A stretch of DNA of 64,000 nucleotides from Clytia hemisphaerica (taxonomy: Eukaryota; Cnidaria; Hydrozoa; Leptothecata; Clytiidae): assembly GCA_902728285.1 (NCBI GenBank), contig CACVBU010000545.1:248001-312000 (forward strand), read 5' to 3'. Below, piece after piece: positions 1 to 64,000 of this stretch (position 1 is the stretch's first letter; each line of letters opens with the position of its first letter). Both the position numbers and the translations under genes were made by a program. The notes beneath the pieces were generated by a model that searched no databases, was not told the DNA's origin, and saw only the letters and a list, made by a program, of their open reading frames with translations.

Positions 1-306
1 GATTTTCAAACAAGTGTTCACCATACAGAATTGATAGATGACTTGACGGTTCGTTCAGGACATTTTTAATCATATTTAATTTTTTCTAGTTCGGGAGATT
101 CAAATTTAATCGCGATATTGAGGCCGGCAATTATGATAAATAACTCTACTAGCTAGAGGAACATAGTTTTAGAACAGTTGATTAAGCTCCTTGAGCAGTT
201 GAAATTCCCTTCAGAAGGGAAGGAGGGCGGGGCACGGGGGGCTTCCAAAAACAAGAAACCGCATTTACTGACGCCCCCACTTTAGATGGGCTGAAAATAT
301 ACTCAC

Positions 307-429
307 TGTAGGCTTTTTGTATGCCAGTCTTGAGCCGTTCATTTTCATTGGCTTTCTTATTCAGTTCTTCTTGTACTTTGTTCAGTTCGTTGGATCCTTT
401 CAATAAACGCTCTTGTTGTTGTAGTTTTA
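307..429 (-). CDS. CENPE: kinesin exon 43 (last exon in window)
   Basis: It encodes [20 protein letters not shown] and on to GIQKAY. The donor is the strong site gtgagt at 306, still phase 1, so at least one more exon lies left of base 1. I see no convincing exon in 1-306. Confidence 0.82.
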
Positions 430-3400
430 CTGTGGCAAAAAGGTAAAAATCGATAGTTTGTATCGTAGAGGGTCCAAACTTTTCAAAGCCAGACGGAGCC
501 CCTTTATAAGGAAAAGAGTTGGGAGTTTAAAGTTAGACTCGGGAAAAGCTTTGACATGAATCCGTATGTAAAACATTATTCCGAAATTGTAAAATTTTTT
601 TAGTTTTACCTGGAAAAGCCTATTATGACGTCTTGAAAAAAACTTAAAACCTTTATACCGAATATTTTCAAAAAAAATTATTTTATATTCAAACACCGGA
701 TGACGTCATTTGAAAAATGGACAGGTGACAAAATTAGGTGTTAAACTGTTTAAAATTGAGTTTGGGACCCTAAAAAGGATGTGAATTTTAAACGTATGTA
801 TGTAAAGCAAATGATAAATCATTCATCATACCTTGAGAGCTTTTCAGGCATTCTGAGTACGATTCCAATTTCTGCTTCAAGATTCTATTTTTCTCCGTTA
901 TTTCAGTGTTACTGTTGTTCAACCGTAAGACTCTTTTATCTAGATCAGTGACCAGTCTCTCCCATTCCTCAGTAGATGAGTTTCCGCTCGGCCGTCGTAC
1001 GCTCTCGAAATGAGTGATCGCACGTTTCATCTGGTCTGAAAAGAAATAAACAATATAGTCGCTTAAAGAAGTGCAGACAGCATCCGAAATAAGCGAAATA
1101 CACTAGATGAGGGATAGAAAACTAAGCTGAAAGCAACAAAGTCTAAAATTACGGCATCCAAATAGGCGAACGAAACTAGCTCGGGGATAACTAAACTGAA
1201 AGCAACATATTATTCTTAAATTAGAGCACAAGAACAAAACTAGCTCAGAGGATAGAAAAAGGTTAAAGACCAACCTTTGAGTTCTTCTTTTTTGCTTTTC
1301 AGTTTCTTGATTTCATCATCTTGTTCATGGATACGGTTCTTGTACACTTCAATGTCTTCCAACCGTAATTTCAGTTTGTTCTGCAGTACTTTCAAGTCGT
1401 CTTTTGGCGTTTCAGCCGAATCTAAAATGACGGAAGATGATGTACTTCATTTAGGAGGAGGAAGATTTAGGAGGATGTCCGAAATAAGATAGTGAGGTGA
1501 ATATTAAAAAAGTGGCACTATTGGGTAGCAATATTTGTGACTTCTACTGTCAAATCCTGCATGTCGGTTGTTGAAATAAACATTATTTGGGCCTCTTTGA
1601 TGCCAGTAACCATTCAAATAGTATTTATTTGACATTTTTTGAGTTTTGTTTAGAAATATTTCGCGGATGAGAACTAGAACCGACTACGTTATAGGCTTGG
1701 CCGGGATGGAAAAGTCGCTTCACTCCACAAGGCCTATTAGGAAATACCAGGAGAAAAAAAGAAAAAAATTAAAAAGTAGGTATTTACCGCAAAATTAAGT
1801 ACCCAATGAACTTACCATTATTTAGAGGTGATGTATTTCTATTGCTCGTCAATGATTGTTCATATTTTTGTTGTAGATCTCCTAACTCTTTCTTCACAGC
1901 CTCGTTTTCGTTAGAGACGGTCGTCATGGTATTTTCTTTCTCTGTCAGCCCCTTTTCCATGTTGAGCAATTCGTCTTTGAGTTCTTTGACTTCCTCTTCG
2001 TAGAGATTTTTCAGTTGTTCACATTTTCTTTCAAGCTCGTCAACTTTCTCATGTGATAACTAACAGAGAAAGATGAAGTGTAAGGTATAAGTTTCTAGGT
2101 TACATTACAAAACTTGTTTGAAAGACTTCCATTGAAAGTTAGGATCAAGAAAACTATATCAGATTGGAACATTGGACCCTATTGTCTTTGCAAAACAATA
2201 ACATGATGAATGGAAACCTCCAGCAACGCGGAATCGATAGCAATCGCCTAAGTTGTGAAGATCGGGATGATTTTCAACATCTGCAAGGTTTGGGTTACGG
2301 TATTTCGCCAGACCGCGTCACGGATTTTGTAGTAGGAGGTCTGAGCCCTAGTCCTCGTTTCCAAAACAATTTGAAGGTTATGGGTAAGGGCAGTTGAACC
2401 ATGACTCACCTGTTCGACTTGATTAAGTCTTGTTTTTTCGTCCAATTCCTGTCTCAATTTCTCAATCGTTTCATTCAGTTGAACGTTATCGCTTTGAAGG
2501 CGTTTCATACATCGAACCAGCTCAGTAGCCTGTGCTTCTTTCTCACTGGCTTTACGTTCGTACGCGCTTTTACACAGAGAACGTTCCTCCTCGCAGCTCT
2601 CTTTCTCTTTCAAGAGAGCCTGGTCTAATTCTTGGATTTTACTGTCAAGAGATTCGATTTGTTTTCGCTCCTTCTCAACTTCTTCTTGCAAAGCATCTTT
2701 ATCTCCCACGAGTTCTTCTTTCTGGGTTTCTAAATCCTGCGAAGGAAAAAAATAAAAAATAGACTCACTGCCCTAAAACTTGAAAGAGCAGCTCCCATTG
2801 TAAAGGGATTGCAGTAACCCATTTTAAAATCGCTGAGCTAGTTTGGACCCGACCACGCTAATAGAGGCCTGGTGTTCAGAACTCGTTCGGTGAAATTCGA
2901 TGCAGGTCAAAACAGATTGAAAGGTATTAGTCTCAATAAACGTTTTTATTTATCAGAACATCCAAAATCTTTTAAGCCTAAAAACATTCTTATTTTCATC
3001 ATTTTGTGACATTTCCTAAGAAATTTGACGTTTTGATTCTCGTGCGAAGTTTTAAAATCTTTTTTATACGTTCTTATATAGTTTGTGCTTATACAAAAAT
3101 GTGCAATACCTGTATCATTTGCGTCATAGTTTCTTTTGTGTGCACCAATGACGTCACTGCATCCTCTTTTGTCAGAAGGTCTGATTTCATGGCTTCCACT
3201 TGTGATAACAAACTACCCTTTGTTTGTTCCAAATTCTCAATGGTTGTCTTGCTCTCCTCCATCGTTTCTTTGTTACTTTCCAATGATTCTAAGCAGGAAA
3301 GACAAAAAAATAATCTCCAAGCAGATTCTGATACTCCGCACATGGCAAGTATTCACTGTAAAGCTCATGGCTCTAGGGTAGCGGACCGCTTTTGTCTTTT

Positions 3401-6400
3401 CCATCCAGATTCGGGACGGATTAAAAGCACGCTGATAGGCTCAAAGTCAAACGTCAATCATTTGCATACAATGAGATTACAGTAAAAATAAATAGGACTG
3501 TACTCTTTTTTCTAAGAGTCAGTAGATTTTTAATGTAGCTCCCGCTGTTATTTTTTATTGAGCCTCAAATTGTTCTTGTACTTGGAGCAGAATTGAGGCA
3601 AGAATGTTGCTTTCAGCTTAAAAACTCTGTTCAAAGCCGTGTGAAATCGAAAACAAACTTGATGGAAACTTTTTACCTTGTAGTGAAAACAAATTCTCTT
3701 CGAGGTCTGAAATCTTAGTTCGCAATTGATTGTTGAATTGGGATAATTGGTCATATTGTTGCACAACCGCGTTCAATTCTTTTACTCTCGTTTCCAGTCC
3801 TCTTTTATCAGCAACACGACTTTGTTCGACCTGTTCAACCAACGCTACAAAGTGAACAGAATGGAAAATTATGATATGGTACAAAAACTTTTGCTCAGAG
3901 CGATGTCGAGTGTCGATGGGATGCTTGTAGATATTAGTTACGTTCCGTTTCGCTTCGAAACTTCTCTGTACACAGATCCAGTATATACGGCTAATTTCAA
4001 AATTCATTGCCGTAGAGGGTCTGTTGTCATTGTCTTTTCTCACTTGAGATTTTTCAAAACGATCGCTGCGATGGAGTGTTGGTGAGAGAGGAGGGACGAT
4101 GGGAGAAGTGTTGCTATTTTATAAATCATACTTCATTGCAGAGGTCTCCGTACGGGAATTTTTTAATCAAACAGACAATGCGCACAGAGTGTACTACGAA
4201 GCAATACACGTGAGATGCACCCTGGTAGAGAGTACTTCGAAACGAAATGAAGCCATTTTATTGGTTAGAAGTGATGTAAAAATTGAATTTTACCAATAGA
4301 ATAGCTTGATTTCGTTTCGGGAGCGAAATGTAACTGTAGCGTGTGAGCGTGGTCTAAATCTAACCTTGCAACACTTAAATTTCGACCATTATCGTATAGA
4401 GTTTTCACTAACCCCAAACAATCTTCCTCTAATTAGACATGATAAAAAGCTTTGAGAGACAATTACTAATGTATTAAAAACTTCTCTAATTTATCTTTTT
4501 CCTAAATTTTAACGCGATATAAAAGAATGCAAAATTATAAACACACTACCATAATGTGTAAAAAGTTGTAATCCATCACTCTAACTATTCACACGAGCTA
4601 TTGAAATTTTTTTTTCAATACATAGTATAACAAGCAACATGCTGAATGGACCTACCTAATGATTAACATCAGATGAAAATAAGAAAAAAGTGACAATAAT
4701 TGTACAAAAATTCAGAATGGAAAAATAAAGCTTGTGTGTTGAATAATGTAAAATGGTAAAAAGGAATTTTCCCAAATACAAAAATCACTTGAACCATTCA
4801 GGCCCAAAAAACCTTTTAAGCTGTTTTTTGCCCAAATTTGCCCAAAATAATTTTCCTTAAAAATCTGGCTTCGTCACATTTTGGGCATTGCCATTTTGCA
4901 TCATTGTGCAAAAAATCAGAAAAAAATTATGAGTCAACATTGAGAAAAGCTATATTTTCTTATTTGGTTAAAGGGAATTTCCCCAAAATACGAAAATCCG
5001 TCTTTTAAGGCGAATAAGAATTTCCCGGGAAAAACCACTTCAGTCATTCTTTAGAGAATCTTGCCCTCCATCTTTATACAAAAAATCAGAAAAAAGTAAT
5101 GACAGGATTTTGCACAAAGTCCAAAAAACCCTATTTTTAGGCAGTTTTTGGCCCAAATTTGCCCAAATATATTTTTTTTCGAAAATCGGGCTCCGACACA
5201 TTTTAGGCATTGCCATTTTGCATCATTGCGCAAAAAATCAGAAAAAATTAATGAGTCAACATTGTTAAAAGCTATATTTTCTTATTTGGTTAAAGGGAAT
5301 TTCCCCCAAAATACGAAAATCCGTTTTTTAAGGCGAATAAGAATTTTCCGGGAAAAACCACTTCAGCCATTCTTTAGAGAATCTTGCCCTCCATCTTTGT
5401 ACAAAAAATCAGGAAAAAGTAATGACAGGATTTTGCACAAAGTCCAAAAAACCCTATTTTTAGGTAGTTTTTGGCCCAAATAATTTTTTTCTCAAAAATC
5501 GAGCTCCGTCACGTTCTGGGCATTGCCATTTTGCATCATTGTGAAAAAAATCAGAAAAAACTAATGAGCCAATCCTGAGAAAAGCTGGTAACAGACGGAC
5601 GGACGAACGAACGAACGAACGAACGAACGGACATGGGTTAATTTATAGGACCTCCACCGGGGCACCCGGAGGTAGGTCCAAAAAATGTGAATAAATTAAA
5701 TAGATTCTTACTGACCTTCTTTATCTTTCAATGATTGCTCCAATGTTTGTATCTTATCATTCAAGCCAACGACCACCTCGTTCTCAGTCTTCTTAGCTTG
5801 AGCTTCCACTTGTTGCAGCGTAGATGTCAGTTGCTCTTTCTCATATTGAAGCACGTCCAAGTCGCGCTGGAGAGTGTTGAGCTCTACTATCAGGTTATCA
5901 TTATGTGCTTTTAGAGATTTGTTCTCTTCTTTTGACGCTGTTTCGGCTTCCGTATGTTTTGAATCAATCTCTTCTGCAGAAATTTGAAGAAGAAAACTCA
6001 ATGATAGACGACATGAGGGATGGGATGGATCCCAGGATGGGAATTCTTGTAAACGTATTTGGGGTGGTTTTTCAAGGTTATTCTCGCTTGGTTCGTTGTA
6101 AAGCCCTTTTCACGATTCATCGTTACTGATCATTTCGTTAAAAAAAGTCTCAATGTTCTACTTGCATCTGATTCCCTTACTTGTATATACTGCAAGAGAC
6201 TGCGATTGCGGTATGTGGAAAATGTAAAATTGACGTGTGAAACCCTTCTACCCTATAAGTTCAACAAGTCCCTGAATGGATTAGGGTCTTTAGTAAAGGG
6301 ATTTTAACCCAAATTCAGTTGAGACAAAAATGAGCCCATAAACTCGAGAAAACCCGATAATTTTACGACTCAGCTCATCACCATATTGTTTCCTTCGAAT

Positions 6401-9400
6401 GTGATTGAGCAACAAAGTCATACCTGATTTAGCTTGAATTTCAGTTTCAAGCTTGACAATATTCTCTTTCGATTCCTTCAATTCTTGACGTAAATGTTCA
6501 ATGGTTTGTGACGTTGATTCGACTTCTTCTTCTTTTGCTTCTTTCTCAGATTGTAAAATGAAATTCCGCTCTTCAAGAAGCGAAGATTTTTCTGCAATAA
6601 ATAAGGGAAATCTTATGATAAGAACAAAATGAAATTTATCAAGGCCTCTTAAGACATTTTACTTTGCATTTACTACTACCCTTTAACATTTAAAGAACAT
6701 TCGTTTCCTTACCCATTAATACAATCAACTCTCTAATTCGAACATCTATGATTCGAATCTTTCTGTAAGTCGAACTAAAAAATTGATCCCTTTAAGCTGT
6801 AAAGTAGTTTAAATTGCTCTTTATGATTCGATTTTTTTATAAATCGAAGTAAAGTCTTGAAGATCGACTTAGAGAGAGGCAGCTGAGCTTACAAAAAATT
6901 TAGCCCGGTAAATACCTGTCAGTTCGCAACCCGGCGTAAAAGGGGTTGTTAAGAACCACTTGAAGTGACAGTAGTACAGTGGTAGAGCGTCCGTCTACGG
7001 TTCGCAAGGTTGTGGGTTCAACCCCAAGCCGAGTCATACCAAAGATTCCCAAAATGGTACTTGATGCCTCTCTGCTTGATGCTCAGCAATTAAGAGAAGA
7101 ATCAAGGGTAATAGGACCAATCCAGGGAAAAAGAGTGGCACCCTCCACTACCTTCGGGTAGATATACCTTTTTCTTCTGTGAATATTTTTTGGAATTGTT
7201 CTTGTTCTTCTACCATGAGTTCGATTTGACTGGACTTTTCAGCCAATAATGTTTCTTGTTCTGATATCTTTTCACGCAATTCAATAACCGATGCTGGAAG
7301 AGAAAGGAAAAATATATCAATAATCAAAAAAATTCCAAAAACAATGAATAGAAAGTTGTAAAAAGCAGACAAAGAGTGGTTCGAAATATTCATTAGCCAA
7401 TTGTATTCTCAAATGTTTCCAGCTTCGAATGTCGAAAGAAAGCGAACACACAGTCCGTGAAAAAAATAAACGTTCATGGTTTTAGTTGCAGAATTACAAT
7501 TCAAATTATGGTCGAACAAAATCAGTCGGGAAATAGAGGGACAACCTTAGAATAGCAACACAAAGCTTTCAAATTTGAAAACCAATGATTGTAACTACAA
7601 CTTCTACAATCAACAATGCGAAATTCGAAGTTAAAAGGAAAGTCTAGTTACCAGTGGTAAGAGTATTGTTTTCAATTTGTGACATCGTTTCTTTCAATTC
7701 TTTGATTTCTGATTGAAGATTTTGATTGGTTTTGGAAAGTTCTTCCAGTTGATTTTCTTTATCTTCTTTGTCTGTTTGTAAAACGAAATTTCGTTCTTCC
7801 AACTGCGTCACTTTTTCTGAGAATAAATGAGAAGGAAAATTAATGTATTTTTTATTAAATCAAGGTTAAAGTGTAAAAGATTAAGAGCATCCTAATAACA
7901 TTTTTAAAGGATTTGCAGACTCCTAAATATGCAATCTCTTAGGAAATTAATTAAATCAAAATTCTTACAAAATGCTTAAAAATAAGAACACTTAAAGGCT
8001 CAAAACCTATACCAGTGCCGTAGCCACCGGGGGGGGGGGGCTGGGCCCCTCAAAAGATTTTCAGATTATGGTGTTTTTTTGAAAAAGGTGTAAATTTCGT
8101 CAATGTTGTCTGTTTATTTACTTTCTAAAAATGTAATGCACTAACTATTTAAGATGATAGTCTTATGATTTGAAAATATATTAATATGCACGCGATTTCT
8201 ACTTGCCTTTTGCTGAAAATTGACTTTCGGAGAGGCAGTTTAAGCCAATCTGGAGGGTATAAGTCCAAAGATTTTCCTGGACCGTCGCCCCCAACCATGG
8301 TGGGGCCTCCTTAGATAATAAACTAAATTGAATTCGTATAGCTGTCACTGAAAATAAGCACCGATAATTTTATGTTCTTCGAAAACGAAAGATGTCATTG
8401 TCTATAAAATCGAGCATAAAGTCTCAAATTCATAAAACAACAAGAAACCACAACCAGTCAAAAACCAAGAACTGTCTATCATCTATCCATTACAGTATAA
8501 TACAATATTCCATGTCATGCAATCCAATCAGAATGCAGAACTACAGCATAGGATCTGTACAAGTACTCTCTCTTATATGCCACATACGATAGTCAATGTT
8601 TAATCACAAATCTTTACTTTATTATTTGCCATTCTGGAAACAAGCAACTTTTGCTGTCTTTACGACGAATAGCATTCTTTTTTCTTCATCAGTTCAATTC
8701 TTCCCAAAAGCAAGAGAAGCACTATCAGGTCGGGATCAGGTCTTGAAAACTTTTTCTGATACAGTATTCCAAATATATCTCTCGGCTCTCATGGTAATAG
8801 TCTCACATCATAAAAAGCGAAGAAAGATCTTGCATTCAATGAGTCCATCCTTTCTACTGTTTTCTGATAAAAATAATTAAAACCTATCGCTCACGAAAAC
8901 GCCCGATTTTGTACCACGTGTCCCACTCGACCAATCAAAAAGCTCACCGAACCCTGCATTCATATTATGAACGCGCCCTTTCCCTAAGCCAGTATTCCAA
9001 GGCAAACTTAAAATCCGTAAATATAAAAAAAATAATAAATATAATATAAATATAAAAAATTATTGCCATAAGCCGTGTGTCCTAGCCTTGTGAATACGGG
9101 CTTAGTTAACTAGGCTAGAGTACTTTCAGCGCTTGAGTTAAAATAGGTAATTGCGTGAGAATATGTGTTGAAGTGAAAATGGGTTTCAATAGAGAGAGGG
9201 GAAAAGTAGTAAACAATAGCCTAACAGATGTGCTATTTACTGTCTCTCATAGCTCATACGTTGTGACTTTTCTAACACGGGGGTAGGGTTTTCTTGCTAA
9301 GGATTTCACAAATGAGTAAATCTATTTTTCAGGTCAATTTTATTATAAGAATTTTTTTAATATAAAAACAATTTAATTCTTATAAGGCGTGAAAGCTACA

Positions 9401-12400
9401 TTGTATTGAAAATATACATTGTATTGAAAATATCTTTATAAAGATTTTATAAACGAAACGAAAGTGCTTTTAGAGCGCGGTCACACCAAAATATAAGTTT
9501 AGCTAATGCTAAAAAGGAATCACCATTTTTGCTTATTTTAAGCGGCGCGTCGGAAAACTTCAATCAACATTTCTAATAAGTCTAAAAATTTGTGTGGATA
9601 AAAATTCATTCATTCATTCATTCGAAAACCGCCTCAACGCAATCTGTTTTTTCTGTGTGTGAATTAATTGGCGTGCAAAAAATATGTGCACATCTTTCAA
9701 AATTTTCAAAAATTTGAAAAGAAACACAAATCGCATTTTCAATAGACCTTATATTTAAATAAAGGAAGGCTTCTTAACTCGATAAGCGTGATTGAGACGT
9801 AACATTTTTGTGTAAACATTTGCGAACATTTCTAAAAATAGAAATTTCAAAAGTGCTAAGAAATGTTAACATATGTACACGCAAAATTTGTGTGTAACAT
9901 TTGATTTTTTTTATTAAAAAAGAGAGAAAAAAGAGAGAAAAATCGGCGAAAAAACACGTGCGCACTTGAAGTATCCTTTTAAATTCCCTTTAAATGGCGG
10001 CATCCTTTGATTCAAAATGTTAACCATCGAGAGCAAATCATTTTTTTTTGATTGATTTGCTATCTGCGCGTAACATTCGTTAACATTTGAATGTTTCTGA
10101 ATGTTAATCGATGTTACACAGTAACATTTTGTACAACATTTGCTATTTTTAGAAAATGTTACTCGATTACTAAAACAGGTGATTCCTCGAATTCAGGATT
10201 TTTTCTTCAATTTTTTCGAGTGGTCACATCAAAAAATAGATAAAAATATTTGTTGTTATGACAACAGCTATATAAGCGGAGGTAAATCATTTGGTGTGAC
10301 CGCACTCTTAACGTATCAGAATACGGTACACATTTTTTTTTAATAAGAATACACTTTATAAGAATGTCCATGATGAATATGGCCGAAAAAAAGCGTGTAG
10401 TAAAAAGTTTCATCTCGTGCAAGGAACTTTAATCCACTTTCTTTTTTATAAGAATACACTTTATACAAATGTCCTTGATGAAAGTTAAGTTAAGCTAATA
10501 AAATCACCATCATGAAATTTTGCGGCTAGTACGAAACGCAGGTTCACGTTTAAGGTTACAGGTCTAATTTACAGGTTACAAGTTACAGCTGGTTACAGGT
10601 TGTAGGTCGAAATTTGGAAAAATAATTGCAGAAAGTTTCGCGAGACCGAAAAGTCGCGAAATTTCGCGGATTTAAGTTTCGCGATTTTTACTTTTTGAAG
10701 AAAATTTACGGAAGAAACTTTCGCGGTTTTTTGTGAAAGTTCAATTTTAGTAGCAATAACTTTCGTGAGTGGCTAGGGAAAGTGAATAAAAAATTATTTC
10801 AAATATCTTTTTTTTTCTTTAAACGAAAGAGTTATATGCTAATTCACTTCTTCCTCCCATTCCGAATCATAGTCACTGCGATAATATCGATAATATTGAC
10901 TCATCTCGGCTTTTAAAACTTGGAAAAAACTTTCGCGATTTTTAGGAAAATTTCATTTTTCGCGAAAATAATTTTCGCGAATTTCTTGTTTAATTTCTTA
11001 CCTGGCAGAAACTTTCGCAAAAAATGCCAAAAACGCGAAAAACGCGAAAGTTTCTGCCCTTAATATGCGAAATTAACAAAAACAAGTTACATAAACACGC
11101 TCGTGAACATATGTTTTACCCCCGTAAAGAGAACTTTTGAAATAAAAGATGATCTCCCCCGCTACAGCTTCGAAAACTCATACTCACGCAGACCTATTTT
11201 CACATCAGCGCTATAAGTACTGGTGCTCCAAACACTCAAATCACAGACAAAATTCGATTTTACTTTTCGTATACTTTACAGAAAAATTTGGTCAAAATAT
11301 AAATACTTTATTGCTGAACTTTAAACAATTTGGATAAAACGGAAATCCGTCTGGGATGGAAGAACATTGGCATACCTAAAACATTTAATCACTCTAACAA
11401 TGTGACCTAACACAACGAACATTGAACCACTCTAACAGTGTAAGCTAAGCCATATGACAACAATCATAAAATTGTCTAACCTTTCTCGGCGACGAAAACA
11501 TTTTGGAAGTTTTGATGATCGTTTTCCAAATTTGTAACGAGTTCAATTTTTTGTCGAAGTAACTCTTCTTGTTCTGTCAACTTTTGGCGTAGTTCAATCA
11601 GCTCTTCTGATAAAAAAATGTTACAATACATATACATGGTAGCTCCATGACAATCATGTCTTTGAACCAAATTATTCATTCTATGTTTGTGTATGTACCT
11701 ATGCACTTACACGTTTTTGTTATAAGAACATCCAAAATTTTTTAAGCCTTGGGATGTTCTTAACTTTTCGAGTTTTAAGCCTAAAAATGTTCTTAACGTG
11801 TTCTTATTTTCGCCATTTATTGCCACGCAAAAAAGTTAACATCACAAGTTATTACATTATTAACTTTTTATTCTTTACGTCAAAATAGTTTTCATTTTAT
11901 TCTGTGGAAGTTTTTCTTTCAGTTTTCATTGTATATTTACGAAAATGACGTGAAACGAGGAAGCAAAGAGTACACGAAAACAATTCAAGAGGAGGGAGGT
12001 TTTTTTGAACGTTAGAGGAGGAGGGGTATAACCTGCAAAGGGGGACGGGGGCTGCCCAGGCTAGGTAAAAACCTCTGCACCAATTTGGAAAGTTTTATTT
12101 ATTATAGACTATATATACCGCTTGAATTCAATTCAGGCTGAACTGCAATTTGTGATATCGTATCTTGTAGCTCTTTCACTTCTGATTGAAGATTTTGATT
12201 GGTTTTGGAAAGTTCTTCCAATTGGCTTTCTTTATCTTCTTTGTCTGTTTGTAAAACGAAATTTCGTTCTTCCAACTGCGTCACTTTTTCTGAAGAAAAA
12301 TAAAATAAAATGTGGTTTAACTTCTAATTTACATAATATATGGAGAAGGATTTAGACAAGATGGATCGGAGAATATTGGCTAGCCTGTTATAAGTATAAG

Positions 12401-15400
12401 TTTTGAGGTAAAATTGTCCCCACCTATACAATCATATTTTCTATTTATAAGGGCTGCCTGCAACCATAACTGTAGGGCGGGAGGGTGGTAAAAAAGATTC
12501 TCATTAAGCTTCAAATCTCTCGCCGATGGATCGAAGGAGCCCATCTATCGGTTCACTTCTGCCATTATGAATATGATATAGACCCGAAGCAATGACATTT
12601 AGATTAAAAGGGTGGAAGGCGGCAGCCCATTCACCAGGCCTTGGCGTTGAGTTGGTTATTAGCTTGGTTATTACAGTTAAACTACAATTTAACAGGTTAA
12701 ATAGACATTATAAATTTTCAATAGAATCGACCTCTACAAAGCAACAGCAAACACCACTACAAGGAAGGGTAATCAAATATGATGATAATGCAATTCGTTC
12801 AGCACATAGCTAGGCTACGTCATATCTTCCTTCGTTTCGAGCGTAAAACTCCTGCTCTTTGGAATATGAGCACTGCTCTTTTTTTGAATATTCGCCGGAT
12901 ACATCACATGAGCACTAGTGGCCGCCTATAGCAGTGCCTATAGACCAAGACATGGCATGAACCCCCCCCCCCCCGCCCGCAGGGGGGGGGGGCTACAACC
13001 AAAATCTTCCTGAAAAAGGCTGGGGGCTGGTATTTTTTTTTAATTTCAGGGGGTACCTATGATCTCTGGGGGTATCTAACTTTTATGCAGTAAGGTCTGG
13101 GGGCTTGGGAACTATATTTTATCTTGCTTTTATCTAACTATCATTATTCTTTTTAATTGTAAAAATATACAATTTTTTCCTTATCTTGACATATACTCAA
13201 GTCACAGGGGGTACCAATCACAGGGGGTACCTACTAACGTCTGTTGTTTGGGGGTACCTAAAATTCAGGGGGTACCTATTTTCTTAGGGGGTACCTAAAC
13301 CCCTGGTCCATGCCATGCCAAGCAAGAGTAAGGTCTAAAAGCCTGGGGCTGTCTATTATGTAGACTACGCATAGCTTGTTCTCCAAACTAGCATAAAACT
13401 AACGCAATTAACATTTTAAAAGACTTTTAAACCAGGTTTTAAGATTTTTTTTTCAGTTTATGCAGTTTATGTAGTAAAAAGGAGATGGGAGTTTGATGCA
13501 TAAAAAGTTTTTTGATAAGCTGCCATGTTATATTTACCTTTCTCAGTGTTGTAAACATTTTGGAAGTTCTGATGCTCGTTCTCCATATTATGAAGCATAT
13601 CCATCTTCTGTTGAAGTGATTCTTCATACTCTGCCAATTTACGGCGTAACTCAATCACCTCATCAGCTGTGTGATTGACCAAAGGAGAAAGGTTAGAATT
13701 TAGGTAGTACCAAAATCCATTTTTGCCAGACATTTAAATAACAAAAAACAAAACTTAATCCGAATAAGCTCATCTTCTTGACTTCGACATTCAAAATACA
13801 AAAAAGAGAGGGATGGTGAAATGTCTGAACTGAAGTTTCCTCGCCTCTGTTTATGAACATTTTTGCTAGTATTTAAAATGATGATTTTGTAGTAGCATTT
13901 TAGTGTTGACAATGACTCGATAAAGAAACCGAAATATTCAGAAATTTTACCACCTCTCCCTTATTTTTGTTTTTTGAATGTCGAAATAAAGAAGATGAGC
14001 TTATTCGGTTCAACTTTTATTTTACATGTTTTATAGGTAGTACCAGTAAAGATTTTCATTTCTTTATGACAGGATTTCAGTGGATTTTCAAGGTGTTTTA
14101 ATACTCAAATTTTATCTAAACGGCAGAATAGCACCCTTGAGCGAGGTAAGGATTACAACTTTTACTTCGAAAAAGATGATTGCAAGAGAAACTATTTTAA
14201 AGAAGAAAGAAGGCAAAGTCTGAAGCTGCAATAACAATCCGAGATAAATCAATATTAACACAATGTTAGAGATTTTAAAGGTTAGTGGGTTTCAAGGATT
14301 TTAAGCCACTTTAGACACCTGAACAGCATGCTCTTGAATTGTCAAGCATAATCAGAACACCTCTATAGCAAGTAACCCAATTAAAAGAACAATTTCAATT
14401 CGATAAAAAAAGCATTAGTTTCAAGTCAAGTCTGAGTATAAAGATGCGCCAATTTTTATGTAGGAAAAGAGGAACAAACATTTACTGAAATCACACTTAA
14501 AAAGGTAAAGATGGCTATTATTTTGGTGGATATATTTCTTGAGATATCAACCGGTTAATTATAAATACCTTTCAAATTCGAGTCAGTTTCATTTCCCACT
14601 TCAGACATTGCCTCTTTCAATTCTTTAATTTCTGATTGAAGATTTTGATTGGTTTGGGAAAGTTCTTCCAATTGGCTTTCTTTCTCTTCTTTGTCTGTTT
14701 GTAAAACGAAATTTCGTTCTTCCAACTGCGTCACTTTTACTAAAAAAACAAGTTATTGAGATTTTCCGTCATTTGTCCAGGGCGGGAAAAAATACGAAGA
14801 TTTTCGTGTTTTATTTGAGACTAAAAACATTCGATTGGTTTTAAATCTCTCATCATCAAAACAGTTTGATAAAACAATGAGGCGAATAAACGCCAAACTA
14901 ACAAGAAGAAACCTGAACCCTGAATGTTTGTACTTCGTGCAAACGGGTAGTAAAATAAAGTAATGAAGCTCAAGAAAGCCTAATTTCGCCCTTGAAATAA
15001 AAAAAAAACAAGTAAGAACAATCTCATGTGTTGAGAATTAGCATAATAAGACCTTAACGAGAAAACTAGTTCTTATAAAAAAGAATAGTGTAATGGGCAA
15101 GTCGACGTCACACCTTTTTCCGCCACGAAAACATTTTGGAAGTTTTGATGATCGTTTTCCAAATTTGTGACGAGTTCAATTTTTTGTCGAAGTAACTCTT
15201 CCTGTTCTGTCAGCTTTTGGCGTAGTTCAATCACCTCATCTGATAAAAAAAATATCCAAGATAAAAATGAAGTAATCATAATATTTGGTGGAGCCTTAGC
15301 ATGAAAATCTAGAGTCACTAAACAAGGGCTTTTAATTCAATATGTAGCCTCATTTTGTTTTCACTCAACTTTGAAACATGCAACATAAGTATGTTTATTA

Positions 15401-18400
15401 CAAGGTAGTTGGTAGTGTGAAGGTTTCGATCAGAGATCCCAAGCACTTCAGAACAAGGTGTCAGGGAAGCATGGCGATAGTCCTTTTACCTTCACTGTTA
15501 TACAGTCAGCTCTCTGTAATTCGAACCTCTATTATTTGAATCTTTCTTTAATTCGAACTAAAATGTTGGCCCCTTCAACTTGAAAATGGTTTAAATTACT
15601 CTCTGTAATTCGAATCTTTCTCTAATTCGAAGAAAACTTTTGGTTCCCTTGAAAGATCGAATTAGAGAGAGAGTCAATTGTATCACTCTCTCTCGAACTA
15701 GCTAGTGGTCTTCTAAGTATCGACTGCCGTCAACATTGACGAAACATGTCGGGAAAAATTAAATGATAGTCGCGTTCTTTTTCACCGTTCAACACATCAG
15801 ATTAAAGATGTCGAACGATAAACTTGGTATAAATTACATGGCAACATTGATAAACATAGGGCAGAAAGTGAACATTGTTTTTGCACTTTTAGAGCCATTA
15901 ATTCGGTTTTGGAGAAGTAAATGTACCGTTTGAGTTCGCGTCAGTCTCATTTCCTACTTCAGATAACGTCTCTTTCAATTCTTTGATTTCTGATTGAAGA
16001 TTTTGATTGGTTTTGGAAAGTTCTTCCAATTGACTTTCTTTTTCTTCTTTGTCTGTTTGTAAAACGAAATTTCGTTCTTCCAACTGCGTCACTTTTTCTG
16101 AGAATAAAGTAAAATTTCGGTAAAATCCAAATAAGCAATACAGTAACTAAGATCATTATAAACATTAGAGTGCGACGGAATGCAGGTATACAGTGGGTAA
16201 CTTTCTACGATGTGACTTTGCTATAGTAAGGCTAAGGCTAACCGAATTCGGTTTATCAGTTTGTCTAATTCGCTTATCAAATGTTTAGAATAAAGACACA
16301 ATATTCAACTTGAAATACCTTTTTCTGCGACGAAAACATTTTGGAAGTTTTGATGATCGTTTTCCAAATTTGTGACGAGTTCAATTTTTTGTCGAAGTAA
16401 CTCTTCCTGTTCTGTCAGCTTTTGGCGGAGTTCAATCACCTCATCTGAAGAAAAAGAAAAAATATATAAATACAGTTCTCTCTTGCTATTTCAAACTCGA
16501 ACATTAAAGTTTAATGTTTTCGAATTACAGAGAGTTTCGAATTATAGAAGGTGTTTTCAGAGGGTTTCCCTTTGATGGGAACTGGAAATTTATTCGAATT
16601 ATCAAAAGATTAGAATAATAAAAGTCCGAACTAAGAGTCTACTGTAATGGTAAAGAATTTCCAAAATGGATTAAAACTATAGAGAGTCAGAAGAAAAATG
16701 TATCAAAGGTCTCGGTCTCGGCTCGGGCAGTCCGGCAAATTGACCGACGGTGTGTCCGGCGGTTAGTGGCGGACTTTTTTATATATGCACCGTAAGGTGG
16801 AAATTTCAACAAATCAAGGAAAACTGCGGATTTTTGCCCGAAAATATAGCTTTGTGCTCTAAAAGAGTTAAAAATTTGAGGAGAATGCACTGTAATAGTA
16901 CGAATTTCACCGATTTTTTGCTGCGCTGTAAGGGTGCAATTCTAAAAGCTATCTTTTCGCCGCACATACCGTCAGTTGGTAAACCCACTACTATTCGGAC
17001 AAGATCCCGGCCGGCAATTCCAAAATGGTGATTGTAAGAAGTTACCATTGGTATGAGAGCCAGTCTCGATATGTGACGCATTTTCTTTCAATTCTTTGAT
17101 TTCTGATTGAAGATTTTGATTGGTTTTGGAAAGTTCTTCTAATTGGCTTTCTTTCTCTTCTTTAGCTGTTTGTAAATGGAGGTTGTTTTCTTCTAGCGTT
17201 GAAGATTTCTCTATAATATGAAACAAAAAGGGCAGTACAAACGTGTCTCAATAATTATATTCTAAAAAAACATTCCGATTAACAAATAGCGTATGTACCG
17301 GGTCGCACTTCAGACAGCTTTCGACGTCTTGAGGCCAGAAAACGTCTTGAAAGTGCTTTTACAGTAGTGATTAACTGGACGATTAGGTTTGAGACACATT
17401 GGTAGGGTGTACTTCTGAAATCTGATCTTTTTATATTAAGCTAGGATATCATCTTTCCAAGAATTCAAACTCCAGGGACTTTAGGAGATGTTGTCCGTAA
17501 AACTCGTCGTCGTGTTTTAGAAAATTTACATACCTAACAAATTCGCGATGATTTCGATTTTCTGTTGCAGTAATATTGATTGTTCATCAAGTTTAAGCTG
17601 CACTTCTGCAACGAATTCTTCTAGGTGGGAAGAAAGAAACTAAATTGAACTTTTGGAGATGGATAGGACAAAGCCTTCTCTTTCCTACCTTTACGCTATT
17701 CAAGTGAATCCGCATCCAAACTTAAAAACCCTTTGGGGACCAGTGAGGACTGGATTTTTTTAGAATCAAACAATTATTCTATCAATTTCCTTGCCTTAAA
17801 CTCTCTAAAGGAAATTTAGAAATTGAGTTCTCGTCTATTATGTAAAAATACTTTAGACCTCAACATTAATTTATTGTATTACCGTGCTGTTCACCGTTAG
17901 ATGTGCCTATCACATTCTTTTCCGCTTTCAAATAATTTAGTTCTGCTTCTAATTTTTCGACCATTTCTTGCCACTGCGATTGCTTGGTTTCTGTATCTGT
18001 GGAAAAGAATTTTGAAGAAAAGAACTAGAAAAGAACCTTGTCCATTTCAAAACAAAACATAATCGTTTTTACAAATTTTACCCTCGTTCTCATTTATTTT
18101 CTTTCTCATTTCGTTTCAACCCTTACAGTGTAATTTGAAAAGCCTGAAAAATTGGCCAAAATCGGTAGGCAAAAGACACTACACTTTCATCCCTACTAGG
18201 AAATCGACTTTCATTTCATCGCCATTTGAAATTCAATGTAAAAAATAGCACACCAAATCCATCCCAGCTATAGTCTAGCAAGCTAGACGACTAATTTATA
18301 CATAGTAGAAATAAAGCAAAAAGTAATGAATGGAACAATTTTAGTCGTCTAGAAACCTTTGTGCACTAACTCCAAACAAAAGAAAAGTGTCAATATTGCA

Positions 18401-21400
18401 ATTATAATTTTTTCCTGCTCAAAATAATTCTTGAGAAAAAAAATATGTGTGGATTTGTGTATTGAAAGTTTTTCATTTGAGTTGATTTCGTTTTGAGAGT
18501 TTGTTGTTGCTTGATAAATTTTTTTTCTTGCTACGCAAGTTTCTGCGTAGCTAGCCCCTGTATCTATAAGGCTAGAACACCGGATTCTTCCAGTCGTTTA
18601 TACAAACTAAATCCCGTATCATTATCATTATTAGTATTGGTATTATTAGTATTACACGCATTATAAACGACTCCAGTCTATCCCAGCTACTATATATTTC
18701 TTTAGCTTGAAACAATAGAATTTCTATCCCCATTGGGATTCTGATAGAAATATTTGTCCATGATGTGGGAAAAAGTTCCATCGGGGCTGCGGTGAGACAG
18801 TGGTGTTAAAAAGAGGGGTTACAAATATACTTTTTTCAAGCTCTTGAAGTTTGTGTGAGACGGAATCCGCATTTTCTTTCTCTTTTGACAGCAGTTCTTC
18901 TTTTGATTGCAACTTGCGTTTACATTCTAACAGCTCGACTTCAATCCTCTCCACGTCTCCTGTCTTCTCAAAATCGGCTGTAATGAATTCTTGCTTCATG
19001 CTATTGAAACCTAATAAAGGAACGAATAAAAACTTTCTCAGATACTAAGGTGTTTTTAGAACTAAAGTAAACTCTCGTTCAAACTATAATTCGAACTCAT
19101 TCCTCGTCGTCAAGTCCCCGTCGAGGGTAAACCTCTTAATATACTTTTTATGCAGCAAAAGCTTTCCGGTATAAAAATCATCAATGTTTGATCTTACAAA
19201 TTTTGTACTATGCTTCTTTCCGATCAGCTGTCAAAACTCAAGCCACAAGGGGATTTGGATTTTTCAATGGGAAATTTCTTCTCGCGAAAATTTCTTCCCT
19301 TAAGGTAAATTTAACCTTGTTGAATTCGAACGCAACCCCTTTTATGTCGCTTAAGGTTGGCGTAGGTGTATTAGAAGCTTAATTATTTGCATGAGTAAAA
19401 ATTTGAAACCAGACAAAACAAGAGAGCGAAATAAGTTCCCTGGCTTGATCGTAAGTAGTCTGTACACAGACCCGATATCTACGGCTAATTTCAAAATTCA
19501 TTGCATTTTACAAAATGATAAGCGTTCGAGAGACACTCTGGTACAGAGTAGGTCGTAAGCAGGTGAACATTTTTCATGTTTCTGCAAAGACTTTTTGTCA
19601 GCTTCTTTAAACTTAAGGATAAAATGAGATTGAGTGCATACCTGCAACCAGGTCTTCTTTCTCTTCAAGCGCAGTTTTCAATTTCGATTCCAGATTTTCA
19701 ATTTGTCTTTCGAAAACTTGTATGTCGACCTTTGATAAAGCATCTTTTCTATCCTCTTCTGTGGAAGATAAATTTTCTTGTTGTTTTTTGAGCAAGTCAT
19801 CGATTTGTTGTTGTAAGAGTTTGTTCTCGTCTTCTTGCGATTCGATGACATCTTTCAAGGTACCGACGTCTAGTGTGGAGAGAGTATGGAAAAAAAGGGA
19901 AAAGAATACAGGCGTACATAAAAATGCTTGAAACAACTTAAAGTTTTAGGACATGACGTATACACATAGAGAACTTCAGGAACTTGCAGATTACCAGTCA
20001 CTGTGGAAAGATATCTGCAAACTACAAAATTGATTTTCTTTTATGAGCTATTTTTGATAAAGTCCTAACTTTTGTTTATTAAAATACTTTAAAGTCAAAT
20101 TTTGTATGGGAAGTCTCGCCAACAAAAGGCCAAATTTTGACAACATCTTTTCAATTTTTTCAAGAATTTTTTTCAAAGGATAATATTCCACTCATGATTA
20201 TTGTTTCAACAAACACAAAATCGGAATCCGATGCAAATACTATCTAAAGTTATTCGCTATTTTACTGATAGCTAATTTGGAAAATACTTTGGCATTCGTC
20301 AACTTCGCAACTTGGTCAAGAGGAAACAACAGGAGGTTTTTCTCACCGGGATACGATCTAAGATACATTTAGTCTGCTTCCAATACATCTGATAACGAAG
20401 GCTATTAATTTAAAGTCCGTTTACTATAATTGTTGCACACTTGATTTTTGTTTTGCATGCATTACCATAATAAGGCATTAATTTTGGTTTTGCTTGGATT
20501 ACTATAATTGGGCATCAATTTTGGCTTTGCTAGACATCTTTTGTTAACTATTATTAACTATTAAGTGTTTTAATTTGGATAGATTATATAACTTAGAGAA
20601 TAACGGTGATTGAAACTCGCAGATAAAATACTGGAATCCGAGTTTAAGGTCTTGTCTTCGTTAATTTCCCCGTTGAGAGGACCGTACCAAACCGTGGCCG
20701 GATTCTCTACCTTTACGCTACAGACAACTATCATTGGAGAAACATAAGCACACTGTCTATCGGTATCACTGACCTTTATATATCCCTGGACAAAGCTATA
20801 TCCGCCATCTTTGATTGGAGTTTTTTTGGAATTGGTACCCGAGATGAAACCATTGCAATGTTAAAAATTAACGTCTAACGGCGCTACATCATCAAAAGTA
20901 TTTGAGGGAAAGTAGACCTAGCGCTCTTGATGCATTTACACCGCTATTGAGTAGTGCCACCATTAGGGTACCACTTTTCAAAAAATCTCCGATCAAAGAT
21001 TTTGTTTTTCCGGGATTGAGAAGCTTGGTCCAGGGATATATAAAGGTAAGTGATCGGTATAGCCTATCCACTATCATCTTAGGGAATCTTTAACGAATTT
21101 TAACATGTGTGTAAAAGGCGAACAGCTGTCAAAGAATTAAAAAGTCCGTTCTTCCCACGCACTATCAAAATCAATGACTTCAAATTGATGTAAGATATCG
21201 AGACGGTAGTGGACAGACGAAAATTATTGGGAGGGAAGTACATTTAAAGAATAATTGCACTTCACTTCTTCAAATCAGATAAGTCATTTTGAAAATGATG
21301 CCAAATGCAAATCAGATTAAGTCTACCGGCAAACAGTATAAATAGAGTCAGATTTTTTTTGATTGATCATTCGCAATAAAGATTCAACTTCTGAACTGTA

Positions 21401-24400
21401 AAAAATATGATGACGAAAAAGGAGTTTGAATAAGATGAGGGGGAGGAACGAGTTCGAATTCTACGAAATATTTCTGAGCTTTATCACAAAGGTTTTCATT
21501 GAAGGATGAGTGAACTCTAAGAAATTTGTTCTATTTAAAAACATTACTTATTTTGGGTATTAAGTTTGGGAGGTAGCGGGTATGTCCGAGGAGAAAATCG
21601 GAAATGGACCACAAAGGACCCTTTTTGGGATCCTTGGAGAGATTTTTCACATGCTTCGCCACCTTTGAGAAGGAAAATTATTTCGTTCTTTTTTGTTAGG
21701 TATAAGAAGAGATCCTTTGAAAACCTTTTATAAAACTTTATTTTTGCAATCTCTTCCTAATATATTGTAGTTTTCAGAAATTTACATCAACTTAAAAGAA
21801 AAATGAAGAGTTCAATCTGTTTCTTGTTGGTGGTCTTGTTGACTCTCCACGCAATAACTGATGCTCGAAACATCAAAACATTTGGTAAGATCATCTGTTG
21901 TTTTTTGGTTAGTACAGAGAATATTCTTAATAAAGTACTCTCTTAAACACGATTTGCTCTATAATTCAGAAAAATTTTATGGCCCGAACCGGTAAAAAAC
22001 CCTTATAAAGAAGCTCCTACAACTAATTTTCTAACGATTCCCAAAATTCCCGTATATTCTCGATTTGTGATAAATAACTTCATAGATCGATAGTGCGATC
22101 ATTCACTTCTCATTAGCTGATCATCCACAAAAATAAAGGACCAAATGATAATAGTGTCCTTCAGGGTCTCTCCCCCCCCCATGCCTAGAATGAAAATTTT
22201 CCATCCCCCCCCTCATTTTTCCCCACCCTGCCTCCAAAAATTTCTCTCCCCCCCCCTCAAGCAAAAAATTAAAAAGCTGTAATTTGATGAACTTAACGCT
22301 TATTGTTTTCCCTGAGGTAGTTCTAATTCAAGAAGAAATAGAAAGGATGGTTGTTTTTAAACCATAATATTAATAAAACTAAGCATTATGCTATATCATC
22401 TCATAAAACCAGATGTTTTTCAATTTTGAATTGATTTTGGTGAGTTCCCCCCATGCCTAGATTGAAAATTTTCCATCCCCCCTCGTTTCCCCCCCTGGCT
22501 TCAAAAAAAATTCTTTCCCCCCTATACGTCCTTTTGACCTGAATCCAGGGGGGAGGACACTATGATGATGATATGATACTAACGAGATATCATTCCTTCT
22601 TTGAAAGCTGTGCTGACATTTCAGCAGAAAAGGCTGTCCTTTAAAAAAAATTGCTTCATCTTATCGATTTATCAATTTGACTTTACCTAACATAAGAATA
22701 AAGTTTACCGCCAAGCAGATTTTGAATATGGATCATTCGGCCGGACAACGGCAAACCAACAACAGTTGTTTATGCTTTTTAAATGTTCTTTTTAACAAAC
22801 AGATAACAGTCATCAACGGAACATTAGAAGCCTTTTGGAAGATGCACCAAAATCAAGGGTTGCCAGAAGAGCAGGTAATCACCTTTTTCTCACCTTTTCC
22901 AAGTCCCTATAAGGATTTGATAAGAAGTCGCACCACTTTATAAGTTTCGCATCATAAATATCATATAGAACTTATGTGTAATAAATCAAACCCGTCTAAG
23001 GAGAAACAAGCTAGATGCTGAATGGACCTACCTGATGATGAAAGTTAGAAAAACGGTTTTCCGGCATATTTCTGGTATTTTCGGCCGGGAAAAAATATTT
23101 TTCGAAAATCGGGCTCCGTCACATTTTAGGTATTGTCATTTTGCATCAGTGTGCAAAATTTCATGAAAAAATATAAAGTACAGCTCGAGAAATTCAAGAA
23201 ATATCATTTTTCCGGCGAAAATAGGCTGTTCCGGCGATTTTTAGAAAGTTCCGGCTTCAAAAATCACTTTTATTGACAATTAAACCATGCTTGATGGTGG
23301 GCAGTGCTATCAATAATGTTTTTGTGTGAAAAAACAACGAAATATAAGGAAAAAGTCCAATGAAAATCTGCAAAAAAAAAAAAAACGGCGATTTCCGGGA
23401 TATTTCCGGCATTTTCAGCCGGAATAGAATTTTTCTCAAAAATCGGACTAAGCCATGTTTTAGACATTGTTAATACGCATCTTTGTGCAAAAAATCAGAA
23501 AAAACTAATGATGAAATCTCGAGAAAATGCCAAAAAACCGGTTTTTCCGGCATATTTCCGGCATTTTCGGCTGGAAAAGTACGTTAATTGAAAATCAGGC
23601 TCTGTCATATTTTAGGTATTGCCATTTTGCATCAGTGTGCAAAATTTCATGAAAAAATATAAAGTACAGCTCGAGAAATTCAAGAAATACCGTTTTTTCC
23701 CCCGGCGAAAATAGGCTGTTCCGGCGATTTTTAGAAAGTTCCGGCTTCAAAAATCACTTTTATTGACAATTAAACCATGCTTGATGGTGGGCATTGCTAT
23801 CAATAACGTTTTTGTGTGAAAAAACAACGAAATATAAGGAAAAAGTCCAATGAAAATCTGCAAAAACGGCGATTTCCGGGATATTTCCGGCATTTTCAGC
23901 CGGAATAGAATTTTTCTCAAAAATCGGACTCGGCCATGTTTTAGGCATTGCTAATACGCATCTTTGTGCAAAAAATCAGAAAAAACTAATGATGAAATCT
24001 CGAGAAAATGCCAAAAAACCGGTTTTTCCGGTTTTCGAAAATCGGGCTCCGTCACATTTTGGGCATTACCATTTTGCATCTTTGTGCCAAAAATTAGGAA
24101 AAACTAATGAGCCAATCCCGAGAAAAGCTAGTAACGAACGGACGAACGGATGAACGGACGAACAGAGGTTAAGTTATAGGACCTACAGCCCACCGGGGTA
24201 GGTCCAAAAAATAGGCCTAGATATTAAAGTTGGTTTATACCATAGGACCATGACCAATAATCCCAGCAAAATTGAAATATATTCTTTAAAGAAAAATAAA
24301 TCGTTAATAATGTCTTATAGGATTGGATTGTGGTCTTGTGGGATCGAATCGCTCCTTATGTAAAGATTCTATGTATTCAATATTTTGTAAATGTGAGTAA

Positions 24401-27400
24401 TTGTTAATGAATTTCAAGCACGAGACAAGAAAAAATGTGAAAAAGACCAGAACCTGCTTGTTTTCTTCATTTTATACTTAAATTTTCGGCCTCGACACAA
24501 CACCATTATATTGTAACCGGTAAAATCTGTTGTGATGAAAAACTACAGTGATGTAAATAAAATAGACAGAGAAAGTTTTTTCCTAGACTGTATCAAAGCC
24601 TCTTTGAATGATCTTTTTGTCGGTCATTATTTGTCGTACAGGCTAGTGCAGATTTTCAAAACTGAGCTATTCCTTTACAACTTAGTAACTTACTACACTC
24701 AAATTTTAATCCTCCTCTGGGGAAAAAATGTGTCACGCCAAAAACTTTTTACATTTTTTTACAATTATCAGTTCATGTTTTATAATACGAAATTTCTTTT
24801 GTTATAGTACAAATCATACACCTATATTTTTGTATTAACGTAGTATTTTTTTTCGATTACGCTTTTCAATAATACTTTTTTCTGTAATACATCTTTTAGA
24901 ACCAACGTACTGATCACTTTTTACTTTTTCTAATTCCCATCCAGAAAGGCGTCTTTTATATGTAGAGTCCATAAGGATAATTAATTCATAGTGTCCTCCT
25001 GGGTTGGTTCCCCCTACTAAAGTTCCAGATCTTTCTCAATTACCCCCTCTTTTTTGCTTTCCCCCAGCTATTTGACGATTTTGCGGGTCCCCCATAATGG
25101 TTAGCATAAAAATGCCATGAATCAAGTTTAAAATTTTGGAAAGATTGATAAATATAGCCTTGAAGCTGCTTAAAAACATTAAGCTATGTTGAAATATTAG
25201 CTTGGTTTAAGAAGATTTGCTTATGTTATTGTTTAAACTGGTCTTGCACGAGATCACCTTGAGGTCAGCGAAGTTCCCTCCAGCAAAATTTCCAAAATTC
25301 ATGGTCCCGCCCCCTCTTTATTTTCCCTCCATCAAATTTCAAATTTCTCATTCTCCCCCCCCCCCACACCTCAACTCAAAATCACTATGTAATTAGAGCA
25401 ATTCAAACATCCTAGCCCTATACTATACTAAATGTTTAGAACGGCTATATTCAGGTTCTTTTATAATCTAAATAATACACCCATTGGTCTAAGTAAAGAA
25501 TTTAAAGAAAGAATAACATTGACTGAACAAATTTGAGTACCTGATTGGAGGTTTATGTGATCTTTGCGTAATTTTTCAAGCTCTCCATTCTGTCGCTCAT
25601 AATCCATTACTGTGAAAAAAAAAAACACAAAAAAAGGTTTAGTCCCTTCTTAAAAAATCAATAGCATACCGTAGTGAATCTAAAAATAGACATTAATTTT
25701 TCTGTTTGACCGAAATCAATCAATCAATTTATCAATCAATCAATCAATCCCATCACCCTTTGCACGCAAATTACACTCAATTACAAAGAAAAAGTAATAA
25801 CTTTCACAACTTTTGAATTAAGACAAAAAGGATTATGGGATTGAATTTTGGCCAAATGAGAGAAGTAATAATCATGACTTGCATAACGAAGCGCTATTCT
25901 TGAAGCTTCAACGTTTTATATAAATAATAAACCTTATGGCTAATTCCAATCAGGGGATTCGGAATTACAAATAACTAATGGAATTTTTTCTACCATCGAT
26001 TCACCGATAACAAGTGAATCAAGAAAAATTAGATTCCCAGAGTAAAGAAAAGTCGCAACGGGTAAAATTCAATGCTATCAAAAGGGAAAACAAAAGAAAA
26101 TGGGCTATTCAAGAAAACAAAATTTGATTCCCAGAGTGCGTTTGGAGGTTGATCAATGAAAAAATCTCTGAAGTTTGGCAATATTCAAAGGGTACCTCAA
26201 AAACTAGGCGAAAAATCCAGGTGCTTATCTAAATTTCAACAGAAATCCAGGAGTTCCACCTTTCAGAAGTGACCTCCACGACGGAGAGGCAAAAAAAACA
26301 ACTTTATGCAGCCAACTCTCTCTCTACCACGAATCTCTATTATCCGAATCTTTCAGTAATTCAAAGTAAAATATTGGTCCTTTCAACTGGAAAGTGGTTT
26401 AAGTTATTCTCTGTTATTCGAATTTTTCTCTAATTCATGATAATGCACCATTGCAATGTCTTCCACGGACTTAACAGCTGATTGGTTGAAAGTGACGTAT
26501 TGATTGATTTTACGTCACATATAACCAATCATCTATTGGGTCCGTGATGTAATGTCAGAAGACATTACAGTGGTACATATCATGATTTCGAATAAAATTT
26601 CTGGGCCCTAGAAGATCTAATTTGAGAGAGAGAGAACTATACTTGAGAGGAAATGTCTATTCAAACCTTGCTGGTCCATCGCTAAAGCATCTCTATCCTT
26701 GCTAATACGGTCCAGTTCAATCTGCAGGCATGCTTTATCCTCTTTGTGTTGTTCAATCTCAGCCAACAAGGATTCCAGCTTTGAATCGTGATCTTTGACA
26801 TTCTCCGTGATCTGAGCTACCTGCTCCAGAGCTGCGGACGCGTCTTTTTCCAGTTTCTCGTTTTTCGTTATCAACTGTTGATTGTTTTCCTGGAGCTCTG
26901 CAATTTGTACATTACTGAGCGCTTGATCGGCTAAGTTTTTGCTTTGCTCTGACACCGCTTGCTCCATTTGAGCAGCTAAGAGTTCTTGTTTTTCATACTC
27001 TAGTTGATTTTTATCAGTACGTAGTGTTTGAATAAGTTCTCTATTTAAGTCAAGTTCCTCTTCCAGAGCAGATATTTTTTGCTCCCATTGCTGTGTAGAG
27101 GTTTGTTGTTGTTCCTGAGTAGATTGCTGTGTCTTGTAATCGTTCAAATCGTTTTCAACAACTATTAATCTCTCCTGGAGGTCCGATTTCTCCGTCATAA
27201 CTTGTTCATTAGTTTTTGATAAGTTAGCAAACTCTAATCTCAAAGATTCGAGTTGTTGACTTAAAGTTTGATTCTTTTCTTTTTCTTGTTCCAAAAAGTT
27301 CGACAACACAGTTTGCCACTCTTCATTCTCTGTTTGGTCTTTCAAGCTCATTATTTTCTCCTCTTTTAGCCGTAGCTCTTGGTGTAACGCCTCAATTTCA

Positions 27401-30400
27401 GCGGCTTTTTGAGAGTTTGACGTCTCGTCCGTCTTACAAGTATCTCTCAGTCGTTCACACTCTACATTCCGGTCGCGTAGTTGGTTTTTTAGTTTCTCAG
27501 CTTCCATCTCTTTCTCGCGAAGCCATTCTTCAGCTTGGCTGAGATCTTTGACAGTAGTCGCTGAATAAAAACAAAAAACATTGATACATCTTGTGTCACA
27601 AAACCAAAAAAGAGAAATTCGTGATCCCGGAAGGAATAAATACACTGTACTGGATTTTTCGAGATTTAAAGACGATAGAATTTGTTTTTTCCACCAATCA
27701 TAAAAAAAAGTTTTTCCGACCAGTATTTCACCGGAAAATCTTTTGTCGAAAAATCTTTGGCATTGCCATTTTGCATCTATGTGTAAAATAACCGTACATC
27801 CTGTGCTTAAGTCCAGGAGTTGCCATAAAGCCATTATGGTAATAACCAGGAGGGCACATCGCTATACATTGTAAAATAATAGAAAAAAAACTAATGACCA
27901 AACTTCGAAAAATCTGGTAACGAGCAAAGGAACAGTAACGGGTTAATGAATCTACAGTATCGGATACCTTTATATTCTTCAAATTCTTCTTTTAACAAAT
28001 TATACTCGTTCCTTTCGAATGAACACTCCATTGCATCTGAAGAAGAGAATAAAAGTACAACAATGATAAAAAAAAGAATGACGTACTGATTTTTTTGACT
28101 TGATGTTATCTAAAATCGAGCAAGCTTCGTTTCATAATGCTTCATTTTCCACTGGTTTTTTTTAATAACCATTTTCGGGTCAGCGCTGGGGTTGCTTTAG
28201 CCGGGTTGCTTAGCATTCTAGCTTGCTTTGACCACACCTAATATTATACCATATTTATGCTTATTGAGCCAAGGGCTTTTAAGTCTCCCATGGTTAAATT
28301 ATTTAACAAGCCTTTACTTACTGAATGAAAAAAATTGGCTCATTTCGCCCCCCCCCTCAGCCTTAGCAACTCATTTTTTAAATGCAACGTACAAAAATTT
28401 GAGAACATTCTAAGAACATTCTTAGGCTTTGGAGACTTAAAAACATGCATTTTCTTATGAAATTACATCAAAATGCTCAAAAAATGCTGAAAATAAGAAC
28501 ATTTTAAGAACATTTTTAGGCTTCAAATCCAAAAAACTAAGAACATCCGAAGGCTTCGAAAATTTTTGACGTTCTTATAAAAAAAAAACGTGTATTACAG
28601 GAGCGGATACAGGAATTTTTATCACTGTGTGAAAATTTCGGTTTACCCCGATTTTCCAATATAATCCTAATTTTTGAATCCGATTGTTAAAGGAAAACTC
28701 TACCCCATCGCTACATGCCACACACATGTATATAATATCTTTGATTCACTCTACTTATAAGAGCACAGGATCATAGTTTCAAAAACTCCTCACGTTAGTT
28801 TATGTTCTTCTGTAAAAAACTTTAGATTACACTCAGAAAGAGAGAAAACTTCGTGATTTGTTTACATGAAAATCGCGATAGTGTGAAAGGTATGAAAAAG
28901 TGTTTTCACACAGTCTGGAGGAATGAAAATCCGTGAAAAGTATGCAAAACTATGTAATTGTCCTCACGAAATTCTGCCAAATTAATCTCCACCGTTAAGG
29001 TTTGATAACAAGATGAATGCGACTCATTCAGAGAACTTATTACGATGGAGAGTCTCTCTCACACAAACAAAAAGCTTCTTTGACGTCATTTTGAACACAG
29101 AAGTTGAAACGTATCAACAGATGTACTAGTCTACACAATAGACAGATCGGTCCACGCTTTTAGGCCTTACTCTTGGTCTATAGGCACTGCTATAGGCGGC
29201 CACTAGTGACACCCACCGGGAATTGCTTATTAATAGGTTTAAACATAATAGACAACATTCACAAAAGATGTTTATCAATAGAGATTTTAAATAAAAGAAT
29301 GTTTAAAACACAGCTGATTGGCTTAGGTTTCGAAACTCTCTATTGTTTCATTAAAACCTCAGTGTGCATGCGATTTATCTGGAGAATTTCAATATTCAAA
29401 ACAAGAGCAGTGCTCATAGCCCGAAGAGTAGGAGTTTTACGCTCGAAACGAAGGAAGATTATATGACGTAGCCTACAGATGTACCTTTTGAACATTGTGT
29501 ACAGAAATCATTTAAGTCTTTCTTTGAAAGAATAAAATATTTTTTCTACAAGAAAAAAGTTATAGAAAACAATTTTAGTGTTTTTATTTTTTTGAATCTC
29601 AAGAAAATTGAGTGTGTGAATTCACCACGTTAACATACCCTGTATCCGCCCCTGATAATATTAGGAATTGAAACATTATTATGCACCAAGTTAATTTCCA
29701 CGAATAAGTTTTCGCGAGATTCATTTTTGCGTTTTCGAGGCCAATTTTCGAAATTTAATTTACGCGAAATTTATCTAAAACGCTAATTCCCAAAAACAAA
29801 TCCAGAAAATGTCGTAATTCTTTAAGCTCGCGAAATTTAATTCGATTAAAGTAAGACTTGAGTCTATTTTTGGCTGAAATACCTAAACACTACAATAAGT
29901 GCACAACACACTCGCACACAAATTGCGATACAAACCTGACTTAACAAATACGTCTGACAATCGATCTTTTGAAACAACAGGTGATAAAGTCTTGTTACGA
30001 AAGTTGGCCAGCTTTTTCTTTTTGGACACCATAGGACTATCATTATCCGATTCATGGATGGTAATTAATCGATTGCCTTGAAATGCTTTTTGAAGTGAGC
30101 CTGGGCACCAGGTCTGGCGACGTTTATATTTCTCCGTGGTAGACTATTGTAAAAACAAAAATGAATGCGATCGTTCAACGAAATTTTAAATGGGAAGTCT
30201 GCAATCTATGGTGGACTGAAAAACACTTCGAAAAATACTTCACTAATACACGTATTCAAGTAATGTTACATTTGTCACGATTGATGACATGTGGCTTTCC
30301 CTATCTATTTCGTGCTATAAAAGCGTAACAAGCGACGACTTACACATTTCATACTACACTCCCACGACTATTTGAAACATAACCTCACTTTATTATGAAT

Positions 30401-33400
30401 GCGTGTCATATTATCATACTAAACTTACACATCACCCTCTACCATGATAACACAATACAAAGTGAGTATACAATGTACCCCTCAGGCAATGGCAATTGCA
30501 GTAATTTCGGTAATCACGGTAATCACACCCTTACGCCACAATCCAGATGCACTCGCATATGCAGAGACAAATGTCCCTGCAGACGAGTTACAAGATTATA
30601 AAAAACTAGACGGTAAAATAGTTTACGGTCTGGATATCCAGGCTAATATTATAGCTGATAAATATCGTTAACGATAATATCCGGAGCAAAATGAACAGAC
30701 TGAACCGAAGTGAATATCCTTTGCAACATAGAAACTGACAATCAGATAGGATAACTTACATATCCATTGAAAATTACATGGCCAGCCGGAATCCGGCTAC
30801 TGTAATTTGAAACGCAGGTTCAGGTTTCAGGTTACAGGTTAAAACGGAATAATTGCCAGACTAGATATAATACACGTTTTTTTTTATAAGGAACCTTAAC
30901 TTTGCTCTGAGCCTGGAGTTCCTTATTTTTACAGAAAATTAATTTCAGCCTCAAAGTTCCTTGTCGAGTTCCTTATTTACGCATAGCTGCTAAGTTTGGA
31001 TAACCATCTCTTACTGTTACTTAAAACTTGTTTTCTTATTCTCAGCCTGAGCAGTTCCTTAACAATTCCTTATTTTTTGGACCATTTTCAGCCTCGAGTT
31101 CCTTATAAACTTGTTCTTTATATGAAAAAAAAACGTTTATTTCGACTTGAAGTTTGCAGACCAGATAAATTGAAGCGACAAATATAAATTTTGCAAGCGA
31201 AGTACATAAGAGAACCGAAAAAAATAGAGGAAAAAATTATAAGAAAAATTTGGCAAGATATTGGAAAAATAAAATGATAAACGCCTGTAGCAAATAAAAT
31301 ATTCCTATCACTAAGCCGCTGCATTTACCATTCCACTTCCACTTTTCAAAGAAAAATCCACGACCACGCACGACACAACCGTGCAAACATGAAATTCAAC
31401 TTGAATGAATTGCTAATCTAATAAGTCCATTGTTTTTTCTTCACGAAACTAAAGGTAAAATACACGTTTTTTTTTATAAGGAACCTTAACTTTGCTCTGA
31501 GCCTGAAGTTCCTTATTTTTACAGAGAATTTCAGTCTCAAAGTTCCTTATCGAGTTCCTTACTACATAGGAGATTTTGAACTTTTTGCCCCTTGAAAGAT
31601 CAAAATTTGGTCAAATTAGTCCCAATTAGGTACATTATTTTCAAATCCACTTATCCTCAGCCTGAACAGTTCCTTAACAATTCCTTATTTTTTGAACCAT
31701 TTTCAGCCTGAAGCTCCTTATAAACGTGTTCCTTATAAAAAAAAAAACGTGTAGCAATTTTTAGCACATTGGCACGCATAAACAAATTAGCTCCAATTAG
31801 CGAAATAGCTATAGTTTTCACACTTCGGCACGCGTAAACATTAAAGAAATAGCTAGCTTTAATAATCAAGTTGATGGCTCACATGGCTATTTCATTTTCA
31901 TATTCAAAAGTTATGTAATTAGATTATGTAATCTTTTCTCGCTATAAGTTTTGAATAGAAACAGAAACAAGAAAACAAAACGCACCGTCAGTAAAATTAA
32001 TAATTTTAAGTCAGTAAATTGAACGCGTTTCAAAATAAAAACAGACATTTTACTTTGCATGATAATTCAATGACTACTAAACAATTATAGAATAATTTAT
32101 ATATTGTAGAAACCGCACACGTCGGGATATTTTATTTTTGAAATTTCCATAAAAAAGATTTAACCTGTAACCTGAAACCTGAACCTGCGTTTCGAACTAG
32201 CCGGCCGGAATTCCATCAAAAACCATCAGAAACCATAAGCCAAGCCGTGTTGTACTTGATCTGAAGAGGTTTGGTACCATGTTTGAAGAAATGCATGCAT
32301 GAATTTGTGTAAAACAAGGAACGATAATTTGTTATGAAGCTTCCAAGAAAAAAAAGCTCTGTAAATTAAAGGACTCTAACCGCAGAAATGGCTTTTGGGG
32401 GCGCTATCAGGGCGATATGTTGTGGCGTAAGGGTGTGATTACCGTGATTACCGAAATTACTGCAACTACCATTACCTGAGGGGTACATTGTATACATTGT
32501 CTTATTGTGGCGTTATAAAGGGCGATATGTTGTGGCGTAAGGGTGTAATTACCGTGATTACCGAAATTACTGCAATTACAATTGCCTGAGGGGTACATTG
32601 TATACTCACTTTGTGTGTGTTGTGTTATCATGGTAGAGGGTGATGTGTAAGTTTAGTATGATAGTATGACACGCATTCATAATAAAGAGGTTATGTTTCA
32701 AATAGTCATGGAAGTGTAGTATGAAATGTTTAAGTCGTCGCTTGTTACGCTTTTATAGCACGAAGTAGATAGGGAAAGCCACATGTCATTCGTGACAAAT
32801 GTAACATTACTTGAATACGTGTATTAGTGAAGTATTTTTCGAAGTGTTTTTCAGTCCACCATAGATTGTAAAATTGCCTTTTAAATCAAGTTGAACCTTG
32901 CAGCGTGAATATAAAAAGTTCTTTTAAAAGAACTGTACTGTAAAAAAATCATTTAAAAAATATTTTTGATGTTTCTTTCTCTCAATAATATCCCTACTTC
33001 TTGTATGACCGTATTTCTTCCATGCACGACTTGTCGTAATAATTCTTGGATCCTTTCTTCTTGTGCTTCCTGAAGATCATTAAAATTCAAAATTTGTTCT
33101 ATTTCATTATTTCTATGATTTCTAAATGTAGCAAATTTTACCTTTTACCAAGGCGGGCCTTTAAAACACGCCCAGTATCCAAATAACTCCACGTTGTGAC
33201 AGTAATAAATGTAAAAAAGCAAACATTCTTACTATTTTTTTACGGAACATCTGTTTTTCAGCAATTATCTAAAAGAAAAAGGAATGACGAAGAACTGAAA
33301 CAACATCGAAACCGTACAACCGTACTTTTCCAAACAATGACGCACAAAATGAGAATTTGATTTATTGCACTTTGCAGAATGTAATTGACGATCAATTATA

Positions 33401-36400
33401 CACATTGCACGCACTCTTCGAGGGTGCGCCAAATAAGAAATAATGAAGCATATCATGATTAGATTCAATATCAATTCAAAAAGACATAATTTCTCATTAT
33501 TTACGTTCATATGATAAAATGTGAGTGTGTATAAGCATTTCTTAATCCTTTTATCATCAGAAATCGAATCCTTGATATGCGTAAGCCAAGATTACGTCAT
33601 TTTTCATATCGGAAACACCCGAAAACCCCTGAGTGTTTATACTAGAATATCAAGAACTAGCAATATTGCAGGTTATGGGCAGGAAAAGAATTGAAAACAA
33701 AGAACTGAAGTCTACCTCCTGTTCCATAAGAAGATCACCATGTTGGACATCTTCCAACTGAAAAAAGTTAAAACAGTAACAAGATGAATTCTGACCAACG
33801 AAAAGAAGTTGATGAAATGGGTTATCGAGTTTCAGCAAATCAATTACATTGAACTATTCCAGAAATAGTCTGCATCCCCTATGTTGAGGAGGTGTAACGT
33901 CCAGGATGGTCTCCAGACTAAATAAAATAAAAAATCCAGGGTGGTCTAGTTTTTTGAATGATAAAATCCAGGGTGGTCAGTAAAATCGGGTTGAAAATCC
34001 AGGGTGGTCCAAAAAAATGGGAGAAAGAAATCCAAGGGGGTCCTAAAAAATTGGAAAAAAATCCAGGGGGTCACCTTTTAAAAAAAGATCTCCTCAACAT
34101 ATATAGGGTACAAATTTTTTCTGGAATAGCCCATTTCACTGGCGTCGAGACAAAAGGTCTAATACCAATTTGAGACTAGTTTGCTTTTCTAACTTAAAAT
34201 TGTAAGATTAATCTTTTCTCGCAGTGGAGAAGGAATCTATCTACAAGTAAAAAGGGCCAATTCTAAAATTGTAAGTTAGCAAAGTAAAAGAAAATTAGCT
34301 TTCCCTGAGACACTTATTTTGAGATTGGATCTTTTGCCTCGACGACAGCGATTTTCCACTTGCTTTCGGGATTATATTGGTTAGCTAGCTACTAATCTTT
34401 CAGGGGCCCATAGTGGCCCAGCGATATAGTACTATGCTTACAGAAAGGAAACGAAGAAGCCACTCGAATCATTGCAAAGTCACGCATAAATACAGCGCAG
34501 CGCGGGTTTCACACGAGCGCCAGACGAAAAGTAAAATTTACATTGAGATTTCAAGATTCTGAAAAATGTAACCATCATAATATTCAGTCCGAAATAAAAA
34601 TTGGGATTTACATTTTTAAGCCTAGTATAGAAAGTATTTAAAACTATCAAATTCAAAGATTCGAAAATTTTGTAAGAAAAATATATATATAAAAAGGAAA
34701 ACCTCTTTGATCTTATTTTTCAGGTCTCTGATTTCCATCATTTGTTTTTTCATTTGAGAATTCCCTTCGAATACCTGAATCATATGAGAGAATCAAAATT
34801 ATTATTTCACTTTGAATACCTGAATAGTGAAGGCATTAAGACCACGTTCACACGCTACGTTCCACTCCGAAACGAAACGGTTCCGAAACACTGTGTTAAC
34901 GTCAAAATTGAAAACGTCAAAAAAGAAGACATTACAAAGCAAAACAGATCGAAACGGTTTCACCCCACTATTTTCATCGGAACGGAACTGCTCCGTTTTC
35001 TTGCTCCTAAACGTTCCGGAACCAATATGAACACACTCGATCTATAACGAAAACCATACCGGAGCGAAACGGAACAGTAACGTGTGAACATGGTCTAAGA
35101 TAGTAAGTAAGTACCGAACATACATGGATTATTGTGTAAAATTTTACATTAGAGATGACATTTAGTAGGGGGTAGCCAACCTTTAGGATCTGTAGCATCT
35201 TGCATGAGACGCAACCACGTGTGAATGGTTTGAAAGTAGATAGAATTTTGAGACGTTTGCCTTTGCTACGGATCCTAAAGGTTGCCCTTCTCCTAATAAG
35301 AATATCATTACGTAATTTTGTTTCTTTCACCCTTCTCACAGCAACAATGTTTTGGAATAAAATGATAATTGAAGAAGTACCTTTAACGGTGATTTGGAAA
35401 CTTACCTCGTTGACTGTAGGTTTATTTTGTACATTTTTCGCACGAGCAGCAAACTATGACAAAAACGATCAGAAATTTTTAAACATCTTTACCTCCTAAA
35501 TCTTTGGTACAGGTTACTCAACACCATAAGTATTTTTTCAAGAAAGTGGGACTCGTAAATAAAACTTTGAACTAGAGAGGTGTGAAAAAAAACTTTGTTC
35601 GAAAAGTAATTGTATTTATTGTCTACATCATAGGCAAGCAAATTACACAAATTACAAACTATACTTAAAGGTTTTGTTTTTAAATCAGAGTGATATCGTT
35701 TGCTTACTCGTCAATTCTAATTCACAAGCTTTTTCACATTGAAATAAACGCGAATGTGGAGTAAGATTGGTCAGAAAGAGGAAAAGAAAAACATTTTTTT
35801 GCTTATAAAGCATAATAACAATAGGCAGACACTGTCCTGATATGAAATATCTGCCTGATATGAAACGGGAACACTTATGTAAAAATAAAACCTTTAACAA
35901 ACCTTTAGAGTTTGTACAGTTTCTTCGTAAACAACAGGAGATACACAGCAAATCATGGCCGTCCTTGCGTTACCACCCAATGAGTTTTGTAGAAGTCTTG
36001 TCAATTTAGAATCTCTGTAGGGAACGTGATCTGGCCTGAAAAAGGAAATGCAAGTGTAAAAATACTTGAGATTTACATTTCAAGACCAACGGCAAGCCAA
36101 ATTCTAGAAAGGCAGGGCTGCGTCCGCCAGGGACCAAACAGGGCACTTTTCTGCTTTTTTCATGAAATAAGGCTGTTTTTACCATTATTTTTCATAATTC
36201 AAGAGGGGCAGCGTCAGATAAACCGGACACTAAAAAAGCACAGATCTCTAAAGCCCGAAGGGCTAGATTTGCGGCTTTTATCGAAAAGTGAAGCCTAGGT
36301 TTGGAAGGATTTCCTACCAAAGTCACGTGACTAAAATATGCAATTTCACCGGTTTGAGAGATGTGAAATAGTGTTTGCCGCCTACTTTTTTAGATCTCGC

Positions 36401-39400
36401 GCTCCGAAAACAATTAAAATGCTAGATCCTATCCATCGGGACAAAATTTAAAAAGTCAAATTTTTGCTTCACTTTTTTTTGCTGGAGAAAGCTTAAAGTT
36501 GCCTATCTAGCCCTTCGGGCTTTACAGATATCTGTGTAAAAAAGGCATGAAAAATGGTCTGAACGGTGGCCCAAATATACCCCGAACATTTTCAGGCTAA
36601 AATAGCAAAATATTATTTTGGCTTGAACATCAATGTTCGAGCCATGTTTGGACCACACAATTCTGGATTTCCCCTTCGAAAACCTGACCCATAGTGTCCT
36701 CCTGGGTTGGTTCCCCCCACTAAAAATCCAATTTTTTCTCCATTCCCCCCTCTTTTCTTTCCCCCACCATATTTCAAAATTTTTCGGTTCCCCCCTCTTT
36801 TTTGAATTTCCCCAGCTATTTGAAGATTTTGCGGTTCCCCCATATGGTTAACATAAAAATGCCTTAAATCAAATTTGAAATTTTGGGAAAGCTTAAAAAT
36901 ATAGCCTTGAAAGTGCTGGGAAAATGAAATTGTATTGAAAAGTTGGTTTATTTAAAAAGATTTGCTGATTTTATTACTTAAACAGGTTTTGCAATAAGAT
37001 AACCTTGAGATCAGTGAAGTTCCCCCAGTTAAAATTTCCTAAATTTATGGTTTTCCCCCCTCTTTATTTCCCCCCAGCAAATTTCAAATTTTTCATTTTC
37101 TCCCATACTTTAAAAATAGGGCCAAAATCAGAATCCCCCCCCCCTTTAAAGGGGGGGGGGACACTATGCTGACCCAATCATTCCCCAAACATGGGCAGGC
37201 CAGTTAGTCATGTCCGGGAATATTTCAAGTTCATAGTGACCAATTGATTCACTTCTCATTGAATTTTGCTAAGACTTTGAGAGAAACGCCGTTTTTTAAA
37301 TACACCTGTGTTTAAAGAGTGTAAGGAGACTAGGGTCTAGTTTATAGAAACGAATGGCGTCAAAATGCCTTATAGGCACTGACCTTTATATATCCCTGGA
37401 CAAAGCTATATCCACCATCTTTGATCGAAGTTTTTTCGAAAGTTGGTACCCGCAAAGAAGCCATTGTAGTGTTTGAAACTTTGCCTAACGACAAACGGCG
37501 CTACGTCATTAGTGTGGAAGCAAAACTAGATCTAGCGCTCTCTCCGCGGGTACCAATTTCAAAAACACTCCGATCATAATATTTCGCTTGGCCTGCATTG
37601 AGTGACTTGGTCCAGGGTATATAAAGGTCAGTGCTTATACGGTGTAGTGGCTACAAAAAATAACCATTTCTGTGAATTCTGTCTCGTTAAAATGTTCGTG
37701 TGATTCAAAACATTAAGTGGATTGATTAAAGGATTTCCACACATACTTGCTCCCGAAACCTCTTTTTTATATTTTATTTTTCTGCTGTAGATAAATCAAT
37801 TACCAAACCCCTATCAAGCCGATAGCGCTGCTTAGGGTTGATACACGATAAATTACAATACCAACCTTGTCTTTTCACACAATCTTGCAATGACAGTTCC
37901 AAGTGTAAGCAAACTCTGGTTAATGTACGTGCTCTCCTTGAAGCGTTGGCCTGAAATTTAGAGTATTAGTAGTCGAAGTGAATGAAAAAAGGTGTCAAAT
38001 AGACCTTATTGGATTTTCTGATTTTTCTAAAACAGCGATTCATTGTGGGATTTCTATTGAAATATCCCCGAAACAATCCCACAATGCATCGCTTTTTTAG
38101 AAAAATCAAAAACTCTGATAAGATCTATTCATGGATGCAGTAGCATCATTGGGTGTTGTTGAGTGATTATATGAATAGTTATACGCCTCTTAGTTATGTT
38201 AATTACATACAAGGATTAATCACAGTGACTTATTTTTGGTAAAATGGAAAATCACATTATAAATATACCTTGAGCTCCTGTCAGTTGTACTCTTTCAGAG
38301 CCAGCAAGATCGACAAGATTCTAAAAAAGAAGACATTTAGCTTTTCAAGAATAGACTTGACCTAGAGAAAAACTCTTTTAATTGACACAAAGTTTTGCAC
38401 CGTGAAAAAAATCAATTAGACTGTTAACGAGCAATGGTCAAGCGGTTGGAAGGCTCGATCCCCTGCTCTTTCCAATGTTCCGTTATAGTTCCATTAATAG
38501 CCAAGCCGGCTGGTCGTGTACTCAGTGAAAACAATCGTAAGAATGTTTCAAAGTCATATATCGATCCTACCTACTAAACAAATGGGTTAATCAAAGATAT
38601 AGATAATCAAGAGCTTTACTAACTTACCAATTCTGCCGAATAAACTGGTCTCAGATCGATGTCTGTTGAATTTGGGTCTTGCCATTCTCGACTTTCAATA
38701 ACCTGAAACGTCATTATTCTTAATTAATACTATAAAGAGATTCTATTCGAGTCTAATACTAGGGTTTTTACAAGGGCCAAACAAAGACAAATGCCAATAT
38801 CTGTGATATTCTCAATGCAATGAGACTAGAGTTTATGACTTGGTACGCGAAAATCGAACTTTTATCCCAAATTGTGCACTTTTCGTTAAAGTTAATAAAA
38901 GTGTGGATTCTGCTGGGATTGAGTTTTATCTGAAGTTTTATCAATCATTTTTTGAGATTGATCTCAAAATCTTTAAAGGTAGTTAAAGTTTTAGGGCTTA
39001 GAAATAATAATGATAAAGACATACAGTTACTTCTCTCTGATTCAAGCTACAAGGGACCAAGAATTTTCTTCAAATTACAGAAAGATTCGAATTACAGAAA
39101 GTGTTCTATACAAATTTCTAGCTGAGGGGACAAATATTTTTGTTCGAATTATAGAGAGTCTACTGTATACTGACAAGTCTGAAGATGACATGCGATCGGC
39201 TACTCCTTTCGTTCATCAGCGTCTTCCCAATTGATCTGTTTTCTGAAAAACAAATAGTTAAGTTTCTTAAAGTCAATCTACCAATAAAATGAAGCTGTTT
39301 TATTGATCTTGCAAAAGCAAGGCGAAAACGTTTATTTCATGATCCATTTTTTCGTAAGCTCGGGATTTTTTTTCGTTGCGATTTAGACCGCAAACCAGGC

Positions 39401-42400
39401 TTGAACATGTAATTGAAACTACAAAGATATTACAGGTACATGGGGGAATGGCTACAGAATCGAAACATTCCATAGAAAAGCGTGGGTCTAATATTTTAAG
39501 CAAGAGTTTTAAATCTCTCAATTTCAATTATTTTACTAGCTAAATATTAGACGAGTATAAAGTACGAAGCCTTGTGGAGAGAACCGGAGACCACAGGTTG
39601 CTTCGCCTACCCTCGATTGTTTTCTTTAGCAAACAATAAACAGTTAAGTGGCAAGACCAGATCTTACATACCACAGCTGAATAACCAAATGTTCTCCCAA
39701 AGAAAGGATGCAAGATTCACGTGCATTTTCATTAATCAGACAAACATTACCTTGCCCTTGCTTTACAAGTTGTAGGCCTTCTTCGAAATTTGTGATGTTG
39801 AATTCTGTTAGGTTATCCACATAAACGACACCAGATTCGTCAGTTCGAATTTGAACTTTAGCTTCTGGTTGATTGCCTGTCTTCAACAAGTCTGTAATGA
39901 CCTAAAAAGAATTCAAAAGAGAGACCTTTTTAGAATCTTTATAAGAATAAGTTCAAATCTAAAATCTTCAGTAGACCCTCGCTTATTCGATATTCTATTT
40001 TTTGAATCTTTTTGTAATCCGAACTACACGTTTTTTTTTATAAGGAACACGTTTATAAGGAACTCGAGGCTGAAAGTAGTCCAAAAAATAAGGAATTGTT
40101 AAGGAACTGCTCAGGCTAAGAATAAGAAAACAAGTTCTAAGGAACAGTAAAAGTAAGAGTTTTCACTTGAACTAGATATGTAAATAAGGAACTCAAAAGG
40201 AACTTTGAGGCTGAAATTTTCTGTAAAAATAAGGAACTCCAGGCTCAGAGCAAAGTTAAGGTTCCTTATATAAAAAAAAAACATGTAAATCCTATTCCCC
40301 GTCAAGGAGAAACCCTCTTAATATACTTTCTATATACAATTCAAATCTCTCTCTTTTCACACTTCACATTATATTCTAAGATCAAAGAAATTAATGTTGT
40401 GAAAATGGTAATTATTACAGCACAGTTTTTTCACGAGGTTGAATTTTATCATCTCCATTTTCCAAATTGTTTTGAGTTTTTTTCTACATTTCACTCTTGA
40501 ATATCTTTTCAACAAGCACAAAACCGCAAACAAATTCTATCCAAAGTAACAGCAACTTTTTGACTTTTTAACCTTTAATCTCTAGGATTATATTGAGACA
40601 GACTTTAGATGAATCTTGGTGAGATTCTATAGAATTCTAATGGTTTCTATCTTTGAGATTACCCAATGGGTCCTGCATTGGTAGACGAAGGAGTGCTTCA
40701 ACTCAAACTGGATGTGTAAGTGCGTTTAAAAAACTTAAGTAAAATCTAAAGCCTATTTATCTATTTACGAGTCTGTTTACTTATTCTGCAAAAACATTCC
40801 ACAGCTCCATTAAAGACGTAGACAATTCATTCCAATTCTTATTCGACACTTTGCAGTCAAAACATTGTAAACTCTCTGGTCATTGAAATGTTATATTAAA
40901 GTGAAAACATTGCAGTGTTGAATCGAACAATTAAGTTACGTTACGCGCTAGCTTTTGTTTTGATGATTGGTTGAATAACTGCTATCTTTATGTAAGCTCG
41001 GCGTTTTTGAGGCAGCGATTCAGACCTCAGAAAACATAATGTCAATCTGGCTTTTAAGTAATGAATGGTATTTAATGTAAAAAACAATAAGTTTGAATGG
41101 GATATTTTTTATGGTTTTCCCTGTACGTTAATAACTGGTTGTGACGTAAGCGGTCCAAAACAGGCGAGTACGTTGTTCTGATTGGCTCTCTAGCGTATTA
41201 GTGACGAAAGTCTTGGTTGCACTCACATTTAAAATTCATTGCATTAAAGTCAATTTGACCAGGAGTTTCAGAATAGACGTTACAATGACTTCTTTCATAG
41301 GGCTGACGCCAAAAGAAAAATTAAAAACAGCCACAAAAGGAAATAAAGGCAAACTTGATGAAAATTTATAAGTAAACAGTTGATATTTTACTGAAACGAC
41401 CTTTCAAACAAGGAACTATAAAGAATGATTTAGTGTACAATACGAGTTGCCAAGTTTCAAGTAAACATTTTTGTTTATTTCAAGGTAGATTGCATTAGAT
41501 CAGAAGAAGCGTTAATTTTGAAGATCTATTCTATCAAACAGGAAATAAAACTTATGAATGTAGACTTCCTCCATTGAATCATACTGAAAATGTGTGATTT
41601 TTAACAATACAGATCAGCTCCATATAAATATATTCTCTCATTTGTTTTGGTATTAAAACGAATCGAAAAACAGTAACCAGAAGTATTGTGTCAACGGAAA
41701 AATATAACATTTTGTAAATTTGAAATATTTTCAAGGTAAAACTGTGTTGCTATTTAAATGAAAATGCGTCAGTTTTTATTGATATTATCATCATGTCTCT
41801 ATCTCTCACTGGGAGTCGTTGACTGCGCAAGAGAACTAAAACATGTGGCCTGGTCAACATCGGGGACCTGTACATATTCTTATGTTCCAGGAGGGAAAGT
41901 CACTATTCAAAAGAGTACAGCACCAACGGCAACCTTACAAACAACAGCCGTGCAAAATTTCTTCACTCATTCTGACTTTGGGATCACCCTTGGAACTGCA
42001 GATACAGCAGGACAAGTTTTGAGTAAGTCAATTTCAAAATTTATATCACAGAAATTCAAAAGTCGAAAGGGTCTTTTATTTTAAAGGCCGCTACCCACTC
42101 AGCATTTTATGGTCGGCGAACAAGGCGCACGGCTCGAGCGCTTTGGTCGCTGAACGCTTTTCCCATTCCACTGATCCAAAATAAAGGGGAGATATGCTGC
42201 ACATTTTTTTCTTTTTGCTATTGTTGATATCTTTTTGCACACGGTACAAGAGAGTTAAATGTCTCTTCTGATTGGCTATTTAAAAAAGAACAATAGGGAA
42301 GCCACACAGCCTAGCGAAAAAAGTTGAAAAGTTTCAAGGGTAGCGACCTTTTGACTCAAGGCGACAGCCTTTGAAGGCTTGATTTATGCATGGATTTATC

Positions 42401-45400
42401 ATAGAACTCTGGATACACAAAGAGCTGGTTTTTCATCGATTTCTCATGTTTTAGCCTTGTCCGCAGTAATGACATTATTGTTCACCCTCCACCATTCACT
42501 AATCATTATTTCGTAAATTTTTTTATTGCATTTTTCATCACAGCTATACAATTCCCAAATGAGACTTAAAGATCTCTCAAGAGAGTCAAATGCATCAAAT
42601 TAATTGCTAATAATATGTCGTTATGACGTTTCAAGCTATGAGAAAGATGCGACAAACATGCTATGTATAAGAAATTGAATGTTGACACCAGAAAATTTCA
42701 AACTTCCACGTCGCCAAAACCACCGTGCCACTGCGTGCCTCCAAAAGCTTTTCATATCACTATGAAGCCAAGATACTCTAGTCTAACATATGTCAATCCT
42801 AGCTCTTTCCAGGAAAAAATTGGAAAGTTATTGCCAACCTTATTTTCAGCGTCATTCTAGGCTTTTTACTCTATTTTTCTTGTTTGATGATGTTTTTGTC
42901 ACATTTGATTTCATAAATTAATTCGTTAAGCTTTCTTGCTTTCATTTTCAAAGTTTCATCCAGTAAATGTGCAAAAACAAGAAGTTACAGGACTTTTTAG
43001 AAATGGGATAATTAATCATTTTTCAAAATCAGAGACCTTCGAGCCGCCATGACAGTTGTCCTTTGCGGACAAAGCTAGATCCTCGAATGTTTTCTAAAAC
43101 AATGGAAAGACAATTAGTTCGCTCTCCACCGTTTTATTTGATGTTTATCCAGAGTTCTATGATAAATCCATGATTTATGTAATTTATGCAATAATTAAGC
43201 CGCGCGCCTTGTTCGACGACCATAAACAGGGTGTCTACTGATTTTTTTTCAGGATTTTCAAGGCTTTTAGGCAAAATTTTAAGTACTTTTCAAGGTTTTT
43301 TGATAATCAGTTGGCACGGCTCTCAGATAAGATTTGTAAGATACTTACTAGTAGACATTGTGAAAAACAAATATTTGGAGGCAAATAGAAATCAAAAATA
43401 ACTTATAGACTTGTTAAAAACCTTAGGTGCAGCGAGAAATAAGGCCTTTATAAAGTCGAACCCATACAGTGCAGAAAAAATTAAGCCAAATTTGAGAAAA
43501 TTTGAGGAAAAAGCTACCCTTATGGTGCATTTTCTTGAAAATTATTGACCATCTTAAGACAAAATATGGTCAAATTTACCAAATTTAACACCTTTTGAGT
43601 GCACTTTTTCTTGTTTTTGCTCATTTTGACTCTTACAGTTAGTTACGCTGGAAACCTCCTCATACATTTGATAGACATCACATCAGTTTCTAGAGGGTCA
43701 AGACCACCCCTCCTTAGACAGGAAGACCCCCCCCCAAGGTAGCAAGAGCACTTCCTCAATAGGTATCTAACCGGGGGCATTCATGCCGTCCTTAATGGTA
43801 GGTTTATCGAGACCCTGGAAATGCACTGTAAGGGTGTGTTTGGGGACTGATAAATTACAAATCTGGCAGTCAAAATCTCATGTATCTTTATAGTTTTGAT
43901 TTGCACCCATTTTGAATTGTTTTACATTATGTCAACATCTCAGGCTCATTTTTGGACGGCTTCGACAAAATAAGATTTGAAATCAAACTAAACTATAAGG
44001 GTCAGAAACGTTCGGTAAAATGCACTGTAAGGGTAAAATGCACTGTAAGGGTACCTTTTCACTGCTCATCAAGAGCTGCACTGTAGGGGTCTGATTTTGA
44101 AAGCCATTTTTTGGCGGCACACACCGTTGTTTAGAAATCGACCCCCGGGGTATCCTCCCTTAAGAAGTTTAGTCCAATAAAAGATGAAAGCAAGTCCGAG
44201 GAAATTCATCAAGCCAAGATATTCAAAGCAAAAGATAAAATTTTGATTTAAAAACAGCTATATTTCGTATAGTATCATATACATCATTCAGGCAAATGAT
44301 TTCTGTAAAAGAAATTTTAGTTTAGTCCGACCCCCTTAATGCAATGACTTTGACCCAACATTGCAAAGGCAACTTTTTAGCGCCGCAGGCAAACTTTTTC
44401 AAAAAAAGCTACCTTTACGTAGGAAGACCCCACTCTAACTGGCAACCCCCCTTTGGAAATTCAAGCTTTTAATAACACTCCCCCTTGTCTTAGTCAGGTA
44501 GAATTAGGTCATAAACCACCAAAACCGGGACAAAAATGGTGTAGAGATGAAATTTTGCACAGTGGTCCAGGAACATGTCAGGAATCACCAAAAAAAAAGC
44601 CCCACCCCAAAGAAGATGGAAACACCCTCAAATCAATAATGGCGGACATGGTACTTTTATCTACAATTAATCAAGGGGGACCCTTGATAACTGAATTTTA
44701 ATAGTTTTCAAATGTCAAAAATAACTAGACAGGGAGATTCCTCTCGACGAGCAGATAAAGAAAATGGGGTCACTTTTGAAATTTGGACCACGTGGTCCCG
44801 AGATATGACCTCTCAAGTCAAAAAAAAGACGATTTTGATGACGTCAGCATTTTTACTGAGATGGATAAATTGGAATGCCAATGATTTAATCACGTAGCCC
44901 TGATCATGGGCTTTCAGAAAATTATATGGTTTAGTATGTTTAAACCAACCGTTGGCGAGATATGACGATTTTAAAATCGTTATATCTCGCCAACGGCTGA
45001 TCTAAACATATTAAACCATATATTTTTCTGAAAGCCAATGACCAGGGCTACGTGATGAGCTTGTCGATGTTCCAATTTATCGCTCTCAGTAAAAATGCTG
45101 ACGTCATCAAAATCATCACTTTTTTGACTTTAGAGGTCATATCTCGGGACCACGTGGTCCAAATTTCAAAAGTGAATCCATTTTCTTTATCTACTCATCG
45201 AGAGGAATCTCCCACTGTCTAGTTATTTTTGACATTTGAAAACCATTAAAATTCAGTTATCAATTATTGCTTAACTGTAGAAAAAAGTACCGCCATTATG
45301 GATTTGAGGGTGTTCCCATCTTCCTGGGGGTAGGCCTTTTTTTTTGGTTAATCCTGACATGTTCCTGGACCTCTGTGTAAAATTTCATCTCTACACTATG

Positions 45401-48400
45401 CAATTCTACCTGACTATCTGGGTTTCATCAAAATCTGAAACTATGAAACTACGATGGAATGTCTTCAAGGATGATAAAATGCTGAGTGGGTTTTACTGAG
45501 TTTTACCAAGTCTAAATCTAAATACCTTATCGGGGAAAATAATGTCGGGAGAAAGTGACGAAAATTTTGAGGGGGTGACGAAATATTTCCCCGACATTTT
45601 ATCCCCTGACCAAAACTTGTGCCCGATTTTTTTATCCCTGACCTCGGAATTTCATACCGCAAGCAAAATTCAAATCTAATTTTTTTACACCTTTATTTAA
45701 CCGAAATTAGTGCTTTAAACGTCGAATTACAAGATCCATTTTCGAGCTAGTGAGGGAAACCATTTTTTTTGGACAGTTTAGTCGGGTGAAAGTGATGAAT
45801 TTGAAATTTTTGTCGGAGAAAAGTGACGAATTTGAAATTTTGGTCGGAGAAAGTGACGAAAATGCCTCTAGGTGACGAAATTTTTCCCAACGAAAAAAAA
45901 AACCCGACTAAATAAAACTCCGACATTTTTTCCCCCGATAAGGTCTTACCATACCAGTTATAATTGGTGAATGCTAAACATAGTATTATTCGATGATGAG
46001 ATAAATTCTGTATGCAAGGTTTCAACGGAAAGAAACATTTGGGAAAGATTTTGAAGTTCGTTTTTGCAGCATTTTAAGGGTTTACTACTGTATATTGTAA
46101 TTGTTTCGGACATTTTAGGTTACGTTGGAGAATTGAGTAAGAAATTTGTCAATACAGCTAAACACTTGGCACCGGCCATCGGCATAATCGGTAGTGTACT
46201 AGGTACGATCACAGGAGACAAGACACCAACAGCTGACGACATCTTAAAAACAACAAACAAGGCTTTTGAAAAGATGACAGAGGAGTTGGACAGTTGAATT
46301 GAAGAAATGAAGAATTACGTCGATACTGAGATTATTCGTCTCTTAAAAGATATCAACCATCAAAAATACAAATTTTTATATTCTTACTGGACTGGTTGCA
46401 TTGAAGGACCAGCAAATGAAACAGAGCTATGTCAGCGAGAAGCTAACCGTCTTATTCAAGCATCAGTCAACGAATTTGCGATGTATTCTGACCAGTTTGA
46501 TCGTAATACACTGAAGTTTAACCCACTGTTAACAGGAGATCAAATCAAGAGAGTTGAAGTGAATTTGATTTTGTTTAGGTAAGAACAGATAAAGGAACTG
46601 AACACATGTTGTCTAATTTAAGTGACTTTGTTTGCTTTTTCAAACAGGTTCAAAACAACGTTTCTAAAATAATCAAAATGATAGCTCCCACATAAAGATT
46701 TTCCGATGTTAGGTACAGTTAATTTGAAATCGACATTTGAAAATCGTTAATTTACTCCCTTGCGGTTTCGTCTGTTTTACCTTTTCTAACTCCTGTAAGA
46801 TATATATTAGTATTTTTCTAATAATCCAAAAAAATATCTAACGCTTGGTGTGATGTCAGCGGAACCTAGAAATCAAAACTGTACAGTGTTGTTGTTTTTT
46901 TTCTTTAGAAACTATGTGTTTCTCAGTGTTATGGCTATGAAGACCATCACCTCGACGTACAAAGACCAACATGAAAAAGCATACGTTGACCTTTACGAGA
47001 GCCAACTTCAGAAGAATGTCAAATTCTACAATGATTACGCAAAAGCATCTGTTGATTTGGTCAAACAAATTAATCTGAACTACACATCAAATTATTTCAG
47101 CTCTAAATATGAACAGGAAATGAGAGATCATGAGAAGAATGTTCCAGATGTGGCAACAACATTGCTACCTGAACCTGACTACCTTATTACTACCTTCGTT
47201 GAAACGGAGATTAAATGCAAATTACAAATGAATTCAAGATTTACTGATTATTGTAAAGCTGACGTGAGTGTAATGTTGTGCAAGAAAGGAAGCAAGCTTT
47301 ATGTTAATTGTAAAAAAGGAGACCCTATTCCTGACAACTGGCGATACAAAAAGTCTTACTCCCATTATCCCGTATGGAGTAAGTATGATGTTTCGCACAC
47401 ACCAGCTTTCTTGGCACGAGCCATCTGCAGATCAGAGTTGAATACCAAATTGAAAGATTTCAAAAGCTCTTACGCTCTTTCAATCAAACGTTACTGGGAA
47501 AATGAAGTTGGAAAATTGTTATCCTGTGCAAAGAAGTTGATTGATTCCAAGAATCTGGATAATGCAAGAGAGACAGGCGGATGGAAATGTTGAGAAGCAA
47601 GCCACATCATCGAGTTCTCAAAAATGAACAGGAATGGGACTTTTCCAACAAGTCCTTTTATAGACATTGCTAGCCATAATTTACAACAATGAACCGTAAT
47701 TTAAAAAAAATGTATAACAGGAAAATCTTCATGGTATAATTGTGAACATTTTTATAAAATTAATAAAATTTGCAAAAGTCGTTTTGATTCATACTAAATG
47801 AAGTCCAGGTCCATAACAATTCTAAAGAGGCCTAAGTTCAAATCTCTCCCTATTCTAAAGCGGCTTAAATCCAGGTCTCCCCAATAAGTAAGTCCATTTT
47901 TTATGAAAATTGGGATATTTTGTTGTCCTGGACATTTCTGGATCATTGTAGCTTTCTTTAGATGTGACCATTTTATAGGTCAGAAAGGCTCAAAATCTGA
48001 AGCTTTGAAGTTTGATAAAAATGTTGAATTTTAAAAAGACTTAAGTCCATCAATTTGATACAGTTTAGGGGCCTAAGTTCATTATTATTTTTCAACATAA
48101 GTTTATCAAATTGAGTTGGTACGTTCTAAAAAGTTTAAAAGTTTATGAAATACTTTAACATAATAACAAAAACAAACGTTTTAAAAAAAGGCTCCGGGGA
48201 CTATTAATCGGTTTGTACTTTTACGGTGTGACGGGATTGACCCTTTTTTAGTACGGTATTACGGGATTTGACGAAAAAAGAGACGGGAAAACGGTATTCT
48301 AAAATCAGACGGTTACGGTATTTAGGTACATTTTTCCCTGTACAAGCCGGTGTGACGGTGTTATTATTTTTCCAATTTTCGGGATTCCGGGATTCAGCAA

Positions 48401-50435
48401 AAATTTTGATAGGAAAACCCCTACAAAACCCCCCTCTATCCTTTACAATCCAGTATCTCGGGAATGAAACCCCTTTAAAATTAAGGCAGATAGCTGTTTA
48501 AATCGAAAGACTTTCCTAAGTTCTGCGATCTTTTGTTCCAATTAAATTGCATAACTGACAAAAAACCTAGCTAATTTTTCAACTAAAAACAAAAAAAACA
48601 AAATGTTGACTTTAGTATTTCGGAAACTTAACTGACAATATTGATGTTGAATCTTACCTCATTATAGATTTCCAAGTAGGATGCTCTAATGAGAAATTCA
48701 CGATTTTCACACTAAAATAAAAATAAGATAACTTTTAAATCACTGCTACATTTGAAATATTAGGATATTTTTTGTTGTTGTTAGGAATGTTAATGAGATG
48801 GCGGGTAGCCAGGGTTTTTGTCTTTGATGGGTTATAGAAGATACAGAGTTTGTGTCCGGCTTCTCCACACCTGAAAAGTCATTTTAGTTTCGCTGATAGG
48901 TAAAAAAAGTAATGCAATTTTGATTCCCCTTGGTTTTGACTGACAGAGGCTTATTTCTTAAAAAGGAGACAAATAATTACATTATTTTCATGATCATGGA
49001 AATCCTAACAATTATTGATACCTTGTGAATATTATGAAAGAGATCTTTCAGGGCTCTTGGTATGATTCCTTCGTCACCAGGATCCCCCATGATGGTATGG
49101 GTCTTCCCTGAAGCTGTTTGCCCATAAGCCAATAGTGTCCCTACAAATATTAATGAAGCAATATAAAGTTGTATGTGCACTGTTTAATTTAATTCATACT
49201 TTACAATTTACAGGTGTATATGACATATCACTTGTCCTATTATTTTGTATTCAATATTTCTTTGTATGGAAAGATGTTTTTTAACTTTTTTTACTTTTGA
49301 AGCTTTTTGCAATGAAAATTATCAAAAACAAAACACTAGATGCAAAATAAACAATCAATATTTCTTTGTATGGAAAGATGTTTTTCTGCCTTTTTTGAAG
49401 CTTTTTGCAATGAAAATTATCAAACACAAAACACTAGATGCAAAATAAACAAAACCTAATCCTGGTCACAAAGTTTGCAGTTTTCAAATTTACTTTCTTT
49501 GAGAAAGAAGAATCTGTGCAATTGATATGTTTGAAACAGTGCAGAACAAGTTCTATGAATATATCATACCATGAAAACCAGCCACTACATATTCCACGAT
49601 TGGACTACCAAGTGTTTCATAAATCTGCTCAGTTGATATAGCTTCTCCAAATACTTTATCTGAATGGAGAACGTAAACACAATCAAGGCATTTAAGAATA
49701 GGAATTTAGTTTATGTATCAATGTTTTAATGACTGATTCTAGAAAGACATTCAGAGATAATAAGATATCTTACCAAATTGATAAGAGATAGCTGGTTTAT
49801 CATTTGCTGTACTGAAAATTCTATTTTCATTGGTTTTCATCACAATCTTTTTGTGGCTTTCAAGTTCCCTAAAAGAAATTTAACGATATACTACTTTTGT
49901 AAAAAGTATATAGTACCTTAGTCCTTGGAAGAAATTTTGGCGGAAAGAAATTTATAGGTCATTCGCCAAAATAAATTCTCGCCAAATTTAATTTTCTTTC
50001 AATTTAGTCTCTATTTCTCCTGAAAAGCCTTTATTTCCTCTTTTTTCAGCTAAAATATTAAACAAAAATGGGTTGTTCGCCAAAAGTAATTCTCACCAAA
50101 TTTGGAGATTTTATTAAATCGCCAAAATAAATTCCGCCAAATTGCACCAAAATTGGCGAATGGGCTCTTTCTCCAAAATTTCTTAATTTCTTTCCCTTAA
50201 GGTATACCAGGGTATACAGAAAAACTAGTAAAATACCTGAATTGTAACAGGCACCAAAACTAAAGAAAGAATTCTTTGGATTTTTTTCATTTAAAATTAC
50301 ATTATGCTATTTTTTTTTTGTCAGTTGTAAGTTTTTATAAAGAAAAATATTTTAGGAAACTCACCTTTTGATACATGGACGAACACGTATACCAACTTGA
50401 ATGTTAGTTTTTTCATCTTTCCTTGCATCTGCCAT
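307..50435 (-). CDS. CENPE: CENP-E-like kinesin-7 heavy chain, 43 exons traced, 3' end outside the window
   Basis: This is a plus-end-directed, kinetochore-type kinesin by family. I joined 43 exons by GT-AG sites and reading phase; they give about 2,135 codons without an in-frame stop. The motor domain occupies about residues 1-347: P-loop GQTASGKT at 92-99, SYLEIYNE at 136-143, switch I SSRSH at 207-211, switch II DLAGSE at about 245-250, and a distal [17 protein letters not shown] motif. A neck region follows, then a charged segment with a TWCPG motif like that near the CENP-E neck, then about 1,600 residues of coiled coil rich in E, K, Q and L. Vertebrate CENP-E is about 2,700 residues, so the C-terminal kinetochore/tail region is probably left of base 1. 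The start is the first ATG before the conserved '[11 protein letters not shown]' strand. Two opposite-strand genes lie in introns 5 and 20. A different long kinesin-7 is the main alternative. Confidence 0.9.
832..1035 (-). CDS. CENPE: kinesin exon 42 (coiled coil)
   Basis: It encodes [20 protein letters not shown] and a coiled coil with a mid-exon tryptophan ([14 protein letters not shown]). Acceptor tttcag, donor gtatga. Confidence 0.85.
1275..1421 (-). CDS. CENPE: kinesin exon 41 (coiled coil)
   Basis: It encodes [20 protein letters not shown] and on to KSKKEELK. Acceptor ttttag, donor gttggt. Confidence 0.85.
1816..2059 (-). CDS. CENPE: kinesin exon 40 (coiled coil)
   Basis: It encodes [20 protein letters not shown] and heptads, ending in NTSPLNN. 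Acceptor ctgttag, donor gtaagt. Confidence 0.87.
2410..2736 (-). CDS. CENPE: kinesin exon 39 (coiled coil, 109 codons)
   Basis: It encodes [20 protein letters not shown] and a long coiled coil with four cysteines, ending LNQVEQ. The donor is the strong site gtgagt. Confidence 0.9.
3110..3288 (-). CDS. CENPE: kinesin exon 38 (coiled coil; phase 1 to 0)
   Basis: It encodes [20 protein letters not shown] and on to TMTQMIQ. It returns the frame to phase 0. Confidence 0.85.
3677..3844 (-). CDS. CENPE: kinesin exon 37 (coiled coil)
   Basis: It encodes [20 protein letters not shown] and heptads to NLFSLQ. Acceptor ttgtag, donor gtaaaa. Confidence 0.85.
3900..4360. repeat. Diverged repeat, related fragments at 19440-19560 and 34838-35096
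   Basis: TACACAGATCCAGTATATACGG and TACACAGACCCGATATCTACGG-type blocks are shared with 19450. CGTGTGAGCGTGGTCTAAA near its right end resembles the MITE at 34838. Confidence 0.4.
4647..5680. mobile_element. Satellite-bearing TGGACCTACC element, copy 1
   Basis: It is bounded by TGGACCTACC and GGTAGGTCCA. It contains about 2.3 copies of a unit of about 320 bp (ATTTTGCATCATTGTGC, AATTTCCCCCAAAATACG) and a (GAAC)n run near 5600. The same borders occur at 23023-24206 with a different unit length. Confidence 0.75.
5716..5973 (-). CDS. CENPE: kinesin exon 36 (coiled coil, 86 codons)
   Basis: It encodes [20 protein letters not shown] and continues as coiled coil to EQSLKDKE. Acceptor ctgcag, donor gtcagt. 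Confidence 0.88.
6424..6591 (-). CDS. CENPE: kinesin exon 35 (cassette A6, diverged)
   Basis: It encodes [20 protein letters not shown] and then a helix unlike the A core. It ends the cassette array. Confidence 0.87.
6718..6885. mobile_element. pogo/Tigger-type MITE, copy a
   Basis: TACAATCAACTCTCTAATTC at the left and GATCGACTTAGAGAGAGGC at the right, with internal TTCGAATC blocks. Confidence 0.65.
6968..7150 (+). mobile_element. tRNA-derived SINE candidate
   Basis: TAGTACAGTGGTAGAGCG resembles a pol III A box and GTGGGTTCAACCCC a B box, about 45 bp apart as in tRNA genes. The acceptor arm does not pair well, and an unrelated tail with no gene follows. This fits a tRNA-head SINE better than a functional tRNA. 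Confidence 0.55.
7168..7293 (-). CDS. CENPE: kinesin exon 34 (cassette B6)
   Basis: It encodes [20 protein letters not shown] and a diverged B tail [14 protein letters not shown]. Acceptor ttccag, donor gtatat. Confidence 0.88.
7652..7816 (-). CDS. CENPE: kinesin exon 33 (cassette A5)
   Basis: It encodes [20 protein letters not shown] and the A core with ENQLEE, ending [11 protein letters not shown]. It has 55 codons. Confidence 0.9.
8014..8315. mobile_element. Probable 0.3-kb MITE
   Basis: GTGCCGTAGCCACCGGGG at the left and CCATGGTGGGGCC at the right form weak inverted ends around an AT-rich interior with a G11 tract. Confidence 0.4.
9471..10310. mobile_element. 840-bp TIR element
   Basis: TAGAGCGCGGTCACACCAAA at the left and inverted TTTGGTGTGACCGCACTCTTA at the right. 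The interior holds many AACATT/AATGTT motifs and near-palindromes (GTTAACATTTGAATGTTT). No coding was found. Confidence 0.7.
10628..11057. mobile_element. 430-bp MITE rich in TTTCGCG
   Basis: GCAGAAAGTTTCGCG at the left and CGCGAAAGTTTCTGC at the right. TTTCGCG/CGCGAAA occurs about a dozen times, so CpG is locally high in an AT-rich intron. Confidence 0.72.
11481..11606 (-). CDS. CENPE: kinesin exon 32 (cassette B5)
   Basis: It encodes [20 protein letters not shown] and the same B tail as exons 26 and 28. A 3.7-kb repeat-rich intron follows. Confidence 0.9.
12119..12289 (-). CDS. CENPE: kinesin exon 31 (cassette A4)
   Basis: It encodes [20 protein letters not shown] and the A core, ending in [11 protein letters not shown]. 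It has 57 codons. Confidence 0.9.
12810..12950. mobile_element. Short repeat copy related to 29173-29475
   Basis: It carries both ends of the longer inverted copy but lacks its centre. Confidence 0.65.
12951..13320. mobile_element. 370-bp MITE with GGGGGTACCT repeats
   Basis: ACATGGCATGAACCCC at the left and inverted CCCTGGTCCATGCCATGCC at the right. GGGGGTACCTA occurs at least five times inside. A C13 tract followed by G tracts lies near 12963-12992. Confidence 0.68.
13538..13666 (-). CDS. CENPE: kinesin exon 30 (cassette B4)
   Basis: It encodes [20 protein letters not shown] and [17 protein letters not shown]. This is the most diverged full-length B copy and is one codon longer than the others. 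Confidence 0.88.
13756..14011. mobile_element. 255-bp MITE
   Basis: TTAATCCGAATAAGCTCATC at the left and inverted GATGAGCTTATTCGG at the right. The arms pair for about 45 bp. Confidence 0.7.
14569..14739 (-). CDS. CENPE: kinesin exon 29 (cassette A3)
   Basis: It encodes [20 protein letters not shown] and the A core with SQTNQN in place of SKTNQN. It has 57 codons. Confidence 0.9.
15114..15239 (-). CDS. CENPE: kinesin exon 28 (cassette B3)
   Basis: It is nearly identical to exon 26 over all 42 codons. Acceptor tatcag, donor gtgtga. Confidence 0.9.
15501..15682. mobile_element. pogo/Tigger-type MITE, copy b
   Basis: TACAGTCAGCTCTCTGTAAT at the left and AATTAGAGAGAGAGTCAATTG at the right, with TTCGAA blocks between. 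It lies in a kinesin intron between exons 28 and 27. Confidence 0.7.
15927..16097 (-). CDS. CENPE: kinesin exon 27 (cassette A2)
   Basis: It encodes [20 protein letters not shown] and the A core. It has 57 codons and ends in an Asn/Ser/Thr-rich tail. Confidence 0.9.
16319..16444 (-). CDS. CENPE: kinesin exon 26 (cassette B2)
   Basis: It encodes [20 protein letters not shown] and the B tail [17 protein letters not shown]. It has the same predicted protein as exon 28, with about three nucleotide differences in 126. Confidence 0.9.
16471..16646. mobile_element. pogo/Tigger-type MITE, copy c
   Basis: TACAGTTCTCTCTTGC at the left and AAGAGTCTACTGTA at the right, with TTCGAATTACAGAGAG inside. Confidence 0.68.
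17046..17210 (-). CDS. CENPE: kinesin exon 25 (cassette A1)
   Basis: It encodes [20 protein letters not shown] and the shared A core [20 protein letters not shown]. It has 55 codons, phase 1-1. Confidence 0.88.
17534..17620 (-). CDS. CENPE: kinesin exon 24 (cassette B1, shortened)
   Basis: It encodes [20 protein letters not shown] ending IEIIANLL. It resembles the first two thirds of the B exons (29 codons instead of 42), so it looks like a diverged, shortened first B copy. Confidence 0.82.
   Translation of the reverse strand, partial: KNSLQKCSLNLMNNQYYCNRKSKSSRIC
17883..17996 (-). CDS. CENPE: kinesin exon 23 (coiled coil, 38 codons)
   Basis: It encodes [20 protein letters not shown] and a short Gly/Ser-containing end. 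Acceptor ccacag, donor gtaata. Confidence 0.83.
18831..19010 (-). CDS. CENPE: kinesin exon 22 (coiled coil, 60 codons)
   Basis: It encodes [20 protein letters not shown] followed by a heptad stretch to KLQELEK. Acceptor tattag, donor gtatat. Confidence 0.85.
19642..19869 (-). CDS. CENPE: kinesin exon 21 (coiled coil, 76 codons)
   Basis: It encodes [20 protein letters not shown] and a continuing coiled coil ending EEKEDLVAG. Acceptor cactag, donor gtatgc. Confidence 0.87.
20000..20766. other. Intron 20 sequence without recognised feature
   Basis: It is AT-rich. It includes a short GCATTAATTTTGG / GGCATCAATTTTGG repetition near 20470. No gene was found. Confidence 0.3.
20767..21054. mobile_element. 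MITE with CACTGACCTTTATATATCCC ends, copy 1
   Basis: The left arm CACTGACCTTTATATATCCC and the right arm, nearly its inverse, pair. The interior matches the copy at 37371. Confidence 0.75.
21729..21735 (+). promoter_or_regulatory. TATA box of the nested four-Cys peptide gene
   Basis: TATAAAA stands 68 bp before the ATG at 21803, leaving a leader of about 40-45 nt if transcription starts about 30 bp downstream. Inferred from position only. Confidence 0.45.
21803..24400 (+). CDS. Secreted four-cysteine peptide precursor, 3 exons, nested in kinesin intron 20
   Basis: Exons 21803-21884, 22803-22874 and 24321-24400 join in phase 1 to a 77-codon frame ending in TAA. Residues 1 to about 21 form a strong signal peptide (Lys-Ser start, Leu/Val core). 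Residues 22-51 are a short propeptide with a dibasic Arg-Arg at 49-50, a likely furin/prohormone convertase site. The C-terminal segment of about 25 residues carries all four non-signal cysteines at 55, 65, 74 and 76 (C-x9-C-x8-C-x-C), enough for two disulfides. This is the architecture of a secreted neuropeptide, antimicrobial peptide or venom-type peptide. I recognise no known family. A TATA box lies about 70 bp upstream and an AATAAA about 155 bp downstream. The gene runs antisense to, and wholly within, a kinesin intron. Confidence 0.72.
22151..22563. mobile_element. CATAGTGTCC-type MITE, copy 1
   Basis: ATAGTGTCC and GGACACTAT ends and C-rich interior tracts. It lies in intron 1 of the four-Cys peptide gene. 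Confidence 0.72.
23023..24206. mobile_element. Satellite-bearing TGGACCTACC element, copy 2
   Basis: It is bounded by TGGACCTACC and GGTAGGTCCA. It contains about two copies of a 490-bp unit (TTTCCGGCATTTTCAGCCGG, ATTTTGCATCAGTGTGC). It lies in intron 2 of the nested four-Cys peptide gene. Confidence 0.75.
24556..24561 (+). terminator. Candidate polyadenylation signal of the four-Cys peptide gene
   Basis: AATAAA about 155 nt after the stop codon, in an AT-rich 3' flank. Confidence 0.4.
24987..25389. mobile_element. CATAGTGTCC-type MITE, copy 2
   Basis: CATAGTGTCCTCCTGGGTTG at the left and a decayed CACTATG at the right. The interior is shared with the 36690 copy. Confidence 0.7.
25541..25609 (-). 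CDS. CENPE: kinesin exon 20 (coiled coil)
   Basis: It encodes [20 protein letters not shown] ending LQS. The acceptor follows a long T tract. It is phase 1-1 and is followed by a 5.7-kb intron holding a plus-strand peptide gene. Confidence 0.83.
26308..26641. mobile_element. pogo/Tigger-type MITE, copy d, with an internal palindromic insertion
   Basis: The ends are CAACTCTCTCTCTACC and AATTTGAGAGAGAGAGAAC. The segment at about 26446-26575 is a separate palindrome (CCATTGCAATGTCTTCCACG against its inverse) not found in other copies. Confidence 0.65.
26667..27560 (-). CDS. CENPE: kinesin exon 19 (largest exon, 298 codons of coiled coil)
   Basis: This 894-nt open exon starts at [20 protein letters not shown] and ends [10 protein letters not shown]. 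It has dense heptads and is rich in Glu, Gln, Lys and Leu, with no non-helical break longer than a few residues. Acceptor attcag, donor gtttga. Confidence 0.93.
27968..28036 (-). CDS. CENPE: kinesin exon 18 (coiled coil start)
   Basis: It encodes [20 protein letters not shown] ending EYK, with phase 1 at both ends. From here nearly every exon of the stalk is phase 1-1. Confidence 0.82.
28395..28600. mobile_element. Hairpin MITE of the AAGAACAT family
   Basis: Paired ATAAGAACATTTTAAG / TGTTCTTA-type blocks end in TTCTTATAAAAAAAAAACGT. Related fragments lie at 2938-3010, 7960-8000 and 11709-11830. Confidence 0.55.
29173..29475. mobile_element. Repeat copy, inverted relative to 12810-12950
   Basis: TTGGTCTATAGGCACTGCTA at one end and TTTTACGCTCGAAACGAAGG near the other both occur inverted at 12810-12950. 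This copy is longer (303 bp against 141 bp), so the other is internally deleted. Confidence 0.7.
29936..30143 (-). CDS. CENPE: kinesin exon 17 (charged linker with TWCPG, residues 422-491)
   Basis: It encodes [20 protein letters not shown] followed by a Ser/Lys-rich, non-coiled segment with a KKKKL cluster. The 'KxKRRxTWCxG' motif is shared with vertebrate CENP-E just after the neck and is the best sign that this is CENP-E rather than another kinesin-7. Acceptor caatag, donor gtttgt, phase 0 in and phase 1 out. Confidence 0.88.
30316..30322 (+). promoter_or_regulatory. TATA box in the left arm of the long-TIR element
   Basis: TATAAAA lies 128 bp upstream of the small frame. An inverted copy stands in the right arm near 32750, so the element carries outward-in promoters on both sides. 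Confidence 0.45.
30444..30671 (+). CDS. Small open frame inside the long-TIR element, downstream of a TATA box
   Basis: A 75-codon frame starts [20 protein letters not shown]. It has a hydrophobic Val/Ile stretch ([12 protein letters not shown]) and an acidic/polar C-terminal half ending DKYR. It extends past the repeated arm into unique sequence. TATAAAA lies at 30316-30322. No family was recognised. In the right arm the equivalent frame is not maintained, so function is doubtful. Confidence 0.35.
   Translation: MITQYKVSIQCTPQAMAIAVISVITVITPLRHNPDALAYAETNVPADELQDYKKLDGKIVYGLDIQANIIADKYR
30872..31136. mobile_element. Hairpin MITE, GGAACC family copy 1
   Basis: It starts ACACGTTTTTTTTTATAAGG and ends with the inverse. 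Paired AGTTCCTTAT / ATAAGGAACT blocks run through the element. Confidence 0.78.
31462..31752. mobile_element. Hairpin MITE, GGAACC family copy 2
   Basis: It has the same ends and internal blocks as the copies at 30872 and 40026, with a unique AT-rich insertion of about 60 bp in the middle. Confidence 0.78.
32998..33069 (-). CDS. CENPE: kinesin exon 16 (residues 398-421)
   Basis: The acceptor gatcttcag gives phase 0 and the segment [20 protein letters not shown] ending VIQE. In CENP-E a similar 'EKIxxLxxxLV' helix precedes the charged neck-distal region. Confidence 0.7.
33233..33268 (-). CDS. CENPE: kinesin exon 15 (12-codon microexon)
   Basis: It encodes [12 protein letters not shown] between acceptor cttttag and the strong donor gtaaga. 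An earlier GT at 33243 would break the phase with exon 16, so the later donor was chosen. Confidence 0.65.
33716..33757 (-). CDS. CENPE: kinesin exon 14 (14-codon small exon)
   Basis: It encodes [14 protein letters not shown] between acceptor tttttcag and donor gtagac. It is phase 0 on both sides and continues the neck coiled coil. Confidence 0.75.
33893..34080. repeat. Short tandem-like repeat AATCCAGGGTGGTC
   Basis: At least five copies of (A)ATCCAGGGTGGTC(C) or close variants are spaced 20-40 bp apart. Confidence 0.65.
34703..34774 (-). CDS. CENPE: kinesin exon 13 (neck coiled coil, residues 348-371)
   Basis: Acceptor gattcag leads into [20 protein letters not shown] and KIKE, a neck coiled coil like the one after CENP-E motors. 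The donor GAG|gttttc is weak, so the 3' boundary is the least certain in the motor-proximal part. Confidence 0.72.
34838..35096. mobile_element. 260-bp MITE
   Basis: AAGACCACGTTCACACGCTA at the left and inverted CGTGTGAACATGGTCT at the right. CGAAACGGAAC-type blocks lie inside both arms. Confidence 0.65.
35162..35297. mobile_element. 135-bp MITE
   Basis: TTAGTAGGGGGTAGCCAACC at the left and inverted GGTTGCCCTTCTCCTAA at the right, with AGGATC next to the inner side of each arm. Confidence 0.6.
35406..35453 (-). CDS. CENPE: kinesin exon 12 (end of motor, residues 332-347)
   Basis: This 16-codon, phase 0 exon encodes [16 protein letters not shown], the final alpha6/neck-linker segment 'FAxRAKxVxNxPxVNE' of kinesins. 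Confidence 0.95.
35903..36035 (-). CDS. CENPE: kinesin exon 11 (motor, residues 287-331)
   Basis: It encodes [20 protein letters not shown], then [15 protein letters not shown] and an EETVQTLK helix. The [17 protein letters not shown] motif is diagnostic for the kinesin motor. Confidence 0.97.
36239..36535. repeat. Imperfect inverted repeat
   Basis: CACAGATCTCTAAAGCCCGA at the left pairs with CGGGCTTTACAGATATCTGTG-like sequence at the right, with CTAGCCCTTCGGG blocks. Probable MITE. Confidence 0.6.
36690..37168. mobile_element. CATAGTGTCC-type MITE, copy 3
   Basis: CATAGTGTCC at the left and GGACACTATG at the right. The interior has many C/T tracts (TTCCCCCC) and is shared with copies at 22151 and 24987. 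Confidence 0.75.
37371..37639. mobile_element. MITE with CACTGACCTTTATATATCCC ends, copy 2
   Basis: The left end TATAGGCACTGACCTTTATA mirrors the right end TATAAAGGTCAGTGCTTATA. The interior (CCATCTTTGATCG..) matches the copy at 20767. Confidence 0.78.
37866..37950 (-). CDS. CENPE: kinesin exon 10 (motor, residues 259-287)
   Basis: It encodes [20 protein letters not shown] and IARLCEKT, the alpha4 'INxSLxxLGxVI' helix that contacts the microtubule. Acceptor atttcag, donor gttggt. Confidence 0.93.
38001..38128. mobile_element. 130-bp palindromic MITE
   Basis: AATAGACCTTATTGGATTTT at the left and its inverse at the right. The two halves pair along most of their length (CCCACAATG..CATTGTGGG core). 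Confidence 0.75.
38269..38320 (-). CDS. CENPE: kinesin exon 9 (switch II, residues 242-259)
   Basis: It encodes [17 protein letters not shown], with the switch II DLAGSE signature of kinesins. Acceptor tttttag, donor gtatat. Confidence 0.96.
38628..38702 (-). CDS. CENPE: kinesin exon 8 (motor, residues 217-241)
   Basis: This 25-codon, phase 0 exon encodes [20 protein letters not shown] ending YSAEL. It is the variable loop and strand between switch I and switch II. Confidence 0.88.
39022..39167. mobile_element. pogo/Tigger-type MITE, copy e
   Basis: It starts TACAGTTACTTCTCTCTG and ends ATTATAGAGAGTCTACTGTA. Internal TTCGAATTACAGA blocks match the copies at 6718, 15501, 16471 and 26308. The TA/CAG..CTG/TA borders fit pogo/Tigger elements. 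Confidence 0.65.
39175..39242 (-). CDS. CENPE: kinesin exon 7 (switch I, residues 194-216)
   Basis: It encodes [18 protein letters not shown] and VIFRL, the switch I NxRSSRSH motif that senses nucleotide state. The donor gtcagt follows CTT. A pogo/Tigger-type MITE ends only about 8 bp inside the downstream intron. Confidence 0.93.
39751..39901 (-). CDS. CENPE: kinesin exon 6 (motor, residues 144-194)
   Basis: It encodes [20 protein letters not shown] followed by [13 protein letters not shown] and a helix ending QLVKQGQ. This matches the region after the EIYNE strand in kinesin-7 motors. Acceptor tttttag, donor gtaatg. Confidence 0.93.
40026..40286. mobile_element. Hairpin MITE, GGAACC family copy 3
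   Basis: The ends ACACGTTTTTTTTTATAAGG and its inverse, with GAACTCC/GGAACT blocks through the interior, match the two copies at 30872 and 31462. Confidence 0.75.
40287..41622. other. Intron 5 sequence without recognised feature
   Basis: This is AT-rich sequence between the hairpin MITE and the nested gene's promoter. I see no open frame or repeat I can support. Confidence 0.3.
41623..41630 (+). promoter_or_regulatory. TATA box of the nested secreted-protein gene
   Basis: TATAAATA lies about 130 bp before the ATG at 41758, implying a 5' leader of about 100 nt. Positional inference. Confidence 0.4.
42104..43227. mobile_element. 1.1-kb TIR element in intron 1 of the nested secreted-protein gene
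   Basis: TTTTATGGTCGGCGAACAAG at the left matches inverted CTTGTTCGACGACCATAAAC at the right. The ends are diverged and no target duplication is clear. Confidence 0.55.
43228..44493. other. Intronic sequence with CACTGTAAGGGT repeats
   Basis: Several copies of (A)TGCACTGTAAGGGT occur between 43820 and 44100. C-rich tracts lie near 43720 and 44440. No coding was found. Confidence 0.4.
44494..45417. repeat. Foldback (inverted repeat) of about 0.9 kb in an intron of the nested secreted-protein gene
   Basis: Two arms of about 450-480 bp are centred on ACGATTTTAAAATCGT at 44965-44980 with essentially no spacer. Matching blocks include GTCAGGTAGAATT at the outer ends, AGAGATGAAATTTT, ATCTCGGGACCACGTGG and ATATCTCGCCAACGG. 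It has the form of a hairpin or head-to-head duplication. Confidence 0.85.
45525..45943. mobile_element. 420-bp MITE
   Basis: The left end CCTTATCGGGGAAAATAATG matches inverted TTTTTTCCCCCGATAAGG at the right. GTGACGAAATTTTTCCC-type blocks repeat inside. It lies upstream of exon 2 of the nested gene. Confidence 0.65.
46295..46297 (+). other. In-frame TGA inside the nested secreted-protein frame
   Basis: The codons before (GAC AGT) and after (ATT GAA GAA ATG) are in one frame and encode a continuous amphipathic helix, so this is a substitution-type stop and not a frameshift. Confidence 0.85.
47762..47767 (+). terminator. Polyadenylation signal of the nested secreted-protein gene
   Basis: AATAAA about 170 nt after the terminal stop codon, in an A/T-rich 3' untranslated stretch. 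Confidence 0.5.
48658..48711 (-). CDS. CENPE: kinesin exon 5 (motor, residues 126-143)
   Basis: This 18-codon exon, phase 0 at both ends, encodes [18 protein letters not shown], the conserved SYxEIYNE strand. It is followed by an intron of about 8.8 kb that contains a separate plus-strand gene. Confidence 0.95.
49022..49140 (-). CDS. CENPE: kinesin exon 4 (P-loop, residues 86-125)
   Basis: It encodes [19 protein letters not shown], the nucleotide-binding P-loop, followed by [16 protein letters not shown]. The 'GxIPRA' stretch is a kinesin family hallmark. Acceptor tttgtag, donor gtatca. Confidence 0.97.
49250..49449. repeat. Tandem duplication of about 100 bp in kinesin intron 3
   Basis: Two head-to-tail copies begin TCAATATTTCTTTGTATGG and end ACACTAGATGCAAAATAAAC, separated by a few bases. 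They are nearly identical, so recent. Confidence 0.8.
49570..49659 (-). CDS. CENPE: kinesin exon 3 (motor, residues 56-86)
   Basis: It encodes [20 protein letters not shown] and [11 protein letters not shown], equivalent to the 'VF...QxxVY' region leading into the P-loop of kinesins. Acceptor attcag, donor gtatga. Confidence 0.9.
49774..49868 (-). CDS. CENPE: kinesin exon 2 (motor, residues 24-56)
   Basis: Acceptor tttag and donor gtaaga flank an open segment encoding [19 protein letters not shown] and the following strand up to ISYQF. The phases 2 and 1 match the neighbouring exons. Confidence 0.87.
50365..50435 (-). CDS. CENPE: kinesin exon 1 (start codon, residues 1-24)
   Basis: ATG at 50435 begins [20 protein letters not shown], which contains the first beta strand of a kinesin motor. 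The donor is AG|gtgagt. The exon ends in phase 2. The ATG is preceded by an A-rich leader, and no upstream in-frame coding was seen. Confidence 0.88.
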
Positions 50436-50734
50436 TTTTTTGGAAGACTAAAGAAAGAGTGGACAGAGATTGTGATAAGTGTTAGAGGAGTGTCATATCT
50501 GTTTTGAAGCCCAAACTGTTGCAATTATTCTTCTACCTTCAGTGAGGGCTTAACTTTTAACTTTAACGATATTACGCCCGCAGCAGTGCGTGTTAAAATA
50601 TTTTGGTTTCGGTTTCGATTTCAAGCAAAGGTCTTAGCAACAAGATGCGTGTACATAACAACGTGGCTGGGTAGAAAGATCTAACATAGAATTCAAAAAA
50701 ATACTTATCATCCTATAGAGCACTATAAAAATAC
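50436..50734 (-). promoter_or_regulatory. Presumed kinesin 5' flank
   Basis: This is the 300 bp between the ATG and the first transposon. No TATA box is evident. A GC-richer patch (ACGCCCGCAGCAGTGCG) near 50575 is the only distinctive sequence. The transcription start cannot be placed. Confidence 0.25.
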
Positions 50735-52328
50735 GGGCAGGTCTAAAACGCCTAATACCTACTACCTAATACTTACTACCTAATACTTAATACTTACTGT
50801 ACCGGGTGCGCCACAAAAAAGTTTCTCTCTTTAAAACTAATTTTCTCAAAATCTAAAAGTTTAAAAAAAACTCTTTCTATTTCATTGGAAAGAAGATAGA
50901 TAAACTTAAATTTCGATGGGTCATTTATTAAATTCGATTCACTAGATCAAAAGTTATGCTCAATTAAATAAAAAAGTTACTTTCTGAAAGTGCTCAAAAA
51001 CGTTAAAAATCGACCTATCAAATTAAACAGAAGCATAACTACACGATACATCATTATCTTCGTTTCAGTCATTAAAAATGATAATTAGCTGTCTAAATGA
51101 CCTTTTGTTATATAAAGGAAGGTTGAATTTCAATAAAAGGCAGAAAGTTTGTCGAAAAAAGCCAAAAAATCTTGTAAAATTCATGAAAATACATCAAATT
51201 GGGGTTTCGACGTACTTCCAGCCTTAAATAGACTTTATTCTGTCTACAACCAAAAATCGGAGGGAAATATCGGTAAAAGTAAATTAAAATAATTTTGATG
51301 AAGATTTTAAACCCTTCCTACCCATCAGCTTCAAAATTCATGTGTTTAATTACTGAAAAATGCTTTTAATCATGTAAAGGCTATTGCGATTGCCAGTTTT
51401 AAAATAAAAATTTGATAGGTCGATTTTTAACGTTTTCGGGCACTTTCTGAAAGTAGCTTTTTTATTCAATTGAGCATAACTTTTGATCTAATGAGCCGAA
51501 TTTAATAAATGACCCATCCAAATTTAAGTTTATCTTTCTTCTTTCCAATGAAATAGGAATGGTTCTTTCAAAATTTTTAGATTTCTAGAAAGTTAGTTTT
51601 AAAGAGAGAAACTTTTTTGTGGCGCACCCGGTATATACCTCAAAATTGCTTGAAAATACCTTTAAAATAATCAGCATGGCAAATATGACCGAATCTGAAA
51701 ATTTGGTGTTAAAAAAATTTCAAGTTTTTGTCTTATAGCGTTTTGAAGACATGAAAATATTTTCTCCCTTTTTTTCTCTTCGCTTCATTTTCCCGCTATT
51801 AGTTTTATTTATAAGCATCAGTTGAGATGATAAAGCCCTACAAACCAATCTCAAGAAGTAGTATGACACTTTACTCGATATTATGCAGATAAATACAAAA
51901 GGATACAATTAAATGACCTATATTTAATCTCAAAGAACGTTTAAATAATGTTTTAGCCATTTGGATCTTTATAAAGGAGACAGGGGTGTGGAAGAATAAC
52001 TGTTTTAGATATTTGCACATTGTGTTCTTATAATTAAATCAAAGTCATAAGAGAGAGCAGTAAAAGGAAGAAAAACTAAGATAATGACCTTTTGCTTTGT
52101 ACTTATATGAGGCGAAGGAAATATTTACTTATGATTTAAATATTCTTTTAGATGACACATTCAAATTCCACGAAACCAATTTTCTTAGAATAGAGATTCC
52201 GAACAGGCAAAGGAGAGCCAGGGCCTTGATGTTCTGGTCTGTAAAGTATCCAAACGGATTAGGTAGTTAGTATTAAGTATTGGGTAGTAAGTATTAAGTA
52301 GTAGGTATTAGGCGTTTTAGACCTGCCC
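50735..52328. mobile_element. 1.6-kb TIR element just upstream of the kinesin start, with a nested MITE
   Basis: The left end is GGGCAGGTCTAAAACGCCTA followed by TAATACCTACTACC repeats. The right end is the near-exact inverse, finishing at 52328. The TIRs run about 60 bp. It lies 300 bp upstream of the kinesin ATG. Confidence 0.75.
50802..51631. mobile_element. 830-bp mariner-type MITE with TIRs of about 225 bp
   Basis: The ends read CCGGGTGCGCCACAAAAAAG and its inverse, flanked by TA (50800-50801 and 51632-51633). The two arms stay similar for over 200 bp, so the element could fold into a long hairpin. It is nested within the 50735-52328 element. Confidence 0.85.
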
Positions 52329-52593
52329 ATGAAAATGGTCCCTTTCTATGTTTAGTTTGTTCTACCTTGGATTATAACTGAAAATATCTTCAAAAAACCT
52401 TTGTCCCCCACCAACCCAAATGGTAATCTTTGCCCGCTTCAATTCTTAGATAATGAATGAGAGAGGTGCGCTTAGCTAAGCCGAGCTCACGGGCGATAAA
52501 CTCATGTTTACTTATCTTGTACATTTTAGTGGTATTTATCCAATAAAAAGTATGTTGACAAAATATGCACAGCATTGTTTGTGGCATTGTTAA
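52329..52593. other. Unassigned spacer
   Basis: A short minus-strand open frame (52390-52587) is present but unrecognised. I see no repeat or gene signal. Confidence 0.3.
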
Positions 52594-54597
52594 CCTTTCC
52601 AGCGCGCAACTTTTTAAATTTTCACACTGTCAGCGCGCAACATTTTTTCAGAAAATAGACATGTTCGGTTATTTTATCATAACTCAAGAGCTAGGAATCT
52701 TTAGAAAAAAAGTAAGGTATCAATGATAAGCTAATTAAATTCTACAACTTTTAGACTAAGTACCAATCCAAATAAAATATTCCAACAAAAATGGTAGCAT
52801 CACGTAAACCAAAGTTTTTTTCACGTTTTGCGGCAATGTCACTTTTTTTGCATTTTCCACTTCTAGAGCAAAAAAAAGTGGAGGGAAGTTAATTAAAAAA
52901 TCTCTCTTTGGCTGTTTATCAATCTATACATCATTTTGAGGTAATATACCAAAAATCAGCATCCAGAAAAATCTATATGTGTCACAACAGCCGCCCAAAT
53001 ATCGGTCACTTTTGCCAAAGATCACAATTTTCGGCTAAAAAATCCAATATAATATACAATATTGAAGTATTTGGATGATAATGAAATGTGTTTCCAGAAG
53101 CAACTACAGCAGCAAAAATGATGTAAAAGTATTCCCCAACTATCTTAGCAACACTTTCAGTCAGTATTCTTCGCTCCTGAAGCTTTTGAAGGGTATCGGT
53201 TATCGTGAAACTAGAGGACATCGTCGGCGACAGTTGCAAAGTTTCCAAAAACCGTAAGCCTTTTGAGGCAGACTCATTGATATCAAATCTGGTCTCTTTT
53301 GCCCAAAGTAATGCTACATGTCATCATAACAATTCCATGTGGGTGTTATGTGGTTTCTGCCATCATTTTGATCCATAAAAGCTGTAATCAGGACGTAGTT
53401 ATGAGGCAAGAATTTCGGGACCGATCGACCGTCGCTGGTGGAGTGGAAGAAGCAATGCAATTCAACATAACTCCAGGGTATTCAAATTCATTGGTGCTTC
53501 TTTGAAATATATGAGGTGTAGAAAACACTTTTGCATTGAATTTTTCCACTTTCCATGCTCCAACCTGAAGAAAAATTGAAAAATACTGTAAACTTGGGTC
53601 GACCCCGATGGTTTGTCGAGATAAGTGGTCAAAATGACAAATGGAATTTTTATGCTAAGGCAAATACTTTTTTATTTATTGGTTTACGGATCCGTCGACG
53701 TTATTTTTGCCAAAATGAAAAAATAGAGATTTCAAAAACTTTTATTTACTTTTTCTCCTCCTACCTTCAAAAAAGAAGAAAGAAAGAAAAAAACCTTTAC
53801 TTAAACAGGAAAACAAAAGAAAATAAGAGAAAGAGAGAGGGGTTAAACGATCTAACATAGCTGAGCCCTATTCTGCCAATGTAAAGATACTTTGATCCTT
53901 TCCTTAATATCAGGGAACTTCCCCATGGAATTTCCCTATCCACAAAAAACAACTTCAAGAGTAAACTTTTTCTGCACATGTGCTGAGAAGATTATTGTTG
54001 AAGAGAGACTTATTTAAAAAATCTATACTTTTTCGAAATTTCATAAAATTTTATTTTATTACTTCCTCCTATTTCGGATTTAAAAAAAGAAAATAAATAA
54101 AATTTAAAACATCAATTTTATTTTAATTTTTTTTCCATCCTCCTGTCTAAAAATTTTCCTCATAACGTCCGTAAACCAGAAAATAAAAAAGTAAAATTGC
54201 CTAAAAACAAAAGAAAAAATATGAGATATACTTACTGGATGCTTTGTCATTATAAAAACAATGTATCCATGAAGAAAAGTGGCCTAAACCAGTCAAATAA
54301 TCCAAGAACTTTAGCAGTAAGTTTGAAAAAGCCATTTCTTGGTCGCCATCTTCATTCAGTGTTTTTCTCAACCTTTTCTCCGAAATCTGCTGCCTCACCA
54401 CGTGATCAAAACATTACATCATCAGATATCAAAAGAAAGCTTAGAACCTCTACTTGCCGTTTCTCTTTACTTCTACAGCTAGCAAAGAAGCCAATGGGAG
54501 AAAAATAGCTTAGAAGATCACTATGTAAAAAAAACGACTATACACATCTGCCGGAACGTATGATCGATGTGTATGCTTGTCTACCGGGCTGAAAAGG
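52594..54597. mobile_element. 2.0-kb piggyBac-like element
   Basis: TTAA flanks both ends (52590-52593 and 54598-54601). The termini are CCTTTCCAGCGCG on the left and the inverse of CCTTTTCAGCCCG on the right, fitting the 5'-CCY..RGG-3' ends and TTAA target of piggyBac elements. A second CAGCGCGCAAC copy lies 40 bp inside the left end. A minus-strand open segment near 53006-53248 (TLQKLQERRILTESV) could be a decayed transposase remnant, but the match is weak. Confidence 0.65.
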
Positions 54598-54601
54598 TTA
54601 A

Positions 54602-55237
54602 ATATGTCAATAAATATTTATGGTTGTTTAAGAGAACCTGACAGTCTATTAAATAAAAAATTACTTTCCCTCAGCCAGTAAAAACAGGATAAATTATCTT
54701 GTCTCTAGGCAACTGCTGTGGAGTAATTAGATATTCAAAAGACTGTCACGTTCTCCCAAACGACTATTCAACGCCTGTTAAAGAAAATAATTTGTAAATA
54801 GTTCTTTTTATCGTGAAATTTTGAAATACGAGCAAAAGAGAATCAAATTTAATATATTCGCAGGTATGCCAGGTATGCCCAATCACTTCCATGAGAAAGT
54901 TCCAATTTTTAATTATCAGGAAATTGGGGAAACAAACCTGTTCACCACGTATGGAACGAAACCTGACAGAAGGTTTTCCAAGATTTATTCAGATAAAGCT
55001 GTAAAAGCAAGGTTCATTACTTGTGAATTTTAAAACCTACATAACCAAAAGTGAAAGTTGTTAGGAAGTAAAGAGTAAACGCAAGACAGAAGGTTTGGTT
55101 GTGTTGATCAAGTATGTTTTTATTTTATCCGAACTAATCTTAAAAAAGACCAAGGAGGCCCTGACTGACCATGCTGCACAGGCACGCACATACGGCTCCC
55201 TATTTTTCATTTCAATCGATCGTCGTGATGACCAGTA
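54602..55237. other. Interval between elements with a short unrecognised open frame
   Basis: A plus-strand frame at 54821-55033 opens after an intron-like attcgcag and reads GMPGMPNHFHEKVPIFNYQE onward for about 58 codons to a stop. It has protein-like composition, but I recognise no family and see no upstream exon. It could be an orphan exon or chance. Confidence 0.25.
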
Positions 55238-57349
55238 CCGTGAGATCGGGTAACTTGCATCAGTGGAGGCTAACATGCAGTGTAGTCCTCAAATGAATGA
55301 ACTGGGACCAACCCGAAAAATTTTTTTGTTTCCGGTCCACCGGGTGACGAAAAAAACACTCACCCGGCCGGCCGCAAAATAATTTTTTTTGCTAAATTTT
55401 GATCCCAAAACTAGATTTTTTAAAGCACTCGTAGAAGTTAAAATGATGGTCTTTTTACCTTAAATCTGTAGTAACTTGACACCGCTACAGGCTTCGGCAT
55501 AAGAAAAATTCACGTGTGATCATCGCACGCCTAAATTTTGATTTTTAGTGGTCTAGGCCTTCGATTATTCAAATACTTAATTTTCATCGCTTATATTTTC
55601 AATTGTGTTACAATATCTCTAAGAACTGGACTCTTTCTTTCATTTTGAATATCTATTTTCAATTGCTAAAGGCTCCAAACTGTGATTACGAAGGGAACTT
55701 TTTTGAGAAAAAAGTAGAGTGAGAGAAACATTTCCCCAATTTTTTAAATCCTCACTTTATGAATGTTTCTTTTTATTTTACTCGAAAGTCAGCATGATTC
55801 CTTTTATAAAAACAAAGCTGTTTACTTACTGAAAAGTCCCCACTTTGTGAATGTTTCTATTTATTTTATTCATAAATCAGCATGATTCTTTAAAAAAAAC
55901 CAAGTTGTATATAAAAAAAAAACATTCTTAAAAGTTGAGTTGCAAGCAAGAATTAACAAAAACAATGCAGGGTTTAGTTTGAGATGAATAAAATTTCATT
56001 TCTATAACAATGATCAGGATAAAACTTTCATTCCAAGTGATTTCTAGGCGTGCATTTTACAGTAGAATATAAAATATCACGTGCGATAAATCACACGCCT
56101 CAAAAACTGATTCACAAAAGTTTTTCAAACAAACAAACTAGCCCTAACCCTAACGATGATGTACGAAAAAAAATGCGGCCGGGTGACGACGAAATAAACT
56201 TTCACCCGGCCGGTGGATTGTTTCCGCAAAAAGATTTTTCGGGTTCGCCTGGCTGGTCATTCAGTCTAAACTTTTTAAACTACCAGGATTATAAACTAGG
56301 CTAGTCTTATCTCTTTTATCTTTCCCTTTACAACAATACAATGCTGACAAGTTGACACAACCACACAACATATTGACAAACGTAATCCCTGACTGAGAGA
56401 AGTTTATATCGAAATCTGCAACAAAAACAAAAGTGGTCTCTTCTACTGATTGCTTCCTGGTGCTCCTTCCCAGCTGTTTATAAAATTTCCACCAATGAGG
56501 TTGCTGCATTTCAAATCGCCCTTCTTTTTGGCACCCGTGGCAGGCTTTGTCATTTGAAAATTCCAGGCGTGTGGTCAATCCCACTCCTAAAACGTACTTT
56601 AGGCGTGTGATAAGGAGTGCTATGCATAACTTTAAGTAGTAAAATCCAAATTTATGGCGTGTGATTAATCACTCTCCTCAAAGATTTTAGGTGTGTGTGG
56701 AGGTGTGCGCGTGCTATCACACGCCTCAAACGATGCAGCCTGCCGTGGCCTCTCAGTGTCTTGCACGAAGGGCGGCTGTAAAATCCCACCCTTCATATAT
56801 ATTTTTTCAATCTGTGATTCTAAGGCTTAGAGTTTTTCTCATCTTCAATTTACTGAAGAAAGCGGGAATTTGATGCGAGAGTTAGATTGTCAACAAAGTG
56901 CCGTAAAAAATCATTGAATAAAAGAAGAACTTTAAATCTTAAATATTTTCATTTTGAAGAATTGGTGCAAAAAAGTGAAACATGGAAAAGTTTCATTTTT
57001 TATTGGAATAGGGGATTTGGAAAACTTCCTATGTTTGGTTTTTTGCACAATTCCCTGTAACTATGGGCAAGCACCCGGTTGCTAAGATGTTGGCTTGAAA
57101 TCGAAAGTGAAACCACTGAAAATGAAAGTAAAATCGGCCTGTACTCAAAATCCCGTAATCTTGATATACAAGTTTAAGTCTATACTGTCATCAAAATACA
57201 AAGTTAAATGAAAACAAAGATGGTAGAGTAGAGCTGCGTGCGGAGCTGCATAGTTAATTTGTTTTGAAATTTTGACTTTGATTGGTCATTCATTTGATGG
57301 CTATGCAAGCTCCACTGGATGCACAAGTTACCCGACTTCACGCTCACGG
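55238..57349. mobile_element. 2.1-kb mariner-type TIR element carrying a nested element
   Basis: The left end CCGTGAGATCGGGTAACTTG matches the inverted right end (..AAGTTACCCGACTTCACGC..). TA flanks both sides. It contains another TIR element at 55310-56245 and repeated GGCGTGTGAT / ATCACACGCC motifs. No transposase was recognised. Confidence 0.72.
55310..56245. mobile_element. 0.94-kb TIR element nested in the 55238-57349 element
   Basis: The ends are AACCCGAAAAATTTTTTTG on the left and AAAGATTTTTCGGGTT on the right. Just inside each end lies a CCGGTCCACCGGGTGA-type GC-rich block. No coding was found. Confidence 0.6.
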
Positions 57350-57351
57350 TA

Positions 57352-58042
57352 TCGGTATGGCAGTCACATTAAATTCATAATTCCTGCACCTCAACTCGAT
57401 TTAAATAGAACTTTCAATTGGAAATAGCTATACATTCAGTCTCTAAATTACCATGGCTTTCAATGGCAAAATTCATATTCCCAAAATTCCCAGTTGAATT
57501 TTTTGAAAAAAAGAGGCTGGAAAACAACTTTTGATGTCATTTTATGATGAGAGACCCCTCTGAAAACCCTGAAAAACTTCAATACCCCCTTGGAAAATCT
57601 GAAAAATGAACAATATCCCTCTGGAAAATCTAAGATTTGACCCCCATGGCCACCAGTTATTCGAGCACTGATGTGAAAATGTGGCTTCGTGGATATGTGG
57701 TCTTTTCAAGAATATGTGGTCTCGAAAGCGAATGCGAAGGAGAGTATTTCGAAATTACAAAAAATGTTTACAGTGGGTTTTTGTGAAAATTGTTCAGCTC
57801 AACACTAAAGTTACAAAAATGTATATTGTAATATCTTCAATAGTTTTTGCCTCTTTAATTTATTGGTTAACAGTCATACGCATTCTTACTTCGAATACTT
57901 TTGTGTATTTTAGACCGTGCACCTCCTCTCTCGTTGACCCTTTACAGTCCACTTTCAGAAGCCTGAAAAACCTAGACTCGGCTCCGTAGAAATTGATCCT
58001 ATTCTTAATAAGAAAACCACATCTGTAGACTTGATAGTTGCG
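57352..58042. other. Unassigned spacer between TIR elements
   Basis: It is AT-rich. It contains a CTGAAAAACCC / CTCTGAAAACC-like run near 57550-57640 but no supported gene. Confidence 0.3.
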
Positions 58043-58047
58043 TTTAT

Positions 58048-59646
58048 CAGTCAGGCAAATCCTTGCATTTGCACGGGGTCCGCTACGTTGCATTTGCAGA
58101 AATCGAAAGTCGCGCGAAAACCCGGTGCAAATACACTGTTTTTTGGAACTCTGTGTATTTGCACGGGGTGGAAAATTAGAAAATTTAAGATTTTGCAATG
58201 GTTTTACAATCAATTAACACCATTCTTTTTGCTGAGAGTCACAAATACGAGGTACTGTCGAAAAAAATGTTTCAATTAGATATTTGTTGTATTCCTTTTC
58301 TAAAAAAATGTCAAAAACTTCACACACAAAAAAAACGACGAGTCACCAGCGCAAAATTAGCTTGGCTGCGCGATCAATCTCATTTTCATTGTAGCGGAAC
58401 ACAAAACTACGGATAAGTTAGACTGTATCAAACATGCGTGTCCCGATATTTCTATTTGCTTAATTTCCCTATCTCACTTTGATGACCTAGATTTTAAAAT
58501 TTTATTTATTTTTTTAGATACATAGCTTTTAATTTTATATTGCACATGCGTAGGTTTTATGACTCATAGGTTAGTTCTAATTAACTCCTATAACAAAACT
58601 AAATCTCACTTAAGCCACATAAGATTATCAAGCTTACTTTTTTCTCTGGTTAACTATCCTTCAGAAATCTCTGAACTAATAATTCTTTTATCTCTATTTA
58701 CAGCATATACATAATTTTAATACATTTTAACTATTTTTCATTTGTAATATAGTCCTTAGTTGCAGGTCCACATCAGCTTAGTCTGCGTTTTTTAACCTGT
58801 TTTATCAAATAAATAAAATAAAAAAAAAATAAAAAAATAAAAAAAAAATAAAAAAAAAATTTCAAACACCGTGGTACTTGCTAATTCTGAAAATTTGAAT
58901 GTACTGTAGCTGTTGAGTTGATATTTCAACTTTTCTCAAAAAGGTGAGGAAATCGACCAAAATACAGTATCATCCCAGTGGAAAATTAAACTCCAATTTT
59001 TGTCCCCACTGCAAATAATTAGATAAGCAAATTCTGACTGCAAAATATTGCGTGCTATTTTTTCCATCCCCACTGAATTTTCTGGCACGAAAACAATGGA
59101 ATTCAAATCCCCAGCCATTAAAAAAATATCGTAATATCAACGCCCCCCTCGAGTTTTAGTCCACTTTTTTTATCCCCACTGGCTGAAAAAATCCCACCGG
59201 ATCTGTGAGAAGGGGGTGTTATAAATTCAAAAAGTTGAGTTGTCACCTATTTTGGTGCACTTGAAATATGTTAAAAGGAGCCGGGAATCTTAATATTTTC
59301 GCCGAGATTTTCGCATCGTGATACGTGATATCATATATTTCGAGTCAGCATGGTTGCGCGATCTAGACGCGGCCGTTTAGAAATACTCAAATTTATCAAA
59401 AATATTTTGCTTGATTAAAAAAGATTGCATGGGTGGAATTTTTTTTCACTGGACAAAATCCTTTATTATTGAATGAAGAATCTCGTAAAGAAAAAATGAA
59501 AGCCCAGTTCATCTTCATTTTCCCCCGTTTTCACTTTAAAGTTGAAATTGACATATTTGCCTGACGCGTTCTAGCTCATTTGCACAGGGTCGGGAAAACC
59601 TGTTGCAAATGCACACCCCGTGCAAATGCAAGGATTTGCCTGACTG
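58048..59646. mobile_element. 1.6-kb TIR element with CAGTCAGGCAAATCC ends
   Basis: The left end begins CAGTCAGGCAAATCCTTGCA and the right end is its inverse. TTTAT flanks both sides (58043-58047 and 59647-59651), a likely 5-bp target duplication. The motif TTTGCACGGGGT repeats inside each end. An A/T homopolymer-like tract sits at 58800-58862. No transposase was seen. Confidence 0.75.
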
Positions 59647-59807
59647 TTTATGATTCTCTTCTTATAAAAAAAGTTTTTTTTAAAAGCACAAGTTTTAAAA
59701 TTCGATTACTTTATATGTTCTTAAAGATTTTTCTTTTTTACAAGAATAACTTTTTTAAAGAGCTGTCATAGTCCTGATAGTGTTCTTACTTAGCAAGTAA
59801 AAGTATA

Positions 59808-60287
59808 CCGTGAGTGGTCCTAAATCCGACAGCCCTGCCTAAATCCGACCCCCCAAATAACTGCTATGAAAAAAAATTACATGTTTACAAACATTTCCTC
59901 TCCAAGTTGAACAATAAACTATTGCAAAAACTCTCGAAACAAAACATCTAACAAGATGACTATAATGTCAAGATGTCGTCAATTAATGTGATCAAAAAAG
60001 TGTGAGTTGTAAAAATAATTACCTCTATTATTCTATTATTCTGAATCTGTTGCTCGTGTTTAAAACGTTAACAATTTTGTAAAAAAAAAATTATGTTTTG
60101 TATATATACAGTAAGAAGCAATTATTGTTATTTGGTTCAATTGGTTCAGTGTATCAAATCTTTCAAGCTTAGTTGACACTTTGGTATATTCATTGCGTCA
60201 CAGCGAAAGATTTGTTTTTATTTTTTTGTATCTTTGAAAGACCCCATCGGATTTAGGCTGGGCTGTTAGATTTAGGACCACTCACGG
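59808..60287. mobile_element. 480-bp mariner-type MITE
   Basis: The TIRs begin CCGTGAGTGGTCCTAAATCC and match inverted at the right end (..GGACCACTCACGG). TA lies at both borders. The interior is AT-rich and has no coding. Confidence 0.82.
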
Positions 60288-60861
60288 TATTAATTAAAAG
60301 ATCAACAGATTTTGTTACAAAAAAGCAAAAGGGAAAGTACTAATAGTTTCCCCCGTCTTTTAAAAATTGAACAAGTGAAGGAGAGTTGTTTAAAAACACC
60401 TGTTACAGGTGGTTGCACCCCAAAACCCACGCAAAAAACCAGGGCGTTATATTATGAGCTGTGTTGGTTATTGGATTATTTTTATTATACCATTCAAAAC
60501 TTTGGACTAATAATGGTTCTTCCTGGGGTATCTGATCATTCATATGCATCTCTTGATTATTTTACAGGGTATTGAAGTTGGTACTATTTTTTTTTTGCGC
60601 ACCCCAAAACCAGCAAACTCTATTTTGGCTGTAATTTCATAAATAATAATGCTAGAAGTGTGGTTTTTTGCATGCCATCTTCATATTCAATTGTCTTACT
60701 AGTGAAAATAAGTTTGCAAACTTAGTCTAAGCCTTATACCCCAAAGTACTACAAAACCCACAATACAGGCACCCCAAAACCCACATTGGCAATTTCAGAA
60801 TTTTAAAAATTTGGGCCAAGATTCCAAAAAAATACTTTCTGAGGTTTTACTTTGATAGTTA

Positions 60862-61401
60862 CTCTCGGGTGCCTAATAAACGTACATGTACGTTTATTTT
60901 TTTCGTGTCAAATTTCCCGCCTGTATGCACCTTATTAGGACCTGTACGTTTATTCATTTTGAAGAACTTTTCCGCCTGTACGTTTATTCCCTCCTGTACG
61001 TTTATTAATTTTCACCCAATATCACCCGATTCATACTGGAAAAAAATTTTTATTTTTTGTTCAAGTACTAGTAAGACGTGTAGAAAGGCCGTTAATTACA
61101 TTCGAACGTGGGAGATTTTGAGTGTTGCACAAGTCAATTCGAATGTTTTGCTTATTTAAGTACTTGTCATTGATCTATAAGAGATATACCTATACTTAAG
61201 TCAGTTGTTTCAACCTGGATGTTCTACTTTGAAAAATTGGTAGATTTTTCCCTGTACGTTTATTTTAGCCTGTACGTTTATTTATTTTAGCTCTGATTTC
61301 TCGCCTGTGCGTTTATTTCAGCCTGTACGTTTATTAATTCCAATTTTATTCCCTCCCCTGTACGTTTATTTTGGTCTGTACGTTTATTAGGCACCCGAGA
61401 G
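60862..61401. mobile_element. 540-bp MITE nested in the pogo-like element, with CGTACGTTTATT tandem motif
   Basis: The terminal inverted repeats start CTCTCGGGTGCCTAATAAAC and are almost perfect at the other end. TA flanks both ends (60860-60861 and 61402-61403), a TA target duplication. The interior carries several copies of a CTGTACGTTTATT motif in both halves. Confidence 0.85.
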
Positions 61402-61618
61402 TACTCCACCTATTAAGTCATTCATTTGATTGATAAGAAGCTTTATAGTTGATTTAAACATACTTTATTGTCAACCTATTTTTTTAATTTAGTAAATATA
61501 AAAAATAAAGCCCAAGTTCTCTATGCGTATACACCAGAAAAAAAATTTCAAATCATCAAACCCATCGACGAAAGCGGAGGCATCGGTTGTAAGAAAGCAA
61601 ACAAGTTAAAAAGAAAAA

Positions 61619-63374
61619 CAATTGAAGGCAGCTGAGGCCTGGTGCAGAGAAAATGGCAAACGTGGCTATGCAGCACTTAAAACAGGTCACTTTGTCTTTG
61701 TGACTCTTACAACAAAGAACAAGAGAGATGATATACAATCATCTTCATTTCAGGTGATGTGTGCATGTGCCAAGTGATTTTCAAATCCATAGGAATAACA
61801 AGTGCAATGGTCCCTCCTGTAGCTGCAGAAAAGATACCTAACCTTCTAATCAGCACTGCCGAAAATGGAATTTCTACTCACGAAACCTTTCTTGCCGCTG
61901 CTCATGAATTTGATGACTACTTGGAGCTGAAAGGATTTGAAAGGCCAGTAGTTTTACTATCAGATGGGCATAGTTCTCGTCTGAACCACAAGGTTCTTGA
62001 ATTCCTCCTCTCAAAACAAATACAGCTGTTTGTGACACCACCAGACCCAACAGGGTAACTCAACTTTTGGACCAGTTAAACAAGAACATTCACCAAGAGT
62101 ATGAAAAAGAAAAAGCATCAATGTTTACTGACTTTAACACTTTAAGTCGAGAAGCCTTCATGGTTATTCTAGCAAACATCTGGGATAAATGGGTTTCCAA
62201 AGAGGGTATCATTAATGCTGCAAGAAAGGTTGGTATCACGTCAACAAAACTAAGCGTAGAGATGATGCAGCAAGATAAATTTGAAAGGGCTGCTGCAGTC
62301 GTCGATACAAATGATGACGATGCAAACTCGTCTGCAATTTCAACATCATCAACTTCGTTCATTGTCTGTCCTGATAAAAGACGTGGCTCATCACAGTATT
62401 GGCAAGATAAATTCAACCAGGCCATGGGTATCATAGATGAATTGCATGAAAAGAGCATCGTGCTGGAAGAAATCACTGGTTTCTTGCCTGTGTAAACCAA
62501 AGCTGTCTAAGAAAAATACAAGTATCACACAAATCCATGGATCAATGAAGGCCAAAAATGTGCTCACTGTACTGAAAGACATCAAGAGTAAGAAACAAGA
62601 GCAAATCAAAAGTAAGGAAGCCACTGCCAAAAAAAGGAAGATACAAAACATGCATTTCTCAAGTGCAAAGAGAAATGTATTTGTGAAAAACCAAAATGCG
62701 AAGCATTCGGGCTCAAGCAATGTCCAGTGTGTCAGGACATTTTGAAGTCAGCTTGTAGTAAAGCCAAGTGCAAAGTTGATGGGATAAAGCCAGTCATGAT
62801 TGTTCCAGCAGCAGCTACAGCAAGTTCTTCCAAGAGGAAAGCACCTGCTTCAGAAACCGAGGAAAGTGAATCAGATTTTGTTGATACCGATTTTGATCAT
62901 ACCGAGAATGAGAGTGATTTTGAAAGTGAAACCAGCAACACGGATGATGTAAGTGCTGCAGATATCTTAAGAGCAACTTGGAAAACACTCAGCCCTCCAG
63001 TGACTGAGGATTCTCTCTTGGGGAAGTGGTATGGTGTAGTGTATTGTACAAAGCGCATTAGCAAGCTGTATGTTGGTAAAATCTTGAAACGTTTCTTGGC
63101 TGATGAAAACGGGTTTGTTGAGAAATTGGAAGTTAGGTGCTTGAAGCCTAAAGTAGGATCTGGTACCATTCTTGAAGATACACCAGCTCATTTGCCAGAT
63201 GTGTCACTGTTTGACTTTGCTGATGTGATTTATGGTCCTCTGAAAGTGGTTCCTTTAAAATCTGATAAATTCAATGTTCCAGATTATGAAAAAGCTGTCG
63301 AACATTTTAACAGTAAAGAGTATGGACAGAAACAGCATTTTTTAGGCTATTTCACTTATTTTTTTCATTTTTAG
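61619..63374 (+). pseudogene. pogo/DDE_1-like transposase, frameshifted and internally deleted
   Basis: Three pieces lie in different frames. At 61619 QLKAAEAWCRENGKRGYAAL is an N-terminal fragment. At 61759-62058 a DDE superfamily core holds PVVLLSDGHSSRLN (second acidic residue) and ends TPPDPTG at a TAA. At 62067 LDQLNKNIHQEYEKEK continues after a one-base shift and carries the third acidic residue. A Cys-rich zinc-binding-like stretch around 62660-62780 (CKEKCICEKPKC) and an acidic Ser/Glu-rich tail (62727-63374) follow. The region expected to hold the first catalytic Asp is missing between the first two pieces. It cannot be active as read. Confidence 0.75.
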
Positions 63375-64000
63375 TTGAAAAATATTGTTGCTATTGAAAG
63401 AAATTGTGTTTCAGAGAAGGACTTCTTGAAATTGACCAGTTGTTTGTTGATTTTTTTTAATATATTGACTAATGTCATTTTTAGAAAAAAATGCACCCCA
63501 AAACCCACAGTCGAAATTTTGAGTTTTGGGTCTGAATATCTCAAGATAGGCTAAAGACTCAATTCCATTAGCTCTATTTTCGAAGATGGGTTATATGGGC
63601 TACCAGAATTCACCATAATTGCAAACTTAGTCTCAAGTTTCATTATTTTATTGGCCTTTTCTCAAAAAACGTGTTTTTTTCATGTTGTTTTTTTTGACGT
63701 TACAGGTCTGTAATTTTCTGTAACGAGCTTGCAATATGAAAATTTATTGTTTTCTGTTTAGCCCTTTTACTAATGTATCTGAAAATACATATTAACACTT
63801 AGTTTCCCATAAGGAGTATAACTGACACTGCATTTTATGAAATTGTGGGTTTTGGGGTACCGTGTGATTTTGGGGTGCAACCACGTCTGTATGATGTTAA
63901 ACAACTTCCCTCTTTTTCACTCTTCCCTCTCTCTATTGTTTTCGAGACCACACTTCCACGAGAGACCATATTCTAACGAAAAACCATATATCCTTGACAG

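Follow-up and report, generated by a model that had tools for sequence, protein, structure and literature searches.

The locus considered here raises the question of whether an intron of a kinesin gene in the hydrozoan Clytia hemisphaerica carries, on the opposite strand, a gene for a small secreted disulfide peptide, and whether such a gene would end where it appears to end. The window, that is, the whole stretch of DNA that was analysed, comprises 64,000 nucleotides. An earlier note had proposed three plus-strand exons of 82, 72 and 80 nt within it, and these are present exactly where they had been placed, joining in frame to 77 codons. Exon 1 (21803-21884) contains the ATG, the predicted signal peptide and the first propeptide residues, and closes with a phase-1 donor; exon 2 (22803-22874, phase 1-1) encodes the propeptide ending in RVARR/A (a slash marks an exon boundary throughout); and exon 3 as drawn (24321-24400) holds four Cys codons and a TAA stop. 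The plus-strand exons very probably represent a real gene, and its reading as a small prepropeptide gene nested in a minus-strand kinesin intron of Clytia is mildly favoured. The spliced three-exon structure is a prediction from sequence, and the cysteine exon is the weak link of the model. The proposal that the model is complete stands as regards exons, frame and splice sites, but is less secure as regards exon 3, whose acceptor is weak and whose last Cys codon contains a strong donor; that this exon is terminal as drawn seems somewhat better than an even bet.

All the splice sites of the peptide gene are canonical (TTG/gtaaga and aacag/AT for intron 1, CAG/gtaatc and tatag/GA for intron 2), and both introns are in phase 1. 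Scored with a matrix of generic animal frequencies, the donors of exons 1 and 2 reach 7.1 and 8.0 bits; 12 likely kinesin donors score between 0.0 and 13.0, so that both values fall within their range. The acceptors of exon 2 (3.7 bits, rank 401 of 3512 AGs) and exon 3 (3.4 bits, rank 428 of 3512) are weaker than all 16 likely kinesin acceptors (5.1-14.7 bits), a comparison that is unfair to the peptide gene because the acceptor matrix was trained on those same 16 sites.

The signal peptide claimed for the precursor is borne out with a score of 3.27 by a simple hydropathy and cleavage rule written for this analysis, which predicts a cut after Ala21, at about 21865. Likewise, the Arg-Arg cleavage motif is found directly before the cysteine peptide, with RVARR at codons 46-50 and the Arg-Arg pair of the predicted convertase site at codons 49-50 (22865-22870, plus strand). 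The Cys codons 55, 65, 74 and 76 start at 24329, 24359, 24386 and 24392, and give the spacing C-x9-C-x8-C-x-C that had been read earlier; the end of this framework is insecure, however, since a strong in-phase donor splits the last Cys codon, and the framework is therefore provisional. The predicted mature peptide, whose mass with the four Cys oxidised and no glycosylation is computed at about 2896 Da, has a net charge of 0 and a pI of 6.3, follows a propeptide with a computed net charge of +5, occurs as a single copy in the precursor, lacks a C-terminal amidation Gly and carries one NRS sequon. To judge from the sequence, the plus-strand gene would be transcribed and spliced, signal peptidase would cut after Ala21 and so release about 21 residues, and a convertase of the furin/PC type would cleave behind RVARR. 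The resulting neutral peptide of about 27 residues would be oxidised to two disulfides and secreted.

The strength of exon 1 is not explained by chance. In simulations, the model sought was a three-exon gene encoding a signal peptide and a dibasic site, with Cys codons even in number and at least four; the observed values served as splice cut-offs. At the observed signal-peptide strength the complete three-exon model appeared in 0 of 2000 simulated strands, and a signal-peptide exon this strong with such a donor in 7 of 2000, figures that favour the candidate since the thresholds were fixed after it had been seen. With a laxer signal-peptide cut, three of 120 simulated strands yielded a three-exon model, and of the real strands of the window the plus strand gave one and the minus strand none. 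Outside the window, 15 stretches of this genome, 136.5 kb in all, contained no such model on either strand; they comprised the two flanks of the window and 13 stretches from 20 places asked for, seven of these lying on contigs that were too short. The later exons are more easily imitated. When only exon 1 is fixed, a dibasic site together with four or a higher even number of Cys arises in 2.4% of 8000 random continuations; when exons 1 and 2 are both fixed, 6% of 4000 random 2-kb continuations offer a third exon with such a cysteine content. The two-exon joins open to exon 1 number 10 in the real sequence vs a chance mean of 9.8. The whole model is thus beyond chance, and exon 3 alone only marginally so. 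A codon-usage model trained on 1249 codons from the window places the synonymous codon usage of the peptide gene (0.18 bits) midway between the null (P 0.058) and the coding expectation (P 0.051), with exon 3 scoring -3.2 bits. This intermediate value, together with the models obtained under the laxer cut, is what speaks for a signal-peptide-like ORF followed by downstream frames that arose by chance in an AT-rich intron, with no gene at all; the empty result in 2000 strands at the observed signal-peptide strength makes this reading highly improbable.

More weight attaches to alternatives in which the gene is real and its 3' part differs. The sequence AAT/GTGAGT places a donor-like site (24393-24398, plus strand) inside the last Cys codon, where exon 3 could end and a further intron begin. 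In that case exon 3 would be internal and joined, in phase 1, to an additional downstream exon, the protein would be longer, and the C-x-C end and the stop would be artefacts of reading through the intron. At 8.05 bits this donor ranks 26th among the 3190 plus-strand GTs; it is as strong as the two donors used in the model and shares the phase of the other two introns. The expected number of donors reaching 8.0 bits is 0.035 per 80 nt. A longer product would, moreover, have fallen outside the length range of the protein search described below. Against this, none of the 36 acceptors scoring 3.4 bits or more in 24440-30000 offers, by eye, a convincing continuation of the frame, and an AATAAA lies 156 nt past the in-frame stop. 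This longer gene is rather unlikely, and is kept as the main rival because of the weak acceptors, the codon score and the strong in-phase donor. In its spacing the C-x8-C-x-C end is similar to Cys3-Cys5 of EGF domains, a similarity that would be in keeping with an additional exon; an EGF-like reading was rejected, as only one Cys precedes this end and no exon up to 30000 supplied the remaining cysteines. It is less probable again that exons 1 and 2 are real and that the true third exon lies elsewhere, exon 3 as drawn being a chance cysteine-bearing frame. The rate of comparable cysteine exons in random continuations, the position of the exon 3 acceptor as the weakest of the model, its negative codon score and the seven alternative third exons that are possible in the real sequence all point in this direction; yet these seven carry at most one Cys after RVARR, and four of them begin within a tandem repeat.

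The three-exon prepropeptide gene, which is the preferred reading, had also been credited with a TATA box and a polyadenylation signal. Both motifs are present on the plus strand, namely TATAAA at 21729-21734, 74 nt upstream of the ATG, and AATAAA at 24556-24561, followed by a T-rich stretch, as a possible poly(A) signal; but they are less secure than claimed because they are common in AT-rich DNA, with chance rates of 6% and 25%, respectively, at random plus-strand positions of the window. An acceptor-like site, tattgtagttttcag/AAA, scores 6.7 bits, with its AG at 21776-21777 (plus strand), 25 nt upstream of the ATG; this site, before 21778, could possibly serve splicing of a 5'-UTR or of a spliced leader.

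The view that the peptide matches no known family was upheld by the searches of the protein collection, Pfam and PDB. No relative of the precursor was found among 5.8 billion proteins by a search that is limited to proteins of 42-135 aa sharing three 5-residue words with the query, and is for this reason blind to unannotated short forms or much longer ones. The absence weighs against the model; the collection does include the Clytia protein TCONS_00011489 of a neighbouring gene. In Pfam, no match of the peptide passed the cut-off, PspB (E 0.11) being the only one seen and lying below its own, and neither a ShK-like nor another cysteine-rich domain profile matched; in PDB, no relative appeared at E up to 10. 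Within the Clytia genome itself (417.4 Mb in 951 contigs), protein-level searches retrieved only the peptide gene, both with the whole peptide (E up to 1e-3, four candidates scored) and with the cysteine part (E up to 10, one candidate scored). In the literature searched, the string CGLVGSNR was absent and no paper on this peptide was found. The gene is probably an orphan secreted-peptide gene.

Precursors of cnidarian toxins and toxin-like neuropeptides of the ShK-like kind consist of a signal peptide, a propeptide, a basic site and a C-terminal disulfide peptide, a layout that the precursor predicted here shares. ShK-like domains have six cysteines, whereas the Clytia peptide has four and no such Pfam domain. 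Hydrozoan neuropeptide preprohormones, including those of Clytia, combine a signal peptide with a basic cleavage site, and both are predicted here as well. A neuropeptide screen that included Clytia used a script that sought at least three peptide copies (PMC8638164); unlike the preprohormones sought in that screen, the present precursor has a single copy, no amidation Gly and four Cys. The PF1 proteins of the Clytia planula are described as short secreted products of neurosecretory cells that are taxon-restricted and have conserved cysteines; the authors report no similarity outside Clytia and propose antimicrobial or adhesive roles (PMC12225738). Compared by description only, the peptide resembles them in being short, predicted to be secreted, cysteine-bearing and from the same genus (PMC12225738). 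PF1 is described there as having several homologous genes (PMC12225738), whereas both protein-level genome searches with the present peptide recovered the peptide gene alone. The antimicrobial peptides of Hydra, such as periculin, arminin and HyCWR, are characterised as typically multi-paralogue and strongly biased in charge (PMC10945409). They have small secreted precursors and are lineage-restricted, as is predicted for the present gene, and some of them have cysteine patterns (PMC10945409); they differ in that here no paralogue was found and an uncharged mature part follows the +5 propeptide, and HyCWR have six Cys vs four in the peptide (PMC10945409).

With regard to function, neuropeptide, antimicrobial and venom roles had all been held open. 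An antimicrobial role is made less likely by the neutral charge and the pI of the predicted mature peptide, and a cationic antimicrobial was rejected as first choice on charge. The role would most likely be that of a lineage-restricted extracellular signal or of a surface or secretory factor of one cell type, and such a predicted role is considered more likely than venom or antimicrobial functions, which rank lower. Only tentatively can this be narrowed to a hydrozoan-restricted two-disulfide peptide that was born or became lodged in the kinesin intron, whose C-x9-C-x8-C-x-C framework is matched by no family searched, and which would be processed like a hormone to act as a specific extracellular signal in Clytia. 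It appears to be a plausible addition to the known kinds of secreted peptides and not a new kind. Secreted peptides of this taxon-restricted kind are candidates for roles in signalling, defence or adhesion, and gene calls readily overlook short precursors that are split into several exons and nested in the introns of a host gene. Gene-knockout methods exist for Clytia, which is kept as a laboratory jellyfish, and the orphan peptide gene is therefore open to direct testing in this animal. Confirmation of the cysteine exon would add one further orphan disulfide framework; failing that, the locus would exemplify how a donor in a last Cys codon can produce a false framework.

The antisense position within a kinesin intron, as originally described, agrees with the kinesin being on the minus strand, as indicated by PDB matches and motifs. 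The exon at 35894-36079 (minus strand) matches PDB kinesins, kinesin motifs occur near 49.1, 39.2, 38.3 and 36.0 kb on the minus strand, and by eye there is a motor-like frame near 39.8 kb and coiled-coil frames of the same gene down to 0.2 kb; for three of these coiled-coil frames no Pfam match exceeded the cut-off. The motor is probably CENP-E-like, but the best PDB matches of the exon at 35894-36079 are kinesins other than CENP-E, which is found among the best 60 of 157. The host intron spans approximately 19871-25540 (minus strand), with the flanking exons picked by eye. Tandem repeats at 23049-24212 and 4814-5686 (units of about 480 and 323 bp) share sequence; the former takes up a large part of the peptide gene's second intron, and the latter lies 18 kb off. 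An origin of the exons from a transposon was rejected, as blastn of 20801-25400 against the window revealed no repeat over the three exons and the two protein-level genome searches no other copy.

A second plus-strand gene is nested in the same kinesin at 46298-47593, where 90 of 91 and 222 of 232 residues are identical to TCONS_00011489. Its part at 46811-47593 has no significant Pfam match, and the frame upstream of the TCONS_00011489 start has an in-frame stop in the window. TCONS names denote transcripts of the Clytia browser, as described in PMC10620158. These matches, with the mitochondrial ones given below, point to Clytia hemisphaerica or a near relative, and the residue differences would fit another strain or a sister species. 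An ATG frame at 41758-42084 (plus strand) has a signal-peptide-like start and no Pfam match; it may be the first exon of the gene at 46-47 kb or a separate secreted-protein gene. The plus-strand frames at 61732-63374 resemble a DDE-type transposase, and 61732-62058 and 62616-63374 gave no significant Pfam match.

Another contig of the assembly, 14,551 bp long and read over its first 10 kb, is mitochondrial. COX1 runs off its end, which suggests a linear genome, and contains a TGA. The gene order, named by eye except for COX1 and rnS, is ND2-ND5-rnS-ND6-ND3-ND4L-ND1-ND4-Cob-COX1, which we take to be hydrozoan. Among the 120 cytochrome b matches listed of 7999 scored, the best named is that of Eutima (91%), followed by Tiaropsis, Mitrocomella, Blackfordia and Aequorea (89%), all of which are leptothecate hydrozoans.
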